This document shows positions 1 through 64,000 of a stretch of 64,000 nt of DNA, in pieces. Below the pieces are notes generated by a model that was given only the letters and a program-made list of their open reading frames with translations, did not search any database and was not told the DNA's origin. Location: the NCBI RefSeq assembly GCF_016793825.1, contig NZ_JAEULM010000019.1, positions 186,001 to 250,000 of the forward strand, in the 5' to 3' direction. Within the stretch, counting starts at the first letter, position 1. Every line of letters begins with the position of its first letter. The stretch comes from Sphingopyxis sp. (GTDB lineage Bacteria > Pseudomonadota > Alphaproteobacteria > Sphingomonadales > Sphingomonadaceae). A program made the position numbers and the translations under genes.

Positions 1-251
1 AGGCCGGCGGTCTCGGTCCCGAAGGCGACGGTGAAATCATAGATCTTGCTCGCGTCGAGCATCCGCCCGCACAGCTTTGTCGCTTCGCCGAGCGCGATCG
101 GCAGCACCCCCGACGCCAACGGATCGAGCGTTCCGCCATGACCGACCTTGACCTTGCCGAGCCCCGCCTCGCGGCAGACGCGCTTCACCGCGCCCACCGC
201 CTGCGTCGAGCCGAGCCCCACGGGCTTGTCGAGGATGATCCAGCCGTTCAT
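1..251 (-). CDS. truB: tRNA pseudouridine(55) synthase TruB (5' part only)
   Basis: The first 83 codons are present; the gene runs off the left edge. TruB makes pseudouridine 55 in the T-loop of tRNAs. The start ATG at 251 gives MNGWIILDKPVGLGSTQAV, the standard TruB opening, followed by GHGGTLDPLASGVLPIALG, which contains the catalytic Asp of the family. It lies downstream of an exported protein on the same strand. In many proteobacteria truB directly follows rbfA; here about 5 kb separates them. A competing frame starting at 279 is a shadow. Identification is firm. Confidence 0.93.
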   Translation of the reverse strand, partial: MNGWIILDKPVGLGSTQAVGAVKRVCREAGLGKVKVGHGGTLDPLASGVLPIALGEATKLCGRMLDASKIYDFTVAFGTETAG

Positions 252-282
252 CCGCGCGCCCTGCTGGCGCGCGGAGCACTTG

Positions 283-687
283 TCAATTCGACTTAGCGGC
301 CTTTTCGGCTTCTCTCGCGGCTTTCAGCTCCGCCTTGGTCGGCGGCGGCAGCGACGTCACGAAAGATGTGAGCGGACACCGTTGGCGCCGGACAAGAATG
401 GTCGAGAATCGGTCAAGCTGCGACGATCCGCGATTGTCGATGCCGATCCCTTGCGCAAAATTGAGATCGCGGCAGATCGTCGCAAATTTCCCATAGTACC
501 AGCCGCCTTGCCGGCTCTGGATCCAGATGCCGTCTTCGCCGTCGGCCTGCCATGTCTTGATCGTCGTATCATTGGGGAAGCTGATGCTTGCTTCGACGCC
601 CAAGGATGGTGGCCGGGGCTCGTTGGCCGCCGCTGCCGAAAGGGATAGCAGCATGGCGGCCAGGGAGAGTGCGAGTTTCTGTTTCAT
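283..687 (-). CDS. Small exported protein, DUF6491-like
   Basis: 134 residues with a clear signal peptide (MKQKLALSLAAMLLSLSAAA, cleavage near residue 21). The mature part has the pattern W-x-A-D-x-x-x-G-I-W-I-Q, then a W-Y-Y-G-K-F stretch, Cys72 and a D-R-F-S motif. This resembles the DUF6491 exported proteins of sphingomonads, a recollection of the family rather than a search result. The C-terminus is charged and Ala/Lys-rich (KAELKAAREAEKAAKSN). It starts 85 bases downstream of the acetyltransferase and ends 31 bases before truB, so it may be co-transcribed. The function is unknown. The Shine-Dalgarno sequence is weak. Confidence 0.75.
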   Translation of the reverse strand: MKQKLALSLAAMLLSLSAAAANEPRPPSLGVEASISFPNDTTIKTWQADGEDGIWIQSRQGGWYYGKFATICRDLNFAQGIGIDNRGSSQLDRFSTILVRRQRCPLTSFVTSLPPPTKAELKAAREAEKAAKSN

Positions 688-771
688 GTCGAGTCTTTCA
701 GACCAATCGGCCCTGCCCGACTTGTGCGATAGCAGACCGAGTCTGAACCGCCACTGACTTCCCTCGCGCCG

Positions 772-1317
772 TCAGCCGGACGGCACATTCTGCTCACCCG
801 CGAGCAGCGACCAGAGGCCGGTGTCGCGCAGATAGCCCGTCCAGGTGATCCGTTCCGAACGGAGCACACCCTCCTTGGTGCAGCCAAGCTTTGCGACGGC
901 GCCCTGCGACCGCAGGTTCCGCTCATCGATACGGAACTCGATGCGGCGGATGCCGACCGCAAAGGCATGGTCGATCATCAATCGCTTCACCCGCCCGTTG
1001 AAGCCCGTGCCCCGCGCGTCGGGGTGAATATAGCTGTTGCCGATCTCGATCGTCTGCGCCGTCCAGTCGGGGCGCAGCCATGCGGTCATGCCGACCAGCC
1101 GCTCGCCGTCGACGATCGCATAGGGCATCCGGCTTTCATGGCCGATCAGCGTCGTGAAGCTCGCGTCGAAATGCGAGGGATCAAAGCTCGACGAATAGAT
1201 GGTCCAGATGTCGGCGTCGGCCGCGCAGGCCGCGCGCAGCGCTTCCCGATGCGCCTCGACCAGCTTGACGAGTTGCAAACCGCCATCGGCGAGCTCGACG
1301 TACAGCCGATCACGCAT
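772..1317 (-). CDS. GNAT-family N-acetyltransferase
   Basis: 181 residues of the RimJ/RimL-like GNAT type, predicted to transfer an acetyl group from acetyl-CoA to an amine, possibly a protein N-terminus or small molecule. Visible features are the beta-strand region [15 protein letters not shown], then [16 protein letters not shown], which contains the acetyl-CoA-binding Arg/Gly turn, and the late [20 protein letters not shown] stretch typical of this subfamily. Its ATG overlaps the end of tdk by 8 bases (ATGCGTGA), so the two genes are translationally coupled. The substrate is not predictable. Confidence 0.85.
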
Positions 1318-1912
1318 GGGTCAGCGCCGCCGAGGCTTCACGCCGCTTCTCCATGAAATGCCGGCGGCACATCGCAACATAACGGTCGTTGCCGCCAATC
1401 TCGGTCTGCGCGCCCGCGACGACTGCGCGGCCGCGCTCGTCGACACGCAGGTTCATTGTCGCCTTGCGCCCGCATTCGCACACCGCCTTCAACTCGACGA
1501 GTGCGTCCGCGATCCCGAGCAGCGCCGCCGAACCCGGAAACAGTTCGGCCGAAAAATCGGTACGCAGGCCATAGCAGAGGACCGGAATGCCAGCCTCGTC
1601 AGCCAGCCGCGCCAGTTGGAACACCTGCGCCTTCGACAGGAACTGCGCCTCGTCGACAAGTACGCAGGACAAGGGTCGCTCGGCATTCTCCGCGCCGATC
1701 GCGGCCCACAGATCGCTGTCGGGATCGAACTTGTGCGCCTCGGCCATCAGCCCGATCCGGCTTGTCACCTGCCCCGCGCCGTACCTGTCGTCGAGCGCCG
1801 CGGTCCACAGCATCGTCTCCATCCCGCGTTCGCGATAGTTGAAATCCGCCTGGAGCAGCGTCGTCGATTTGCCGGCGTTCATGCTGGCATAGTAGAAATA
1901 GAGCTTGGCCAT
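1310..1912 (-). CDS. tdk: Thymidine kinase (type II)
   Basis: 200 residues. It phosphorylates thymidine to dTMP for pyrimidine salvage. It has the P-loop [15 protein letters not shown] near the N-terminus, Walker-B-like [11 protein letters not shown], and a zinc-ribbon-type lasso ([12 protein letters not shown], with a later CRRHF), all typical of bacterial type II thymidine kinases. I chose the ATG at 1912 (MAKLYFYY) because it matches the family's normal start; a longer in-frame extension to 1984 would add 24 atypical residues and run into nsrR. It sits between nsrR and the acetyltransferase, overlapping the latter by 8 bases. Confidence 0.93.
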
Positions 1913-1961
1913 CTTCGCTGCGATACCGTCCTTGTCGCGCTTCGCAATGGGGAATCGGGTG

Positions 1962-2393
1962 TCAGGCGGTGCCGAGCAACGCACGGAACCGCGCGGGCTG
2001 CGGCAGAAGGTCGGCCAGCGTATAATCGTCGAGATAGCGGACGAAAGCGCCCAGCGCGCCGCTCAGCACGCCCTGCAATCCGCACGCACCGCGTACCGGA
2101 CAAGTCGAAGTTACGGGGTCCATGCATTCGACGATTGCATCGAGATTCTCGAACTGGCGAACGACGGCTCCGACATTGATGTCGCCAGCCTCTTTCGCAA
2201 GCCGCATCCCACCGCCGCGACCGCGCTGCGTGGCGACATAGCCAAGCCCCTGCAATCGCTGCGCGATCTTGGCGAGATGATTGCGCGAAATATCATACCG
2301 GCCGGCGATCTCGTCCACCGACATTTTTTCGCCGGTGGCACCGAGCGCCATCAGGATGCGCAGGGCATAATCGCTGTGCAGGCTCAATCGCAT
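1962..2393 (-). CDS. nsrR: Rrf2-family regulator, NsrR type
   Basis: 143 residues. NsrR is an Fe-S repressor that senses nitric oxide. The winged helix ([15 protein letters not shown], then [19 protein letters not shown]) and the three-cysteine cluster motif [18 protein letters not shown] fit NsrR, and also separate it from generic Rrf2 proteins lacking cysteines. It is divergent from a truncated haemoglobin gene, a common NsrR target. The ATG at 2393 is the family's normal start, yet no Shine-Dalgarno sequence precedes it and an ATATGCATAT palindrome lies 3 bases upstream, so the message may be leaderless. Another Rrf2 subtype such as RirA or IscR is less likely, given the neighbours. Confidence 0.85.
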
Positions 2394-2396
2394 AAA

Positions 2397-2455
2397 ATAT
2401 GCATATCAGATATTGCTTTTGGTCTCAATCCCGAATAAAAGGTATTTCAAATACC
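2397..2455. promoter_or_regulatory. Divergent promoter with candidate NsrR operators
   Basis: The 80-base gap between nsrR and the haemoglobin gene is AT-rich compared with its surroundings. It holds a perfect 15-base palindrome, GGTATTTCAAATACC (2441-2455), 18 bases before the haemoglobin ATG, and ATATGCATAT (2397-2406) next to the nsrR start. The first resembles the ATTTnAAAT core of published proteobacterial NsrR sites. Assignment to NsrR is an inference from this resemblance and from location. Confidence 0.55.
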
Positions 2456-2473
2456 AATTATTGAGTCGAGACC

Positions 2474-2950
2474 ATGAAACGGACCGTCCCCGCCCACCCC
2501 CATGCGATCGCCGCCCGCGAGGAGCGCCGCGCCGAAGCGCTTGCCATGGGAATCGACGAAGACTTCATCGCGGTGCTGGTCGATCGCTTCTACACCACCA
2601 TCCGCGCCGACGCCGAACTCGGCCCGATCTTCAACGAACGCGTTCGGGACTGGCCGGCGCATCTCCAACAGATGAACCGCTTCTGGCAGTCGATCCTGCT
2701 CGGCGCCGGAAACTTCACGGGCAATCCGATGATGAAGCATCTGGCGATCCCGACGATCGGCCAGGAGCATTTCCAGCGCTGGCTGGGCCTTTTCTACGAA
2801 ACGCTGCGCGACGTCGCGCCGACGCCGGAGGCGACCGCACAGGTCGGCTCGCGCGCGCGGATGATCGCCGAAAGCCTGCTCACCGGAATATGGGTCCATC
2901 GCGACCGGAACCAGGATTTGTCGAAGAAAGTGGAGCTCCCCCATGTTTGA
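2474..2950 (+). CDS. Group III truncated haemoglobin
   Basis: 158 residues. It probably binds NO or O2 and protects against nitrosative stress in the cytoplasm. It has the 2-on-2 globin pattern: VDRFYTTIRADAELGPIF, then a W-x-F/L-rich helix (LQQMNRFWQSILLG), and a region KHLAIPTIGQEHFQRWLGLF that matches the proximal-His segment of group III (Ctb-like) globins. It is the first plus-strand gene of a tight set. Its stop overlaps the next start by 8 bases (ATGTTTGA). An N-terminal extension (MKRTVPAHPHAIAAREERRA) precedes the globin fold. Confidence 0.87.
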   Translation: MKRTVPAHPHAIAAREERRAEALAMGIDEDFIAVLVDRFYTTIRADAELGPIFNERVRDWPAHLQQMNRFWQSILLGAGNFTGNPMMKHLAIPTIGQEHFQRWLGLFYETLRDVAPTPEATAQVGSRARMIAESLLTGIWVHRDRNQDLSKKVELPHV

Positions 2951-3365
2951 CTATCTCACATCGGACCATGACAAGGCCGCCGTCCATCTGTCCAACGACC
3001 CGCATGAAGTGAACGGGATGCAGGCGGGTTTCCAGCTACCGCGCGGAATCTGGCACGGCATGTTCGCGTTCTACGCCATCTTCTTCATGGGGATCGCCGC
3101 CGCGACCGGGCGCGACGCCGCGACGGTGTTCATGCTTGTCGTCTCGCTGCTCTACATGCTGATGTTCTTCGGCATGGCTGGCATCCTCAATGCCCAGAAG
3201 GGCACCGAACATGCCTCGCCGCTCGATCGCAGCGACGGCGTCCTCCAGACGTGGACGGGACCGATGGACCGTCACACGGTGGCCGCGCAAATCCTCACCG
3301 TGCCGGCCGGATTCGCGTTCCTCGGCGTGACATTTTTCGTCATTCGCGCGACTGCGGGCTTCTGA
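2943..3365 (+). CDS. Small membrane protein of the nitrosative cluster
   Basis: 140 residues with a hydrophilic N-terminus of about 35 residues and three hydrophobic segments (around residues 37-55, 60-82 and 118-137). No family is recognised. The second segment is rich in Met and Phe (YMLMFFGMAGIL). The hydrophilic middle carries DRSDGVLQTWTGPMDRHT. Position is the only guide to its job: its start overlaps the haemoglobin gene by 8 bases and it ends 2 bases before the DUF1971 gene, so all three are very likely one transcript under the same NO-responsive control. Confidence 0.8.
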   Translation: MFDYLTSDHDKAAVHLSNDPHEVNGMQAGFQLPRGIWHGMFAFYAIFFMGIAAATGRDAATVFMLVVSLLYMLMFFGMAGILNAQKGTEHASPLDRSDGVLQTWTGPMDRHTVAAQILTVPAGFAFLGVTFFVIRATAGF

Positions 3366-3367
3366 CG

Positions 3368-3691
3368 ATGGCAACGGCGCCGATCGCTGACCGCGAGCCC
3401 GCCCTTCCCGCCGAGGCGCAGCCCTATCGCCACCTCGGCCCGTTCGATGCCGACGCCATTCCCAAGGGGCTGTGGGGTCGGCACGCGCTCAAGGATGGAG
3501 TGTGGGGCATGCTTTCGATCGAGGCCGGGTCGATCGGTTTCCAATGGGACGATGCGCAGGGCGGCGGACGCCTTCTGTCGGCCGGCGACGTCCTGCTGAT
3601 CCCACCGACCGTCCCGCACCATCTCGACCATCGGGGTCCGGTCACCATCACCCTTGCCTTCTGTGCCATTCCGGAAACCGCCGCCGCTTGA
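3368..3691 (+). CDS. DUF1971 (YeaR/TehB-like) protein
   Basis: 107 residues with a cupin-like beta fold. The motif LPAEAQPYRHLGPFDADAIP followed by KGLWGRHALKDGVWG, the LSAGDVLLIPPTVPHHLD turn and a closing ITLAFCAIP match the DUF1971 family, which includes E. coli YeaR and the C-terminal domain of some tellurite-resistance TehB proteins. E. coli yeaR is known to be induced by nitrate and NO, which fits this cluster. The biochemical activity is not established. The start at 3368 is 3 bases after the preceding stop. Confidence 0.82.
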   Translation: MATAPIADREPALPAEAQPYRHLGPFDADAIPKGLWGRHALKDGVWGMLSIEAGSIGFQWDDAQGGGRLLSAGDVLLIPPTVPHHLDHRGPVTITLAFCAIPETAAA

Positions 3692-3710
3692 CTCATTCGG
3701 AGCCGCTGCC

Positions 3711-3724
3711 ATGCTGCGCAGCAT
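3711..3724. promoter_or_regulatory. Perfect 14-base palindrome before the acyltransferase
   Basis: ATGCTGCGCAGCAT, followed by a second partial copy (GCAGCATAAC, 3731-3740). It lies 32 bases upstream of the acyltransferase ATG, so it may be an operator or a short hairpin in the leader. No regulator is assigned. Confidence 0.4.
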
Positions 3725-3756
3725 AAAGTCGCAGCATAACAGTGGGGAGAGCGACC

Positions 3757-5175
3757 ATGCGGCTGATGCCGGTGACCGACGCGATGTTCCTGGTCGCAGA
3801 GACGCGCGAAACGCCGATGCATGTCGGGGGCGTCAATCTCTATACCTTGCCCGACAAGGTCGACGAGACCGAATGGCTCAACGAAATGCTCGCGCTCCTG
3901 CGTCAGCAGGAGGGGCTGCGGCGACCGTTCAGCGAAGTGCTGAAGCTGACCCCGTTCGGCCAATATGGACCGATCCGCCTTGTCCCCGACAAGGACATCG
4001 ACATGCACTATCATGTCCGGGCCGCGGCGCTTCCCAAGCCGGGGCGCTATCGCGAGATGTTCGAACTCGCCTCGCGCCTTCACGGCACCCTGCTCGACCG
4101 CACCCGACCCATGTGGGAAATCACGCTGATCTCGGGACTGCCCAACCGCCAGATCGCGACCTATTTCAAGATCCATCACGCCTTCATGGACGGCGCCAGT
4201 TCGATGCATTTCACCAATGCGATGCTGAGCAACGACAAGAATTACAAGCCCACCGCGTCGCCGATGTCGGTCGAGGTCTATGAGGCCTACAAGCGCAAGT
4301 TCCCGACCGCCAGGAAGGCGCCGACCCCCAGCATCACCGACATCAAGGCGATCGGCGCCTTTTTGAAGGAGCAATGGGGCAACAGCGTCGGAGTGACCAA
4401 GGCGCTCAACCAATATGCCGCCGCGATGTTCGGTCTCGGCGGCGGCGACCTCACGACGCCCTGGGCTGGGCTGCCGCGCACCAGCTTCAACCGCAACATC
4501 ACCGGCGCGCGGCGCTTCGTCGCGCAAAGCTGGTCGCTCGAGCGCGTGCGCGCGATGGGCAAGGCATATGACGGCACGATCAACGATGCGGTGCTGGCCA
4601 TGTGTTCGGGCGCGATGCGCAAATATCTGCAGTCGCTGAACGAACTGCCCGACAAACCGCTGAAAGCGATGGCGCCGGTGTCGATCCGCGCCAAGGACGA
4701 TATCGATTCGGGCAATTCGGTTGCGGCGGTGACCGCCAATCTCGCGACGCATATCGACGATCCGGCCGAGCGCATGCGGACGATCCAGGCGTCGATGAAT
4801 GCAGCCAAGGCGCAACTGCGCGAAATGACCGCGCAGCAGATCCAGATCTATACAGCCATCACGCAAATGCCGCAGATGCTGACCGCGCTGACACGGACCG
4901 CCGACCGATTCCCGGCGTACAGCGTCACCATCTCGAACGTACCCGGCCCGCGCGAGCAGCTTTACTGGAACGGCGCCCGCCTCGACGGCATGTATCCGGC
5001 AAGCATTCCCGTCGACGGCATGGCGATGAACATCACACAGGTGTCGAACAACAAGAATATCGATTTTGGCATCACCGCCTGCCGCCGCAGCGTCCCGCAT
5101 GTCCAGCGGCTAATCGATTATCTGGAGGACGCGCTGGTCGAGCTGGAGGAAGCGGCGGGGATCAAAGGGAAATAG
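3757..5175 (+). CDS. WS/DGAT-family O-acyltransferase
   Basis: 472 residues. This family esterifies acyl-CoA to fatty alcohols (wax esters) or diacylglycerol (storage lipid) at the inner membrane. The active-site motif HHxxxDG is present as HHAFMDGAS near residue 150, and the C-terminal TISNVPGPREQLYWNGARL block is characteristic. I chose the ATG at 3757 because GGGGAGAG precedes it; a GTG 15 bases upstream is also open. Length and layout match the Acinetobacter AtfA/Mycobacterium Tgs group. It stands alone between the DUF1971 gene and a repeat. Whether it makes wax or triacylglycerol cannot be read from sequence. Confidence 0.9.
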   Translation: MRLMPVTDAMFLVAETRETPMHVGGVNLYTLPDKVDETEWLNEMLALLRQQEGLRRPFSEVLKLTPFGQYGPIRLVPDKDIDMHYHVRAAALPKPGRYREMFELASRLHGTLLDRTRPMWEITLISGLPNRQIATYFKIHHAFMDGASSMHFTNAMLSNDKNYKPTASPMSVEVYEAYKRKFPTARKAPTPSITDIKAIGAFLKEQWGNSVGVTKALNQYAAAMFGLGGGDLTTPWAGLPRTSFNRNITGARRFVAQSWSLERVRAMGKAYDGTINDAVLAMCSGAMRKYLQSLNELPDKPLKAMAPVSIRAKDDIDSGNSVAAVTANLATHIDDPAERMRTIQASMNAAKAQLREMTAQQIQIYTAITQMPQMLTALTRTADRFPAYSVTISNVPGPREQLYWNGARLDGMYPASIPVDGMAMNITQVSNNKNIDFGITACRRSVPHVQRLIDYLEDALVELEEAAGIKGK

Positions 5176-5187
5176 TCCTATCAGCGT

Positions 5188-5280
5188 CGTCATTGCGAGG
5201 AACCTAGCGACGAAGCAATTCCCAGCTGTCGGAAATGCGGGACCATAGCTGGCGGTTGCTTCGCTTCGCTCGCAATGACG
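5188..5280. repeat. REP-like element, GTCATTGCGAGG type
   Basis: The ends are near-inverted copies: CGTCATTGCGAGGA at the left and GCTCGCAATGACG at the right, with an internal GCGACGAAGCAATTCC / GGTTGCTTCGCTTCGC pairing. This matches a dispersed palindromic repeat common in sphingomonads and other alphaproteobacteria. It lies between the converging acyltransferase and rbfA and may also act as a bidirectional hairpin. Confidence 0.7.
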
Positions 5281-5296
5281 TAGGAAATGAACGACG

Positions 5297-5698
5297 CTAT
5301 TCGCCCGCGCCACCCTCCAAATCCCGCGCCACCTTGGGGTCGCGCAGCAGCTTTTCAATGTGGCTCGCCTCGTCGAAGCTTTCGTCGGGCAGGAATTTGA
5401 GTTTCGCCGCATATTTCATGCGAACGCGGTGCGCGACCTCGCGCTGGAGATAGGCGGTGTTGGTGCGCAGCGCCTTGATCACCGCCTCCTCGTCGCGACC
5501 GAGCAAGGGTTTCACGAAGACCGTCGCATGGCGCAGGTCGGGCGACATGCGCACTTCGGTGATGCTCACCGGGTGCTTGGCAAGCACATCGTCGTGAACG
5601 TCGCCGCGCTGCAGGATTTCGCTCAGCACATGGCGCACCTGTTCGCCCACGCGCAGGACGCGGACCGAAGGGCCTTCGGATTTTTCGTTATGACGCAT
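5297..5698 (-). CDS. rbfA: 30S ribosome-binding factor RbfA
   Basis: 133 residues. RbfA binds the 16S rRNA 5' region and helps late maturation of the 30S subunit. [19 protein letters not shown], then [19 protein letters not shown] and the [20 protein letters not shown] block are the usual RbfA signatures. It overlaps the thioesterase gene by 11 bases and is the last gene of the rimP-nusA-ylxR-infB run. The expected downstream truB is absent at this end and lies about 5 kb away. Confidence 0.95.
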
Positions 5699-6107
5699 TT
5701 CGATTCAATTCCATGATCCGCGCGCTCGACGTGGCACGCGCCAGAAGCTCGCCGCTTTCGTCGAACAATTCGGCTTCGAGAAAGGCGACCGACCGGCCGC
5801 GCCCAACGACGCGCCCCTTGCCGATGACCCGCCCGGGCATGACGGGTTTCAGGAAGCTGACGTTGATGTCGATCGACGCCGGAACCTCCGCGCCGCCGGT
5901 CATGCTGACCAGCGCGGGTCCCATCGTGTCGTCGAGCATCGCAGCGACAAACCCGCCCTGCACGGTTCCCCGCGGATTGAGCATCTGTGCGGTCGGATGA
6001 AAGGCAATCTCGATCCGGCCCTCGTCAGGATATTCGGCGATCAATTCCCACCCCAGCAGCTGGGCACAGGGCGGGGCCGGAAACCGGCTGAAAAAACTCT
6101 CAGCCAT
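5688..6107 (-). CDS. PaaI-family hotdog thioesterase
   Basis: 139 residues with a single hotdog domain, predicted to hydrolyse an acyl-CoA or aryl-CoA thioester. The motif [20 protein letters not shown] holds the active-site region (Asn/Gly and the Asp of the helix), and [18 protein letters not shown] is the typical strand that follows. It is inserted between infB (16 bases) and rbfA (11-base overlap), so it is co-transcribed with translation factors without an obvious functional tie. The physiological substrate is unknown. Confidence 0.87.
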
Positions 6108-6122
6108 ATTCCTGCCCTCCCG

Positions 6123-8660
6123 TTACAGCGTGCGTTCGCGTAGTTCGACCTCGAAGACCTCAAGGTGGTCGCCCGGCTTGATGTCGTTGGTGTCCGCCAG
6201 CACGACACCGCATTCCAGGCCCGCGCGCACTTCGGCGACGTCGTCCTTGAAGCGGCGGAGCGAGGCGATGGTCGTCGCCGAGACGATGACGTCCTCGCGC
6301 GTAAGGCGCGCATGGAGCCCCTTGCGGATGACGCCTTCGAGCACCAGCAGACCCGCCGCCTTGTCGCGCTTGCCGGCCGGGAACACTTCCTTGACCTCGG
6401 CGCGGCCGACGACGTTTTCGATACGCTCCGGCCCCAGTTCGCCCGCCATCTCCTTCGCGACTTCTTCGGTCAGGTGATAGATGACATCATAGTACATGAA
6501 GCGCACTTTTTCGCGGTTCGCGATCTCGCGGGCCTTGGCATTCGGGCGGACGTTGAAGCCGATGATCGGCGCGCCCGAAGCGGCCGCCAGCGTCACATCG
6601 CTCTCGGTGATCGCGCCGGCGCCCGACTGAAGCACGCGAACGCGGATCTCGTCGGTCGACAGACGGTTGAGCGCATTGACGATCGCTTCGACCGAACCCT
6701 GCACATCGCCCTTGATGACCACGGGATATTCGATGACCTTCGCCTTGTCGGCAAGGGCCGAGAACATGCCTTCGAGGCTGACCGGTGCCTGCGCCGTCCG
6801 CTTGCGAAGCGCCTGCTCCTGACGATAGGCCGCCACTTCGCGCGCACGCGCTTCATTCTCCACGACGGTCAGCGTGTCGCCGGCCATCGGGACGCCGCCA
6901 AGGCCCAGGACCTCGACCGGCATCGATGGCCCCGCCTGCTTGACCTGCCGGCCCTGATCGTCGACCAGCGCGCGAACACGGCCGCTTTCGGCACCGCAAA
7001 CAAAGATGTCTCCAACCTTGAGCGTACCGCGACGGACGAGGATCGTCGCGACCGGACCGCGCCCCTTGTCGAGCTTCGCTTCGACCACCGTGCCTTCGGC
7101 GGCGCGGTCGGGATTGGCCTTGAGCTCCATGATCTCGGCCTGGACCGCGATCGCGTCCAGCAGCTTGTCGAGACCGGTCTTCTTGAGCGCCGACACTTCG
7201 ACATTCTGAACGTCGCCGCCCATTTCCTCGACCACCAGCTCATGCTCGAGCAGGCGTTCGCGGACGCGCTGCGGGTTCGCGCCTTCCTTGTCGACCTTGT
7301 TGATCGCGACGATGATCGGCACGCCGGCCGCCTTCGCGTGGTTGATCGCCTCGATCGATTGCGGCTTCAGCCCATCGTCGGCCGCCACCACCAGAATAAC
7401 GATGTCGGTGACGTTGGCGCCGCGCTGACGCATTTCGGTAAAGGCTTCGTGACCCGGCGTGTCGAGGAACGTGACCAGCGACCCGTCGGGCGTCTTCACC
7501 TGATAGGCGCCGATATGCTGCGTGATGCCACCGGCCTCGCCCGCCTGCACATTCGCGCCGCGGAGGGCGTCGAGAAGGCTGGTCTTGCCGTGATCGACAT
7601 GGCCCATGATCGTGACAACCGGCGCGCGCGGCTTCAGTGCCTCCGGCGCATCGACATCTTCGTCATGGCGAATGTCGATGTCGGCTTCGCTGACGCGCTT
7701 GATCTCGTGCCCGAACTCGGTGACGAGCAGTTCTGCGGTATCCTGATCGATCGTCTGGTTGACGGTGACCGGCATACCCATCTTGAACAGCGCCTTCACC
7801 AGATCCGCGCCCTTTTCGGCCATGCGGTTGGCAAGGTCCTGAACCGTGATGCTGTCAGGAACGACGACTTCGCGAACCTGCTTTTCGCGCGGACCCGAAG
7901 AGACCTGGTGCGATCTCTTTTCCTTTTCGCGCGCGCGCTTCAGCGCCGCAAGGCTGCGCGCGCGCGCGCCTTCGTCATCATTGAGCGCGCGCGTGACGGT
8001 CAGCTTGCCCGACTGGCGGCGATTGTCGGCGCCGCGGGTCGCCTTGGGCTCGGGGCGCTTGGGTTCAGGGCGCTTCGGGGCTTCGACGGGCGTAAAGCGG
8101 CGCGGTGCCGGTGCGGCGCTGGTCGTCGACCGCGGCGCAGCTTCGCCCTGCGGCTCGGCAGCAGCGGGGGCCTCGACCGCCGGGGCCGGCGTCGCGACCT
8201 CAGGGGCGGGCGCGGATACGGCTTCGGCCGCCTTCACGGCCTTGCCTTCACGCGCTTCGTTGGCGCGCGCCTTTTCCTCTTCGGCGGCGCGCGCACGCGC
8301 GGCCTCGTCCCGGCGACGGTTTTCCTCAAGCGAGGCCATCCGCGCTTCTTCGGCTTCACGCAGCAGTTGTGCCTGCCGCTCCTGGCGCGACATCAGGCTG
8401 TCGACCTTCGGCGCAGCCGGCGGAGGTGTCGGGGCGGGAGCCGGCGCCGGAGCGGGTGCCGGAGCCGCCTGGACTTCTTCGATCTCGGGCGCGGGCGCCG
8501 CCTCTCCCGGGCGGCCGAGCACGCGGCGGCGCTTCACCTCGACCACCACCGTATTGCGGCGGCCGTGGCTGAATTGCTGCTGTACCTGGCCGGCCTCAAC
8601 CGTCCGCTTCAGCCCCAGTGGCTTGCGGGTAAGGGTCGGCTTGTCCTGTTCGTCGCTCAT
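6123..8660 (-). CDS. infB: Translation initiation factor IF-2
   Basis: 845 residues. IF-2 is the GTPase that places fMet-tRNA on the 30S subunit. It shows the short N-terminal IF2 motif ([20 protein letters not shown]), a long Ala/Pro/Glu-rich and Arg-rich linker (about residues 60-240), the IF2_N domain, then the G domain with [16 protein letters not shown] near residue 350, [12 protein letters not shown] and NKVD, and the C-terminal domains II-IV. The linker contains a Pro-Ala repeat tract at about 68-85. It starts 17 bases after ylxR. Confidence 0.97.
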
Positions 8661-8677
8661 TTAGACTTCTTGTTCCT

Positions 8678-9448
8678 TCAATACGCGCCCGAAGCGTCGG
8701 AAACCGTACCGGAATCCGTGGACGCCATCCCATTACCCGCTTTGCGGGAATCCTCAGGTGAAACGCGGTTGGCCGCGTCCCTACTCCATCCGGCGAAAAA
8801 CTGCCAGCGGCTCAAATGCGCCAGCACCCGATCGGCGGCGCGGGCGTCGGTCACGCCCAGATGCACCGCATTCTCGCGCCCCAATGCCATAGATAGGGAC
8901 TGCCGGTCCACCGGCAAGATCGTCCCTTCACGGCCGGACCCTTCATCCCCTTCGCCGACCCGCCAGGCCTGCGCGAGCTTCTTGCGGCCGTCCTCGCCCG
9001 CGTCGCTTGCGTGCAGCAGCAGGCGAACCTGCCCTTTGCGCGCGGCCTGTTCGATCTTTTCGTTGCCCGAAATCAGCGTGCCGGACCGCGACTCAAGCCC
9101 CAACCGGTCGAGCGTCGCGCGCCGAAGCTGCGTTTCGATCCGTTCGCCGAGATCGTCCGGGATGGTCAGCCCATTTTCGTGCAGCGCCCGCGCGAGTCCG
9201 CCCTTCAGCTTGCCCTTTACCCGCGCCGCCTCCAGCGTGGCGCGATCGACGCCGATCCACGCCCCGCGCCCCGGTGCCTTTCCCAGAACATCGGGCCCGA
9301 TCACGCCGTCGGGCCCGAGCGCCAGGCGCACGAGCCGTTCGGCCGGCGCGACATCGCCGGTCACCACACAGCGCCGCTCGGGCACGTGTTCTCCGCGCTT
9401 GCCCGCGCGGTCGGTTTGGCTCAGTTGATCATTGCGCGGGGTCCGCAT
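8678..9448 (-). CDS. ylxR: YlxR-domain RNA-binding protein with L7Ae-like C-terminus
   Basis: 256 residues. The N-terminal YlxR/DUF448 domain shows ERRCVVTGDVAPAERLVRLA and GRGAWIGVDRATLEAA. The central and C-terminal part (for example KIEQAARKGQVRLLLHASDA) resembles the L7Ae-like half found in alphaproteobacterial versions. It is probably an RNA-binding accessory of the ribosome or RNase P, by analogy with characterised YlxR proteins. The start at 9448 (MRTPRNDQLS) overlaps nusA by 20 bases. A longer frame to 9562 lies wholly within nusA and is unlikely. Confidence 0.9.
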   Translation of the reverse strand: MRTPRNDQLSQTDRAGKRGEHVPERRCVVTGDVAPAERLVRLALGPDGVIGPDVLGKAPGRGAWIGVDRATLEAARVKGKLKGGLARALHENGLTIPDDLGERIETQLRRATLDRLGLESRSGTLISGNEKIEQAARKGQVRLLLHASDAGEDGRKKLAQAWRVGEGDEGSGREGTILPVDRQSLSMALGRENAVHLGVTDARAADRVLAHLSRWQFFAGWSRDAANRVSPEDSRKAGNGMASTDSGTVSDASGAY

Positions 9449-11072
9449 CGGCGGCCTCCCCGTTTTGCGGCTCGGCCGCGGGTGCGGCTTGCGGCTCATC
9501 GTCGAACCAGTGCGCACGCGCCGCCATGATGATCTCGTTGCCCTGCTCTTCGGACAGGCCATATTCGCCCAGCACGCCGCCCTTGTCCTCGGCGCGCTCG
9601 CTCCGCTCGCTGCGCGCGGGACCCCGGCGATTGTCCTGGCGCTTCTTGGCGATCAGTTCGTCGGTGGCGAGGTCGGCCAGGTCGTCGAGCGTCTTGATGC
9701 CAGCCTTGCCGAGCACGACCAGCATCGCTTCGGTCAGGTGCGGGATGTCGGCCAGATCGTCTTCGACGCCAAGTTCGCGGCGTTCGACGCGCGATGCTTC
9801 CTCGCGGCGCTCGAGCGCTTCGGTCGCGCGGCTCTGCAGTTCCTGCGCCAGTTCGTCGTCGAAACCTTCGATGCTCGCAAGTTCGTCGATGCCGACATAG
9901 GCGACCTCTTCAAGCTCGCCGAACCCTTCGGCAACCAGCAACTGGGCGAGCGTCTCGTCGACGTCCAGTTCTTCCTGGAACATCGTCGAACGTTCGACGA
10001 ATTCGCGCTGACGCTTCTCGCTCGCGTCGGCCTCGGTCATGATGTCGATCTGGCTGCCGGTAAGCTGGCTGGCGAGACGGACGTTCTGACCACGGCGACC
10101 GATGGCAAGCGACAGCTGGTCGTCGGGAACGACGACTTCGATGCGGCTGTCATCCTCGTCGATGACAACGCGCTGCACCGTCGCGGGCTGAAGCGCGTTG
10201 ACGACGAAGGTCGCGGTATCTTCGGACCACGGGATGATGTCGATCTTCTCGCCCTGCATTTCCTGGACGACCGCCTGGACGCGGCTACCCTTCATGCCGA
10301 CGCAGGCGCCAACGGGGTCGATCGAACCGTCGTAGCTGATCACGCCGATCTTGGCGCGGCTACCCGGATCGCGCGCGGCGGCCTTGATCTCGATGATGCC
10401 GTCATAGATTTCGGGCACTTCCTGCGCGAACAGCTTCTTCATGAAATCGGGGTGCGCGCGGCTGAGGAAAATCTGCGGACCGCGGTTCTCGCGGCGCACC
10501 GACAGGATCAGCGCGCGGACACGGTCGCCGACGCGCATCAATTCGCGCGGGATCTGCTGGTCGCGGCGGATCACGCCTTCGGCACGGCCGAGGTTGACGA
10601 CGATGTGACCGAATTCGACCGACTTCACGACGCCGGTGATGATCTCGCTCGCGCGGTCCTTGAACTCTTCATACTGGCGCTCGCGATCGGCTTCGCGCAC
10701 CTTCTGGAAGATGACCTGCTTCGCCGACTGTGCGTCGATGCGGCCCAGATCGACCGCAGGCAGCGGGTCGACGATGAAGTCGCCGAGCTTCGCATCCTTT
10801 TGCAGCTTCTGACCGGCGGCGAGGTCGACCTGCTTGAAATAATCCTCGACCTGCTCGACGACCTCGACGACGCGCCACAGGCGCAGGTCGCCAGTCTGCG
10901 CGTCAAGCTTGGCGCGGATGTCGTTCTCCGCGCCGTAGCGCGCGCGCGCGGCACGCTGGATCGCTTCCTCGATGGCCTCGATGACGATGGCCTTGTCGAT
11001 CATCTTCTCACTGGCGACCGAATTGGCGATCGCGAGCAGTTCGGCCTTGTTCGCGGAAATGGCAGTGGCCAT
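9429..11072 (-). CDS. nusA: Transcription termination/antitermination factor NusA
   Basis: 547 residues. NusA binds RNA polymerase and nascent RNA, tuning pausing, termination and antitermination. It has the N-terminal polymerase-binding domain, an S1 domain (IITGVVKSVEFGHIVVNLG), two KH domains (GACVGMKGSRVQAVVQEMQG and LAIGRRGQNVRLASQLTG) and C-terminal helix-hairpin-helix repeats (LVAEGFGELEEVAYV; MLVVLGKAGIKTLDDLADLA). It ends in an acidic, Ala-rich tail. The start ATG shares one base with the rimP stop (TGATG). Confidence 0.97.
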   Translation of the reverse strand: MATAISANKAELLAIANSVASEKMIDKAIVIEAIEEAIQRAARARYGAENDIRAKLDAQTGDLRLWRVVEVVEQVEDYFKQVDLAAGQKLQKDAKLGDFIVDPLPAVDLGRIDAQSAKQVIFQKVREADRERQYEEFKDRASEIITGVVKSVEFGHIVVNLGRAEGVIRRDQQIPRELMRVGDRVRALILSVRRENRGPQIFLSRAHPDFMKKLFAQEVPEIYDGIIEIKAAARDPGSRAKIGVISYDGSIDPVGACVGMKGSRVQAVVQEMQGEKIDIIPWSEDTATFVVNALQPATVQRVVIDEDDSRIEVVVPDDQLSLAIGRRGQNVRLASQLTGSQIDIMTEADASEKRQREFVERSTMFQEELDVDETLAQLLVAEGFGELEEVAYVGIDELASIEGFDDELAQELQSRATEALERREEASRVERRELGVEDDLADIPHLTEAMLVVLGKAGIKTLDDLADLATDELIAKKRQDNRRGPARSERSERAEDKGGVLGEYGLSEEQGNEIIMAARAHWFDDEPQAAPAAEPQNGEAADADPAQ

Positions 11073-11617
11073 CAGTCCTGTCCTTCTTCTTCCATTTCGT
11101 CGGCGCCTTCGACTGAAAGCGGGACGGTTGCGGCAATCAATTTGTCGGTGAGAAACAGCTTCGCCGTCTCGATCGCATCGAACGGCAGCTTGTGCTCCAC
11201 CTCTTCTTTATCCGAAATCGTAACGACATCGCCGTCGATGCCGACCAGCGTACCGTTGAAACGCTGACGCCCGTTCAGCTTTTCCTTCAGCGCGATCTTC
11301 GCCTCATGCCCCGCCCAGTCGGCGAAGTCGGCAGGGCGCGTCAGCGGCCGGTCGATGCCCGGCGACGACACCTCGAGCCGGTAGGCGCCGTCGATCGGAT
11401 CCTTGCCCGCTTCCTCGAGCGCGTCGAGCTGCTCCGAGATGCGGCGCGACAGATCGGCGCAATCGTCGATGGTGAGCTGGCGCGTGTCGGGCCGCTCAGC
11501 CATCACCTGCAACGTCGGATCGCTCTCCCCGCCAAAGAAGGCGACGCGCACGAGTGCAAGGCCCAATGCCTCGGCTTCGGGCGCGATGATCGCGTTGAGG
11601 GCGTCGAAATCGACCAA
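11072..11617 (-). CDS. rimP: Ribosome maturation factor RimP
   Basis: 181 residues. RimP is needed for 30S subunit maturation. The motifs DDCADLSRRISEQLDALEEA and YRLEVSSPGIDRPLTRPADF are diagnostic. The family start (MVDFDALNAIIAPEAEALGL) uses a TTG codon at 11617, preceded by GGGAAA at about 5 bases. It is the first gene of the operon, so its promoter should lie in 11618-11760. The C-terminus is acidic (EGADEMEEEGQD). Confidence 0.94.
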   Translation of the reverse strand: MVDFDALNAIIAPEAEALGLALVRVAFFGGESDPTLQVMAERPDTRQLTIDDCADLSRRISEQLDALEEAGKDPIDGAYRLEVSSPGIDRPLTRPADFADWAGHEAKIALKEKLNGRQRFNGTLVGIDGDVVTISDKEEVEHKLPFDAIETAKLFLTDKLIAATVPLSVEGADEMEEEGQD

Positions 11618-11760
11618 ATCAGTTTCCCAAATCGGATGACCGGAAAACCATGCGGAAACAGCCGCCGCGGCCCGCGGCCCCGACGTCCCAACTGGCTAAC
11701 CATGTCAAGAAGTACGGCGCATATAGGCCGGGATGGCTGAGTCGGCAAGGGGGAATGGCG
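11618..11760 (-). promoter_or_regulatory. Upstream region of rimP operon
   Basis: The 143 bases between rimP and the end of chrA must carry the promoter of the rimP-nusA-infB operon. No clear -35/-10 pair, tRNA or attenuator could be made out by eye. Confidence 0.35.
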
Positions 11761-12942
11761 TCAGGGGTCGAGCAGCCACCCAGCCCCGCCGGCCGCAATC
11801 ACCAGCAGCGGCGCCAACCATTTCCCCCTGAGCCCCGTCACGGCGGCGACCGCGCTGCCGAAGATCGCGAGACCCGCGGCCGGACTCGACACACGAAGTG
11901 CCGTCGCCCAGCCAAGTTGAAGCAATGTCGCACCGATCACGCCGACGACCGCAGCGGCGACTCCGGCCAGCGCGCGGTGCAACGCCGGATTCTCCACCGC
12001 CGCCTCCAGCCGCTCGAAGAAGATCATGGAAAAGGCGAAAGCGGGCAGGAACATGCCGGCCGTGATCGCGAGCGCACCCGGCATCCCGGCCACGACATAG
12101 CCTGCAAACGTCGCGAATATGACGAGCGGTGCCGGCAACATTCCGGAGATTGCGACGCCGTCGAGAAAGCTCGCATCGGACAGCCAGCCACGGCCGACGG
12201 TGTCGGTGCGCACATAGGGAATTGCCGTATAGGCACCGCCGAACGTCAGGAGTCCGCCCTTCAGCCCAGTTGCGAACAGCGCGATGATTCCCACTTCGCT
12301 CGCCGCGACCGTCGGCGTCCCGGCAGGGCCGGCGCCCGGCATCAGCATAGCCAACCCGATAGCTGCTGCCAGCACGGCCACAACGGCGGCAGGCCGCGCC
12401 GCAAAACCATAGACGAGCCCTGCCGCTGTCAGCGGAATCCAGAACGGCGCGTCAGCCAGCGTAGCCGTCATGGACATCGCAGCGAGAAGCCACAACAACC
12501 TGTCTTCGAGGATGTGGGTGCCGATCCGCTGCACCGCACGCAAGATGATTGCAAGCACCGCGATCTGCACGCCCAGGAAAATGGAAATCATCGCCGGATT
12601 GCCGACGATCCAGTCCTTGTAGAGCCACGCCGCGCCCAGCATCAGCGCAAAGCCCGGCAGCATGAAGCCCAGCCCGGCAAGCAGCCCACCCATCCGTCCG
12701 CGCGCGACCATCCCAAGGTGGACACACAGTTCATGCGCCTCCGGCCCCGGCAATATCTGCATCACCGCGAGCAGCCGGTTGAAGCGCTCGGGCGAAATCC
12801 ACCGCTCCTCCTCGACAAGCGCCTGCTTCACCATTGCTATCTGCGCGACCGGACCGCCGAATGCGAAAAAGCCAAAGCGCAGAAAACGCCAGGAGAGCTG
12901 CAAAAGGGAAAGTCGGGGGGGCGAAGGGTCCGGGATCGACAT
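11761..12942 (-). CDS. chrA: Chromate transporter ChrA
   Basis: 393 residues with about ten to twelve membrane segments in two homologous halves, each starting with the family's FGGPVAQIAM or FGGAYTAIPYV motif. It also has the PGPEAHELCVHLG stretch usual in the N-terminal half. ChrA exports chromate from the cytoplasm. The start at 12942 (MSIPDPSPPRLSLLQLS) was chosen because the 39 extra residues of the longer frame are low-complexity and atypical. It is divergent from dmeR-dmeF, so the 178-base gap may serve both, giving a small metal-resistance locus. Confidence 0.92.
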   Translation of the reverse strand: MSIPDPSPPRLSLLQLSWRFLRFGFFAFGGPVAQIAMVKQALVEEERWISPERFNRLLAVMQILPGPEAHELCVHLGMVARGRMGGLLAGLGFMLPGFALMLGAAWLYKDWIVGNPAMISIFLGVQIAVLAIILRAVQRIGTHILEDRLLWLLAAMSMTATLADAPFWIPLTAAGLVYGFAARPAAVVAVLAAAIGLAMLMPGAGPAGTPTVAASEVGIIALFATGLKGGLLTFGGAYTAIPYVRTDTVGRGWLSDASFLDGVAISGMLPAPLVIFATFAGYVVAGMPGALAITAGMFLPAFAFSMIFFERLEAAVENPALHRALAGVAAAVVGVIGATLLQLGWATALRVSSPAAGLAIFGSAVAAVTGLRGKWLAPLLVIAAGGAGWLLDP

Positions 12943-13100
12943 GGCAAGCGCGCTCCTTTCCGCAAAAGCGGACGATGGAGCGGAACTTGGACAGCGAGCC
13001 GTCTCAACGGGCGTCCGCGTGGCCCGTCCCGTCGAGATAGCATATTGCGGACACGGCAAAAGATAGTTTGCCTTCTATCCCGATTGCCCGATCTATTCTT

Positions 13101-13122
13101 ATAGGATAGGGGGGTATCCTAT
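13101..13122 (+). promoter_or_regulatory. G-tract operator for DmeR (CsoR/RcnR type)
   Basis: ATAGGATA, then GGGGGG, then TATCCTAT: a perfect inverted repeat around a six-G tract, the layout known for RcnR/DmeR-type operators. The right arm overlaps the dmeR ATG at 13121, and the G-tract sits where a Shine-Dalgarno would be, 6 bases before the start. Repressor binding would therefore also cover the ribosome-binding site. Confidence 0.8.
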
Positions 13123-13396
13123 GTCGCACTTACGCTCCGACAAGAACCAGCTTCTGGCACGCACCCGGCGCATAGCGGGACAACTTGCAGCGATCGAACG
13201 TGCGATCGAAGGCGACGCCGAATGCGCCGCGATCCTGCATCAGGTCGCAGGAGTGCGCGGGGCGGTGGCTGGACTGATGGACGAGCTTGTCGCCGATCAT
13301 CTGAAATCGCACGTCGTCGCGCCTGGCCTCTCCGACGCCGAACGAGCAGAGGGCGGCAACGAGCTGCTCGCCGCGATCCGCCGCTATGGGAAATAG
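13121..13396 (+). CDS. dmeR: CsoR/RcnR-family metal-responsive repressor, DmeR-like
   Basis: 91 residues, all helical. The family signature runs LLARTRRIAGQLAAIERAI, then Cys35 (GDAECAAILHQVAGVRGAV), with His at LVADHLKSHVV. The metal-binding positions (N-terminal His3, Cys35, His60 and His64) fit the RcnR/FrmR group, where Ni/Co or formaldehyde is sensed. The adjoining CDF exporter and the G-tract operator favour a Co/Ni sensor of the DmeR type known in rhizobia. It lies 8 bases ahead of dmeF. Confidence 0.87.
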   Translation: MSHLRSDKNQLLARTRRIAGQLAAIERAIEGDAECAAILHQVAGVRGAVAGLMDELVADHLKSHVVAPGLSDAERAEGGNELLAAIRRYGK

Positions 13397-13404
13397 GGGG
13401 AAAA

Positions 13405-14349
13405 ATGTCGCTCGACAGTGAAATCGATGCGCTGACGCACCGTCATGTCTATCTGGGCGCGCGGCATGACGAGAATGCGCGCCGTACCCTGTGGGTCGTG
13501 CTGTTGACGGCCGTCATGATGGTGGGCGAGATCGCCGCCGGCATCGTCTTCAACTCGATGGCGCTGCTCGCCGACGGCTTTCACATGGCGACGCATGCCG
13601 GCGCGCTTGGCATCGCGGCGCTCGCCTATCGCTATGCCAAACGCCATGCGGAAAGCGGCCGATACACGTTCGGGACCGGCAAGGTCGGCGATCTGGCGGG
13701 CTTCGCTTCGGCGCTGGTGCTCGGAATCGTCGCGCTTGGCATTGCCTGGGAATCGGCGATCCGCCTCGTCAATCCCAGCCCCGTCGCGTTCGGCGAGGCG
13801 ACGGTGATCGCGGTGATCGGCCTTGGCGTGAATATCGTCAGCGCCCTCCTCCTCGGTCACGGACACGAGCACGGGCATGATCACAGCCATCATCACGACC
13901 ATGCGGAGGATCATGATCATGATCACGCTCATGACCATGGGCACGAGAAGGACAACAACCTTCGTTCCGCCTATTTCCACGTGATCGCCGACGCGCTGAC
14001 CTCGGTTCTGGCTATCGCGGCGCTGCTCGGCGGTCGGTATCTGGGCTGGGTGTGGCTCGATCCCGCAATGGGTATCGTCGGCGCGATCGTCATCGCGGTC
14101 TGGTCGGCCACGCTGATGCGCGACACCGGTGCGGTACTGCTCGACGCCACGGACACCGCGCTGGAAAGCGAAATCCGTTCACGGGTCGAGGGGCCGGGCG
14201 ACGCGACGATCACCGACCTTCACGTCTGGCGCGTAGGCCCCGGCGCGCACGCCGCGATCGTCAGCGTGGTTGGCGCGCCACGCAGCACGATCTGCCAGCG
14301 GCTGCGACCGATACGCGAAATCGAGCATCTGACCGTGGAGACGCGATAG
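13405..14349 (+). CDS. dmeF: CDF-family Co/Ni efflux protein DmeF
   Basis: 314 residues. It expels divalent metal (Co, Ni, possibly Fe or Zn) in exchange for protons across the inner membrane. Six membrane segments are visible. Transport-site motifs are present in segment 2 (NSMALLADGFHMATHAGAL) and segment 5 (YFHVIADALTSVLAI). Between segments 4 and 5 is a His/Asp-rich loop of about 33 residues (GHGHEHGHDHSHHHDH and onwards), a metal-binding feature of CDF proteins. RBS: AGGGGG before the ATG at 13405. The HxxxD pair typical of DmeF is visible. Confidence 0.92.
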   Translation: MSLDSEIDALTHRHVYLGARHDENARRTLWVVLLTAVMMVGEIAAGIVFNSMALLADGFHMATHAGALGIAALAYRYAKRHAESGRYTFGTGKVGDLAGFASALVLGIVALGIAWESAIRLVNPSPVAFGEATVIAVIGLGVNIVSALLLGHGHEHGHDHSHHHDHAEDHDHDHAHDHGHEKDNNLRSAYFHVIADALTSVLAIAALLGGRYLGWVWLDPAMGIVGAIVIAVWSATLMRDTGAVLLDATDTALESEIRSRVEGPGDATITDLHVWRVGPGAHAAIVSVVGAPRSTICQRLRPIREIEHLTVETR

Positions 14350-14360
14350 AACTGGACCCT

Positions 14361-14378
14361 CTAGGGTCAGGACCCTAG
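14361..14378. terminator. Palindrome CTAGGGTCAGGACCCTAG between converging genes
   Basis: An 8+8-base perfect stem with a 2-base loop, 11 bases after the dmeF stop. Its CTA supplies the stop codon of the converging gene at 14375. The same core recurs at 27928-27943 in the same setting, so it is probably a bidirectional terminator-like or REP-like unit. There is no T-tract. Confidence 0.6.
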
Positions 14379-14881
14379 TCGATAACCTCGACCTCGATAT
14401 GCGGCGCCAGCTTCGCAAGCTTGCCTGCCCAGCGCTCATAAGGCCAGGGGATCACCTCCTGATCGAACCAGAACTGCCGATTCCCGTCGATGTCATACAG
14501 ATGGACCTCATCGTCGCCTTCGTCCCTGCGGACGATACGAAGCTTGCCGATCCGCGACGGGTGGATCCGCCCTTCATCGCCGCCGGCCCTGCCGATACGC
14601 CCCTGCCACCAGACGAGGTCGCCCGTTGCAGGGTCCAGCAAGCTGCCGCGGCGGGGATTGGCCAGCATGTTCAGGCCGGCACCCAGAGCGACCAGCGCGC
14701 CGAGCGCCTGCGCCAACGGTACCAGCCATGGCGCGCACTCGCGCCCGTCCTCGCTGCAATTCTCCTCGGGGCGGATCGTCGACCCGGCCCAGAAGAACAT
14801 CGCACCGACCGCCAGCAACAGCCACATGCGGGCATCACTCCGCGCGCTGCGGCGATAAGTCGGGAGGCCTGTATCGGTCAC
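14375..14881 (-). CDS. Two-TM membrane protein of unknown function
   Basis: 168 residues starting with GTG. There are two hydrophobic segments (about 19-35 and 52-74) joined by a loop with two cysteines (NCSEDGRECAPW). They are followed by a soluble domain of about 90 residues with a possible beta-rich fold (GDLVWWQGRIGRAGGDEGRI, then a Trp-rich QFWFDQEVIPWPYERWAGKL). No family is recognised. The C-terminal part probably faces the cytoplasm. It converges with dmeF. Confidence 0.7.
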   Translation of the reverse strand: MTDTGLPTYRRSARSDARMWLLLAVGAMFFWAGSTIRPEENCSEDGRECAPWLVPLAQALGALVALGAGLNMLANPRRGSLLDPATGDLVWWQGRIGRAGGDEGRIHPSRIGKLRIVRRDEGDDEVHLYDIDGNRQFWFDQEVIPWPYERWAGKLAKLAPHIEVEVID

Positions 14882-15286
14882 GGCGGGAAGTTAGCGCAGC
14901 AGCCTCAACAGGACGCTAACATGGCAAGGCACCCTTCACGCGAGGAAACGCCGTTCCGCCGGGCAAGGATGTCTCCGGCGGACAGCAACAGAAACGCGCC
15001 GCTCCGGTCGCTCGATCGATCCTGCAACCCATTGATTTCGTGGATAGCGGGAAGACGATTTCGACCTTTTCGGCGGTATCCCGGCGATATCGCGGACGGT
15101 CGGGGCGGATCATTCCACGCCAAATGAAGCCTACGCTTTGCGAGCAATCGCCCTTCATGCCCGGCGGCGCGCTTGTCCCCCTCCGGTACATCGCGCAGAG
15201 AGCGAAACATTTTATTGGCGATTCAGGGCATAAGGCAGGGTGACGGCGGTTCGGGCGAATCGGCCGCGGAGATTTTGACGCGACAT
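14882..15286. other. 405-base gap with no convincing gene
   Basis: Short open frames exist on both strands (for example minus strand 14905-15210), but none has a ribosome-binding site or protein-like composition that I trust. The 3' part should hold the promoter of the wall hydrolase. Nothing else was recognised. Confidence 0.5.
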
Positions 15287-16414
15287 ATGAAACCCGAACT
15301 GACCCTTTCCGCCCGCTCGACGTGGCGCGATCCGGTGCCGCAAAGGCCGGCGGGGCCGGGCCGCGAATATTGGGGATTGCTGGTCGCGGTCGTGGTCGTC
15401 GCCTGCCTCGCGCTCACGCTGTCGAGCGGTCAATATCGCCCGCGCGGCTTCGGGCCGTACAGCGTTACCGTACCGCTGAACTTCAAGACCTATGACCCGG
15501 CCCGCTGGGCGGTGATGAACGCGGACACCTACGAGGACGCGCTGAAGATCGATCCGACGCTGCCGAACCCCGACAGCGTCGGCTATGCCGATGCAACCGC
15601 CAACGCACCGCTGACCGCGGCGCAACTGCAACAGGAAGCCCTAGTCGGGCCGCCCGCCACGCCTTATGTCTTTCGCGGGCTCACCGCGCTTGACCGCGAG
15701 CGCGCGCATTATTGCCTGACCTCCGCGATCTACTACGAGGCCGCGTCCGAAAGCGACGACGGAATGCGCGGGGTCGCACAGGTTATCGTCAACCGCGCCC
15801 GGCATCCCAGCTTCCCGAACACGATCTGCGGAGTCGTCTTCCAGGGATCGCAGCGCGCAGGCGTCTGTCAGTTCACTTTCTCGTGCGACGGCGCGATGGC
15901 GCGCGCGCCCGAACGGCGCAACTGGCTCCGCGCAAGCCGCATCGCCGCCGCCGCGCTCAACGGATATGTGTTTCCGGGCGTCGGCCTCGCGACCCATTAT
16001 CACACGACTGCAATCTGGCCGCGCTGGGGTAAGAGCCTCGTCATGACGAATATCGTCGGAGCGCACATCTTCCACCGTTGGCGCGGCCGCTGGGGCATGC
16101 CCGACGCCTTCCGTGCACCCTATACCGGCCGCGAGCCGGTGCCGGGCCCCTATATGCCCGTGGCGCAGCAGCTTGCGATCCTGAAGGGCCAGGGTATCGC
16201 GCCGGGCGCGGGACCGGTCCCCGCACTGGCCGGCACCGCCGCACCGCTGCCCGATGTTGCGCCGGCACCGATGCCGGGCACGATGTCGGCCCCCAGCGCG
16301 CCCCTGCCCGCAGCACCCCCCGCGCCGCCTACGCCGACCTACGCCGATCCGCGACTGAACCAGTCCGGGCAGATCAGGGAAGAGTTCAGCAAGAGCGGGG
16401 AGTGGATTCGCTGA
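15287..16414 (+). CDS. SleB-type cell-wall hydrolase, membrane-anchored
   Basis: 375 residues. An N-terminal membrane anchor (about residues 27-47, YWGLLVAVVVVACLALTL) precedes the hydrolase_2/SleB domain (about 125-245). That domain has HYCLTSAIYYEAASESDDGM, with the catalytic-type Glu, and GVAQVIVNRARHPSFPNTIC. The C-terminus is a Pro/Ala-rich tail. It is predicted to act on peptidoglycan in the periplasm; non-sporulating alphaproteobacteria use such proteins in wall remodelling. I chose the ATG at 15287 (GGAG upstream); the frame stays open to 15173 without protein-like content. Confidence 0.86.
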   Translation: MKPELTLSARSTWRDPVPQRPAGPGREYWGLLVAVVVVACLALTLSSGQYRPRGFGPYSVTVPLNFKTYDPARWAVMNADTYEDALKIDPTLPNPDSVGYADATANAPLTAAQLQQEALVGPPATPYVFRGLTALDRERAHYCLTSAIYYEAASESDDGMRGVAQVIVNRARHPSFPNTICGVVFQGSQRAGVCQFTFSCDGAMARAPERRNWLRASRIAAAALNGYVFPGVGLATHYHTTAIWPRWGKSLVMTNIVGAHIFHRWRGRWGMPDAFRAPYTGREPVPGPYMPVAQQLAILKGQGIAPGAGPVPALAGTAAPLPDVAPAPMPGTMSAPSAPLPAAPPAPPTPTYADPRLNQSGQIREEFSKSGEWIR

Positions 16415-16458
16415 CCGAAGCCGCCTAGTCTCGTGGCATCACCATCAGGGAGGATGTC

Positions 16459-16845
16459 ATGGGACATGTGAAAGGCATCGGCGGCCTCTTCTTCCGTTCG
16501 AAGGACCCGGAGAAACTCGGCACCTGGTATCGCGAACGGCTGGGCGTCGGCGGCGGCTGCAGCGCCGACGAGAGCGTGCCGCCCAATCAGTGGGTGTGGA
16601 ACGTTACCGCCGGCCCACTCGTCTTCGCGCCTTTCAAGGCCGACACCGACTATTTTCCTGCTGACCGGCAACACATGCTGAACCTGCGGGTCGACGACCT
16701 CGACGCCGTACTGGTGCCGTTTCACGAAGCGGGCGACGAAGTGATCACCAAACCCGAATGGGACGACCCCAGCGTGGGCCGCTTCGCGCGCGTCCATGAC
16801 CCCGAAGGCAATCCGATCGAACTTTGGGAGCCGCCGAAGAGCTGA
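16459..16845 (+). CDS. VOC-superfamily (glyoxalase-like) protein
   Basis: 128 residues, one vicinal-oxygen-chelate module pair. It opens GIGGLFFRSKDPEKLGTWYR and ends VHDPEGNPIELWEPP, which supplies the usual Glu ligand. The spacing suggests a glyoxalase-like metal enzyme or ligand-binding protein; the first-strand His ligand typical of glyoxalase I is not apparent. RBS GGGAGG lies before the ATG. It sits alone between the hydrolase and a converging ATPase gene. Confidence 0.82.
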   Translation: MGHVKGIGGLFFRSKDPEKLGTWYRERLGVGGGCSADESVPPNQWVWNVTAGPLVFAPFKADTDYFPADRQHMLNLRVDDLDAVLVPFHEAGDEVITKPEWDDPSVGRFARVHDPEGNPIELWEPPKS

Positions 16846-16873
16846 GGCCGAGCGAAACCGGGCGGGTGTCTCT

Positions 16874-18601
16874 TTACCGGCCCTGGCTACGCCACCGCTT
16901 GACGACGCGCTCGAGGATTTCCGCCTCGCCGCCGGTTTCGCGCCACAGCTTGGAAAACAGCGGATCGCTCGACGCCGGCCGCTTGTCCTCTTCGAGCGTG
17001 TCGAGATAGACGCGGATCGGGATCGAAACGCCTTCGCCGCAGACAATGCACTCGCGGTTGCGAAGCGCTGGGATCGAATCGATGAAGCCGCGCGCGCCTT
17101 CGGGCATCGCCGCCTTCACGAAATGCTGGTCGCGTTCGTTGTTGAGGCGCATCGAGATGATCGTACCGCACTGCGACAGCACGCCTTCGGCGAGATCGGA
17201 CGGCCGCTGCGTGATCAGACCCAGCGACACGCCGTACTTACGGCCTTCCTTGGCGATACGTTCCAGGATCTTGCGGACCGACTGGCCTTTGCCGATGTCC
17301 TTTGACGGAATGTAGCGATGCGCCTCCTCGCAGACGAGCAGGATGGGACGTTGCGGTTCGCCGCGCGACCAGATCGCATAGTCGAAGGTCAGGCGCGACA
17401 GCACCGCGACGACGACGCCGGTGATATCCGACGGCACGCCCGACACGTCGATGATCGAGATCGGCCGACCGTCGGACGGCAGGCGGAAGATCTTGCCGAG
17501 GAAGTTTGCCATCGTGTCCGCGACGAGCATGCCCGAGAACATGAAATTATACCGCGGGTCGGCGCGCATTTCCTCGATCTTGCCCTTGATGCGCATGAAC
17601 GGCGCGCTTGACGTCGCCTTGTCGAGCTTGCCCATCTCGTTCTGAAGGATGTTGAGCAGGTCGGAGAGGAGGTAGGGAATCGGGGAGTCGACCGTGATCT
17701 TGGTCATCCCTTCGGCAAGCCGGTTCTTCATGCGGGCCTGCAGCAGGCAACGCGCCAGAACGTCGCAGTCGGCCTGGCGATCACGGCCTTCGGCCGTCAC
17801 GAATACCTCGCAATGCTCCTCGAAGTTCATCAGCCAATAGGGCATGGCCAGATTGTCGACGTCGAACAGAGCGCCGGTGCCTTTGAAGGCCGCCGAATAT
17901 TCGCCGTGCGGATCGATCATCACGATATGACCCTGCGGCGCGAGCTCGCAGATCTTGTGGAGGATCAGCGCGGCGCTGGTCGATTTACCCGTACCGGTCG
18001 ATCCCAGCAGCGCGAAATGCTTGCCGAGCATCGCGTCGACATACAGCGAACCGCGGATATCCTTCGTCGGATAGACAGTGCCGATCTCGACATGCGCGCG
18101 CTCGTCGGCGGCATAGATCTGCTTCAGGTCGTGGCTGGTCGCCGCATAGACCTGGCTTCCCGGAATCGGATAGCGCGTGACACCGCGGCGGAAATTGTGA
18201 ATGCGACCGGTGATCTTTTCTTCATCGCCTTCGCCGAGGAAATCGACCGTCGCGACAATCAGCCCTTCGCCGCGTTCGTGCAGTTGCTGGTCGCGGATAC
18301 TGGCGAGCAGCCAGACATTGCCCACCCGAATCTTGATCTGCGCGCCGACCTGACCCGCCATCGCGACCGCGGCATCGGGCGACGATGTGAGCTGACCGAT
18401 CGTCGTGGCGTCAAGCAGAATGCGCGAAGCCGAACCCGAAATATCAATGACTTCGCCGATCAACAACTCGTCGCGATGGTGCGTCACGACCGGCGCGACG
18501 GCCGCGGCAGTACCGCCGCCCGCCAACCGGACGTGCTGCGCAGCCGTCGAATCTCCGGCGGGAAACCCACCGCTCTGCATATCCATATTCAGCCCCGCCA
18601 T
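16874..18601 (-). CDS. HerA-like hexameric ATPase (DUF87)
   Basis: About 575 residues. It has an N-terminal HAS-barrel-like region (about 35-190), then the FtsK/HerA RecA-like core with Walker A LLGSTGTGKSTSAALIL, Walker B PILLVCEEAHRYIPS, and the conserved LGLITQRPSDLAEGVLSQ sensor/arginine region. HerA proteins translocate DNA, usually with the nuclease NurA; no NurA is seen here. Start choices are ATGs at 18601, 18586 or 18580, all with modest Shine-Dalgarno matches. The longer frame to 18949 overlaps the next gene and is a shadow. Confidence 0.87.
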   Translation of the reverse strand: MAGLNMDMQSGGFPAGDSTAAQHVRLAGGGTAAAVAPVVTHHRDELLIGEVIDISGSASRILLDATTIGQLTSSPDAAVAMAGQVGAQIKIRVGNVWLLASIRDQQLHERGEGLIVATVDFLGEGDEEKITGRIHNFRRGVTRYPIPGSQVYAATSHDLKQIYAADERAHVEIGTVYPTKDIRGSLYVDAMLGKHFALLGSTGTGKSTSAALILHKICELAPQGHIVMIDPHGEYSAAFKGTGALFDVDNLAMPYWLMNFEEHCEVFVTAEGRDRQADCDVLARCLLQARMKNRLAEGMTKITVDSPIPYLLSDLLNILQNEMGKLDKATSSAPFMRIKGKIEEMRADPRYNFMFSGMLVADTMANFLGKIFRLPSDGRPISIIDVSGVPSDITGVVVAVLSRLTFDYAIWSRGEPQRPILLVCEEAHRYIPSKDIGKGQSVRKILERIAKEGRKYGVSLGLITQRPSDLAEGVLSQCGTIISMRLNNERDQHFVKAAMPEGARGFIDSIPALRNRECIVCGEGVSIPIRVYLDTLEEDKRPASSDPLFSKLWRETGGEAEILERVVKRWRSQGR

Positions 18602-18665
18602 TGTTGTCCCGATGCCGGTATCGCAGGTGGGGGTAAACAAAGCGCTTACATTAAAGCGCAGCCGG

Positions 18666-19436
18666 TCAGCGGCGGCGGAAAATGGCCGATGCCCCATAGC
18701 CGAGCAGCAGCGACAGCGCGACCGCGCTGAGGCCATAGAGAAAGCCATGGCGCTGCGCCGCCAATGCAACAAAGCGTTCGAACCCCGCCTTGCGGATCTG
18801 GACATCGCGCGACGCCACCGCCAGCACACGCCCCTGGCTGATAAGGTAGGTTTCGGCGCGATAGGTTCCCACGGGCACGCGCGCCGGCACCGGAATACGC
18901 GCGCGATAGAGCACGCCTTCGGTGATCTCGACCGCCGCGGCATTTTCATAGAACAGGCCGATCCGCCGATACAGGTCGATCAGCCCACCCTCGAAACGCT
19001 CCAGCTTTCGCGCTTCCGAAAATCCCGTGGGGGACATCGAGAGGTTCGTCAGGCCAAGTTCGAAGATTGCGGCGGTACGTTCATCGACCAGCTTGTCGAT
19101 TGGCCGCGACGATCCGATGGCATAGAATCCGGGCGACGAACGGAGGCGAATACTGCTCGCATTGACCCAGATACCGGCTACGCGCCGCTTTTCCCGCAGC
19201 ACGATCGGGCGCACCGGGCCTTTGAGCACCACCACGATATCGGCGCGATCCTCGGGCAGGCGCTGCCCCGGGTAAAGAATCGCCCCGAACAGCAGCAACT
19301 CTTCGCCGGTAAAGCTGTACTGGATGTCGATCGCGCGGCTCGATACATCGGGAACAAGCCGCGGGTCGGCGGCCCGCGCCGTCGAAGCCGAAAACAGCAT
19401 CGCCAGAATGACGATCAGGGCGCGGGAAACACTCAT
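18666..19436 (-). CDS. TIGR02186-family membrane-anchored exported protein
   Basis: 256 residues: a signal peptide (MSVSRALIVILAMLFSASTA), a periplasmic body, and a C-terminal membrane helix (about 232-250, GFLYGLSAVALSLLLGYGAS) followed by Arg-Arg-Arg. The pattern FTGEELLLFGAILYPG and the LREKRRVAGIWVNASS block match the TIGR02186 conserved family. It overlaps the TauE gene by 4 bases (ATGA), a pairing I recall as common in alphaproteobacteria. It may be a partner of the sulfite/sulfonate-type exporter. No activity is known. Confidence 0.83.
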   Translation of the reverse strand: MSVSRALIVILAMLFSASTARAADPRLVPDVSSRAIDIQYSFTGEELLLFGAILYPGQRLPEDRADIVVVLKGPVRPIVLREKRRVAGIWVNASSIRLRSSPGFYAIGSSRPIDKLVDERTAAIFELGLTNLSMSPTGFSEARKLERFEGGLIDLYRRIGLFYENAAAVEITEGVLYRARIPVPARVPVGTYRAETYLISQGRVLAVASRDVQIRKAGFERFVALAAQRHGFLYGLSAVALSLLLGYGASAIFRRR

Positions 19437-20341
19437 TGCACGGTATAGATTTCATCGGGACGGATGAAGAGCCCGACCGCCATCCGCGCGGCAACAAGCA
19501 ACACGATCACGGCGAGCGCCATGCGCAGATATTCGGGCTTTACCTTCTGCGCAAAGCGCGCGCCGAACTGCGCGCCGACGACACTGCCAAGCAACAGCAG
19601 CCCCGCAAGAACGATATCCACCGCCCCCGTCGTCATCGCGTGGACCATCGTCGCCGCAATCGTGACAAACAATATCTGGAAGAGCGAGGTACCCACCACG
19701 ACCTGCGTCCCCATGCCGAGCAGATAGATCATCGCGGGCACCATGATGAACCCGCCGCCGACCCCGAGCAACATCGTCAAGACACCGACGATCGTCCCGA
19801 GCAGCAGCGGCGCGAGCGGCGATATATACAGGCCCGAACGATAGAAACGCCAACGCAGGGGCAGGTTGGCGACCATCGGATGATGCCGCCGCTTGCGCGC
19901 CGGCGCCGGTAGCCCCGCGCGTACGGCGCGGAGCGTCGTCCACGCCTCACGCGCCATCAACCCGCCGACCGAACCGAGAAGAACGACGTAGAGGATGTTG
20001 ATCGCGGTATCGATCTGGCCCCAGGCCGTGAGCAACTCGAACAGCCCCGCACCGATCAGCGAACCGAGCAGGCCGCCGCAGATCAGCACCAGCCCCATGC
20101 GGACATCGACACCATCGCGTTCGAAATGGGCAAGCGCGCCCGATACGCTGGCGCCGGTCACCTGCGTCGCCGCCGACGCGGCAGCGACCGTCGGGGGTAT
20201 GCCGTAAAAGATCAGCAACGGTGTCGTCAGAAACCCTCCGCCGACGCCGAACATTCCCGACAGGAAACCGACACCGCCACCGAGCAGGATAATCACCAGC
20301 GCGTTGACCGACAGATTGGCGACGGGAAGATAAAGGTCCAC
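19433..20341 (-). CDS. TauE/SafE-family anion exporter
   Basis: 302 residues, about eight membrane segments in two similar halves. Each half holds the family glycine motif: LSGMFGVGGGFLTTPLLIFY and LTMLLGVGGGFIMVPAMIYL. TauE/SafE proteins move sulfite, sulfoacetate or related anions out of the cell. The start is GTG at 20341 (MDLYLPVANLSVN), with GGAAG about 10 bases upstream; the longer frame to 20452 has no membrane-protein character. It is co-transcribed with the TIGR02186 gene. Confidence 0.87.
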   Translation of the reverse strand: MDLYLPVANLSVNALVIILLGGGVGFLSGMFGVGGGFLTTPLLIFYGIPPTVAAASAATQVTGASVSGALAHFERDGVDVRMGLVLICGGLLGSLIGAGLFELLTAWGQIDTAINILYVVLLGSVGGLMAREAWTTLRAVRAGLPAPARKRRHHPMVANLPLRWRFYRSGLYISPLAPLLLGTIVGVLTMLLGVGGGFIMVPAMIYLLGMGTQVVVGTSLFQILFVTIAATMVHAMTTGAVDIVLAGLLLLGSVVGAQFGARFAQKVKPEYLRMALAVIVLLVAARMAVGLFIRPDEIYTVQ

Positions 20342-20560
20342 AGGATCAGCGCTTCCGGACGATGGATACGAGGTGCCGCAGGCTGATCGGCGGCGTCGCG
20401 GCTCGGCCTTCGTTCCTGTGCATTTGCGCCCCCGCTCTCTCGCCTTGAACAACCCGGTTCGAAACCCGCGCGCGCCGCCTGAAACAGCGCCGAGTCCCGA
20501 AACCCTAGAGCATTTTTGCGGGCCGGGGAATCGGCGGCGGCAGGTAAATTTGATGCCGTG

Positions 20561-21697
20561 TCAGAAGTCGGTCGCAAGCGTCAGCGCGGCCCCGCTCTCG
20601 GGCCTTGCATCGCCCGCGATCCGCTGACGCCAGTCGATCGCGATCCGGCTGCCATGACCGACGTCGGGAAGCTTGAGCGTCAGCCGGGGACCGATGTCGA
20701 CCCGTCCGGTGCCGGGCTGGATCGCCGCGGCGGCGAGGGCGCCCAGTCGCAACGGCGCGGTTTCGTGAGCGCCCAGGCGGTGGTCGATCACCACGGCGCC
20801 GTCGGCGAAACCGTCGCGTTGCCGGGCCCCGACGACACCGGCCTGCGCATAGGCGTCGAGCTGGAACCCTGCGGGCAGCGCCACATTACTGACTCCCCCC
20901 GCGGCGTACGCCGCAAGCGCGGTGCGCCCCTGCCTGCCGGCCGCGACGCGCTGCTCGATCGCGATATCGACCGGAAGGCGCTTGACGGGCGCAAAAGCGA
21001 AGCCGGCGGCAAGGTCGCGCTGCGCCGGACGCTCCACCGCAATGGTCGCACGGCCGTACGCGCGAAGACGGCCGCTGCCGCCAAAACCATAAGAGAGGCG
21101 CACGCCGGCCTGCGAGCCGCCCAATTGCCCCTCGGCGGCGATGGCGCCTGACGTCCCGCCCGAGCCGTCGCGCAGATAAATCCAACCTCCGATCGACCAA
21201 CCCGCAAGTTGCCTTTGCATCCAGAAGGGTTGACCGAGCCCCGGCGGCACGGGCGCGATGGCCGGCGCCGAGCCCCAACCTGCTCCGCGCGCTGGAATGG
21301 CTGCAATGCCTGCAGACGGCTGGATGAAGCGGGTCATCATCGCGAAACGGAGACGGTGAAGATCGACGTCGAGCCCTCCCGCGCCGCTGCCGCGCGCCGC
21401 GGGCTGACCGGGGCTCGCCACGGAGGGTCGGACCGATCGCGACAGATGCGGTGTCCGCGACGCCGGCAACGCCCGGACCGCGGCCGAAACCGAAGAGGCC
21501 GCCGGACCTCCGACCACCGCGGCGATCCGAGCCGCGGAAGGTGGCGGCCAGGGCGGGCGAACGACCTCGGGGACAAAGGGCGCCGCCGGATTGGACGTGA
21601 CGAGAATCCGAATCAGGACCCACCCAATCAGGCAGATCAACAGAAAACGCAGCGCGCGTGCTTCGCCGCTTATCCTTATGCCGGCCACGAGCCCCAT
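20561..21697 (-). CDS. Membrane-anchored protein with beta-rich C-terminal domain, NfrA-C-like
   Basis: 378 residues. The N-terminus has one membrane helix (about 12-32, RFLLICLIGWVLIRIL), then a long Pro/Ala/Arg-rich linker. From about residue 175 there is a beta-rich domain of alternating strands (LAGWSIGGWIYLRDGSG; AGVRLSYGFGGSGRLRAYG) ending in Phe, as in outer-membrane barrels. This C-terminal part recalls the end of the phage N4 receptor NfrA, but the likeness is weak. Its ATG shares one base with the stop of the NfrB-like glycosyltransferase gene, so the pair is coupled, which supports an NfrA/NfrB-type relationship. Confidence 0.68.
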   Translation of the reverse strand: MGLVAGIRISGEARALRFLLICLIGWVLIRILVTSNPAAPFVPEVVRPPWPPPSAARIAAVVGGPAASSVSAAVRALPASRTPHLSRSVRPSVASPGQPAARGSGAGGLDVDLHRLRFAMMTRFIQPSAGIAAIPARGAGWGSAPAIAPVPPGLGQPFWMQRQLAGWSIGGWIYLRDGSGGTSGAIAAEGQLGGSQAGVRLSYGFGGSGRLRAYGRATIAVERPAQRDLAAGFAFAPVKRLPVDIAIEQRVAAGRQGRTALAAYAAGGVSNVALPAGFQLDAYAQAGVVGARQRDGFADGAVVIDHRLGAHETAPLRLGALAAAAIQPGTGRVDIGPRLTLKLPDVGHGSRIAIDWRQRIAGDARPESGAALTLATDF

Positions 21698-23127
21698 CAG
21701 GGCGCCGCCACACCGGGCGTCACATGATCGGGGTTGGGGTGGTGTTCGGTCTTGTCCCAAACGACCTTCCCCGACCGCAACATGCGGTAATAGAGTCCGA
21801 CTGCGCGCCGCGCCGCGAGAATGGCAATGACATTGGCCACAAAGGCGCGCGGCAAGGCCATCAGCGCCTGACGACCGCCATACCATTGCGCCGTGAAATG
21901 GCCGCGCATCCCCAGGCGCCAGACGAGTATCGCCGCGTCGATCGCCATGAGGGTCCGTAGCGCCTCACTCGAATGCGGCGGTGCCCATCCCGCAAGAATT
22001 TGCCCGGCCTTGCCGAGCGCTGTCACGACAAGCGCGACATAGGCGGTCAACAAGACGAGCGCCGCGAGCGGGGCGCGGCGGTCGCGCCACAGCATCCACC
22101 GCGTCAGCCAGATGTCGCGGCGCGGCCTCGCGGCTCCGCGGCGCCCGGGTCCGATCCAGCCGAGCGAATCCCATCCCGCCAGAGCAATGCCGGCAATCCA
22201 GCGCGCCTTCTGGCGGACCGCCGTTTCGACGGTGCCGGGAAAGGAACCTCGCGACACGATGCGATCACCGGCAGGCCCGAAGATATCGACAAAGCGGGCG
22301 CTGAGCCCATAGGCGCCGATCAGCATGCCCAGTTCATAATCTTCGGTCAGGCTTTCGGCCCGGAACGGCAGCCCGCCGCGCTCGAGGGCCAACAGCGTCA
22401 CGGTGTTGCGCGACAGCGCACAACCCACACCGGCCGAAGGTACCGGCAGGCCGAGCTGCGAACGAAGCGCGACCTCCTTGCCGTGCGCCTCCGCAAATTC
22501 GTCACAATAATGACCGCCGATCCAGATCGATCCCCGATCGACGAACGGTACCACCGGGATCTGGATCATGGCGTGATCACGAAGCCCGCGGCGATAAACC
22601 GACAATTCTGCCGGATGCACATAATCCTCGGCATCGTGCAGGACGATTCCGGCAAAGCGAAAGCCCTCGGCGCGTTCGTCTTCGCCGAGCGCGGCCCACA
22701 GCGCGTTAAGATTGTCGCCCTTCGTCGTCGGACCGTCGCTCTGACCGATAACCAGGCGCAGCCGCTGGTCGCGGGCGACCAACGGCGACACCGCGAGCAG
22801 CGTCGCACTGTCATTGGGGTAGCAGCCAATATAAATGCGAAAATCTTCGCCCGCCCACGCCATGAGCGCGCGCTCCAGTGTCGCCGGCAGAACCGCATCT
22901 TCGCGCCAGGCCGGTATGAAGATCGCCAGCCTCTCATCGCGCACCTCCGCCGGCGGAAGCGCCGCAGGACGAGCAACGATCTGCGACCGGTCTCGCATCC
23001 GAAGCCACAGAAGGTCGAACAACAGGTCGTCGATTCCGATCAACAGAATGCCGACCGACGCAAACAGCATCAGTTCGCCGCCGGTTCTCTGCACCAGCCA
23101 TTCCAGCCATGCGGACGCCGGTTCCAC
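21697..23127 (-). CDS. NfrB-like membrane glycosyltransferase (GT2)
   Basis: 476 residues. An N-terminal membrane segment is followed by a GT2 domain with the acceptor/donor motifs LHDAEDYVHP, SLTEDYELGMLI and RQKARWIAG, then three or four C-terminal membrane helices. It resembles the glycosyltransferase part of E. coli NfrB, but it lacks the C-terminal c-di-GMP-binding MshEN domain that makes E. coli NfrB about 745 residues. It is predicted to make and export a surface glycan. The start is GTG at 23127, with GGAG upstream. Confidence 0.84.
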   Translation of the reverse strand: MEPASAWLEWLVQRTGGELMLFASVGILLIGIDDLLFDLLWLRMRDRSQIVARPAALPPAEVRDERLAIFIPAWREDAVLPATLERALMAWAGEDFRIYIGCYPNDSATLLAVSPLVARDQRLRLVIGQSDGPTTKGDNLNALWAALGEDERAEGFRFAGIVLHDAEDYVHPAELSVYRRGLRDHAMIQIPVVPFVDRGSIWIGGHYCDEFAEAHGKEVALRSQLGLPVPSAGVGCALSRNTVTLLALERGGLPFRAESLTEDYELGMLIGAYGLSARFVDIFGPAGDRIVSRGSFPGTVETAVRQKARWIAGIALAGWDSLGWIGPGRRGAARPRRDIWLTRWMLWRDRRAPLAALVLLTAYVALVVTALGKAGQILAGWAPPHSSEALRTLMAIDAAILVWRLGMRGHFTAQWYGGRQALMALPRAFVANVIAILAARRAVGLYYRMLRSGKVVWDKTEHHPNPDHVTPGVAAP

Positions 23128-23163
23128 CGCTTGCCCCGCTCCCCGATCGCGTGATTACGCTGA

Positions 23164-23183
23164 CCCGATATTGGGTAATCGGG
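23164..23183. promoter_or_regulatory. Inverted repeat between glycosyltransferase and nhaA
   Basis: CCCGAT-N8-ATCGGG in the 144-base divergent gap. It could be an operator for either gene. No regulator can be named. Confidence 0.3.
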
Positions 23184-23271
23184 ACGCAATTTTTGTAAAG
23201 GGTGGCGGGATTGCGCATAGACGATAGAAAAGAATGACACCCTCTTCCGAAAACAGGCTGCATCTCACCCT

Positions 23272-24546
23272 ATGTCCAGCATTTCCGCCAATCGCTCAGC
23301 TTTGTCTGCCTCTCTGAAAAGTGAAAGTGCGGGCGGAATCTTGCTGATTTTCTCGGCCATAATGGCGATGATTGTTGCGAATTCATCCTTCAGCGAAAGT
23401 TACGCCCATCTCGTGCATGCGGTGATCGGTCCGACATTGACCGACAAGCTCGGCCCGATGACGGTTCATCTCTGGATCAACGACGGACTGATGGCGATTT
23501 TCTTCCTGCTCGTCGGGCTGGAGATCAAGCGCGAGTTCGTCGATGGCAGGCTCGCGAGCCCGGATCGGCGGCGCCTTCCGTTTATCGCCGCGGCGGCGGG
23601 AATGGCGGTTCCCGCAATCCTCTATATGCTGTTTGCCGGCGGCAGCGATGGACTCGCGCGCGGATGGGCGATCCCCGCCGCGACCGACATCGCCTTCGCG
23701 ATGGGTGTACTCGCGCTGCTCGGCAAACGCGCGCCGACGTCGCTGAAGCTTTTCCTCGTAACCGTCGCGATCGTCGATGACATGGGTGCGGTCGCAATCA
23801 TCGCGATCTTCTACACTGCGGCGATCAATATTGTGGCACTGGCGGCCGCCGCCGGACTTCTGGGCATCATGGTCGCCTGCAATCGCGGCGGCGTGAAGCA
23901 TCTCGCGATCTATATGCTGCTCTTTGCGCTGCTGTGGTACGCGATGCTGCTTTCGGGGGTGCATGCGACGATCGCGGGCGTTTTGGCGGCGACCACCATT
24001 CCGCTCGAGCGCACGCCGGGCGCTCCCGACAGCAAGACCTCGCCCCTTCACCGGCTTGAACATGCGCTGCATCCCTGGGTCGCCTTCGCGATCGTGCCGG
24101 TCTTCGGCTTTGCCAACGCGGGCGTCGATGTCCGCGGCCTGGGTGTCGACCAGATTCTGGCCCCGCTGCCTCTCGGGATTGCCGCGGGCCTGTTCTTCGG
24201 CAAGCAAATCGGCATTTTCGGCAGCGTCTGGCTGTCGGTCCGGTTCGGGATCGCGGGCAAGCTGCGTGGTGCCACCTGGCTGCAAATCTACGCGGTTGCG
24301 ATGTTGTGCGGGATCGGCTTTACGATGAGCCTGTTCATCGGCGGCCTTGCCTTTCCTGACAGGCCGGCACTGATCGACGAAGCGAAGATAGGGGTTTTGA
24401 TGGGATCGCTGGCCGCAGCGCTGACCGGCTACGTCGTTTTGCGGCTGGCCCCGCTGCATCCGGATCACGCCGCGATCGAAGCCGAAACCGACGACGAAAT
24501 CGTCGCGGATGGCGATGTACGCGATATGTCCGAGGCACAGGAATGA
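23272..24546 (+). CDS. nhaA: Na+/H+ antiporter NhaA
   Basis: 424 residues. It exchanges Na+ for H+ across the inner membrane, for pH and salt homeostasis. The signatures are IPAATDIAFAMGVLALLG, then VTVAIVDDMGAVAIIAIFYT with the paired Asp residues of the ion-binding site, and GIGFTMSLFIGGLAF late in the protein. About twelve membrane segments are visible. The C-terminus has an acidic tail (EAETDDEIVADGDV). It ends with a 4-base overlap into the next gene. Confidence 0.96.
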   Translation: MSSISANRSALSASLKSESAGGILLIFSAIMAMIVANSSFSESYAHLVHAVIGPTLTDKLGPMTVHLWINDGLMAIFFLLVGLEIKREFVDGRLASPDRRRLPFIAAAAGMAVPAILYMLFAGGSDGLARGWAIPAATDIAFAMGVLALLGKRAPTSLKLFLVTVAIVDDMGAVAIIAIFYTAAINIVALAAAAGLLGIMVACNRGGVKHLAIYMLLFALLWYAMLLSGVHATIAGVLAATTIPLERTPGAPDSKTSPLHRLEHALHPWVAFAIVPVFGFANAGVDVRGLGVDQILAPLPLGIAAGLFFGKQIGIFGSVWLSVRFGIAGKLRGATWLQIYAVAMLCGIGFTMSLFIGGLAFPDRPALIDEAKIGVLMGSLAAALTGYVVLRLAPLHPDHAAIEAETDDEIVADGDVRDMSEAQE

Positions 24547-25898
24547 AGGCCGCCACCTTCGCCTTTTCTGCTGCGGTCGGCCTGGCGCTGACAGGGTGCG
24601 CCACCACCGAAACCCCGCAGGCTGACCCTGCCGCAAGGGTCGCGTCGATCGACGTGCGCCGCGCTCCGGTTTCATCACAGGCCATGAACGATATCGCCAC
24701 CGCTTATGTCCGGCTCAGCCTCGAGATCGGAACGCACGAGGACGGCTATATCGATGCCTATTATGGCCCGTCCGAAATCAAGGCGGCGGCCGAGGCGGCA
24801 CCGCGCGACAAGACCGCGTTGCTGACCGCGACGCGGGCGCTGAGCCTGCAGCTCGAGACCGCAGCGCGGCGCCTGTCCGACGCGGCGGATCGCCGCCGCG
24901 CCACCTTCCTTCATGCCCAGCTTCGCGCCGCCGAAACCCGGTTGCTGATGATGCAAGGAACGCGCTTCACGTTCGCCGACGAGGCCGAGCGGTTGTTCGG
25001 CATTCGTCCGCGACTGAAGCCGCTCGCAAGCTATGACGCCGATCTCGCGCGGGTCGACGCACTAGCCCCCGGCGACGGGCCGCTCTGGCAGCGTGTCGAG
25101 GCCTATCTCGACCGCTTCACTATCCCGAAGCACCGGCTGCAGAAGGTATTCGACGCGGCGATCGCGCGCTGCCGGGGCCGCAGCGCCGCGCAGATCGCGA
25201 TGCCCGAAGGCGAAAGCTTTCGCCTGGAGTTCGTCACCGGCAAGAGCTGGAGCGGCTATAATTACTATCAGGGCGGCTACCACAGCCTGATCCAGGTCAA
25301 CACCGACCTGCCGATCCGCCTGTCGCGCGCGCTCGATCTGGGGTGCCACGAAGGCTATCCCGGACATCACCTCCTCAACATGAAGCTCGAAGAACAGTTG
25401 AGCAGGGGACGCGGCTGGTCGGAGTTCAACGTCTATCCGCTCTACAGTCCGCAAAGCCTGATCGCGGAAGGCAGCGCCAATTACGGCATCGACCTTGCTT
25501 TCCCTGGCGAGAGCCGCGCCGACACCGAACGCGACGTGCTGATGCCGATCGCCGAGATCGCTATCCCGACGGACGACCGCTATTGGCAGCTTCTGAAAGC
25601 GATCAAGCGCGTATCGGGTGCCCGGCTGACGATCGCCCAGCAATATCTCGACGGTGAGATCGATCGCGCCGAAGCCGTACGGCTGACCCAGAAATATATG
25701 CTGGTCTCGCCCGATCGGGCCGACCAGTCGGTGCGCTTCACCGAACAATATCGCAGTTACGTGATCAATTACGGGCTCGGCGAGCAGCTTGTTCAGGCCT
25801 ATGTCGAGCGTGGGAAGCCGAGCCGTGAGGTCATGTGGCGCCGGATGGCGAAGATAATCAGCGAACCGACGCTGCCGAAGGATCTGCTGGGCCGATGA
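24543..25898 (+). CDS. DUF885-like metallopeptidase lipoprotein
   Basis: 451 residues. The N-terminus is a lipoprotein signal (LALTGCATT; lipid on the Cys at about residue 19). The central region carries HEGYPGHHLLNMKL, the HExxPGHH zinc motif of DUF885/carboxypeptidase-like families, followed by an SLIAEGSANYGIDLAFP stretch that supplies the downstream Glu. It is likely a membrane-tethered peptidase facing the periplasm. Its start overlaps nhaA by 4 bases (ATGA), so it is co-transcribed. Substrate unknown. Confidence 0.85.
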   Translation: MKAATFAFSAAVGLALTGCATTETPQADPAARVASIDVRRAPVSSQAMNDIATAYVRLSLEIGTHEDGYIDAYYGPSEIKAAAEAAPRDKTALLTATRALSLQLETAARRLSDAADRRRATFLHAQLRAAETRLLMMQGTRFTFADEAERLFGIRPRLKPLASYDADLARVDALAPGDGPLWQRVEAYLDRFTIPKHRLQKVFDAAIARCRGRSAAQIAMPEGESFRLEFVTGKSWSGYNYYQGGYHSLIQVNTDLPIRLSRALDLGCHEGYPGHHLLNMKLEEQLSRGRGWSEFNVYPLYSPQSLIAEGSANYGIDLAFPGESRADTERDVLMPIAEIAIPTDDRYWQLLKAIKRVSGARLTIAQQYLDGEIDRAEAVRLTQKYMLVSPDRADQSVRFTEQYRSYVINYGLGEQLVQAYVERGKPSREVMWRRMAKIISEPTLPKDLLGR

Positions 25899-26038
25899 CA
25901 GCGGACAGCGCCCTCCTGTGGCTCGGCCAGGCGGGATCGCCGCGGCGCCCGCCCGCAGGCGTGATGCCGCGCGGTTGACGTCCGGGGCGCCTCGGCGCTC
26001 TCCGTCACCTGTGCCACACCTGTCCAAAGGAGCAGACC

Positions 26039-26806
26039 ATGCTCGACAAAACCGACCTTCACCGCCGCATCGAAACGCCCGACATGAAAGACTATGGCGT
26101 CTATCTGGCGGTCGATCGCCTGCTCGACTGCCAAAAGCCGCTTTCCGACCTCTGCACGCCCGACGAACTCCAGTTCCAGATCGTCCATCAGGTCGAGGAA
26201 TTATGGATGAAGCTGATCGCCTTCACCCTCGGCGAAATCGGCGATCATATGGCGGCGCGCGAAACGATGCGCATTCTCACTCTCTTCGACCGCGTGAACC
26301 GTATCATGCGCTTGATGACCAGCCAGCTTGCGCTGCTCGAGACGATGAGCCCGTTCGACTATCAGTCGATCCGCCTCCAGCTCGGCAACGGGTCGGGACA
26401 GGAAAGCCCCGGCTTCCAGACGTTGCTGACGATTCCGCAGCCGCTGTGGGTCCAGTATAAGGCGGCCTATCTGGAACCCGCCGGCCGCACCGTCGCCGAC
26501 GTCTATGACATCGGGTACAAGCATGACGACGCCTATATGGTCGCCGAGGCCCTCGTCGAATTCGACGAACAGTTCCAGATATTCCGAGCGGTTCACATCT
26601 ATCTGATCCACCGTTCGATCGGGATGGGATCAAAGTCGCTGAAGGGGCGACCGGTCGAACTGCTCAATGCGGGCACGCGGCACCGCTTCTTCCCCGAGCT
26701 TTGGGATATCCGATGGGAGATGACCGACCGCTGGGGCGCCGAATATGGCGTGAAGCGCGACAGCATCAGTAGCCCGTCGGCCGCCGGACACGGCAGCGGG
26801 CTGTGA
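26039..26806 (+). CDS. kynA: Tryptophan 2,3-dioxygenase family protein, divergent C-terminus
   Basis: 255 residues. Tryptophan 2,3-dioxygenase opens the indole ring to give N-formylkynurenine. The family features present are DELQFQIVHQVEELWMKLI (Phe46 and His50 of the indole pocket), SIRLQLGNGSGQ (Arg112, carboxylate-binding), the heme-ligand His186 in FRAVHIYLIHRSIG, and RHRFFPELWDIR. The normal GTGGTSG loop that follows the heme ligand is replaced by MGSKSLKGRPVELL at equal length. So the enzyme may accept a modified tryptophan. It overlaps kynU by 4 bases; RBS AAAGGAG. Confidence 0.83.
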   Translation: MLDKTDLHRRIETPDMKDYGVYLAVDRLLDCQKPLSDLCTPDELQFQIVHQVEELWMKLIAFTLGEIGDHMAARETMRILTLFDRVNRIMRLMTSQLALLETMSPFDYQSIRLQLGNGSGQESPGFQTLLTIPQPLWVQYKAAYLEPAGRTVADVYDIGYKHDDAYMVAEALVEFDEQFQIFRAVHIYLIHRSIGMGSKSLKGRPVELLNAGTRHRFFPELWDIRWEMTDRWGAEYGVKRDSISSPSAAGHGSGL

Positions 26807-27930
26807 ACGCTACGCTGCTGCCGGAAGCGGTCGCCGACCGCTTCCACCTGCCGCCCGGCGCCATTTACCTCAAAAGCCACAGCGTCGGTTGCCAACCGCG
26901 TGCGGCCGAGGCGGCGCTCCGCGACAGGCTGTTGGCGCCGTGGCGCGAAGCCGGCGAGGCGTGGCCCCACTGGCTCAGCGCGATCGACGAATGGCGCGCG
27001 GCGCTCGGCCGGCTGATCGAGGTCGAGGCACGCGACATCTGTCCCGCGACCAACGTCAGCGCGGCGCTTTCACGCTACATCTCGGCGCTGGGACAGGCGA
27101 CCGAACGCCGCACGATCCTGCTCGCGCCGAGTGCGTTTCCGACGATCGGCTATGTCGCGAGCGGGCTCGCCGCGGCGGGCTGGACGACACGCTATCTGCC
27201 GGACGACGCCGACGTTCGCGACGCCGCGAGCTGGCGCGCGGCGCTGGCGGAAGACGTCGCGCTTGTCGTCGCGATGCATGTCAGTTCGAACAGCGGCGCG
27301 CTGGCCGACCTTGCCGCGGTTTCCGCCGTGGCGAGGGCAGCGGGCGCACGCTGTATTGCCGACTGCGCGCAATCGGTCGGAGTGGTGCCCGTGACGCCCG
27401 CCGAATGGGGCGTCGATGCCGTGCTTGGTACCAGCGTCAAATGGCTGTGCGGCGGTCCGGGCGCGGCGTGGATATGGGTCGCGCCGCATGACCGCGTTGC
27501 CCTGGCCCCGATGGAGCGCGGCTGGTGGAGCCACGAATATCCCTTCGAAATGAACATCCGAGACTTCCGCTATGCCCCCGACGCCCGGCGCTGGTGGGGT
27601 GGCACCCCCGACGTCGCGCCGTTCATCCTGTCCGCGGCCGGGATTGGCGAAATAGCCGCGATCGGGATCGACCGAATTCAGGCCCACAACCGGACGTTGC
27701 AGGCGATGCTGCGCGATGCGCTCGAACCCCTGACGCCGCAATGGCGCTGGCCGCAGGGTGCGATCGGCGGAACATTATGCATCGACACCGGTACCGACCA
27801 GCCGCGCGTTGCTGCCGCGTTCGCGGCGCGCGACATCGGTGTCGATTTCCGCGGACCCATCGTTCGCCTCTCGTTCCACGCTTACAACGGCGTGGCCGAT
27901 GTCGAGGCGGCGGTGGCCGCCTTCGCCTAG
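26803..27930 (+). CDS. kynU: Kynureninase-like PLP enzyme (class V aminotransferase fold)
   Basis: 375 residues, shorter than typical kynureninases (about 410). The PLP lysine lies in VLGTSVKWLCGGPGAAWIWV, and the GWWSHEYPFEMN and WWGGTPDVAPFILSA stretches match kynureninase. It would split kynurenine to anthranilate and alanine. The overlap with the dioxygenase gene suggests one two-step route. The intervening formamidase (KynB) is not here; the nearby amidase at 27941 is on the opposite strand. Other class V enzymes are possible but less likely. Confidence 0.82.
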   Translation: MNATLLPEAVADRFHLPPGAIYLKSHSVGCQPRAAEAALRDRLLAPWREAGEAWPHWLSAIDEWRAALGRLIEVEARDICPATNVSAALSRYISALGQATERRTILLAPSAFPTIGYVASGLAAAGWTTRYLPDDADVRDAASWRAALAEDVALVVAMHVSSNSGALADLAAVSAVARAAGARCIADCAQSVGVVPVTPAEWGVDAVLGTSVKWLCGGPGAAWIWVAPHDRVALAPMERGWWSHEYPFEMNIRDFRYAPDARRWWGGTPDVAPFILSAAGIGEIAAIGIDRIQAHNRTLQAMLRDALEPLTPQWRWPQGAIGGTLCIDTGTDQPRVAAAFAARDIGVDFRGPIVRLSFHAYNGVADVEAAVAAFA

Positions 27931-27943
27931 GGTCAGGACCCTA
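27928..27943. terminator. Palindrome TAGGGTCAGGACCCTA carrying two stop codons
   Basis: Its first three bases are the kynU stop (TAG, 27928-27930) and its last three, read on the minus strand, are the amidase stop (27943-27941). It is the same core as at 14361-14378. Likely a bidirectional end-of-gene element. Confidence 0.65.
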
Positions 27944-29365
27944 AAGCATCGGCCGCCGGTCGAACCATGGCTGCGCGATTTCGAGCTGCGTCGCGAGCTG
28001 AAGCAACAGCGCTTCCTCGCCGAAGCGGCCAACGAACTGCGTCCCCATCGGCAGGCCTTCGGGCGTCCACCACAGCGGCAGGCTGACTGCGGGCTGGCCG
28101 GTGGCATTCTGGATCGCCGTGAAAGGGACATAATTGGTCATGGCGCCGAACCCGACCGCGACATCGTCGCTGTCGAGCGGAAAGCTGCCGTTGCGCGGCG
28201 GCGGCGCACCCAGCGTCGGCGTGATCCAGACGTCATAATTGGCGTGCCAGGCGGCAACCGCACGCGCCATCTGCTGAAGCTGGAAGATCGCGCCCCAAAG
28301 CTGCGGTGCGCTGATCCCCTTCCCCATCATATAGAGACCGCGGGTCAGCCCTTCGAGATTGTCCGGGCCAGGCGTCTGCCCGGTCATCATCGCGATGCCG
28401 TCGATCTGCATCGCCGCGCCGCTCGACCAGATGGCCATGAACGCCGGAACCATCGCCGCGTTATCGACCGGCGGCGAGGCCTCCTCGACATGATGGCCTA
28501 GGCTTTCGCAAAGCTTCGCGGCATGGTCTACCGCAGCAACCGCCTGCGGATCGAGCGCAGCGCCACCCGGCGCGGTGCGGGCAAAGGCGATCCGCAACGT
28601 CGGGCACGCCGCCTCGGCGGCGCGGCGCCAGCTTGGCGGAGCGGGTGGCGCCGCATAAGGATCGCCCGGTTCGGCGCCCGCCGTCACGTCGAGCATCGCC
28701 GCCGTGTCGCGCACGGTCCGGCTGACGACATGTTCGGCGGCAAGCCCGCCCATCACGTCGCCGAGCATCGGGCCCAGCGGGTTGCGCCCGCGGGTCGGCT
28801 TCAATCCGACCAGCCCGTTGCAACTCGCCGGGATGCGTATCGACCCGCCGCCGTCGTTCGCATGCGCAACCGGGACCATCCCGCCGGCCACCGCCGCACC
28901 CGACCCGCCGGACGACCCGCCGGTCGAATGATCGCGGTTCCAGGGATTGCACGCCGGCCCGTAAAGCTTGCTCTCGGTCGTCGCGACGACGCCGAATTCG
29001 GGGACATTGGTCTTGCCGAGCGGTATCAGCCCACCGGCGAGAAAACGCTGCACCAGCGTCGCGGTAAAGGGCATCGGCACCGGCGGCGAAATGCGCGACC
29101 CGTTCCGCGTCGGCCAGCCGGCCAGATCGCCCAATATGTCCTTGAGCAGAAAGGGCACGCCCTTGAACGGCCCGTCGGGCAGGCCCCCTTTCGCCCGTTC
29201 GCGCGCGCCGTCGAAGTCGGTGAAGATCACCGCGTTCAGGCACGGATTGAGCGCCTCGACCCGCTCGATCGCGGTATCGACGAGCTCCAGCGGCGACACG
29301 TCACCCTTTGCGACAAGACCCGCCAGACCAAGCGCGTCGTAACGATCATATTCGGCGAAGCTCAT
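27941..29365 (-). CDS. Amidase-signature hydrolase
   Basis: 474 residues. It hydrolyses an amide bond to an acid and an amine. The Ser-cisSer-Lys triad region is present: the Lys in [16 protein letters not shown] and the serines in [19 protein letters not shown] and [19 protein letters not shown]. The start at 29365 ([17 protein letters not shown]) has AGGGAAAG upstream. It is the third gene of an operon with an alcohol dehydrogenase and a D-aminoacylase. The substrate is not known; aryl- or acyl-amides are typical. Confidence 0.9.
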
Positions 29366-29375
29366 GACACTTTCC

Positions 29376-30386
29376 CTAGATATCGACGACGATCTTGCCG
29401 AAATGCGCATTCGCGATCTGGTGCCGGAACGCATCGGTCAGGCGTTCGAGCGGGAAATGGTCGCTGATCACCGGCCGGATGCCGTTCGCCTCGATCCCGG
29501 CGATCATCGCCAATTGCTGTTGCCGGCTCCCGACCGTCAGCCCCTGCACGCGCAGATTCTTCGCCATCAACAGCGCGGTCTGTACCGGCCCGGCAAAACC
29601 CGCGAGCACGCCGATCAGCGCGACATGGCCGCCGACCCGCGCCGCGACCATCGACTGATCAAGCGTACCGGCGCCACCGATCTCGACCACCGTATCGACC
29701 CCGCGTCCATCGGTCAGAGCCATCGCCTTCGCGCCCCACGCCGGCTCTGCCTTGTAATTCACCAGTTCGTCGGCGCCGAGCGCCTTCAGGCGTTCCAGTT
29801 TCTCGTCCGACGAACTGGTCGCGATCACCCGGGCGCCGGCGGCCTTGGCGAACTGCAAGGCAAAGACCGAAACGCCGCCGCTGCCCTGCACCAGCACGGT
29901 CGACCCCGGTTCGGTCCGGCCGTCGACGAACAGCGCGCGCCATGCCGTCAGCCCGGCACAGGTCAGCGTCGCCGCTTCGGCCGCCGAATAACCCATCGGC
30001 ACGCGGGTAAACCAATGCTGCGGCGTCACGACCGCCGAGCGTGCATAGCCGTCGATCCCGTCGCCGGGCACCCCGGTGAAGGCGCTCGTCGGCGGGGCGC
30101 CATCGTTCCATTCGGGAAAGAATGTCGACACGACCAGATCGCCGGGGATGAATTGGGTGACGCCCTCGCCGACCGCTTCCACTGTTCCGGCACCGTCGGA
30201 CATCGGGATGCGGCCGTCGGCGCTGGGGATCAGCCCGGCCACGACGGCATAATCGTGAAAGTTGAGCGACGACGCCGCCAGCCGGACCCGAATCTCGCCC
30301 GGCCCCGGCGAACCGGGGTCGGCGAGATCGGTCGAGATCAGATTGTCGAGGGAGGCCGGTGCGCGGAGCCTGATCGCCCGCATCAT
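29376..30386 (-). CDS. Zinc-free MDR alcohol dehydrogenase/quinone reductase
   Basis: 336 residues of the medium-chain dehydrogenase/reductase superfamily. The N-terminal GroES-like domain reads VRLAASSLNFHDYAVVAG and contains no catalytic-zinc Cys/His set. The Rossmann part has LVQGSGGVSVFALQFAKAAG and GVDTVVEIGGAG. It is predicted to be an NADP(H)-dependent reductase of the quinone-oxidoreductase type. ATGs at 30386 or 30383 overlap the preceding gene's stop. It ends 10 bases before the amidase start. Confidence 0.87.
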   Translation of the reverse strand: MMRAIRLRAPASLDNLISTDLADPGSPGPGEIRVRLAASSLNFHDYAVVAGLIPSADGRIPMSDGAGTVEAVGEGVTQFIPGDLVVSTFFPEWNDGAPPTSAFTGVPGDGIDGYARSAVVTPQHWFTRVPMGYSAAEAATLTCAGLTAWRALFVDGRTEPGSTVLVQGSGGVSVFALQFAKAAGARVIATSSSDEKLERLKALGADELVNYKAEPAWGAKAMALTDGRGVDTVVEIGGAGTLDQSMVAARVGGHVALIGVLAGFAGPVQTALLMAKNLRVQGLTVGSRQQQLAMIAGIEANGIRPVISDHFPLERLTDAFRHQIANAHFGKIVVDI

Positions 30387-32122
30387 TCGGCCGCCATTGC
30401 CATTTCGACCCGCTGCGGACCGCGAATGACGCCGCCCGGCGTCGGGCCCTGCATCGCGCCATCCCGGAAGGTGACGACGCCCGACTTCACCGTCGCGACA
30501 TAGCCATCCGCCTTTTGAAGCAGCCGCTTGCCGCCCGCCGGCAAGTCGAACGCGAGCCACGGTTTACCGAGCTTCAGCGCTTCCATGTCGATGACGTTCA
30601 GGTCGGCGAGATAGCCGGGCGCAAGGACGCCGCGATCTTCGAGTCCATAAAGGATCGCCGTATCGCGGCACTGGCGCTTGATCGCATGTTCCAGCGCGAC
30701 GCGGGCACCCGCGCGGTCGCGGACCCAGTGCTGGAGCATGAAGGTGGGCGACGCCGCGTCACAAATCGTCCCGCAATGCGCGCCACCATCCGACAGGCTG
30801 TTTACCGTGTCGTCCGCCGCCTGCAGGTCCTCAAGGAAATTGAGGTTCCCGTCGCGGTAGTTGAGGATCGGGAAATAGATGAAGCCCTTGCCATCGTCTT
30901 TCATCAGCAGGTCATAGGCATATTCGGCAGGCGAAACGCCCGCCGCCGCGGCGCGTGCCATGATGCTTTCATCCATGCGCGGTTCGTAATTGAAGTCCGG
31001 ATCCATCTCGAAGTGAACCGGCCAGCCTTCGGCGACGACTTTCAGGAAGTCGAGAATGTCGCTTTCCGGCCAGACATTGCCCTCCTCGACCATCCGCTTC
31101 TTGAAGGCCGGATCCTTGAGCTTCGCGAGTTGCGTTTCCCAAGGCAGGTCGATGATCTCGTTCCATGCGGGCTTGAACCGGAAGGGGTGGACGGTGCCCT
31201 GCCACGCCATGATGATACCATTGCCGCGCAGCGCGATCTGCGCGACGATGTTGGCGCCGGTCGCATTCTGGCTCCGCATTTCCTCTATCTGCTCCTCAAG
31301 CGGCAGCTCCTTGGCGATCGATTGCAGCGCGGCAAAGGTTACCGGCAGGCCAGTTTCGCGGCTGAGGTCGCCCATCCACTGAAACTCGTTCCATTCGCGT
31401 TTCAGGTCGCTCGCCATTTCGAACACGCCATAGCCGACGCGGCCCATCGCGCGGCCGATCGCGATCAGTTCCTCGGCCGTCGCGGTGGTGCCGGGGACGA
31501 GCTCGCCATCGATCGATTTGTGCAGGACGGTGCGGCTGGTCGAAAAGCCGAGCGCGCCGGCGCGCACGCCTTCCTCGACGATCCGCGACATCTCGGCGAT
31601 GTCGGCGTCGGTCGGGATCGCGCCGGGCTTTTCGCGGTCGCCCAGCACATAGGCACGCACGGCGCCGTGCGGCACATGACAGGCGACATCGACGGTGCGC
31701 GGCAACTTTTCGAGCGCGTCCATATATTCGGGAAAGGTTTCCCAATCCCACGACATGCCTTCGGCAAGCGCGGTGCCGGGGATATCCTCCACCCCTTCCA
31801 TCAACGAGATCAACCATTCGTGGCGATCGGGCTTGGCGGGAGCGAAACCGACGCCGCAATTGCCCATGACGACGGTGGTTACGCCGTGCCAGCTTGACGG
31901 CGCCATTTCGGCATCCCACGTCGCCTGCCCGTCATAATGGGTGTGAACATCGACGAACCCCGGCGTGACGATCTTGCCGCCCGCATCGATCTCCTCGCGC
32001 CCGGCGCCAAGATTCTGGCCCACCGCGACGATGCGATCGCCAGCGACCGCGACGTCCGCGACAAAGGGCGTTCCGCCCGAACCGTCGACGACCGTGCCGC
32101 CGCGAATCACCAGATCATGCAT
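30383..32122 (-). CDS. N-acyl-D-amino-acid deacylase-type amidohydrolase
   Basis: 579 residues. This amidohydrolase-fold family removes the acyl group from N-acyl-D-amino acids, using zinc. The motifs are the beta-rich start [15 protein letters not shown], the metal site [19 protein letters not shown], the [20 protein letters not shown] loop with the catalytic Asp, and the closing [17 protein letters not shown]. The start at 32122 (MHDLVIRGG) has GGGAGAG upstream. It leads the operon with the dehydrogenase and amidase. The exact acyl-amino acid is unknown. Confidence 0.9.
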
Positions 32123-32452
32123 GTCCGCTCTCCCAATTTTTGGTTTCAGGAGAAAACCTATCACGGATTGGCGAGATGCCAAGCGCTTTGGCCAGGTGCT
32201 TAAAGCGACAAAAGACACGCATCGGCGCATCGTTTCTGTCTCCTTTGTCGCTTTAGCGGCGGACAGCCCATGGCCGGCGCCTCCTCGTTGAGTCGCGAAA
32301 GCGTCTGCACGGAGCGGTACGGAACATCGACCGGATGCTCGCATGGCGGAACGATGTAGGAAAGCGCCAGTACGCGACCCGCGCAAGAATAGGCGCGCGA
32401 AGCGGACCGCAAGCCGCTATCGTGCCGCAACGAACGAAAGGGAGTCGCTACC
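32123..32452. other. 330-base divergent intergenic region
   Basis: It separates the amidohydrolase operon from the methyltransferase gene. It contains the inverted repeat at 32201-32255, described separately, and should hold the two promoters. No protein-like frame was trusted; an in-frame extension of the amidohydrolase to 32386 is atypical in composition. Confidence 0.5.
32201..32255. repeat. 12-base perfect inverted repeat, 31-base spacer
   Basis: TAAAGCGACAAA at 32201-32212 and TTTGTCGCTTTA at 32244-32255. In RNA this forms a stem on either strand, so it could be a leader hairpin, a terminator for readthrough, or a pair of repressor half-sites. No target can be named. Confidence 0.5.
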
Positions 32453-33202
32453 ATGATCCGTCCGCTTACCCTCGCCCTCCTGCTTGCGGTCGCCGCGCCG
32501 CCAGTCGTCGCGAAGCAGGCACCCGCCCCGGACTATAAGGCGGCGCTCGCCGATCCCGCGCGCCCCGCCGCCGACCGCGACCGCGATGCGGCACGCAAGC
32601 CGGCGGAGCTGCTGGCCTTTGCCGGGGTCAAACCGGGACAGAGCGTCGGCGATTTCGTGATGGGCGGCGGCTATGTAACCCGTCTCCTCGCCGCCGCGGT
32701 GGGGTCCTCGGGCAAGGTCTATGCCTTCCAGCCCGCCGAGTTCATCGCGTTCAAGAAACAATATGGTGACGATCAGGCCGCAGTCGATGCCGCCTATGCC
32801 AATGTCGACGCCGTCGGCGGCCCCTTTGCGGCCCCCGCTTTCCCCGCGCCCCTAGACGTCATCATTACCGTCCAGAATTTCCACGACCTCTATCTGAAGC
32901 CCTTTCCCGAAGGCACCGGCGACAAGGCGAGCGCGGCGCTGTTCGCAGCGCTGAAACCCGGCGGCGCGCTGATCGTCGTTGACCACAGCGCCGCCGACGG
33001 CAGCGGCACCACATTGTCGGACAGCCTTCACCGCATCGACAAGGCGGCGGTCGTCGCCGCGCTGACCAAGGCGGGTTTCAAGCTGGAGGCGGAGAGCGAT
33101 CTTTATGCGCGCGCCGATGATCCGCGCACCGCGAACGTCTTTGATCCCGCCATTCGCGGCAAGACCGACCAGTTCACGCTGCGCTTTCGCAAACCGGGAT
33201 GA
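32453..33202 (+). CDS. Exported class I SAM-methyltransferase-like protein
   Basis: 249 residues. It has a signal peptide (MIRPLTLALLLAVAAPPVVA). The mature domain has a Rossmann methyltransferase layout: PGQSVGDFVMGGGYVTRLL (SAM-binding Gly motif in altered form), SGKVYAFQPAEF, DVIITVQNFHDL and LKPGGALIVVDHSA. This periplasmic methyltransferase-like family is widespread in Proteobacteria, with members opening in PxRPxxDRxRDxxRKPxE. Because SAM is cytoplasmic, the true activity is uncertain. The next gene starts 4 bases later. Confidence 0.83.
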   Translation: MIRPLTLALLLAVAAPPVVAKQAPAPDYKAALADPARPAADRDRDAARKPAELLAFAGVKPGQSVGDFVMGGGYVTRLLAAAVGSSGKVYAFQPAEFIAFKKQYGDDQAAVDAAYANVDAVGGPFAAPAFPAPLDVIITVQNFHDLYLKPFPEGTGDKASAALFAALKPGGALIVVDHSAADGSGTTLSDSLHRIDKAAVVAALTKAGFKLEAESDLYARADDPRTANVFDPAIRGKTDQFTLRFRKPG

Positions 33203-33206
33203 TGGT

Positions 33207-33518
33207 ATGACCAGCGACGACGAAGACTATGTCTATGACGAGGCGAGCGGCGAATGGCTGTCTGCGAGCGATGCGCGCGAACGGGCGGCCGCCGCCAATG
33301 CGTTACCCGAAGCCAAGGACGCGGTCGGCAATGTGCTGAACGATGGCGACTCGGTCGTCCTGATCAAGGATCTGCCGGTGAAGGGCGCGGGGCAGACGCT
33401 GAAGGTCGGCACCGTGATCAAGTCGATCCGGCTGACCGCCGATCCCGAAGAGGTCGACTGTCGCTACGAGGGGATCAAGGGGCTGGTGCTGCGAACGGAA
33501 TTCGTGCGCAAGCGTTAG
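33207..33518 (+). CDS. PhnA/YjdM-like protein lacking the zinc ribbon
   Basis: 103 residues. The C-terminal domain (VLNDGDSVVLIKDLPVKGAG and IKGLVLRTEFVRK) is the PhnA/YjdM fold. The N-terminus aligns in position with the zinc ribbon of those proteins but has no paired cysteines (EDYVYDEASGEWLSASDARE); the only Cys is at about residue 85. So zinc binding appears lost. E. coli YjdM was once linked to phosphonate use, but no phn genes are near here. Function unknown. Confidence 0.82.
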   Translation: MTSDDEDYVYDEASGEWLSASDARERAAAANALPEAKDAVGNVLNDGDSVVLIKDLPVKGAGQTLKVGTVIKSIRLTADPEEVDCRYEGIKGLVLRTEFVRKR

Positions 33519-33624
33519 GCGATCGCGCATTTGATCGGGATCGTCCCCGACCGTTCGTGTGGAGCAGGAATATAGTCCGGGCTTAACGCGCATCGGTTTG
33601 GAACGTGATCATAATTGATGGAAT

Positions 33625-33652
33625 CGTCATCCCGGCCTTCGCCGGGATGACG
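33625..33652. repeat. REP-like palindrome, GTCATCCCGGC type
   Basis: A perfect 12-base arm on each side of CTTC: CGTCATCCCGGC and GCCGGGATGACG. Further copies are at 43630-43706, 55462-55544 and 55871-55894. It lies between the converging PhnA-like and cupin genes. Confidence 0.85.
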
Positions 33653-33689
33653 AGATGAAAACCGCGTTTCAGTCCGCCCCAATCAAGCC

Positions 33690-34217
33690 CTAAGCCCGCG
33701 CCGAAGGCGGCCGTTCCTTGTCCCAGCGGGGCCGCGCGGCGTCCATTCCCGCGACGACCTTGTCCCAATAGGCCTCGGTTCGTCCCTGGAACTTCATGTC
33801 GAAATGCTCGACGGTGCGGAATTCCAGCACTTCGACGCCATCGGGTCCGGGCTTGTACGTATAGGGCACGTCGCTGCCGACGAAGAAGCCATCACCAGGT
33901 CCCAGCTCCTCGGTGCCAAGCTTCAGCGATCCCGCGATGATGTAATAGAGGCAGTCGGCGTCGTGACTGTGCAGCGGCAGGGCGAATCCGCTTTTGAACC
34001 AGGCATAGGTCAGGCTCATGTGCGGCAGTGCGAACAGCACCTTGGTCACATTCCCCTCGCCCACGCCCGCTCCGACCCAGCGGGCGATGCCAGCTTCGAC
34101 GATCGGCGTCAGCCCGGCGAGCGTCATCTTGTCGGTTTCGTCGAGGCCGGGCGCTTCGGCGCCCCGGAAAACCCGGAACGACGGCTGCGCTCCGGCCTTG
34201 TGGGCGGCTTCGGTCAT
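33690..34217 (-). CDS. Cupin-domain protein
   Basis: 175 residues with one small beta-barrel. The metal-site motif is FALPLHSHDADCLYYIIAGS, followed by GPGDGFFVGSDVPYTYKPG, the standard cupin 1 and 2 pair. It is predicted to bind a metal and a small acid or ester. The start at 34217 (MTEAAHKAGAQPSF) has GGGAGAGG upstream and lies 16 bases after the acyl-CoA dehydrogenase, so it is the last gene of that operon. Enzyme or binding protein is undecided. Confidence 0.83.
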   Translation of the reverse strand: MTEAAHKAGAQPSFRVFRGAEAPGLDETDKMTLAGLTPIVEAGIARWVGAGVGEGNVTKVLFALPHMSLTYAWFKSGFALPLHSHDADCLYYIIAGSLKLGTEELGPGDGFFVGSDVPYTYKPGPDGVEVLEFRTVEHFDMKFQGRTEAYWDKVVAGMDAARPRWDKERPPSARA

Positions 34218-34233
34218 GATCCTCTCCCTTCCG

Positions 34234-35529
34234 TCAAATCTTTCCGATCGTCTCCCTGCGCGGGCCAAGATAACCGAACAGATAGGCCCCGACCTTGCGC
34301 ATCTGGATTTCTTCCGCCCCCTCGGTGATCCGGTAGCGGCGGTGGTGGCGATAGATATGCTCGAACGGCTTGTGCCGCGAATAGCCGATGCCGCCATGGA
34401 CCTGCATCGCACGGTCGGCCGCTTCGCAGCATAGGCGGTTCGCCCAGTAATTGCACATGCTGACCTTGTCGGACAGCGTCCGCTCGATCTCCTTGTGCGG
34501 GGTGTTGTCCATGTCCCACGCGGTCTTGCGGATCAACAGGCGCAGCATTTCGGCCTGCGTCGCGAGCTCGACCAGCGGGAACTGGATCGCCTGATTCCTG
34601 GCCAGCGCCTCGCCGAACGGCTTGCGTGTCCGGGCATATCGGACGCTTTCCTCGATGCAGAAAACGGCCGCGCCGAGCGACGATGCGGCCTGGCGGATAC
34701 GGTTCTGGTGAACGAAGCTCTGCGCGATCGACAGCCCGCCGCCCTCCGGGCCCAGCCGCGCGTTGTCGGGCACCCACACGTCGGTGAACGTCATGCGCGG
34801 ATGATCGGTCGGCATGTTGAAGGTCCACATATATTCATCGACCGTCATACCCGGCGTCCCCGTCGGCACGAGCAGGCAGGTGATGCCCTTCGCATCGCCG
34901 TCCTCGCCGGCGGTGCGGCAGAAGGTTGCGCAATGCGTCGCGACATGCATGCCGGTGATCCACATCTTGCGGCCATTGATGAGCCAGCCGTCGACGCCGT
35001 CGCGCGTCTCGCGCACCGCGCGCGTTTCCATGTGCGTGGCGTCCGATCCGTGATCGGGTTCGGTCAAGCCAAAGGCGGTCCGGCGCTTGCCCTCGAACCC
35101 GCCGAGGATGAATTCCTGCTTCTGCTCCTCGCTCGTCGCGAATTGCTCGAACATCTCGACGAAGGGGAAATTGCCGACGATGCTGTGTTCGTTCTGCAGG
35201 TCGTTGTGGAGGCCAAGTCCCTTGGCGGCGAAATGTTCGCGGATCACCGCCATCCACAGGTTCGATCCGTCCTTGCCGCCATATTTCTTCGGCGCAGAGA
35301 AACGCCAATGGCCCGCCGCATCGGCCTTGCGCGTCGCCTGCCGCAGCAATTGTTCCCACTCGTGGCGCGGCAGGCCCTGATTGTCCCAGTCGGTGCGCGC
35401 ATGTTCGCGGCGATGGTCAAAGAAGCGGATGTTGTCGTCGGCCAGCTCCAGCGGCTTGATCTCGGCTTCGATGAAAGCATCGAGTTCCTCCAGATAGGCC
35501 TGCAAGTCGGCCGGCATCGCAAAATCCAT
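34234..35529 (-). CDS. Acyl-CoA dehydrogenase, ACAD10/11 (LvaC)-like
   Basis: 431 residues, FAD-dependent. It has the family's GLTEPDHGSDATHMETRA flavin loop, the AQSFVHQNRIRQAASSLGAA helix, and the ITEGAEEIQMRKVGAYLFG C-terminal block. The length and the KKYGGKDGSNLWMAVIREHF region recall the ACAD10/11 and LvaC group, which acts on 4-phospho- or 4-hydroxyacyl-CoA. This subgroup call is an inference from the fused kinase 20 bases upstream. ATG at 35529; electrons would go to EtfAB. Confidence 0.88.
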   Translation of the reverse strand: MDFAMPADLQAYLEELDAFIEAEIKPLELADDNIRFFDHRREHARTDWDNQGLPRHEWEQLLRQATRKADAAGHWRFSAPKKYGGKDGSNLWMAVIREHFAAKGLGLHNDLQNEHSIVGNFPFVEMFEQFATSEEQKQEFILGGFEGKRRTAFGLTEPDHGSDATHMETRAVRETRDGVDGWLINGRKMWITGMHVATHCATFCRTAGEDGDAKGITCLLVPTGTPGMTVDEYMWTFNMPTDHPRMTFTDVWVPDNARLGPEGGGLSIAQSFVHQNRIRQAASSLGAAVFCIEESVRYARTRKPFGEALARNQAIQFPLVELATQAEMLRLLIRKTAWDMDNTPHKEIERTLSDKVSMCNYWANRLCCEAADRAMQVHGGIGYSRHKPFEHIYRHHRRYRITEGAEEIQMRKVGAYLFGYLGPRRETIGKI

Positions 35530-35549
35530 CGTCTCTCTCCCGTTATTCT

Positions 35550-36893
35550 CTATCCGTTCCAGGCCGCACGCGCCGCGGCGAGCGCGGCATATTTGGGGCT
35601 GTCGATCGCGCATTTGTCGAGCGCGGCGCGGCGCAGCCTCGCCAGCAGGCCGGGTTCGGCCAACGTCGTCTCGCCCGCCAGCAACGCGGTCGCCAATGCC
35701 TTGTCCTCGGCGCACACACCGGCATCCAGGTCGCGCAGCACGATGCCCAGCGCGTTCATCGCGACCACCGCCTCGAACTTCGCATGTCCTTCGGCGGTCT
35801 GCTTGATCGCGCCTTCGATCCAGTCGCGCACCGCCTGCACCATCTCGCGGTTGGTCGGCTCGCCAACCGGAGCGGAGGGCAAGGCGGGAGGCGCCGACAG
35901 TGCCCTCGCCTGCTCTTCCGCCGGCGCTTCTTCACCCAGGAGCCCGATCAGGTCGAGTTCCTGCTCGGCGGTTCGCCGCCCGACAACGACGCGCTCGACC
36001 GTCGCATCCGCGCCGCTGCGCCACGCCTGCCCCATCTGCAAGCAGCCAAGCGCCCACCAGAGGGTGCGATAGACGAGCCAGAACCGGAAGCGGGTGCGAT
36101 CGACCTTGCCGCCGCCTGCCGCCTCATAGGCCGCAAAATAATCCTCGAGACTGCCGACCCCGAATGCAGGCCGGTCGAGCTGGCCAAAGCGCCACACCGT
36201 CATGCAGCCAAAGGCGATATCCTCGTGCGCGTCGCCGAGATGCGCCAGTTCCCAGTCAAGCACCGCGGCGAGTCCATCTGCACCCACCATCACATTGCCC
36301 ATCCGGTAATCGCCATGGACCAGCACGGGTTCGGCGGCCGCGGGCAGATGATCCTCGCACCAGCGGATCGCCAGCGCGATGGCCGGACGGTCGCCGCCAT
36401 AAGACAGAAAACGTGCCTTGAGCTCGGCGAGTGCGTCGGCCGTGTCCATCACCGGGATCGCATCGGGAATCGTCGCGCGCGGGATCGCATGGATGCGCGC
36501 CAGTTCGCGTCCGAGATCGGCCAGCAGCGACGGCGGAGGTGCGGCCAATATCCTCGCAGGGTTCACCTCGGCGACGACGCGCCGCATCACATAGCCGGTG
36601 CCGAGCCCATCGCCATCGGTCAGGACGCCGACGACCTCGGGCGCCTTCACCCCCGCCTCATGCGCCGCGGCGACCAGCGCCGCTTCGTCCGCATGGCTAT
36701 AGGGCCGGCCCTCCATATATTCTGCCGAGGGGGCGCGGCGCAGCACATAGCCGTTCGAGCCATCGGGGCCCGCCCAGTCGAACGCCCAGCTTTCCATGTT
36801 CGCGCCGCCCGACAGGCGACCAAGACCGGCAAGCGCGCCCGGGCCGGCGATGCGGGTCATGACGGCGGACAGGGGCAGGCTAAGCTCGGTCAT
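35550..36893 (-). CDS. APH-type acyl-CoA kinase fused to a DUF6285 (LvaB)-like domain
   Basis: 447 residues. Residues 1-320 are an aminoglycoside-phosphotransferase-type kinase with VLVHGDYRMGNVMVGADG (His193-Gly-Asp and Asn200) and AAVLDWELAHLGD. A Pro/Ala linker follows, and residues 346-447 form a second helical domain (REMVQAVRDWIEGAIKQ, RRAALDKCAIDSPKYAAL) that fits the DUF6285 pattern. In Pseudomonas putida the kinase LvaA and the small protein LvaB are separate and together phosphorylate 4-hydroxyvaleryl-CoA. Here they appear fused, and an LvaC-like dehydrogenase follows. No Shine-Dalgarno is seen before the ATG. Confidence 0.8.
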   Translation of the reverse strand: MTELSLPLSAVMTRIAGPGALAGLGRLSGGANMESWAFDWAGPDGSNGYVLRRAPSAEYMEGRPYSHADEAALVAAAHEAGVKAPEVVGVLTDGDGLGTGYVMRRVVAEVNPARILAAPPPSLLADLGRELARIHAIPRATIPDAIPVMDTADALAELKARFLSYGGDRPAIALAIRWCEDHLPAAAEPVLVHGDYRMGNVMVGADGLAAVLDWELAHLGDAHEDIAFGCMTVWRFGQLDRPAFGVGSLEDYFAAYEAAGGGKVDRTRFRFWLVYRTLWWALGCLQMGQAWRSGADATVERVVVGRRTAEQELDLIGLLGEEAPAEEQARALSAPPALPSAPVGEPTNREMVQAVRDWIEGAIKQTAEGHAKFEAVVAMNALGIVLRDLDAGVCAEDKALATALLAGETTLAEPGLLARLRRAALDKCAIDSPKYAALAAARAAWNG

Positions 36894-36912
36894 GGGGGCA
36901 TAGTGCTTGCAG

Positions 36913-36928
36913 TTTACGTAAGCGGCAA
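36913..36928 (-). promoter_or_regulatory. Candidate operator TTTACGTAAGCGGCAA
   Basis: It lies 20 bases upstream of the kinase ATG. The left half (TTTACGT) matches the stronger site at 42244-42259 before etfB. The right half is degenerate, so it is a weaker candidate for the same regulator. No regulator gene is present in the window. Confidence 0.45.
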
Positions 36929-37050
36929 GTGGCCAATTGCACCTTGTCGTGTGTCGGCACGGCGGGACGTCACTGATGCGGCGCAATTCGCGCGGCTTTT
37001 GAAGGGGAAGGCCGACCGGTCGGAGATCGGCAAGTCAGGAAAGTGACAAT

Positions 37051-37071
37051 CTTGCCGCAACCGGCGGCAAG
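37051..37071 (-). terminator. Hairpin after the 37076 gene
   Basis: CTTGCCGC, 5-base loop, GCGGCAAG, five bases past the stop codon, followed on the minus strand by ATTGTC. A plausible terminator of weak type; the T-run is poor. Confidence 0.4.
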
Positions 37072-37075
37072 CGCC

Positions 37076-37726
37076 TCAGCGACGCAAATTCCGCATATGG
37101 CCGTCGTACCATTTGCCGGCGAAATGCAGCCCCCAGGCCAGCGGCACGATCAGCACCATCCAGCCCCACCAGTCGATTCGCTCGATCAGCCGATCATCGG
37201 CGTGCGAAAAGAAAGCCATAAGGATGACCGGTGCGACCAGCGCGACCGATCCGATCTGGAACCAATTCCGCCCGCTGCCCAGACGAACCGGATCGATCGG
37301 CAGCGGCGCGCGCGTCCGCACGGCATTTTCGATGGCGTCGCGGCGGCGACGCCACCCTCCCAGATAGTCCCACGCCTCGATCCCCAGCAGCCCGACCTCG
37401 ACCACGAAGACGCCGATTCCGATCGCCGGTCCGTGAAACCGCTGCGGAATCGCCGTAAGGTCGAGCAACCAGCCGCCGCCAAAGACGAGGACCAGCAACG
37501 CCCCGACACCCCACGCCGCCTGCACCGGGATCGACGCGATCATCGCGTCGACATGGGCCTCGACGTCGGCGCGCCATCGCGCGACCTCGTCCGCGCGGAC
37601 CCCGCGCGCGCGGCCGTCGCGCGCGCGATAGGCCGGTCCCATCGCGGTGTCGACGAACCAGCGATCATATCGCCGTAGCTCGGTCTCCCGGATCTGCCGT
37701 TTCTGATAGTCGCTGACGAAGGCCAT
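37076..37726 (-). CDS. Membrane protein with four helices, unknown function
   Basis: 216 residues. The N-terminal 65 are soluble and charged (YQKRQIRETELRRYDRWFVD), then four hydrophobic segments follow (about 67-88, 95-115, 150-170 and 183-200). The middle loop is basic (YLGGWRRRRDAIENAVRTRA). No family is recognised. It has a strong RBS (GGAGGGGAG) before the ATG at 37726 and seems to be a single-gene unit ending in a hairpin. Confidence 0.72.
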   Translation of the reverse strand: MAFVSDYQKRQIRETELRRYDRWFVDTAMGPAYRARDGRARGVRADEVARWRADVEAHVDAMIASIPVQAAWGVGALLVLVFGGGWLLDLTAIPQRFHGPAIGIGVFVVEVGLLGIEAWDYLGGWRRRRDAIENAVRTRAPLPIDPVRLGSGRNWFQIGSVALVAPVILMAFFSHADDRLIERIDWWGWMVLIVPLAWGLHFAGKWYDGHMRNLRR

Positions 37727-37843
37727 GCTACTCCCCTCCCGCGGCCCTCTCCCGCAGCCCACGGCAGCCTATGTCTGCAAGATTACCATCCGAATAATCC
37801 AGCGGACTTGACGCTCCCACTCTCCCGTGCAGAACGTATCGCA

Positions 37844-38686
37844 ATGGCTCGCACATATTCCATGTCCTTCGTCGTACTTTTCCTGGCCGCTACGTCACTC
37901 GCCGCAACCTCTCTCAGAGCTTCCGAAGCTCCTGTGCTGACGCCATCGACGCCGTGGAAGGTCGATTATGCGGACGAAGAGTGCCGGCTACTGCGCACCT
38001 TCGGAACCGGCGACGACGCGGTCACGATGCGCCTCGCGCGTGGATCGGGCCTACAAAGCTTTGACATGGTAATCGCCGGAGCACATGTCCCGCGCCTCGG
38101 CAGAGACGTGAAGGTCAGGATGCAGTTGGACCCACAGCAAGCGTCCGCCGAATTTGACGGCTATTCAATGGGAGTACCCAAGCGTCCGGAACGATTCATT
38201 CGCTGGTACGACGGGGACCCGCAAATTCTGGCAGGAATCACCAACAACCAGAAGATACGTCTTACCGCCGACAACAAGCTCGACATCACGATGCTTTGGT
38301 CGGACGGAAAGGCGGCGCTTGCAGCCCTGCAGACCTGCCACGACGACCTGCTGAAAGGATGGGGTGTGGATATCGACGCGGTTCACGCGTTGAAGGAACA
38401 ACCCATGCCGGATGGATCGCCGGCGCGATGGGTGGCCACCGACGACTACCCGCTCGAAGAGCTGCGCCGCGATATCCAAGGGACAGTGGCATTCCAGCTC
38501 AAGATCGACAGCAAGGGCGCAGTGGAGAATTGCCTGATTCTGCACAGCAGCAAGTCGGCGGTTCTCGACCAGCTTGCATGCAAGCTGCTGCGCGAACGGG
38601 CGAAGTTCAAGCCAGCGCGCGATGCGAACGACCAGCCCGTGGCCAGTTTTTATGTCAACCGCGTGCGCTGGCAGATTCCTCAATAA
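37844..38686 (+). CDS. Exported TonB-C-domain protein, copy 1
   Basis: About 280 residues with a signal peptide. The N-terminal domain begins PWKVDYADEECRLLRTFGTG, and the C-terminal TonB-C-like domain includes GTVAFQLKIDSKGAVENCLI and ERAKFKPARDANDQPV. There is no Pro-rich linker or N-terminal anchor as in true TonB, so it is probably a periplasmic relative. The start is uncertain: ATG 37844 is the best signal-peptide start, without a Shine-Dalgarno; the frame opens with TTG at 37808. A paralogue lies at 39499-40416. Confidence 0.75.
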   Translation: MARTYSMSFVVLFLAATSLAATSLRASEAPVLTPSTPWKVDYADEECRLLRTFGTGDDAVTMRLARGSGLQSFDMVIAGAHVPRLGRDVKVRMQLDPQQASAEFDGYSMGVPKRPERFIRWYDGDPQILAGITNNQKIRLTADNKLDITMLWSDGKAALAALQTCHDDLLKGWGVDIDAVHALKEQPMPDGSPARWVATDDYPLEELRRDIQGTVAFQLKIDSKGAVENCLILHSSKSAVLDQLACKLLRERAKFKPARDANDQPVASFYVNRVRWQIPQ

Positions 38687-38701
38687 TCGGGCCGGCCGGG
38701 A

Positions 38702-39484
38702 TCAACCCGCGCGCTCACGACCGCGCTGCATGACCGCGACGCGCCTTGCCTCGACATCAGCGGCGCTGACCTGGCGGTTGGCCGCCGACGTCGTTCGATG
38801 CTCGAACGCCAGCGCCTCGCCCAAGGACAGGCCGTAGCCATCGTCGATCAGCCGCTTGTACGGCCGTATCATCGCCGGATCGATGCCCGCGATGTCGCGC
38901 GCAATCGCATGCGCCGCGGGCAACAGCGCTTCGGGCGCGACCACGCGGTTGACCAGACCCCAGTCGCAAGCCGCCTGCGCATCGAGGAAATTCCCGGTCA
39001 GCGACAGTTCCTTGGCGCGGCCGATGCCGATGATGCGCGACAGTTTCTGCGACAGGCCCCATCCGGGGAGGATGCCCACGCGCGCATGCGTATCGGCGAA
39101 GCGCGCGTTGGTCGAGGCGATCAATATGTCGCACGCCAGCGCCACCTCGAATCCGCCCGTGATCGCGACGCCGTTGATCGCGCCGATGACCGGTTGCGGG
39201 CACAGCTCGATCGCCTTGACCGGGTTTTCGTCGGCCCCATCGGCATTGGCTGCGCCAAGATTGGTCGTATCGGCGCCGAGTTCCTTGAGGTCGAGCCCGG
39301 CGGTAAACGCCCGCTCGCCGGCGCCGGTCAGCACGATCGCACGCACCGCCTCGTCACCGGCCAGTTCGCGCATCGCCGCCGCGAGATCGGCACGCAGCGC
39401 CCGCGACAAAGCATTCATCGCCTCGGGTCGGTTGAGCGTGACGGTCGCGATGCCTTCGTCGCGGGTGACAAGAACCAAAGCCAT
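38702..39484 (-). CDS. Enoyl-CoA hydratase/isomerase family protein
   Basis: 260 residues, crotonase fold. It shows ATVTLNRPEAMNALSRAL, the oxyanion-hole region GAGERAFTAGLDLKELG, and ITGGFEVALACDILIAS, which keeps the first catalytic Glu. The second is replaced: RFADTHARVGILPGWG has His where E. coli/rat hydratases have Glu. It may therefore be an isomerase, hydrolase or other crotonase rather than a full hydratase. It starts 14 bases after the second TonB-C gene. Confidence 0.85.
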   Translation of the reverse strand: MALVLVTRDEGIATVTLNRPEAMNALSRALRADLAAAMRELAGDEAVRAIVLTGAGERAFTAGLDLKELGADTTNLGAANADGADENPVKAIELCPQPVIGAINGVAITGGFEVALACDILIASTNARFADTHARVGILPGWGLSQKLSRIIGIGRAKELSLTGNFLDAQAACDWGLVNRVVAPEALLPAAHAIARDIAGIDPAMIRPYKRLIDDGYGLSLGEALAFEHRTTSAANRQVSAADVEARRVAVMQRGRERAG

Positions 39485-39498
39485 CGTGCGCGTCGCCC

Positions 39499-40416
39499 CT
39501 ATATATGGAATGTAACCGAATTCAGCCAATAGGATGGCATTGGTCGTCCGTCGGCGTCGAGCGCGGGCTCGAACTTCGCGCGGCGCATGATCGCCGCGCA
39601 CACGGCGTCGTCGAATTGCTTGGGTCGGGTCGATTGCTGAATATGGCATGCTGTCGGCGCACCCGCGGCATCGACATTCAGACGAAACTGTACGATCGCG
39701 CGTTTTCCCATCGCCAACATCGAGGATGGATAATCCCCCGGCGTCACCCAATTGCGCGGGTCGCTCTTCGGCGTGACCGGCCGGGTCGATCCCGCATGCC
39801 GGGCAACGTCGATACCCCAGTGGGTCAGCAATTCGTTCGTGCATGTGCGAAGCGCCGCGAGCGGACCGCCGAGCGGCCCGGTCTCGAGAATGAAAGGTTC
39901 GCGGATCGAGCGCCTGACCGAGATGAAGGTAATTGCCTCTTCCTGCTCGGGTGTGACCTCCGACCAGCGGAACTGGAACTCGCCGGCTTTCAGTGCCGCT
40001 TCATAGGCGGCCATCTCCTGCGGTGACCGCGCCACGACGCGAACATTGCCGCGCAGGATCAGGGCCGGCTGCTTGTCGGCGGCGGTCGCGGGGTAGAATT
40101 CGACCTCCTGCTCGGTCTCGGACGGACCGAACAGGATGCGCACGACACCCTGATTGAGGCTGGTTCCCGCCGGTTTTCCAATGAAGCTGATGCGCAGCGC
40201 ATCGCCCGGCCGATAGCGTTCGGCGATGAAAGCGACCTGTTGATCGCCCTCACCGAAGACCCGGCTCATGCGGCAACTGTCGTCGGCATAATGGACATTC
40301 CATTTGGAGACTGGTTGCAAACGCAGCGGCTCTTTCGGCGCGCTCGCGGCCCCGACCGGCAACAGCAAGGCAGCGGCACCGGCAGCGCAGGACAATCGAT
40401 AAGCTCTTTTCGTCAT
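39499..40416 (-). CDS. Exported TonB-C-domain protein, copy 2
   Basis: 305 residues with a signal peptide ([18 protein letters not shown]). It is a diverged paralogue of the gene at 37844: [20 protein letters not shown] matches PWKVDYADEECRLLRTFGTG, and its C-terminal domain ([40 protein letters not shown]) is again TonB-C-like. Two such copies flank the crotonase gene in opposite orientation. Role unknown; likely periplasmic. Confidence 0.78.
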
Positions 40417-40465
40417 GCGACAAACTTGCCGCCCGATGCACCGAAGTGCAAGCGCGGGACAAAGA

Positions 40466-40503
40466 AAAGGGGCAGTCCCGCCGGGACCGCCCCTCTTTTC
40501 GAA
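40466..40503 (-). terminator. Rho-independent terminator of etfBA
   Basis: Read on the minus strand: AGGGGCGGTCCC, three-base loop, GGGACTGCCCCT (one G-T pair), then TTTCTTTG, 16 bases after the etfA stop. A good bidirectional-looking terminator. Confidence 0.85.
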
Positions 40504-40518
40504 CCATGGTGCGATCGC

Positions 40519-41448
40519 TTAGATCTTGCCGGTCAGCTCCGGAACGGCGTTGAACAGATCGGCGACGAGGCCGAAGTCGGCGACCTGGAAGATCGGGGCG
40601 TCCTCGTCCTTGTTGATCGCGACGATCGTCTTCGAATCCTTCATGCCGGCGAGGTGCTGGATCGCGCCCGAGATGCCGATCGCGAAATACACTTCCGGCG
40701 CGACGATCTTGCCGGTCTGGCCGACCTGATAGTCGTTGGGAACATAGCCCGCGTCGACCGCGGCGCGGCTGGCGCCGAGCGCGGCGCCGAGCTTGTCGGC
40801 GAGCGGGACGATCACTTCCTGATATTTCTCGCTCGACCCCAGCGCGCGGCCACCCGACACGATGATCTTGGCCGAGGTCAGCTCGGGACGGTCCTGCTTG
40901 GCGATTTCGGCACCAACGAAGCTCGAGATGCCGGCGTCGCCGCCAGCCGAAACGGCTTCAACAGTGCCCGAACCGCCGGTGCTGGCAGCCTTTTCGAAGG
41001 CGGTGCCGCGAATGGTCAGGACCAGCTTCGCATCCGAGCTTTCGACGGTCGCAATCGCGTTGCCGGCGTAGATCGGGCGGGTGAAGGTCTTCGGACCCTC
41101 GACCGACAGGATTTCGCTGATCTGCATCACGTCGAGCAGGGCAGCGACGCGCGGCGCGATATTCTTGCCGGTGGTGGTCGCAGGCGCAACGAACGCATCG
41201 TGGCTCGCCATCAGCTCGGCGACGAGCGGCGCGATATTCTCGGGCAGGTTGTGACCGAAGGCGGCGTTGTCGGCGACATGCACCTTCTGCACACCGGCGA
41301 TCCCGGCGGCAGCCTTCGCAACGCCATCGACGCCGGAACCGGCAACGAGCAGATGGACTTCGCCGAGCTTCGAGGCGGCGGTCACCGCGGCGAGCGTGGC
41401 ATCCTTGACGGCGCTGCCGTCATGTTCGACCCAAACGAGCGTTTTCAT
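40519..41448 (-). CDS. etfA: Electron transfer flavoprotein alpha subunit
   Basis: 309 residues. EtfAB carries electrons from acyl-CoA dehydrogenases to the quinone pool through EtfQO. The FAD site lies in [40 protein letters not shown] and [20 protein letters not shown]. It overlaps etfB by 4 bases (ATGA). It ends at the terminator at 40466. It should serve the dehydrogenase at 34234 among others. Confidence 0.96.
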
Positions 41449-42194
41449 GAATGCACTCCCATCGCCTTCAGCTTGGCAACCAGTTCATCGACATCGGCGA
41501 CCTTGACGCCGGCCGAGCGGACGGGCGGTTCCGAGACCTTGACCGTCTTGACGCGCGGGGCCGTGTCGACGCCGTAGTCGGCGGGCGACTTGGTATCGAG
41601 CGGCTTCGACTTCGCCTTCATGATGTTCGGCAGCGAGGCATAGCGCGGCTCGTTCAGGCGAAGGTCGGTGGTGACGATCGCGGGAAGCTTCAGCTTCACC
41701 GTTTCGAGACCGCCGTCGACTTCGCGGGTCACGCTGACATGGTCGCCCTCCACGTTCACCGCGCTGGCAAAAGTGCCCTGCGGCCAGCCGGTCAGCGCAG
41801 CGAGCATCTGGCCGGTCTGGTTGTTGTCGCCGTCGATCGCCTGCTTGCCGAGGATCACGAGACCCGGCGCTTCGGCGTCGGCAATCGCCTTGAAGATCTT
41901 GGCGAGCGCCAGCGGCTCGACCTCATCGTCGGTCTGCACCAGGATCGCACGGTCGGCGCCCATCGCGAGCGCGGTGCGCAGCGCTTCCTGCGCCTTCGCC
42001 GGGCCGACGGACACGGCAACGATCTCGGTCGCGACGCCCTTTTCCTTCAGGCGGATCGCTTCTTCGATACCGATCTCGTCGAACGGGTTCATCGACATCT
42101 TCACATTGGCCAGGTCAACGCCCGTGCCGTCGGACTTCACCCGAGGCTTCACGTTGTAATCGAGCACCCGCTTCACGGGGACGAGGATTTTCAT
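41445..42194 (-). CDS. etfB: Electron transfer flavoprotein beta subunit
   Basis: 249 residues, the partner of EtfA. It opens with [20 protein letters not shown] and contains [18 protein letters not shown] and [19 protein letters not shown], all diagnostic. The ATG at 42194 has AGGAGC upstream; the frame extends 33 bases further, but this start is the family norm. A TTTACGT-type operator lies at 42244-42259, and sucC ends 108 bases upstream. Confidence 0.96.
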
Positions 42195-42243
42195 GGCTTT
42201 AAAAGCTCCTCTCAACAAATTGTGCACTGCGTCATAGTTGCGG

Positions 42244-42259
42244 TTTACGTAAACGTCAA
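42244..42259 (-). promoter_or_regulatory. Candidate LiuR-type operator before etfB
   Basis: TTTACGTAAACGTCAA, an inverted repeat TT(T/G)ACGT-AA-ACGT(C/A)AA, sits 50 bases upstream of etfB. It resembles the MerR-family LiuR motif reported for branched-chain and fatty-acid genes in Proteobacteria. The LiuR link is from memory of that motif. Confidence 0.6.
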
Positions 42260-42302
42260 CTAGCAGTCCCTCCCCTCCCTCACGGGGAGGGGATGTGGAT
42301 TA

Positions 42303-43511
42303 TCAGGCCGCCTTGGCAACCTCGGCGACGATCTTCCTTGCCGCGTCACCCAGGTCGTTGGCCGCCACGATCGGCAGGCCCGAATTGGCGAGAATGTCCT
42401 TGCCCTGCTGGACGTTCGTGCCCTCCAGACGGACGACGAGCGGGACCGACAGGTTCACTTCCTTCGCCGCGGCAACGATGCCCTCGGCGATGATGTCGCA
42501 CTTCATGATGCCGCCGAAGATATTGACGAGGATGCCCTCGACCGCCGGGTCCTTCAGGATGATCTTGAACGCCGCCGTCACCTTTTCCTTCGAGGCGCCG
42601 CCGCCGACGTCAAGGAAGTTGGCCGGGAAGGCTCCGTTCAATTTGATGATATCCATCGTCGCCATCGCGAGGCCGGCGCCGTTGACCATGCAGCCGATAT
42701 TGCCGTCGAGCTTGATGTAGGCGAGGTCATATTCCGATGCCTCGACCTCGGCCGGGTCTTCCTCGGTCAGGTCGCGCAGCTCGGCGATATCCTTGTGGCG
42801 GAACATCGCATTGCCGTCGAAGCCCAATTTGGCGTCGAGGACGAGCAGTTCGTCGCCGTTCGCGCCTTCGCAGACCGCGAGCGGGTTGATCTCGATCTGT
42901 TCGGCATCGGTCGCGAGGAAGGCGTTGTAGAGGCCGGCGAGAACCTTGGCCGCCTGCTTGGCGAGGTCGCCGTCGAGTTCGAGCGCCGCGGCAACGCTGC
43001 GGCCGTGGTGCGGCTGCAGGCCCGTCGCGGGGTCGATGGTGATCGTGTGGATCTTGTCGGGCGTGTTGTGCGCGACGGTTTCGATGTCCATCCCGCCTTC
43101 GGTCGAGGCGACCACCGCGATGCGGCTGGTGGCGCGGTCGACGAGGAGCGCGAGATAATATTCCTTTTTGATGTCGGCGCCGTCGGTGATGTAAAGGCGG
43201 TTCACCTGCTTGCCGGCTTCGCCGGTCTGGATCGTCACCAGCGTGTTGCCCAGCATGTCCTTCGCGTGCGCTTCGACTTCCTCGAGCGTCTTGGCGAGGC
43301 GAACGCCGCCCTTTGCGTCGGGGCCGAGTTCCTTGAACTTGCCCTTCCCGCGGCCGCCGGCGTGGATCTGCGACTTCACGACATAGAGCGGCCCGGGGAG
43401 CTGCTTCGCCGCCGCGACGGCTTCTTCTACGCTCATCGCCGCAATGCCCTTGGGGATGGCGACGCCAAATTTCGCGAGCAGTTCTTTCGCCTGATATTCG
43501 TGGATGTTCAT
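42303..43511 (-). CDS. sucC: Succinyl-CoA synthetase (ADP-forming) beta subunit
   Basis: 402 residues. It interconverts succinyl-CoA and succinate with ATP formation in the TCA cycle. ATP-grasp features are [40 protein letters not shown] and the phosphate-loop region [20 protein letters not shown]. The sucD gene that usually follows is not next to it; etfB is. The start at 43511 is the family start. The alpha subunit must be encoded elsewhere. Confidence 0.96.
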
Positions 43512-43629
43512 CGGATCTGCCGGACCTTTCGACTCTGTAAAGGGGGAGAGGATTGGCGCCGCATAAGCACAAGTTGCACGGCAAGGCTACCCCTGCGGCA
43601 ACAAGAGATTCTATCGATCCTCATTCCTC

Positions 43630-43706
43630 CGTCATCCCGGCGAAAGCCGGAATCTCGCCAGTGCACTGAAACGCAAGGGTGAGATCCCGGCCTTCGCCGG
43701 GATGAC
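43630..43706. repeat. Tandem pair of GTCATCCCGGC palindromes
   Basis: Two imperfect hairpins, 43631-43655 (GTCATCCCGGCGAAAGCCGG) and about 43683-43706 (GATCCCGGCCTTCGCCGGGA). The unit resembles the element at 55462-55544. It fills most of the gap upstream of sucC. Confidence 0.78.
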
Positions 43707-43732
43707 AATGGCAGGCTATATGGGTCGGTGGG

Positions 43733-44044
43733 TCAGCGCAGGGCGCAGAGCGCTGCCGAGCTCGTCGTCACCGTCAAAATCTCCGGATCCTTGAGCGCGC
43801 GTACCTTGCGCAGAAACTGATCGAGCGACAGGTCGGTGAGTTGTTTGTCCTTGAGACTGCCCAGCGCCGAGAGGCGGCGAAGCTGCACCAGCGACAGCCG
43901 GTCGACCATGCGTTCGGCCATGCATGCCGACATCGCCTTCGACAGGCCGGCGTTGTTGAGCCCGGTGCGCAGCCGCGTTTCGGGCGTCGCACAGCCGCCG
44001 AGCATCAGCGAGGCGGCGAGCAAGGGAAATATTGCCAGTTTCAT
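43733..44044 (-). CDS. Small lipoprotein of unknown function
   Basis: 103 residues. The lipoprotein signal is LLAASLMLGGCATPETRLRT (lipobox LGGC, Cys18). The mature part is helical (SACMAERMVDRLSLVQLRRL, DLSLDQFLRKVRALKDPE) with two further cysteines, one at the C-terminus (ALCALR). It is 5 bases downstream of the beta-lactamase-like gene on the same strand, so they are likely co-transcribed. No family recognised. Confidence 0.78.
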   Translation of the reverse strand: MKLAIFPLLAASLMLGGCATPETRLRTGLNNAGLSKAMSACMAERMVDRLSLVQLRRLSALGSLKDKQLTDLSLDQFLRKVRALKDPEILTVTTSSAALCALR

Positions 44045-44049
44045 CCGCC

Positions 44050-45189
44050 CTATCTTCCGTGAAATTCGGCAACGGCGCCCGACACCGCCTGCATCAGCGC
44101 CATGCGCGCCGGGATCGACGAGGTCGTGCTGCCCATCATCACGACGATCGCATAGCGTGTGCCGTCGGGCGCCGTCGCAATACCGATGTCATTATACCCT
44201 GCCGTCATCCCGTTCAGGTCCTGTCCGGTGCCGGTCTTGTGCACAAAGGTCCAGCCCGGCGGCAAGCCCGCCTTGAGCCGCTTCGGGCCGCTCTTGGTCC
44301 GGCTCATCACGCCGAGCAGATAGTCGGTCGACTCCGGCGACAGAAGCGTCCCCCGGGCAAGCCGCGTCAGCGCGCCCGCAATCGCCGAAGGACTTGCGCC
44401 GTCGACGGGATTCGCAAGATAATTGTCCATCGCCGACTTGCGCGTCGCGGGCGGCAACGCAGCGCGGGCGGTCTGGAAATTGCGGCCGATCGAATAGCTT
44501 TGCTGCCAGGTCAGCCCCGCCGTCCCGGCCTGTAGCAGGCGTTCGCCCGGACCAAAGCGGATCGAACCCAGATCCTTTTTCGAGATGAAGCCGCGCACGG
44601 CATTCGGACCGCCGACTGTGCGCAGCAGGCTGTCGTTCGCAAGATTGTCGCTCTGCGTGATCGCCGTTTCGATCAGATCGCGGACGGTCATGCTGATCGC
44701 CCCCTCGGCCTGGACGCGGCTCGCGAGCGGTTGGTGAAACACCACCAGATCTTCGGGTCCGATGCGGACTTTCTGATCCAGCCGGACCCGGCCATTGTCG
44801 ACTGCGTCGAGGATCGACATCGTGACCCACAGCTTCGACACGCTCTGTTGCGGGAACAGGTCGCCGCCGCGTTGAGCGATCGCCCATTCCCCATCGATAC
44901 GCTGCACCGCGATGCCGGTCTTGCCCGGGAAAGCACGCCACAAACCGGCTATGCGCTCACTGAGGCCGGCGGCGGGACGGCGAAAGCCGGGATCGAGCGT
45001 GCCGCGCGGCGGCGGCGTCGCGGCCGAAGCCCGGACGGGGGCACCGATCGCCACCGTCACCGGTCCGCCGAGCGCCGCCTGCGGCTTCTGCGGCGCCGGA
45101 ACGAACGCCGCGCTGCTCACACAGCCGGCGAGAAAAACGGCACCAATGGCAATACCGAGCAGCGGCCTGCCCGAAAACCTGAACGTCAT
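44050..45189 (-). CDS. Class A beta-lactamase-like serine hydrolase, lipoprotein
   Basis: 379 residues. A lipoprotein signal (VFLAGCVSS) is followed by a Pro-rich stretch and the catalytic domain. The SxxK motif is SVSK within PQQSVSKLWVTMSIL, SDN is in TAITQSDNLANDSLL, and KTG is in GWTFVHKTGTGQDLNG. The omega-loop Glu that defines true class A enzymes is not obvious because the region is longer than usual. It could be a beta-lactamase or a penicillin-binding-type hydrolase. ATG at 45189 (MTFRFSGRPLLG). Lipid anchoring places it in the periplasm. Confidence 0.82.
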   Translation of the reverse strand: MTFRFSGRPLLGIAIGAVFLAGCVSSAAFVPAPQKPQAALGGPVTVAIGAPVRASAATPPPRGTLDPGFRRPAAGLSERIAGLWRAFPGKTGIAVQRIDGEWAIAQRGGDLFPQQSVSKLWVTMSILDAVDNGRVRLDQKVRIGPEDLVVFHQPLASRVQAEGAISMTVRDLIETAITQSDNLANDSLLRTVGGPNAVRGFISKKDLGSIRFGPGERLLQAGTAGLTWQQSYSIGRNFQTARAALPPATRKSAMDNYLANPVDGASPSAIAGALTRLARGTLLSPESTDYLLGVMSRTKSGPKRLKAGLPPGWTFVHKTGTGQDLNGMTAGYNDIGIATAPDGTRYAIVVMMGSTTSSIPARMALMQAVSGAVAEFHGR

Positions 45190-45322
45190 TTCCACCCCGC
45201 GGCTGCGCCCGTCTTTTGTTGCGACCCCATGGTCGAAACCCTCGTCCCGCAGGTGCGCGGGTCGGGCCAGCAAATTGCGACGAATGATTCAAATGCCGCG
45301 ATAAGCGGCGGAACCCCTCAAC

Positions 45323-46012
45323 CTAAGGAGCGGGCCTCGCACGCACGAGTTCGGGAAACAGCCGCTTGAAGGCCGCCAGCTTGGGTGCGTCCCAGGAGGC
45401 GATATATCCGTTCTTCGGATTGCGCTGCATGAAGTTCTGGTGATTGGCCTCGGCGGGATAAAAGGTCTTGTAAGCCTCGACCGGCACAACGATCGGCTTG
45501 GGGAAATAGCGTCCCTTCGCGATCTGCGCCAGATAGGCGGTCGCGACCTGCCGCTGCACGGCGTCGAGCGGAACGATCGCGGCACGATATTGCGGACCGC
45601 TGTCGGGGCCCTGACGATTCTTGAGCGTCGGGTCGGCAATCACCGAAAAAAGGACGCGCAGCAGCGTCCCGTAACTGACCTGCGACGGATCATAGACAAT
45701 GCGAACCGCCTCGGCATGGCCGGAAGTGCCATCATGGGTCAGTTCGTATCTCGCCGTTGCCTTGCTGCCGCCGTGATAGCCCGATTCGACCGAGATGACC
45801 CCCTTCACATTCGAAAACACGCCCTCGACGCCCCAGAAACAGCCCCCGGCGAGCACCGCGGTTGCGCGCTTTGCCTGCACGGACGGATCGACGGCGGCGG
45901 CGGGAAGCTTGACGACGCTTTCCGCTTGCGCGGGCAGCACATGGGTAAAGATCGCAACGCCTGCGAGCGCCACGATCCCGTGCCGCGCGAAGGTCATCCT
46001 GAACTTTGTCAT
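45323..46012 (-). CDS. msrA: Peptide methionine sulfoxide reductase MsrA, exported
   Basis: 229 residues with a signal peptide (GIVALAGVAIFTHVLPAQA), so it repairs oxidised methionine in the periplasm. The catalytic motif VLAGGCFWGVEGVFSNVKGV holds the active Cys, and YHGGSKATARYELTHDGTSG and NHQNFMQRNP follow as in typical MsrA. A 35-residue membrane peptide is encoded 10 bases upstream on the same strand. Confidence 0.93.
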   Translation of the reverse strand: MTKFRMTFARHGIVALAGVAIFTHVLPAQAESVVKLPAAAVDPSVQAKRATAVLAGGCFWGVEGVFSNVKGVISVESGYHGGSKATARYELTHDGTSGHAEAVRIVYDPSQVSYGTLLRVLFSVIADPTLKNRQGPDSGPQYRAAIVPLDAVQRQVATAYLAQIAKGRYFPKPIVVPVEAYKTFYPAEANHQNFMQRNPKNGYIASWDAPKLAAFKRLFPELVRARPAP

Positions 46013-46022
46013 GCGGAAAGCC

Positions 46023-46130
46023 TTATAGCGGCATCGCCAGCGCGGGTTGCTGCATGGCGACGATCACGGCGCCAATGGCAAAGCCGGCGAGCATGGTCAG
46101 AAACCAGTCGGAGCGGAGCATGGACAGCAT
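46023..46130 (-). CDS. 35-residue small membrane protein upstream of msrA
   Basis: ATG at 46130, stop TAA at 46023-46025. The peptide starts MLSMLRSDWFLTMLAGFAIG and continues with one membrane helix (about residues 9-26), then a short Gln/Pro tail. GAGG lies 6 bases before the ATG. It is 10 bases from the msrA start and on the same strand. It is too short to match a family; the spacing and RBS make it credible. Confidence 0.55.
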   Translation of the reverse strand: MLSMLRSDWFLTMLAGFAIGAVIVAMQQPALAMPL

Positions 46131-46318
46131 ATAAGCCTCTTCTCATATCATGTCGATTCGCGGACAGAGCCGCGTTGATCACACCGACGATATGGAGCGC
46201 CCCGACCAGACGTGCAGTGATGGCGGTCACGTTTAAACCAGAGTGCTTACCATCCGGTGAACCGGATCGTTGCGTACCGTTCAGCTTCGCGGATGGGACG
46301 CCGCGCTGCGATACGGGA

Positions 46319-47530
46319 TCAGGACAGCGCCGCGCACGCCTGCTGGATGCGCACGCACGCCTCCTTCAGCACGGCCTCCGACGTCGCATAGGAGACGCGG
46401 AATGCCGGCGACAGGCCAAAGGCACCGCCATGCACCGCCGCAACGCGCGCGCTGTCGAGGAAATAGTCGATCAGCGCCTCGTCGCTGTCGATCAGCTTGC
46501 CGTCGGGCGTCTTCTTGCCGATGCAGCCGCTCGCGTCGGGGTAGACATAGAAGGCGCCATCGGGCGTTGGGCAATTGAGACCGGGAGCGTCGTTGAGCAT
46601 CGCGACGACCATGTCGCGGCGCTTCCTGAACGCGGCGTTACGATCGTCGAGGAACTGCTGCGGCCCGCCGAGCGCCGCCGCCGCCGCCGCCTGCGCGATC
46701 GAGCAGGGGTTCGACGTCGACTGTGACTGCAGCTTGGCCATCGCCTTGACGATCCACGCCGGCCCGCCCGCGTACCCGATGCGCCAGCCGGTCATCGCAT
46801 AGGCTTTCGAACAGCCGTTCACCGTCAGGATGCGGTCGATCAGGTCGGGGCAACGCTGCGCGATGGTCGTGAACTCGAAATCGGCGTACCAGACATGCTC
46901 GTACATGTCGTCGGTCATCACCATCACATGCGGATGACGACGAATGACGTCGCCGATCGCATCGAGTTCCTGCGGCGAATAGGCCGCGCCCGACGGGTTC
47001 GACGGCGAGTTGAACATCACCCAGCGGGTCTTCGCCGTGATCGCGGCATCGAGCTGTGCCGGCGTGATCTTGTAATTCTGCGCCGCGGTCCCTTCGATAA
47101 CCACAGGAGTTCCGCCGGCAAAAGCGACGATGTCGGGATAGCTCACCCAATAGGGTGCCGGGATGATCACCTCGTCGCCCGCATCGACCGTCGCGACCAG
47201 GGCATTGAACAGCGTATGCTTGCCGCCGACATTCACGCTGATCTGATCGAGCCCATAATCGAGCCCGTTGTCACGGCGAAACTTGCCGCGGATCGCCTCC
47301 TTGAGGGCGATCGTGCCATCGACCAGCGTGTACTTGGTCTGGCCGTTCCGGATCGCCTCGATCGCGGCTTCCTTGACGAAATCGGGCGTATCGAAATCGG
47401 GTTCGCCCGCCGACAGGCCGATCACATCGACACCGTCCGCTTTCAGCTTCGCCACGCGCGCGGTCATCGCGAGTGTCGCCGAAGGCTGGATGCGGTTCAA
47501 CGCGGCGGAGGTATGCGGCTTCAGCGACAT
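46319..47530 (-). CDS. aatA: Aspartate/aromatic aminotransferase, class I PLP (AatA-like)
   Basis: 403 residues, class I aminotransferase. It has the N-terminal LNRIQPSATLAMTARVAKLK, substrate-pocket IGLSAGEPDFDTPDFV, NSPSNPSGAAYS, and the PLP lysine in NGCSKAYAMTGWRIGYAG. It transfers an amino group between aspartate (or aromatic amino acids) and 2-oxoglutarate. The start at 47530 (MSLKPHTSAAL) was chosen over a longer frame of atypical sequence. It is probably not linked to neighbours. Confidence 0.92.
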   Translation of the reverse strand: MSLKPHTSAALNRIQPSATLAMTARVAKLKADGVDVIGLSAGEPDFDTPDFVKEAAIEAIRNGQTKYTLVDGTIALKEAIRGKFRRDNGLDYGLDQISVNVGGKHTLFNALVATVDAGDEVIIPAPYWVSYPDIVAFAGGTPVVIEGTAAQNYKITPAQLDAAITAKTRWVMFNSPSNPSGAAYSPQELDAIGDVIRRHPHVMVMTDDMYEHVWYADFEFTTIAQRCPDLIDRILTVNGCSKAYAMTGWRIGYAGGPAWIVKAMAKLQSQSTSNPCSIAQAAAAAALGGPQQFLDDRNAAFRKRRDMVVAMLNDAPGLNCPTPDGAFYVYPDASGCIGKKTPDGKLIDSDEALIDYFLDSARVAAVHGGAFGLSPAFRVSYATSEAVLKEACVRIQQACAALS

Positions 47531-47703
47531 GAGAGGCGTCCCCTGTTCGATAAGGAAATTGCGCGCGCCGCGCATAGCCGCGACCTTGGATTGCCGCAAC
47601 CGCCCCTCTGGAAAAAACAGAATTACGCACCCTCCGAATACGTAGGCGCCTGTCTCTGCGGCGCGGCGGCACGGCAAGGTGCGTTTCCGCGGCTGCCGCC
47701 GCC

Positions 47704-49533
47704 CTATTCCTGCCCCAGCCGCGCCGGGATCAGCCCGCGCAGCGAATTGCCGATGAAAAACCCGTCTTTCAAGTCGGCGAGGCGCAGGTGCGATTCGACC
47801 GCGCGCCCCTTTTCGATCAGTTCGGCGCGCAAGACCCCAGGAAGCAGGCCGAGCGACAGCGGCGGCGTCAACAACAGCCCGTCGCGCTCGACAAAAATAT
47901 TGCTCCAGCTTCCCTCGGTCACGAAGCCCGGCTCGTCGACGAACACGACCTCGGGCAGTCCGCTCGCCTTGCGGACCTCGTCATATGTGGCCCGCAGGCT
48001 GGTCTTGTGCGCAAGGCGAAAATCGTCCGCGGCCATCGGCGCCGGATGCACTGCGACGCTGACGGGCAATTCGGCAAGGCGCGGCAACGGCGAAACCTCG
48101 ACCGCGAGCGCGCCGGATGCCGCGAGCCGCATCCGTACCCGCGCCGCATGGCGAAGGCGGAACGTCGCCGATTGCAGGCTGTTGCGCGCGCCGTGCCGAT
48201 CGAACGCAAAGCCAAGCGTTCCCGCGCTCGCCTTCATCCGCGCCAGATGGCCCTCCAGTCGCTGAACACCCTCGACCGGATCGAAAAACATCGTTTCTAT
48301 AAGGTCGAAGCTTTCGCCCGCTGCGCCCACAAATTCCCCCTTGGCCAGACATTCGCGCCATTCCTCGGCCGGCTGGCTGTCGGCGACGATTCCCGAACCG
48401 AGCCCCAGCGTGGCGCAAGCCCTGCCTTCCTGCAAGAGGGCCGCCGGTGGAAAGACCAGCGTGCGGATCGCTACATTGAACGCTGCGTCCCCGCCGGACT
48501 CGATAAACCCGATCGATCCCGTGTAAAGACCGCGCCCGTCGGCTTCCAGCGCATCGATGATCTCCATCGCCCGCACCTTGGGGGCCCCCGTGATCGATCC
48601 GCAGGGAAAGGCCGCCCGCAGGACATCGACCGCGCCCGCCGAATCGGGAAGCGTTGCCGACACGTCGGAGACGAGCTGATGGATCGTCGGGAAGCTTTCG
48701 ACCCGGAACAGATCGGGCACCGCGACCGTACCGGGCGTCGCCACGCGCGACAGGTCGTTGCGGATAAGATCGACGATCATCAGATTTTCGGCGCGTTGCT
48801 TGGGATCGTCCGCAAGCGCTAAGGCCACGGTAGCATCGGCGCCAGCGTCGGTGAGCCGGGCAGCGGTTCCCTTCATCGGGCGGGCCATCACCCGCCGGCC
48901 GCGCAATGCGAAGAAAAGCTCGGGCGACAGCGACGCGACCGCCTGCGCGCCGGTCCAGATAAAGCCGCCATAGCCCGCGCGCGCGGTCTGGCGGAGGCGC
49001 GCATAGACCGCCAGCGGATTGCCCGCGACGGGCACATCGGCGCGGAAGGTATAATTGGCCTGATAGATATCGCCGTCCCGGATCAGACCGAGAACCGCCT
49101 CGACCGCAGCCAGATAGTCGGCGCGCGAAACGCGGGGGCGCACGGCCCCCACCCATCCGCTCGCGGGGTCGGGAAGCCTATCCGGCACGGCGTCGACCGC
49201 GATCCGTTCGACCTGCTCGAACAGTCCGAACCAGCCGAGCGGCGATGCCACAACCGACTTCGCGCCTCCCGAATCCACGGTACCGCGCCACGCCGGCGGC
49301 AATCCTTTTCCGGCTTCATAGGCAAGGTAGCCCGCCACATGCAGCCCGCGACGAGGCGCCGCTTCAAGCGTTGCAAGCAAGGCGGGAAGCTCGGACGCCG
49401 AATGCGCCGTCGCAATCTCGACGGGGTTCCGGAAAAGCCGGGCGGGCGCGGCGCCATCGACGCGCGCATCGTCCAGCAGCACGAACGGCGGGCAGTCCGG
49501 GCCCGGAACCGGCAGCGCCGCAGCACTTGTCAT
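47704..49533 (-). CDS. pabB: Fused aminodeoxychorismate synthase/lyase (PabB-PabC)
   Basis: 609 residues. The N-terminal half (to about 370) is the chorismate-binding PabB part, with VSRADYLAAVEAVLGLIRDG, ARPMKGTAARLTDAGADA, PCGSITGAPKVRAMEIIDAL and GLYTGSIGFIESGGDAAF. The C-terminal half (about 385-609) is a class IV PLP lyase (LIETMFFDPVEGVQRLEGHL; EVVFVDEPGFVTEGSWSNIF). Together they convert chorismate to p-aminobenzoate for folate, with an external PabA glutaminase. This fusion is known in alphaproteobacteria. Confidence 0.93.
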   Translation of the reverse strand: MTSAAALPVPGPDCPPFVLLDDARVDGAAPARLFRNPVEIATAHSASELPALLATLEAAPRRGLHVAGYLAYEAGKGLPPAWRGTVDSGGAKSVVASPLGWFGLFEQVERIAVDAVPDRLPDPASGWVGAVRPRVSRADYLAAVEAVLGLIRDGDIYQANYTFRADVPVAGNPLAVYARLRQTARAGYGGFIWTGAQAVASLSPELFFALRGRRVMARPMKGTAARLTDAGADATVALALADDPKQRAENLMIVDLIRNDLSRVATPGTVAVPDLFRVESFPTIHQLVSDVSATLPDSAGAVDVLRAAFPCGSITGAPKVRAMEIIDALEADGRGLYTGSIGFIESGGDAAFNVAIRTLVFPPAALLQEGRACATLGLGSGIVADSQPAEEWRECLAKGEFVGAAGESFDLIETMFFDPVEGVQRLEGHLARMKASAGTLGFAFDRHGARNSLQSATFRLRHAARVRMRLAASGALAVEVSPLPRLAELPVSVAVHPAPMAADDFRLAHKTSLRATYDEVRKASGLPEVVFVDEPGFVTEGSWSNIFVERDGLLLTPPLSLGLLPGVLRAELIEKGRAVESHLRLADLKDGFFIGNSLRGLIPARLGQE

Positions 49534-49561
49534 AATCCCTCCCGCAGCCGGCCGGCCGCGG

Positions 49562-50098
49562 TCAGCGGTCGCGCTTCAGACGGATCGCGCGGCCACCCTC
49601 GATCGTCGCGAAATAACTGCCCATCGTCGCGGTCTTGATATGGATCTTTTGCCCCGGCTTGGGCTGGCGCGGCAGCTTGGTGGTGTCGATCTGCATCCAC
49701 ACCGCATCATCTTCCATCACCAGCGTATATTTGCCCGACCTGTCGATGCTCACCGACCGGATGACGGTGTCGATCTCCCTGATTTCGTCTTCGTCACCGC
49801 CAAAAATTCCACCGAGCTTGGGGAAGGAAAAGCCGAACAGGCCGCGCCGCGTCTTTTTCGCGGTTTCCTTGTCGGTAAAGACGATCTCGCGCGCCTGATC
49901 GGCGTTCGCCAGTTCGCCGACCTCGCGATCGAAGCAGGCAAGCCGTCCTGCCGGATCGGCGATGTCGCGGCAGGCATAAAGTTCCTGAATCTGGGCCGGT
50001 CGCGGCGGCGGCGCCTTGTCCTTCGCAACCGCAGGCGTCGTCACGGCCAGAGCAAGAAGAACGAGCGGCGCGGCAAAACGCGAAAATGGCTGCAGCAT
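49562..50098 (-). CDS. Exported protein of unknown function
   Basis: 178 residues: signal peptide (SRFAAPLVLLALAVTTPAVA), a Pro/Lys-rich stretch, then a domain with two cysteines (YACRDIADPAGRLACFDREV), a charged middle with GLFGFSFPKLGGIFGGDEDE, and a basic C-terminus. The YACRDIADPAGRLACFD segment recalls a small cysteine motif found in several exported proteins. Likely periplasmic. The start at 50098 (MLQPFSRFAAP) avoids a longer unlikely extension. Confidence 0.75.
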   Translation of the reverse strand: MLQPFSRFAAPLVLLALAVTTPAVAKDKAPPPRPAQIQELYACRDIADPAGRLACFDREVGELANADQAREIVFTDKETAKKTRRGLFGFSFPKLGGIFGGDEDEIREIDTVIRSVSIDRSGKYTLVMEDDAVWMQIDTTKLPRQPKPGQKIHIKTATMGSYFATIEGGRAIRLKRDR

Positions 50099-50222
50099 GG
50101 AAAACCCCTGTCGAGAAAGACGGCCCCTGACTAGCGGGCGCATTCCCCCGCCGCAAGATTGCGGTCGCGTCCCGGCTTGCTTAGAGTGATGTCAATAACC
50201 AGCACAAAGGGTCCCCGCCTTG

Positions 50223-51890
50223 ATGAACAGCCTCCATGACTGGTCGCACGACTACCGCCATCCGACGCCGTGGGATCATCCGTTCGAGCCGCTGTCGCTT
50301 CCCGAAATGCTCGCCGCGAGCGTCCGGAAAAATGACACAGCGCCCATGCTCGACTTCATGGGGCGGCGCTTTTCCTATGCCGAAGTATCCGACGCGGTCG
50401 CCCGCGTGGCGCGGGGCCTTCAATTGCGGGGGATCGGCAAGGGAAGTCGGGTCGGGTTGTTCCTGCCGAATGTCCCGCATTATGTCGCTGCCTATTATGG
50501 AGCACTCGCCGCGGGGGCGACGGTCGTCAATTTCTCCCCGCTCTATACCATCGCCGAGCTGGAGGCGCAGGTCGAGGATTCGGGGACCGATACGCTGGTG
50601 ACGATCAGCGCGTCGGCGCTGCTGCCGACCGCGCTCGCGGTACTCGAGGGTTCGAGCCTCCGGCAATTGATCGTCGGCTCGATCGCGGGCGGCCTGCCGG
50701 CCGCCAAATCGGTGCTCTATCGCCTGTTCAAGAAGGCGGAGGTCGCCGCGCTTCCAGACGATCCCCGCGTCATCCGCTTCTCGGCGCTTGTCGAAAACGA
50801 CGGCCGGCCCGAACCGGTGGCGATCTCCCCCCAGACCGACGTCGCGCTGATCCAGTACACGGGCGGCACCACCGGCACGCCCAAGGGCGCGGAGCTGACG
50901 CACCAGAATCTGACCGCCAACGCCCGTCAGGTGAACGCGATCGACCCCGACCATGACGCGGGCGACCGCATCCTGGGCGTGCTGCCCTTCTTCCATGTCT
51001 TTGCGAACACCTGCGTTCTCAACCGCACGATACTCAACGGCGGAATGATCGCGATGCTGCCGCGCTTCGATGCGAAAGCGGCGCTTCAGACGATCACCCG
51101 GACCAGGGCGACGGCTCTTCCCGGCGTACCGACGATGTATCAGGCCTTGCTCGACCATCCCGATCTGGCGAAGACCGATTTCTCCAGCCTGCGCGTCTGC
51201 ATTTCGGGAGGCGCGCCGATGCCTGCCGAGCTTCGCGAGAAATTCATCGCGGCAACCGGTGCGTCGCTCGTCGAAGGCTATGGCCTCACCGAAAGCTCGG
51301 GCGTCGTCGCGACCAATCCCTACGACGGACCGGTCAAGCCCGGTACGATCGGGCAGCCGCTTCCCGCAACGCGCATTCGCCTGCTGGACAAGGAAGACCC
51401 GGCAAAGGACGCACCCGAGGACGAGCCGGGCGAACTCGCAGTCAAGGGACCGCAGATCATGCGGGGCTATTGGAACCGGCCCGACGCCGACGCCGACAGC
51501 TTCACCAGCGACGGCTGGCTGCGCACCGGCGACGTCGCGACGATCGATGACGACGGCTATATCCGCATCGTCGACCGGCTGAAGGACATGATCGCTGTCG
51601 GCGGTTTCAAGGTCTATCCCAGCGTGATCGAGGCGCATCTCTACGAGCATCCCGCGGTCAAGGAAGCGATCGTCCTCGGTGTCCCCGACGCCTATCGTGG
51701 CGAGGTCCCCAAGGCCTTCGTGACGCTGGAGGAGGGTTTCGACGTCTCGGGCGACGCCCTGGCCGCCTGGCTCAATTCCCGGCTCGGCAAGCATGAGCGG
51801 GTCAGCGCGATCGAGGTGCGCGCAAGCCTGCCCAAGACGATGATCGGCAAGCTCGACCGAAAGGCCTTGCGGGCGGAAGCCGACGCCTGA
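50223..51890 (+). CDS. Long-chain fatty acyl-CoA ligase (AMP-forming)
   Basis: 555 residues. It activates a fatty acid to acyl-CoA through an acyl-AMP. The AMP motif is IQYTGGTTGTPKGAELTHQN, with VEGYGLTESSGVVATNPY and the hinge region WLRTGDVATIDDDGYIRIVD. The catalytic Lys lies in LPKTMIGKLDRKALR. The start ATG at 50223 opens MNSLHDWSHDYRHPTPWDHP; the preceding TTG is less likely. Closest known groups are FadD and dicarboxylate-CoA ligase PimA. It could feed the acyl-CoA enzymes at 34-43 kb. Confidence 0.92.
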   Translation: MNSLHDWSHDYRHPTPWDHPFEPLSLPEMLAASVRKNDTAPMLDFMGRRFSYAEVSDAVARVARGLQLRGIGKGSRVGLFLPNVPHYVAAYYGALAAGATVVNFSPLYTIAELEAQVEDSGTDTLVTISASALLPTALAVLEGSSLRQLIVGSIAGGLPAAKSVLYRLFKKAEVAALPDDPRVIRFSALVENDGRPEPVAISPQTDVALIQYTGGTTGTPKGAELTHQNLTANARQVNAIDPDHDAGDRILGVLPFFHVFANTCVLNRTILNGGMIAMLPRFDAKAALQTITRTRATALPGVPTMYQALLDHPDLAKTDFSSLRVCISGGAPMPAELREKFIAATGASLVEGYGLTESSGVVATNPYDGPVKPGTIGQPLPATRIRLLDKEDPAKDAPEDEPGELAVKGPQIMRGYWNRPDADADSFTSDGWLRTGDVATIDDDGYIRIVDRLKDMIAVGGFKVYPSVIEAHLYEHPAVKEAIVLGVPDAYRGEVPKAFVTLEEGFDVSGDALAAWLNSRLGKHERVSAIEVRASLPKTMIGKLDRKALRAEADA

Positions 51891-51940
51891 ATCGCCCGCC
51901 GCCTTCCCGACGCCCGAGGCCAGGCAAAATATTGCAATGA

Positions 51941-51969
51941 GATGTTGTAACCTTTGGCATGTTATGCCA
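51941..51969 (+). promoter_or_regulatory. Candidate Zur-box and promoter for the MerC-zur operon
   Basis: GATGTTGTAACC (51941-51952) is followed by the perfect palindrome TGGCATGTTATGCCA (51955-51969), 35 bases before the GTG start. ATGTTATG-type half-sites fit Zur boxes in Proteobacteria, and the second gene of the operon is zur. Assignment is an inference from context. Confidence 0.5.
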
Positions 51970-52004
51970 TATCAACGCTCGCAGTTGGACCAACGGAGAA
52001 TCGG

Positions 52005-52436
52005 GTGACCCATGTCGCCAATCACAGCCATTACTGGCCGCGCTTCGGCGCGCTGGTTCGGGCTGCGCGCGATTCGCGGCCGCTGACCTCCCTCACCGGC
52101 GACCAGCTTGCGATGGGGCTGTCGGGCCTTTGCCTCGTCCATTGCCTCGCCAGCACGATCTTTTTCGCGTCACTGGCCTCGGTCGGCGGAGCGCTGCTCA
52201 ATCCCGCATTTCACGAAATCGGGTTGGTCATCGCAATCGGATTCGCGCTGGTGACGCTGGTTTCGGGTGTGCTCAGCCATGGCTATATGATGCCCTTTGC
52301 GGTTGGCTGTTTCGGGCTCGGCATGATGGCGGGCGCCCTGTCGCGGCCGCACGACGGCAGCGAAATCCTCGCGACGATGATCGGCGTGGCCGTCGTCGCG
52401 CTTGGCCACGACCTCAACCGTCGGGCGCGGAGTTAA
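52005..52436 (+). CDS. MerC-domain membrane protein, likely zinc-related
   Basis: 143 residues with four hydrophobic segments. The first includes LSGLCLVHCLASTIFFASLA, where the Cys pair is in the usual MerC metal-binding position. MerC itself takes up mercury, but here the gene is followed by zur, so a role in zinc uptake is more likely. The start is GTG at 52005, with GGAG 6 bases upstream. A His is found at GHDLNRR near the C-terminus. The neighbouring Zur-like box supports zinc control. Confidence 0.8.
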   Translation: MTHVANHSHYWPRFGALVRAARDSRPLTSLTGDQLAMGLSGLCLVHCLASTIFFASLASVGGALLNPAFHEIGLVIAIGFALVTLVSGVLSHGYMMPFAVGCFGLGMMAGALSRPHDGSEILATMIGVAVVALGHDLNRRARS

Positions 52437-52540
52437 CGCGCCGCTAGGTAGCGCCCCCAGCTTGCGGGCGCCCTCCAAACAACATACATTGTCTGCGTCA
52501 GAGGCAGAACGCGCGCAGTTTCGCGCATAAGGAAGCGCCA

Positions 52541-53005
52541 ATGGGCAAGCATGAACATCCGCATGTCGAGGCGACCGGCGCCTCGCTCGCCAAGGCGGCG
52601 CAGGACGCGCTCGAAAAGGGCGGCGAAGCGTGGACCGACATGCGCGCGCAGATTTTCGACGCTGTCGCCGAAATCGGCAAGCCCGCCAGCGCTTATGAAA
52701 TCGCGGATATCGTTTCGCAAAAGCGCGGCAAGCGTGTGGCGCCCAACAGCGTTTATCGCATCCTCGACCTGTTCGTTGCGAACAACCTCGTCCGCCGCGT
52801 CGAGAGCGCCAACGCCTTCGTTGCGAACAGTCACCCGGGTTGCCTGCACGACTGCATCTTCCTGATCTGCGACACCTGCGGCACGGCGGTGCACGTCGAC
52901 AACGACAAGCTGTCCGACGGCGTCCGCGCCGCGGCCGAGGCAACCGGCTTCGCCGCCGAACGCCCGGTTATCGAGGTGCGCGGCAAATGCGCCGAGTGCC
53001 AATAA
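52541..53005 (+). CDS. zur: Zinc uptake regulator Zur (Fur family)
   Basis: 154 residues. The DNA-binding domain includes AYEIADIVSQKRGKRVAPNS and VYRILDLFVANNLVRRVESA. Zinc sites are visible: SHPGCLHDCIFLICDTCGTA, and a C-terminal GKCAECQ that pairs with it for the structural zinc. This Cys pattern and the LICDTCG context fit Zur rather than Fur. It lies 104 bases after the MerC-like gene; RBS AAGGAAG. It should repress zinc-uptake genes when zinc is plentiful. Confidence 0.88.
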   Translation: MGKHEHPHVEATGASLAKAAQDALEKGGEAWTDMRAQIFDAVAEIGKPASAYEIADIVSQKRGKRVAPNSVYRILDLFVANNLVRRVESANAFVANSHPGCLHDCIFLICDTCGTAVHVDNDKLSDGVRAAAEATGFAAERPVIEVRGKCAECQ

Positions 53006-53006
53006 G

Positions 53007-53813
53007 TTGACCGCACACGCGCTGCCGGCGGCGCGCTGGTGGTTCGCGACCTTCCTGTTCGGCGTCGCCGTCCTGCTGTTCGGCGCTTCGCTCAGCGGCA
53101 TCTTTCCTGCCTCGGGCCATGCGGTCGAGCCCGGCTATGGTTCGCCCGTCCTCGCCTTTGAGTTCGCACGCAGCCAGGACGACCTCGTCGCGATCTTCGG
53201 TGCCGACACCGATCCGTTGCAGGTCTCACGTCTTGCAACCATGCGCAGCGGCAACGAACGCGACTATACCTATATGCTGCTTTATGCCGGCTTCCTCGCG
53301 TGCGGGCTGGTGGCGCTCTCTCGCGAACTGGGGCAGCGCCGGCTTCTTGCCGTCGTGGGCCTGCCGATCCTCGCCGCGCTTTGCGACGCTCATGAAAACT
53401 GGTTGCTCTTCGACATCCAGACAGCCTTCACGGCCGGAGATTATTCGCCGTCGATGGCCAGCCTGCCGTATCCCGTGGCGGCGAAATTCCTGTTGCTCGC
53501 GCTCACCAACGTCGCGATCGGCGCCGCGATGGCGCGCATCGGCCGTTGGTCGATGCTGGCGGGAACACTGGTCGTCGTCGCCACCGTGCCGACGGTCATG
53601 GCCGTCACCGCGCCCGAAAGCTTCGGCTGGACGCTGCTCGCCGCCATCGGCAGCGGCTGGATCGTTCTGCTCGGAACCGCCATGATCGGAACGTGGCGGG
53701 CACTGGTCCGAAAACGGCCGCTGGCCGATGCCGGCACCACGGCGCGGCAACCGCCCGCGCCGCCGATCACGGCCGCACCGCCGCGAAGGATGTTCGGTCG
53801 CCGCAAAGGCTAA
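53007..53813 (+). CDS. Multi-pass membrane protein, unknown function
   Basis: 268 residues with six or seven hydrophobic segments (about 11-33, 88-106, 113-127, 153-172, 180-198 and 210-230), and a Pro-rich, basic C-terminus (APPRRMFGRRKG). The start appears to be TTG at 53007, immediately after the zur stop, so the two are coupled. The DAHENWLLFDIQTA loop sits between helices. No family is recognised. Position suggests a link to the zinc operon, but this is weak. Confidence 0.68.
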   Translation: MTAHALPAARWWFATFLFGVAVLLFGASLSGIFPASGHAVEPGYGSPVLAFEFARSQDDLVAIFGADTDPLQVSRLATMRSGNERDYTYMLLYAGFLACGLVALSRELGQRRLLAVVGLPILAALCDAHENWLLFDIQTAFTAGDYSPSMASLPYPVAAKFLLLALTNVAIGAAMARIGRWSMLAGTLVVVATVPTVMAVTAPESFGWTLLAAIGSGWIVLLGTAMIGTWRALVRKRPLADAGTTARQPPAPPITAAPPRRMFGRRKG

Positions 53814-53886
53814 ACCCCTTTTCGTCGGGGGCCCCGAGGTCTAGGGAGGCGCGAATCCTGAAACAGGGCAAAAGGGGGCTGCACCC

Positions 53887-55410
53887 ATGAACACCGTGAT
53901 CATCCGCGAGGACGACCTCGTCGAAACCATCGCCGACGCGCTCCAGTACATCAGCTATTTCCATCCGATGGATTATATCCGCGCGCTGGCCGCCGCCTAT
54001 GAGCGCGAGGTGTCGCCCGCCGCGAAGGACGCTATGGCGCAGATCCTGTCGAACAGCCGCATGTGCGCCGAGGGGCACCGCCCGATCTGCCAGGACACGG
54101 GCATCGTCACCGTCTTCATCAAATGGGGCATGGACTGCCGCCTCGACAGCGTCCGCAGCTTGCAGCAGGTCGTCGACGAGGGGGTGCGCAAGGCGTATCT
54201 CCACCCCGACAACAAGCTGCGCGCCTCGATCCTCGCCGACCCGGCGTTCAGCCGCGTGAACACGAAGGACAACACACCCTCGGTCCTCAACGTCGAAATG
54301 GTGCCCGGCAACAAGGTCGTGATCGACGTTGCGGCAAAAGGCGGCGGCAGCGAAAACAAGTCGAAGTTCAAGATGATGAATCCGTCGGATTCGATCGTCG
54401 ACTGGGTGCTGGAAATGGTCCCGCAGATGGGTGCCGGCTGGTGTCCGCCGGGGATGCTCGGCATCGGCATCGGCGGGACCGCCGAAAAGGCGATGCTGCT
54501 GGCGAAGCAGTCGTTGATGGACCCGATCGACATGACCGAACTGCTCGCGCGCGGTCCGTCGTCGCCGATCGAAGAGCTGCGGATCGAGCTGTATGAAAAG
54601 GTCAATGCGCTCGGCATCGGGGCGCAGGGCCTCGGCGGTCTCGCCACCGTGCTCGACATCAAGATCGCCGACTGGCCGACCCATGCCGCGTCGAAACCCG
54701 TTGCGATGATCCCGAACTGCGCCGCGACGCGCCACGCCCACGTCACGCTCGACGGCAGCGGCCCGGCCTTCCTCGAACCGCCGGTGCTCGCCGACTATCC
54801 GCAGATCGACTGGAAGCCCGACCAGGCCGCCATCCGCGTCGATCTCGACAGCCTGACCCCCGACATGGTCGCGAGCTGGAAACAGGGCGACCGCATCCTC
54901 TTGAACGGCAAGATGCTCACCGGCCGCGACGCCGCGCACAAGCGTATTGCCGACATGCTGGCGAAGGGCGAGGAACTGCCTGTCGAATTCAAGGGCCGCG
55001 TTATCTATTATGTCGGCCCGGTCGATCCGGTCGGCGAGGAAATCGTCGGCCCCGCCGGCCCGACGACCGCCACGCGCATGGACAAGTTCATGGACATGAT
55101 GCTGGACCAGGGCCTGCTCGCCTGCGTCGGCAAGGCCGAGCGCGGCCCCGCCGCGACGCAGGCAATCGCGAAGCACAAGAGCGCCTATCTGATGGCGGTC
55201 GGCGGCGCCGCGTACCTCGTCGCGCGGGCGATCAAGGGCAGCAAGGTCGTCGGTTTCGCCGACCTTGGCATGGAGGCGATCTACGAATTCGAGGTCAAGG
55301 ACTTCCCCGTCACCGTCGCCGTCGACAGCGAAGGCCAGAACGTCCACGTCAACGCGCCAAAGCTGTGGCAAAAACGGATCGCCGACGAGGGGTTGCTGGA
55401 AAAGGCGTGA
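53887..55410 (+). CDS. fumA: Class I fumarate hydratase (4Fe-4S)
   Basis: 507 residues. It hydrates fumarate to malate in the TCA cycle, using an oxygen-sensitive Fe-S cluster. Diagnostic blocks are GHRPICQDTGIVTVFIKWGM (cluster Cys), VAAKGGGSENKSKFKMMNPS, PPGMLGIGIGGTAEKAMLLA and the C-terminal half with MVASWKQGDRILLNGKMLTG. It starts at ATG 53887, after a GGGGG run. It is the class I rather than the FumC class. Neighbours do not suggest an operon. Confidence 0.95.
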   Translation: MNTVIIREDDLVETIADALQYISYFHPMDYIRALAAAYEREVSPAAKDAMAQILSNSRMCAEGHRPICQDTGIVTVFIKWGMDCRLDSVRSLQQVVDEGVRKAYLHPDNKLRASILADPAFSRVNTKDNTPSVLNVEMVPGNKVVIDVAAKGGGSENKSKFKMMNPSDSIVDWVLEMVPQMGAGWCPPGMLGIGIGGTAEKAMLLAKQSLMDPIDMTELLARGPSSPIEELRIELYEKVNALGIGAQGLGGLATVLDIKIADWPTHAASKPVAMIPNCAATRHAHVTLDGSGPAFLEPPVLADYPQIDWKPDQAAIRVDLDSLTPDMVASWKQGDRILLNGKMLTGRDAAHKRIADMLAKGEELPVEFKGRVIYYVGPVDPVGEEIVGPAGPTTATRMDKFMDMMLDQGLLACVGKAERGPAATQAIAKHKSAYLMAVGGAAYLVARAIKGSKVVGFADLGMEAIYEFEVKDFPVTVAVDSEGQNVHVNAPKLWQKRIADEGLLEKA

Positions 55411-55461
55411 ACCCCGCGGGCCGTGCCCAACTCGATCGCACACTTCGCTTCCAACTAAACC

Positions 55462-55544
55462 CGTCACCCCGGCGAAGGCCGGGGCCCCGCCCTCTCGACC
55501 AGGTGCATCCGGAACGGCGAGATCCCGGCCTCCGCCGGGATGAC
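55462..55544. repeat. REP-like pair upstream of the GIY-YIG gene
   Basis: Two hairpins: CGTCACCCCGGCGAAGGCCG near 55462-55484, and GATCCCGGCCTCCGCCGGGA (55521-55540) followed by TGACG. The second one recurs downstream of the gene at 55871-55894. Confidence 0.8.
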
Positions 55545-55565
55545 GATGCGGGATAGGGTTACGCC

Positions 55566-55856
55566 ATGCGCCAACCCTGCACCTATATTCTTACGAATCG
55601 CAGCAATCAGCTCTTCTACATCGGTGTCACCAGCGACATCGCGGCGCGCATAACGCAGCATCGCGCTGGCGAAGGCTCTTCACATTGCCGCCGCTATAAT
55701 ATCTACAAGCTCGTCCATGCCGAGTTTCACGCGACCATGCACGAAGCCATCGCCCGCGAAAAGGCGCTGAAGGAATGGCATCGCGAGTGGAAGAGACGAC
55801 TAATCACCGAGAGCAATCCGGAGTGGGAGGATTTGTTCGACAAGCTGTTGGGTTGA
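55566..55856 (+). CDS. GIY-YIG nuclease-superfamily small protein
   Basis: 96 residues. The GIY-YIG motif is CTYILTNRSNQLFYIGVTSD with Arg in IAARITQHRAG, and the later EAIAREKALKEWHREWKRRL is the usual basic helix. It resembles the small UPF0213-type GIY-YIG proteins that occur in many copies in sphingomonad genomes. It is bracketed by near-identical palindromic repeats. Nuclease activity is predicted from the family, not shown. There is no clear RBS before the ATG at 55566. Confidence 0.85.
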   Translation: MRQPCTYILTNRSNQLFYIGVTSDIAARITQHRAGEGSSHCRRYNIYKLVHAEFHATMHEAIAREKALKEWHREWKRRLITESNPEWEDLFDKLLG

Positions 55857-55870
55857 TGCATAACTGGCGA

Positions 55871-55894
55871 GATCCCGGCGTTCGCCGGGATGAC
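55871..55894. repeat. REP-like palindrome downstream of the GIY-YIG gene
   Basis: GATCCCGGCGTTCGCCGGGATGAC, preceded by GGCGA as in the upstream copy. It forms a direct repeat with 55521-55544 around the gene. Confidence 0.82.
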
Positions 55895-55912
55895 GGTGGA
55901 GGGGGCCGGGCA

Positions 55913-56404
55913 ATGGCGAAGATCGGAAAAATCGACCTCTACTCCCCCCTCCCGCCCGAAGAGATCGCGCGCAAGCTGAAGGCGATCATGGACGATCCGA
56001 TGACGGGCGCAAAGGCGCGCGTCTATGGCAATGGCAGCCAGTATGACATGACGCTGCGCTATGCGCGGCGGAACGTGCAGAATGTGATGGCGCCGCAGCT
56101 CGATGCGACGATGGAGCCCCGTGGCGGGGGCACCCGGATCAGCGGTACGATCGGGCGGACGACCGCCGGGCGGTTGTTTCCGGTCTTCTGGTTCGGATTT
56201 CTGTCGCTGTTCGTGATCGTCGGCGTGGTGGTCGCCTGGTTCGTTCCCGACGCTATTCTGTTCGGCGCCATCTTTGCCGGCATTCCGATCCTGATGATGA
56301 TATTGGGCGGCGTCGCCTTTCGGGCCGGCGGCGAGGGAGAGGATGACAAGGCCGAAATCCTCGCCTTCCTCCGCCGCGAACTCGGCGCGACACCGGCCGT
56401 CTAG
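55913..56404 (+). CDS. Small membrane protein of unknown function
   Basis: 163 residues. The first 95 are soluble (PEEIARKLKAIMDDPM; a Gly-rich PRGGGTRISGTIGRTTAG), then two hydrophobic segments (about 96-118 and 122-140) and a soluble tail (DKAEILAFLRRELGA). The start at 55913 has GGGGCCGGG upstream; the longer frame to 55775 runs through the repeat. It converges with the SDR gene, overlapping it by 4 bases. No family recognised. Confidence 0.75.
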   Translation: MAKIGKIDLYSPLPPEEIARKLKAIMDDPMTGAKARVYGNGSQYDMTLRYARRNVQNVMAPQLDATMEPRGGGTRISGTIGRTTAGRLFPVFWFGFLSLFVIVGVVVAWFVPDAILFGAIFAGIPILMMILGGVAFRAGGEGEDDKAEILAFLRRELGATPAV

Positions 56405-57210
56405 CCCCCGGCGCGCATCCGTTCGACGAACAGCGCGACGTCCATCGCATCGTCACCCGGTTCGCGCGGCGCAAAGCGGGCATAGGCCGCATAGGCCTCG
56501 GCCCAGCGCTCCTCCATCCGCACGACATTATAGGGGTGGCTGACGAGGTAGAACTGCCCCGCTTCCATCTGCGGCACGATACGGTCCGCGAAAGCGTCGG
56601 CTTCCATCGCGGGGGCGGCATGCCGCGTCATCTCGGATTTGACCCAGCCGGGGATGATCACACCGACCTCCACGTTCGGCGACGCCTCGTTGCGCAGCGT
56701 GTCCATCAGGCCGACGACGGCGTGCTTGCTGGCGACATAGATGCCGCCGTTCCGGCGCACCGCGTTGAACAAGCCGTTCTCCGACGCGGTGGCATAGATC
56801 GCCGACGGCAGGCCGTCGTCGCGGAAGCGCCGGCCGAAGGTGCGAACGCTGTTCCACACGCCCCAGAAATTGACCTCCATCAGCGCGCGAGCAGCGGCAG
56901 CGTCGGTATCGAGTATCTCCGTCCGCACCCCGCCGACCCCGGCGTTGGCGATGATCGCATCGGCGCGGCCATGTTCAGCCCAGGCGAAGTCGGCGAGCGC
57001 CTCGATCGCCGCTGCGTCGGTGACATCGCCCGCGAACGCGCGTGCATCGACTCCGCACGCGCCAAGCGCGTCGACGGCCTCGGCCAGCTTGTCCTCACGC
57101 GGTTCGAACAGGATGATCCGCGCCCCCGCGCCGCCGATCCGTTTCGCCAGCGCAAAACCGATACCCGTCGCACCCCCTGTGATCACGACGCTTTTGCCCG
57201 TAAAGTCCAT
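56401..57210 (-). CDS. Short-chain dehydrogenase/reductase
   Basis: 269 residues, Rossmann fold. The cofactor motif is VVITGGATGIGFALAKRIGG, with ANAGVGG later and the catalytic Tyr-Lys pair in GGIYVASKHAVVG; a Ser precedes it (ATASENG). The end of strand 2 (LFEPREDK) has no Asp, suggesting NADP(H). ATG at 57210 (MDFTGKSVVITGG). It may be a ketone or alcohol oxidoreductase; the substrate is not predictable. It is divergent from trmO. Confidence 0.9.
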   Translation of the reverse strand: MDFTGKSVVITGGATGIGFALAKRIGGAGARIILFEPREDKLAEAVDALGACGVDARAFAGDVTDAAAIEALADFAWAEHGRADAIIANAGVGGVRTEILDTDAAAARALMEVNFWGVWNSVRTFGRRFRDDGLPSAIYATASENGLFNAVRRNGGIYVASKHAVVGLMDTLRNEASPNVEVGVIIPGWVKSEMTRHAAPAMEADAFADRIVPQMEAGQFYLVSHPYNVVRMEERWAEAYAAYARFAPREPGDDAMDVALFVERMRAGG

Positions 57211-57282
57211 GGCGCCTCTCCTTCCTTGCAAGGCTAGGCGCGCTGCGCCATCACCGTCAATCGCAGCAGCAGGGAGCGGCCG

Positions 57283-57753
57283 TTGACCTATACCCTTGTC
57301 CCCATCGGTCACGTCCGTGGCGGCCGAGCCGAAGCGATCGACGACGACTGGGGCGCCAGCCGCGCCCGGATCGAACTGGATTCCGATCGCTTTGCGCCTG
57401 ACGCGCTGGCCGGGCTTGGCGACTTCAGCCACGCCGAAGTCATCTTTCTCTTCGACAAGGTGCCCGACGAAAAGATCGAAAGCGGCGCGCGCCATCCGCG
57501 CAGTCGCACCGACTGGCCGCTCGTCGGGATCTTCGCGCAGCGCGGCAAGAATCGCCCCAATCGCATCGGCCTCACGACCTGCCGGATTGTCGCGGTAGAC
57601 GGGCGGAGCGTTGACGTCGAAGGTCTCGATGCAATCGACGGCACGCCGGTACTCGACATCAAGCCGGTGATGGTGGAGTTTCTTCCGCGTGGGGATGTGC
57701 GACAGCCCGACTGGTCGCATGAATTGATGCAGGGATATTGGGTCAAACCGTAA
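57283..57753 (+). CDS. trmO: tRNA (N6-threonylcarbamoyladenosine37-N6) methyltransferase TrmO
   Basis: 156 residues, TsaA/TrmO family. It adds a methyl group to ct6A/t6A at position 37 of some tRNAs using SAM. Diagnostic pieces are the beta start YTLVPIGHVRGGRAEAIDDD, the HAEVIFLFDKVP strand, RHPRSRTDWPLVGIFAQRGK, and PNRIGLTTCRIVAVDGRSV. The start is TTG at 57283 with AGGGAG 6 bases upstream, a good match that decides the start. It ends 22 bases before the M20-type gene. Confidence 0.9.
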   Translation: MTYTLVPIGHVRGGRAEAIDDDWGASRARIELDSDRFAPDALAGLGDFSHAEVIFLFDKVPDEKIESGARHPRSRTDWPLVGIFAQRGKNRPNRIGLTTCRIVAVDGRSVDVEGLDAIDGTPVLDIKPVMVEFLPRGDVRQPDWSHELMQGYWVKP

Positions 57754-57775
57754 CGACAGCGAAAAGGGGTTCATC

Positions 57776-59320
57776 ATGCGCGACGACGATCAGGCTTTCC
57801 AGACGATGTTCGAACGGCGCGGCCTGTTGCGCGGGGCGGCGATGCTCGGCGCCGGCGCCGCCGTGATGAGCCCGCTTCCCGCACTCGCCGCAAGCAGCCA
57901 GACCGCGGCCATCCGCAAGGCGGCCGAGGCCGGCAAGGAGGCTTCGGTCAAGCGGCTGCGCGACTGGATCGCCTTCCCCTCGATCGCGGCCGAAAACCGC
58001 AACATGCCCGAAGGCGCCGCCTATATGGCCGAGCTGGCGAAGGATGCGGGCTTCACCAATGTCGAAATCGTCCCGACCGACGGCCATCCCGGCGTGTTCG
58101 GAACGATCGACGTCGGCGCGAAGCGAACGCTCGGCATCTATTTCATGTATGATGTGAAGCAGTTCGACCCGGCCGAATGGTCGTCGCCCCCGCTGGAAGG
58201 AAAGATGGTCGACAAACCGGGTTTCGGCATGTCGATCGTCGGTCGCGGCGCGGTGAACCAGAAGGGGCCGGAGGCGACCTTCCTTGCCGCGCTTCACGCG
58301 ATCCGCGCGGCCAAGGCGAAGCTGCCCGTGAACATCGTGCTCGTGTGCGAAGGCGAAGAGGAGATCGGCTCGCCGCACTTCCGCCAGGTCGCGACCAAGC
58401 CCAACGTCCTCGCCGCGCTGAAGAAATGCGACGGCATCTTCATCCCCTTCGCCTCGCAGGACAAGACCGGCGCGGTCGATGTCAATCTGGGGTCGAAGGG
58501 CATCATCGAGCTCGAACTGATCGCAAGCGGAGAAAAATGGGGTCGCGGGCCGAAGGGTGATGTCCACTCCAGCCTCAAGGCGATGATCGACTCGCCCGCC
58601 TGGCGGCTGGTGCAGGCGCTCCAGACGCTCGTCACCCCCGACGGCAACACGCCGGCGATCGAAGGCTGGTTCGAAAATGTCCGCCCGCTCACCGACCGTG
58701 AGAAGGCGCTGATCCGCGAAGCCGCGAAAGGCGCCGACGAAGCGGCCGACAAGGCGGCGCTCGGCGTCAACGTCTGGATCGACAATCTCCAATACGACGA
58801 CGCGCTGATCCGCCTCGCACAGGAGCCGACCGTCAATATCGAGGGTCTGGTCGCGGGCTATACCGGTCCCGGCGGCAAGACCGTCCTCCCCGGCCGCGCG
58901 GTGGCGAAACTCGACCTTCGCCTCGTCCCCAACCAGACGCGCGCCGAGGCCGAGAGAAAGCTCCGCGCGCATCTCGACAAACATGGGTTCACCGATGTCG
59001 AGATGAATGTGTCGGGCGGATACGACCCGACCGAAGTGGCCGAGGACAGCCGGCTCGTCCGCACCGAGCTCGCGACGTACAAGACGCTGGGCGTGAAGGC
59101 GAACCTCAACGCGCGGCTGGCGGGCAGTTGGCCCGGCGCGACCTTCACCGCGCCGCCGGTTTCGATCCCCGCGGCGCATTTCGGAATCGGGCACGGATCG
59201 GGGGCGCATGCGCCGAACGAATATTATCTGATCGATTCGACCAATCCGAAGGTCGCGGGAATGGTCGATGCCACGATGGGCTTTGTCGAGTTTCTCTATA
59301 CGCTCGCCGCGATCAAGTGA
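57776..59320 (+). CDS. M20-family peptidase-like protein with missing metal ligands
   Basis: 514 residues with a Tat-type signal (FERRGLLRGAAMLGAGAAVM). The overall M20 fold and the catalytic-Glu motif CEGEEEIGSPHF are present, and GPKGDVHSSLKAM and GSGAHAPNEYYLID keep their His residues. But the first zinc-ligand His is Met124 (YFMYDVKQF), the bridging Asp is Asn161 (GRGAVNQKGP), and the third-ligand Asp region reads IFIPFASQDKTG without that Asp. It may be inactive or use another mechanism. RBS AAGGGG. Located in the periplasm if exported. Confidence 0.87.
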   Translation: MRDDDQAFQTMFERRGLLRGAAMLGAGAAVMSPLPALAASSQTAAIRKAAEAGKEASVKRLRDWIAFPSIAAENRNMPEGAAYMAELAKDAGFTNVEIVPTDGHPGVFGTIDVGAKRTLGIYFMYDVKQFDPAEWSSPPLEGKMVDKPGFGMSIVGRGAVNQKGPEATFLAALHAIRAAKAKLPVNIVLVCEGEEEIGSPHFRQVATKPNVLAALKKCDGIFIPFASQDKTGAVDVNLGSKGIIELELIASGEKWGRGPKGDVHSSLKAMIDSPAWRLVQALQTLVTPDGNTPAIEGWFENVRPLTDREKALIREAAKGADEAADKAALGVNVWIDNLQYDDALIRLAQEPTVNIEGLVAGYTGPGGKTVLPGRAVAKLDLRLVPNQTRAEAERKLRAHLDKHGFTDVEMNVSGGYDPTEVAEDSRLVRTELATYKTLGVKANLNARLAGSWPGATFTAPPVSIPAAHFGIGHGSGAHAPNEYYLIDSTNPKVAGMVDATMGFVEFLYTLAAIK

Positions 59321-59340
59321 GCGACGAAGAGAGGTATGCC

Positions 59341-59775
59341 ATGATGAAGAAATTTCGAGGCATCGCCTTGGTCGCAGCCTTCGGCCTGCTCGCAGCCGCG
59401 CCATCGGGAGCATTCGCCGGCGATTCGTTGTCGGATATGCTCAGCGGAAAATCGGCGATGAAGGGGAAGAAGCTGCAGAAGGCGATCGAGGAGGCCGACG
59501 CACATCCACTCGGCAGCGAACAGAATCCGGTACGCGTCGAAATGCCGCCGGGCCAGATCGCCTATCTGAGATCGCTTCGTTGCAGCGACGGCAAGCCACC
59601 CCGGTTCGGCCGCGTCGGCAATTTCGGCATCGGCATCTTCGGCAGTATCGTCGATGGCTATGATGTGCGCTGCGAGGGCAGCGAGCCCGCGCAGACTATG
59701 GTCTATATGGACATGTATCACGCCGGCCATATCGAGAGCCGACCGGTGCCCGGTTTTACGATCGGCACCGACTGA
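59341..59775 (+). CDS. Small exported protein, unknown function
   Basis: 144 residues with a signal peptide (FRGIALVAAFGLLAAAPSGA; mature from about residue 27). The mature part has ENPVRV-like QNPVRVEMPPGQIAYLRSLR with two cysteines (LRCSDGK and DVRCEGS), consistent with one disulfide. It lies 20 bases after the M20-type gene and shares one base with the next start, so it is part of the same transcript. No family is recognised. The start ATGATG at 59341 has GAGAGG upstream. Confidence 0.75.
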   Translation: MMKKFRGIALVAAFGLLAAAPSGAFAGDSLSDMLSGKSAMKGKKLQKAIEEADAHPLGSEQNPVRVEMPPGQIAYLRSLRCSDGKPPRFGRVGNFGIGIFGSIVDGYDVRCEGSEPAQTMVYMDMYHAGHIESRPVPGFTIGTD

Positions 59776-60239
59776 TGACGAGCGGGCTGAACGGCGTCGC
59801 GCATGTGATCCTGACGGCGGGCGACTTTGCTCGCTCGACGGCCTTCTGGCGCGATGTCATCGGCTATCTCGGGCTCAAGACGGTCCTGGACAGCGAACAT
59901 ATGCTCTATGGCGTCGGCGGCCGCACCGCCATTGGCATCCGCACGCCCAGCCCCGAACATGCCGGCAAGCGCTTCGATCAGGGCGCGCCCGGATTGCATC
60001 ATGCGTGCTTTCGGATGCGCGACCGCGCGGCAGTCGACGCGATCCATGACTTCCTGAAGGACCGGGGCGACATCCATATCATCCACGGCCCGCAGGAAGA
60101 ACCCTGGGCGCCCGGTTATTATTCGATCCTGTTCGAGGATCCCGACGGCATCCGCATGGAATTAAACCATGTCCCCGGTGCGGGCCTGCTCGTCGACGGC
60201 GAAGAGATCGGCGGTGCCGACGCCTTCGACGGCAGCTAG
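59775..60239 (+). CDS. VOC-superfamily (glyoxalase/dioxygenase-like) protein
   Basis: 154 residues. It opens LNGVAHVILTAGDFARSTAF with the first His ligand, continues GLHHACFRMRDR with a second, and ends SILFEDPDGIRMELNHVP with the Glu ligand, so the metal site of the VOC fold looks complete. It may be a glyoxalase or aromatic ring-cleavage-type enzyme. Its start overlaps the preceding stop by 1 base (TGATG). Its TAG stop is part of CTAG, which also supplies the stop of the converging gene. Confidence 0.83.
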   Translation: MTSGLNGVAHVILTAGDFARSTAFWRDVIGYLGLKTVLDSEHMLYGVGGRTAIGIRTPSPEHAGKRFDQGAPGLHHACFRMRDRAAVDAIHDFLKDRGDIHIIHGPQEEPWAPGYYSILFEDPDGIRMELNHVPGAGLLVDGEEIGGADAFDGS

Positions 60240-61414
60240 AATCCATACACGAGCGTGAAGCGCGTCAGCGTGTCGACCTTCTCGATCCCCGGTGGCGGGT
60301 TGCTGTCGATCTCGGCCGAATAGGCGATGCGCGCCGACAGCGCGCCGGTCAGCTTGGCATTGAGCGCGGTGAGCGAACTCGCTGTCGTGTTGCGTTCGCC
60401 GACGATCGTCGAGGCGACCTGCGTCAGCCGGATCGTCGGCGACAATTGCCAGCCGAAGTCGAGCCCCGCGAGCGCGTTTATCTCGCTCTCGTTCCGCCCG
60501 CTCGTGAAATCGGTCTGGCGCCACGTCGGGCCACCCTTCAGGCTGAGCGACAGGGTCTCGCTGTCGATCATCTTGTAGCCAAGGCCGGCGGAGAGATTCC
60601 AGCGCGCATCATAGCCGAGAATACGGTCCTGTTCCCAGCGGCCGAGTCCGTAGGCGAAACCGCGGTCGCTGAACTTGTACTGCGGTTCGGCCTCGACCAC
60701 GAAACGCTCGACCGAGGTCCGGCCGTTGGTGCGCTGATAATCGGCCTGCGCGCGAACCTTGTAATCCCATTCGAGGCCCTTGCGCGCCAGCGCAAGTCCG
60801 GCGCTGAGGCCCTTTGAGCGTGTATTGCCCGTGGCGAGCGATGCACCGATCTGCCCCTCGCCCTTCCAGTTCTGCCAGATCTTCGCCGCCGCCAGCTTCG
60901 CCCGCGCCGCAGCCGCCGCCTCGTCCCGGATCCGTTGCCGTTCGGCGCGATAGGCGACCACCCGCGCCTCGATCTCGGCCGCCTGATCGGGATTCGTTTC
61001 CTTGGCCAGCTTGGCCACCGCCTCGACATCGCCATCCTTGCCGCTGGCGATGGCGGCGGCGAGCATCTCGCCCACCGGGTCGGGCGGTGCGGCCAGGGGG
61101 CTCGCGCTCCGGTGATAGGCTATCAGCGCGTCAAGCTCGCCAAGGCTCGCCGGATTGGCCATCCGCGCATATTTGACCACCGCTTCGACATCGGCATCCT
61201 CGCCGCTCGCGAAGGCGGCGTCGATCATCGCGCGCACCGCGTCGGGCAAGGGCGGATCGGCCGGCACGAGCATTGTCGGAATCGGACCCATCAGCACCGG
61301 ATCGACAAGCGCCGGGTTCGGCTGGGTCGGATTGATCGGCTCCTGCGCCGCATGAACCGGCCCGGCGGCGAGCACAAACAGGCCGAGAGCGGCGAGGCGT
61401 GGGACAAAGGTCAT
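60236..61414 (-). CDS. DUF481 outer-membrane protein with tandem helical repeat
   Basis: 392 residues with a signal peptide (RLAALGLFVLAAGPVHA). Residues about 60-155 hold two similar helical units (MIDAAFASGEDADVEAVVKY and MLAAAIASGKDGDVEAVAKL), then a charged linker rich in Ala/Arg. The C-terminal DUF481 barrel (GEGQIGASLATGNTRSKGLS onwards) ends in FTLVYGF, a terminal Phe typical of outer-membrane beta-barrels. It may handle lipid or small-molecule transport; no function is known. ATG at 61414 with AAGGAA upstream. Confidence 0.85.
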   Translation of the reverse strand: MTFVPRLAALGLFVLAAGPVHAAQEPINPTQPNPALVDPVLMGPIPTMLVPADPPLPDAVRAMIDAAFASGEDADVEAVVKYARMANPASLGELDALIAYHRSASPLAAPPDPVGEMLAAAIASGKDGDVEAVAKLAKETNPDQAAEIEARVVAYRAERQRIRDEAAAAARAKLAAAKIWQNWKGEGQIGASLATGNTRSKGLSAGLALARKGLEWDYKVRAQADYQRTNGRTSVERFVVEAEPQYKFSDRGFAYGLGRWEQDRILGYDARWNLSAGLGYKMIDSETLSLSLKGGPTWRQTDFTSGRNESEINALAGLDFGWQLSPTIRLTQVASTIVGERNTTASSLTALNAKLTGALSARIAYSAEIDSNPPPGIEKVDTLTRFTLVYGF

Positions 61415-61540
61415 CGAAGGTTCCTTCTTCGGGGGACCGGATTCGTTCGATCGGGGTCGGCGCGCCCCACGCCACATCCCCGCCGCCCATAGCCCGAAAG
61501 ACGCTGGCATTTCCACCCCGACTGCCCCATCTGCAGACCC

Positions 61541-61816
61541 ATGCTGATCGCGATCATCGCCATTTTCTGCGCCGGTGTCGGCAATTTTGCGATGCACCGT
61601 GCGTTCATGGAGAGCGATGATCCGCTGGTGCAGCAGATGGTCAGGCCGCTCGCCGACAAGGTTGGGCCGCACATTACCTATATCTTCGAATTCCTGTTGC
61701 TCGTCGGGGCAATGGCGATTGCGACGCGCAACTGGTTCACCGCGCTGTTGCTCTATGGCCTTTATACCGTCTTCAACGCGATGGCGTTCAGCTGGGTCAT
61801 GCACCGGCCGCGCTGA
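61541..61816 (+). CDS. Small membrane protein, three helices
   Basis: 91 residues with an N-terminal helix (MLIAIIAIFCAGVGNFAM), a short loop (ESDDPLVQQMVRPLADKVGP), and two further helices (YIFEFLLLVGAMAIA, ALLLYGLYTVFNAMAF), ending in RPR. No family is recognised. The RBS is poor. It is divergent from the DUF481 gene and converges with the GumN-like gene. Confidence 0.65.
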   Translation: MLIAIIAIFCAGVGNFAMHRAFMESDDPLVQQMVRPLADKVGPHITYIFEFLLLVGAMAIATRNWFTALLLYGLYTVFNAMAFSWVMHRPR

Positions 61817-61832
61817 CGTCGCCGCAGCGCTG

Positions 61833-62771
61833 CTACCACGCGGGCCCCGTGATCGACAGGCCTTGCCCCGCAAGCTGATCAAGCACCCCGTCGCGTTCGG
61901 CAAGGACGCGCAGCGGCACCACTGCAAGCGTGACGCCCGGCTTTGCCGTCGCCTCCCGAATCGCGGTCACCCATTGTCGGCGCAGCTCGGGGCCGAACGC
62001 ATCGTTCGTCCATGGCCAGCATCGCCCAAGCGCTTCCTCCAGCGGGTTGGCCATCACCGCAGGGACGTCGAATTCGGTCCAGGCTTTCCCCCGCGCGGCG
62101 ACGATATCCGGTCCGGCCTCGGTCGCGGCCATCGCGGCATCGAGGCACGCGATGTGCGTTTCCGGCGCCGCGGCGAAGAGGTTGTCGAGCATGTCTTCGC
62201 CGCGAACCTCGCCCACCGGCTGCATCGGAATCTTCGCGCCGCGCGCGGCCCTGCGCACGACGTCCGACGCATCGTCGGCGGTATCGCGATTGAACGACAG
62301 CCGTTTCGAGAGAAGGTCGAACGCCGTCATCAGAAAATTCTGGCGCGAATAATCCTGGTCGAAACGGCTTTCGAGCGCTTGCAACCGCGCCATCCGGCCG
62401 GAATCCAGATAGTCGGCGGCAATCCGGCCTTTCGGTAGCCGGGTGAGCCCCCCGCCCTTGAAGATCAGGCGCAGGATGTCCCCCGGCGACACTTTCGCCT
62501 TCGTGCCCAGAATGATGCGCTGCGCCCGTTCGGTCGCGCCTTCGAGGCGCTCCGGGCGCCAGGGCGTCGCCTTGGGGACGGCGGCGATTTCACCGACGAG
62601 GATGACGGTGCCGGCACCCGTCCGGATCGTCCACATCGGAGCCCCCGACCGACGCGCGACCACGACGATGTCTTCGCTCTCCGCGGACGCCGCCTCCGGC
62701 GATTCCATTGCGGCAAAGCATGCGGGGGCCGCGAGGGCGGCCAGCAAAAATGCGATCGGCAGCGTCTTCAC
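61833..62771 (-). CDS. TraB/GumN-like exported protein
   Basis: 312 residues, starting with GTG at 62771 that overlaps the preceding stop (GTGA). A signal peptide (LPIAFLLAALAAPACFA) precedes a TraB/GumN-type domain: PMWTIRTGAGTVILVGEIAA, then PKATPWRPERLEGATERAQR. In typical members the first strand carries GxxH; here the equivalent reads GEIA, so the His is lost. The domain may therefore be non-hydrolytic. It is translationally coupled to the metallo-beta-lactamase-fold gene. Confidence 0.8.
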   Translation of the reverse strand: MKTLPIAFLLAALAAPACFAAMESPEAASAESEDIVVVARRSGAPMWTIRTGAGTVILVGEIAAVPKATPWRPERLEGATERAQRIILGTKAKVSPGDILRLIFKGGGLTRLPKGRIAADYLDSGRMARLQALESRFDQDYSRQNFLMTAFDLLSKRLSFNRDTADDASDVVRRAARGAKIPMQPVGEVRGEDMLDNLFAAAPETHIACLDAAMAATEAGPDIVAARGKAWTEFDVPAVMANPLEEALGRCWPWTNDAFGPELRRQWVTAIREATAKPGVTLAVVPLRVLAERDGVLDQLAGQGLSITGPAW

Positions 62772-63904
62772 GCGACCCCGTGATACCACCAGACGCCGTC
62801 GCGATCCTCGCGCTGCACGCGACCTTCGACTTCCAGCCGCTTCAGATGGGCGAACGCCTCGCCCGTCGCGAGGTTCTGGTTGTGGCCGCCGATCGGCCGG
62901 TTGAAGAGCAGCGGAAAGCTGTCGACCGCGCGCATCGGCTTTTCCGCGATCGCCTCGGCCAGCTTGTAGAGCCGCATCCGATGCTCGTCGCGAAGCGCCA
63001 TCAGGCGGACGTGCAGGCCCCTGAAAGGTTCGCCGTGCGCCGGACAGGTCACCACGTCGCCCGGCACCGTCGCAATCAGCTTGTCGATCGAGGCGAGCCA
63101 TTCGCCGAGCGGATCGGCGTCGGGTTCGGTGATGTTGACCGAGACGTTGGAACTGATCCGCGGCAATACCTGGTCACCCGAGACGAGGACGCCCTCGCGC
63201 TCGTTCCAAAGGCAGGCATGTTCGGGGCTGTGACCCGACCCGGTGACGACGCGCCACCGATGTTTGCCGAAGTCGAGCCGTTCGCCGTCGGTGATCCGCA
63301 CATAACTGCGCGGCAGGGTGAAGATCATCCGCTGGAACATGTTCCAGCCCCGCGCCCGCTGCTCCGCGATCGTATCTTCGTCCCAACCGGCGGCGCGCGA
63401 CTGCGCGACCACCTCGTCCGGGGCAGTATCGCTCGAATCGGCGACGATCGCGCGCGCGGTCAGCATTTCGCCGCGGGTCATCCACAGCTTGACGTCGTGC
63501 TTCTTCGCGATCCAGCCGGCAAGGCCGATATGGTCGGGATGCAGATGCGTCCCGATCACGCGCGTGATGCGCCGATCCTTCAGCGCGCCGGCGTAGAGCG
63601 CTTTCCAAGCATCCGAGCAGATGGTCAGGCAGATGCCGGTATCGACCACCGCGACCCCGTCATGATCGTCGAGCAGCCAACTGTTGATATGGCCGAGCGA
63701 GCCCGGCATCGGGATGCGCGCCCAGTTGATTCCGTCGGCGATCCGGATCGTTTCGCCGGCGCCCGGCACGGCGTCGCCCCAGGGGTAGGTCAGCCCGGCA
63801 TGACTGGTCGCCGTGAAACTGTCGTCCTGGGTCAGCGAGGCATCCGGCGAGCCGCTGGCCGCCGGGATATTGTCGTCGTCGCCCGCGTCCGGCGATTTCG
63901 GCAC
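62768..63904 (-). CDS. Metallo-beta-lactamase-fold hydrolase
   Basis: 378 residues. The zinc-site motif is GTHLHPDHIGLAGWIAKKHD (HxHxDH), with GSGHSPEHACLW and CPAHGEPFRGL as further ligands and a DGERLDFG strand. A C-terminal winged-helix-like region (HLKRLEVEGRVQREDRDGVW) resembles the BLACT extension. It is predicted to hydrolyse thioesters, lactones or phosphoesters; the subfamily is not clear. The start GTG at 63904 lies 3 bases after the upstream gene's stop. Confidence 0.88.
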   Translation of the reverse strand: MPKSPDAGDDDNIPAASGSPDASLTQDDSFTATSHAGLTYPWGDAVPGAGETIRIADGINWARIPMPGSLGHINSWLLDDHDGVAVVDTGICLTICSDAWKALYAGALKDRRITRVIGTHLHPDHIGLAGWIAKKHDVKLWMTRGEMLTARAIVADSSDTAPDEVVAQSRAAGWDEDTIAEQRARGWNMFQRMIFTLPRSYVRITDGERLDFGKHRWRVVTGSGHSPEHACLWNEREGVLVSGDQVLPRISSNVSVNITEPDADPLGEWLASIDKLIATVPGDVVTCPAHGEPFRGLHVRLMALRDEHRMRLYKLAEAIAEKPMRAVDSFPLLFNRPIGGHNQNLATGEAFAHLKRLEVEGRVQREDRDGVWWYHGVA

Positions 63905-63907
63905 GCC

Positions 63908-64000
63908 TCAGGCCTGCTCTTCGCTGGCTTCCTCGGCGGCACGCGCCTCGTTCGCGGCCGTACGCTCGGCGCGCAGTTCCTCGAGCAGCGCTTCGCGGTC
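63908..64000 (-). CDS. C-terminal fragment of an unidentified protein
   Basis: The last 30 codons of a gene that begins beyond the right edge, ending TGA at 63910-63908. The visible tail is acidic and Ala/Glu-rich (LLEELRAERTAANEARAAEE) and probably a coiled helix. Too short to identify. It lies 3 bases upstream of the metallo-beta-lactamase-fold gene on the same strand and may share its transcript. Confidence 0.6.
   Translation of the reverse strand, partial: DREALLEELRAERTAANEARAAEEASEEQA

Follow-up and report, generated by a model that had tools for sequence, protein, structure and literature searches.

A conserved kinase-DUF6285 fusion paired with a Glu-type acyl-CoA dehydrogenase in Sphingopyxis and its relatives

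The locus and its genes

Sphingopyxis is a bacterium of soil and water. The window, by which we mean the whole 64,000-nucleotide stretch of Sphingopyxis sp. DNA analysed here, carries a gene for a fused APH-type kinase and DUF6285 protein, followed by genes for an acyl-CoA dehydrogenase (ACAD) and a cupin-like protein (Table 1).

Table 1. Features of the kinase-DUF6285/ACAD locus, in window coordinates.
Feature	Position	Strand	Basis
Fused APH-type kinase and DUF6285 protein, 447 aa	35550..36893	(-)	One open frame; APH and DUF6285 profile matches; AlphaFold2 model
Catalytic loop HGDYRMGN, residues 193-200	36294..36317	(-)	D195/N200 align with ACAD11 D220/N225
DUF6285 domain, PF19802-matched residues 366-435	35589..35798	(-)	Pfam profile; helices modelled 348-445
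Acyl-CoA dehydrogenase (ACAD), Glu-type class, 431 aa	34234..35529	(-)	Pfam profile; pocket residues; tree
ACAD pocket helix FVHQNRIRQAAS: F272, Q280, S283 vs ACAD11 R626, H634, R637	34681..34716	(-)	Alignment
ACAD Glu403 at the place of ACAD11 catalytic Asp753	34321..34323	(-)	Alignment
Cupin-like protein, 175 aa, accessory	33690..34217	(-)	Pfam matches under cut-off; found in few relatives

An earlier sequence-only reading took the first gene to encode a kinase joined to a C-terminal domain of DUF6285 layout, and this holds. The single frame matches the APH profile with 110.2 bits over residues 44-257, and the profile search proposed for its C-terminal part gives 45.2 bits against DUF6285 (PF19802), above the gathering cut-off of 28.1. 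This second match comes in two stretches (residues 366-393 and 397-435), the profile stretch missing between them corresponding to a deletion visible in the alignment; two other fused relatives score 78.5 bits (L045) and 44.5 bits (L051) with the same profile. The structure prediction proposed at the same time yielded an AlphaFold2 model of the fusion with a pLDDT of 92.5, a pTM of 0.91 and helices through the DUF6285 part. The HGDYRMGN motif is present as described, including D195 and N200, and H193, G194, D195, R197, G199 and N200 are invariant in the 36 rows of kinase alignment A1. A one-sequence peculiarity or frameshift artefact was considered and rejected, as relatives are fused across the same span: the kinase-DUF6285 fusion is real. 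Modelled by itself, the DUF6285 domain reaches a pTM of 0.52, and a fold search with that model returned no PDB match at E 0.001 (best E 4.6). In the literature library searched, neither the name DUF6285 nor the kinase/DUF6285/ACAD set in Sphingopyxis turned up in any paper.

The gaps within the locus are 20 nt from fusion to ACAD and 16 nt from ACAD to cupin, with a purine-rich stretch ahead of each downstream ATG. The earlier description of an ACAD and then a cupin is right in that both genes follow the fusion; the cupin call is weak, because all three Pfam matches fall below their cut-offs. As a core part the cupin was rejected, being missing from most relatives (present in 0 of 20 sampled Sphingomonadaceae loci and 4 of 48 named loci); it is incidental and lies outside the conserved unit. 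Nearby ETF alpha and beta genes were also rejected as members, since in the stretches fetched they were matched at only one of the 20 sampled family loci (L033). Profile scanning of ten proteins around the unit found no SDR, CoA ligase or lactonase. Of the compact 4-hydroxyacyl-CoA or lactone operon first proposed, what stands is a kinase-DUF6285 gene beside an ACAD gene, and the locus differs from the LvaABC operon in that neither an LvaD-type SDR nor an LvaE-type CoA ligase is among these ten proteins. The wider neighbourhood is variable in Sphingomonadaceae and gives no pathway context.

Conservation of the kinase-DUF6285/ACAD pairing

The conserved unit consists of two genes, the kinase-DUF6285 fusion and the ACAD. 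In 38 of 149 Sphingomonadaceae genomes a match extends across the DUF6285 part, uninterrupted by any stop; the ACAD adjoins the fusion in 18 of 20 sampled Sphingomonadaceae loci, missing in two, and among 48 named loci it is downstream in 44. Because they are conserved in this way, the fusion and its layout are not due to chance. Among 60 loci where the gap from kinase to ACAD was measured, 44 have one of 30 nt or less. In other bacteria the kinase, DUF6285 and an ACAD of the same class are separate neighbouring genes. Nocardia has such a split set with a window-class ACAD, and in Sulfitobacter the split set sits within a cluster of CoA ligase, enoyl-CoA hydratase, thiolase and TRAP genes. The layout of the fused unit matches these split sets, in line with the earlier reading of an APH kinase joined to DUF6285 beside an ACAD.

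Later locus scans used a DUF6285 profile built from 39 seeds. Of 16 loci with DUF6285 that lie outside Sphingomonadaceae, six had no ACAD match within 7-7.5 kb. Such DUF6285 kinases with no ACAD neighbour, together with the variable flanks, would fit two genes inherited together without sharing a pathway: the kinase would then act on a different small molecule, and the ACAD would serve ordinary beta-oxidation. We regard this as improbable, given that the pairing persists from 84% to 33% kinase identity and recurs in Alphaproteobacteria and Nocardia, as well as in haloarchaea, where the small gene is a different one and one case is arranged divergently.

Comparison with the LvaABC and ACAD10/11 systems

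In the scheme reported for Pseudomonas putida the order is kinase, partner and ACAD (PMC6692424, PMC9399607), and the partner of strain KT2440, the 12-kDa LvaB, is reported to interact with LvaA (PMC6692424). According to two further reports, LvaC and the dehydrogenase domain of ACAD10 share 62% identity, a catalytic Asp and the pocket, and the ACAD11 dehydrogenase uses R626, H634, R637 and the catalytic Asp753 (PMC11342911, PMC12440821). The window unit resembles LvaA/LvaB/LvaC in having a kinase, a small partner and an ACAD, and its C-terminal domain would take the place of LvaB. As in mammalian ACAD10 and ACAD11, an APH-type kinase that has the catalytic Asp and Asn works with an ACAD; there, unlike here, the kinase is fused to the ACAD, and DUF6285 is not described in the accessible text of those sources.

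The window kinase keeps D195, N200 and D213. All 84 kinases of its branch conserve the counterparts of ACAD11 D220, N225 and the Asp of DWE, and each of the 84 loci has a DUF6285 match. The arginines R86 and R176, implicated by modelling as CoA-holding residues of the ACAD11 kinase in the accessible published account, are both Arg in 27/27 ACAD10/11-type kinases. R86 is found in none of the 84 window-branch kinases; a second comparison, which also took in Pseudomonas-type kinases with HRD, covered 20 further DUF6285-linked kinases (R86 in 0/20, R176 in 1/20), so that R86 is missing from 104/104 DUF6285-linked kinases. In the window kinase the R86 position is Asp69 and, in the second alignment, the R176 position is not Arg; the R176 column is alignment-dependent, being a gap in 84/84 and, after realignment of nine of these, Arg in one. 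In a tree with 14 window-branch kinases, the window's own included, DUF6285-linked kinases branch apart from ACAD10/11 kinases. The window kinase groups with the DUF6285-linked branch rather than the ACAD10/11 one, and neither of the two arginines is present in it. DUF6285 matches occur at two of the 27 ACAD10/11-type kinase loci (L105 and L187), each with a second, window-branch-like kinase adjoining the DUF6285 gene.

Four ACAD11 residues were looked for in the window ACAD (R626, H634, R637 and Asp753) and all are missing, so that these, like R86 and R176, are not kept in the window proteins. All 79 members of this ACAD class carry F and Q in two of the pocket positions, with Glu as the base, and 77 of the 79 have S in the third. 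In class A3, a second DUF6285-linked ACAD class, all three pocket residues and the catalytic Asp are kept (24/24; among these loci L244 and L348 have no DUF6285 match and L347 has a Pfam score below the cut-off). Both sets were picked by similarity (cut-offs of 38% for A3 and 50% for the window class) and not by motif; the 38 RIHHCMR ACADs were picked by HHCMR, and since they were so selected their H634 and R637 are not independent, only R626 and Asp753 being so. These counts exclude duplicate sequences and matches with fewer than 330 aligned residues. In the ACAD tree the window protein and 20 of the 79 class members fall into one clade (21/21, support 1.0), outside a clade of all RIHHCMR-type and A3 ACADs (support 1.0), the RIHHCMR type standing for ACAD10/11 and LvaC, which are themselves absent from the tree. 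The labels 'ACAD10/11-like' and 'LvaC-like' thus do not apply, and the ACAD was rejected as an LvaC orthologue: the LvaC pocket and Asp are missing and it belongs to a clade of its own. Window-class ACADs were found in Alphaproteobacteria, Nocardia, haloarchaea and at L189, in a genome taken as Pseudomonas.

A search for a P. putida-type lva operon did not find one and gave three other kinase/ACAD pair types, with A3 pairs carrying DUF6285 and RIHHCMR pairs lacking it; 14 RLGGGRxHHAMR kinase/ACAD pairs have no credible DUF6285 match (best E 0.096). The A3 units, from Thermus, Azospirillum and genomes taken as Pseudomonas via an OprF match, resemble the window unit in having DUF6285 as partner and a kinase that falls on the same side of the tree; they differ in the ACAD pocket and, in Thermus and Azospirillum, in a histidine phosphatase gene that follows. 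That DUF6285 kinases also pair with these full-pocket ACADs, and that the gene order matches the Lva scheme, could suggest that the window unit works exactly as LvaABC does, converting 4-hydroxyacyl-CoA to 2-enoyl-CoA in a redox-neutral way by means of a 4-phospho intermediate, its ACAD binding phosphate in some other pocket that has escaped recognition. The uniform F, Q and Glu and near-uniform S of the class, and its place outside both LvaC-type and A3 ACADs, make this quite unlikely. Furthermore, the genome that holds the window has three LvaC-type ACADs elsewhere, one of them directly after its own kinase.

A proposed route for hydroxy acids

Hydroxyls away from C3 block beta-oxidation. 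The described kinase-based way round this uses the LvaC/ACAD10-11 flavoenzyme, and the window unit joins a kinase and partner domain with a different flavoenzyme class. Because its ACAD lacks the active-site features of the known pathway, the unit probably removes hydroxyls from acids in a related but different way. Our tentative preference, held at somewhat less than even confidence, is that the fusion is a hydroxyacyl-CoA kinase whose product goes on to an ordinary dehydrogenation linked to ETF, the whole being a variant of the Lva route.

We infer a substrate, a role for DUF6285, an order of steps and a release of phosphate as follows. The kinase would phosphorylate a hydroxyl at C4 or further along a hydroxy acid, the acid probably being bound to CoA as a thioester, and the DUF6285 domain may take on the substrate or CoA recognition assigned to the two arginines in ACAD10/11-type kinases. 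The fusion is a single protein in which that role is directly testable by truncation. With its catalytic Glu, the ACAD would carry out ordinary flavin- and ETF-linked alpha,beta-dehydrogenation, and a phosphate at C4 would thereby become a vinylogous leaving group; we propose that the phosphate therefore leaves and that the dienoyl-CoA enters beta-oxidation. Electrons would be lost to ETF, unlike in ACAD10/11 and LvaC, where an ACAD with phosphate pocket and Asp is thought, in the accessible text, to return them to the substrate (PMC11342911, PMC12440821). The window ACAD may never see a phosphorylated substrate, because it lacks the residues with which ACAD11 holds the 4-phosphate.

A broader and more doubtful extension is that DUF6285 kinases form a second, independent hydroxyacyl-kinase lineage, in which the arginines that read CoA have given way to a small helical protein (here part of the fusion), and of which one branch swapped an LvaC-type for a Glu-type ACAD. 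That branch would then eliminate phosphate in an ETF-linked reaction that is oxidising overall and yields a dienoyl product. To our knowledge, no known pathway uses such an elimination.

The fold of the kinase raises another, rather unlikely, explanation: like 25-hydroxysteroid kinase, it might act on a tertiary alcohol in the side chain of a steroid or isoprenoid, allowing phosphate elimination, with the ACAD serving a later branched-chain beta-oxidation step. The best Foldseek matches of the fusion model are 25-hydroxysteroid kinase structures (9fsg and 9ft5, of which we take 9fsg to be the Sterolibacterium denitrificans enzyme), and CoA-transferase family III proteins, whose Pfam family also holds alpha-methylacyl-CoA racemases, are encoded close to the DUF6285 units at L160 and L187. 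However, identity to the steroid kinase is low (21%), 131 PDB chains match the model at E ≤0.001 with APH-type kinases making up all of the matches listed, CoA-transferase family III is broad, and the L187 unit has no window-class ACAD. In addition, the lyase gene accompanying the S. denitrificans kinase is reported as unknown, its substrate is a free steroid and the accessible text makes no mention of DUF6285 (PMC8449060).

That the closest fold match is a kinase of free 25-hydroxysteroids also weighs against the CoA part of the substrate proposed above.

The fusion gene, its neighbours and its relatives

The window (C7:186001-250000 of a 3.86 Mb genome, C7 being a contig) holds the fusion, an acyl-CoA dehydrogenase (ACAD) gene and a cupin-like gene consecutively on the minus strand, with intergenic gaps of 20 and 16 nt. 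The DUF6285 domain (PF19802) of the fusion is the sole one that a genome search detected.

Genes of the fusion locus in the window
Feature	Coordinates	Strand	Description
Fusion	36893-35550	-	447 aa; Pfam APH 110.2 bits, DUF6285 45.2 bits (cut-off 28.1)
ACAD	35529-34234	-	431 aa; Pfam ACAD domains
Cupin-like protein	34217-33690	-	175 aa; all Pfam scores under cut-off

The fusion is genuine and conserved. The joining of an APH kinase to a C-terminal DUF6285 layout, proposed in the sequence-only reading, is borne out by the Pfam profile search and by an AlphaFold2 model of the fusion (mean pLDDT 92.5, pTM 0.91) with a helical C-terminal part. At 1e-20 the fusion is matched in 68 of 149 Sphingomonadaceae genomes; 41 of these matches extend beyond fusion residue 420, 38 of them without an internal stop. 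Twenty loci sampled from the family matches (kinase identity 33-79%) all match the whole fusion, and in 18 an ACAD of 65-95% identity adjoins it. One scan with the fusion protein returned 67 named loci, with Sphingopyxis contributing 41 of the 46 at 70% identity or more. A window-type match (56% or more) is present in 48 named loci, and an ACAD of at least 80% identity accompanies it in 44 of them; of the remaining four, three are interrupted by a contig end and one has a kinase fragment only. In 60 loci where the distance was measured, fusion and ACAD lie no more than 30 nt apart in 44, 31-200 nt in nine and farther in seven.

The cupin named in the sequence-only reading stands only in part: a cupin-like gene does follow the ACAD, but it falls under every Pfam cut-off, and the cupin was found in none of the 20 sampled family loci (at 1e-5) and in 4/48 named loci. 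Upstream of the fusion, at a distance of about 3.6 kb (40519-42227, minus strand), lie two genes that we take, from sequence resemblance, to encode electron-transfer flavoprotein (ETF) alpha and beta; among the 20 sampled family loci, only L033, of the same genus, has a match to these within the fetched stretch.

Across the phylum, DUF6285 was detected in 26 of 299 sampled genomes, 22 of them outside the family, and 16 of these 22 were fetched (7-7.5 kb per locus). The DUF6285 match adjoins a kinase gene in all 16. Five loci (L100, L101, L102, L106 and L115) hold an ACAD 72-76% identical to that of the window, five a different ACAD (27-31%), and in six no ACAD is matched within the fetched stretch. 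In the Sphingomonadaceae locus L116, kinase, DUF6285 and ACAD are three separate genes. Derivation from such a trio is the simplest reading of the fusion.

The class of the dehydrogenase

Where ACAD11 has D753, other ACADs have a catalytic Glu, and our alignment agrees. In ACAD11 the 4-phosphate is held by R626, H634 and R637, with D753 as catalytic residue (PMC12440821). We made a quick alignment of 152 distinct ACADs, all from fetched loci. All four residues are kept in 24/24 members of class A3, which was chosen by similarity and occurs mostly with DUF6285 kinases in Thermus, Azospirillum and genomes taken as Pseudomonas (a label based, for two genera, on an OprF match). R626 and D753 are kept in 38/38 of the RIHHCMR class, in which H634 and R637 are present through selection by that signature. 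The 79 window-class relatives have F and Q at the first two pocket positions and a catalytic Glu in every case, and S at the third position in 77; the window ACAD itself has F272, Q280, S283 and E403. The remaining 11 sequences are two LvaC-like ACADs, with R, H, R and D, and nine of mixed type, of which four carry the same R, H, R, D set. In a quick FastTree tree of 108 ACADs (support values are FastTree's), the window class forms a single clade (21/21, support 1.0), outside another (support 1.0) that contains every RIHHCMR and A3 sequence plus six others. The earlier assignment of the window ACAD as LvaC-like or ACAD10/11-like is contradicted by its replaced pocket and catalytic Asp and by its separate clade.

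Of the 299 phylum genomes, 85 contain the RIHHCMR DNA pattern, the backwards control giving 0 among the matches listed. The window genome has three ACADs with this motif outside the window, on contigs C15, C35 and C43, all with R626 and D753; that on C35 directly follows an ACAD10/11-type kinase. These three ACADs are those of loci L150, L151:4632-7121 and L152, and another of them lies just before a long frame with an ACAD10/11-type kinase domain. If the bacterium runs the known 4-hydroxyacyl-CoA route, the genes on C15, C35 and C43 would be better candidates than the window ACAD. Loci L153-L158, from six genomes of a single alphaproteobacterial genus, each have a split kinase/DUF6285/window-class ACAD unit with an RIHHCMR ACAD some 2-7 kb away, so that both ACAD classes occur in one region. 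Another class of kinase/ACAD pair, with the ACAD motif RLGGGR[VI]HHAMR, was seen in L363-L376, from genomes taken as Pseudomonas; a search of these pairs gave no credible DUF6285 hit.

The kinase branch and DUF6285

ACAD11 kinase residues were placed on a quick kinase alignment through PDB 8v3v; R86 and R176 are modelled to hold CoA (PMC12440821). Both are kept in 27/27 ACAD10/11-type kinases found. None of 84 window-branch kinases has R86, and all 84 show a gap at the R176 column; when nine of them were realigned with more sequences, one had Arg there. A further 20 kinases from DUF6285 loci include none with R86 and one with R176. Throughout both sets the catalytic Asp and Asn are retained, as is the DWE Asp. 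A DUF6285 hit is present in 84/84 window-branch kinase loci and in 2/27 ACAD10/11-type loci, both of which also hold a DUF6285-linked kinase; in 34 loci selected by an RIHHCMR ACAD or an ACAD10/11-type kinase, the DUF6285 profile gave no hit at E 0.1. By these counts DUF6285 accompanies kinases without the arginine pair, and we infer a role for it in substrate recognition.

A quick tree built from 72 kinases separates the ACAD10/11-type sequences from a group made up of the window branch, the 20 further kinases and five similar ones (FastTree support 0.99); a haloarchaeal pair is placed weakly (node 0.618). As judged by sequence, the fusion kinase is in a different branch. LvaA and LvaB are reported to interact, and growth on levulinate requires both (PMC6692424). 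We sought the P. putida lva operon and identified none, so the likening of DUF6285 to LvaB is putative, made by position and from the sequence-only reading.

A possible route and the neighbourhoods of distant relatives

The closest fold match of the predicted fusion model is 25-hydroxysteroid kinase 9fsg (E 9.9e-12, 21% identity), which phosphorylates tertiary alcohols and whose lyase partner is reported as unknown (PMC8449060). The locus combines a conserved pairing, a kinase with its catalytic residues and a Glu-type ACAD without the phosphate pocket. The fusion would phosphorylate a hydroxyacyl-CoA, the ACAD would then dehydrogenate the product with ETF as acceptor, and the phosphate would be lost from the resulting allylic position. 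Alternatively, the window ACAD may never meet the phosphate. Oxidation of a phosphorylated substrate by the window ACAD would share its first step with the scheme proposed for ACAD10/11, in which, however, the flavin returns the electrons to the substrate (PMC11342911) rather than to ETF.

Nocardia farcinica has DUF6285 (50.2 bits) first, then the kinase and an ACAD of 65% identity. On three haloarchaeal plasmids (L290-L292), a window-class ACAD (56-58%) adjoins a kinase and a small protein; in L290, the one scanned, this protein (159 aa) is not called as DUF6285 by Pfam, and from its place it is possibly an analogue. In L186 (Thermus thermophilus HB8 pTT27) and L188 (Azospirillum sp. B510 plasmid), a histidine phosphatase gene, Pfam-supported for Thermus, comes after the genes for a class A3 ACAD, kinase and DUF6285 and is possibly a fourth member of the unit. 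A parallel is the phosphatase gene reported for the lva cluster of P. citronellolis, in whose analysed region no lvaB was detected. On a Sulfitobacter pontiacus plasmid, the kinase, DUF6285 and ACAD genes are preceded by one for a CoA ligase and followed by those for two enoyl-CoA hydratases, a thiolase and a TRAP transporter, a set whose predicted functions fit import of an acid and its CoA-dependent degradation.
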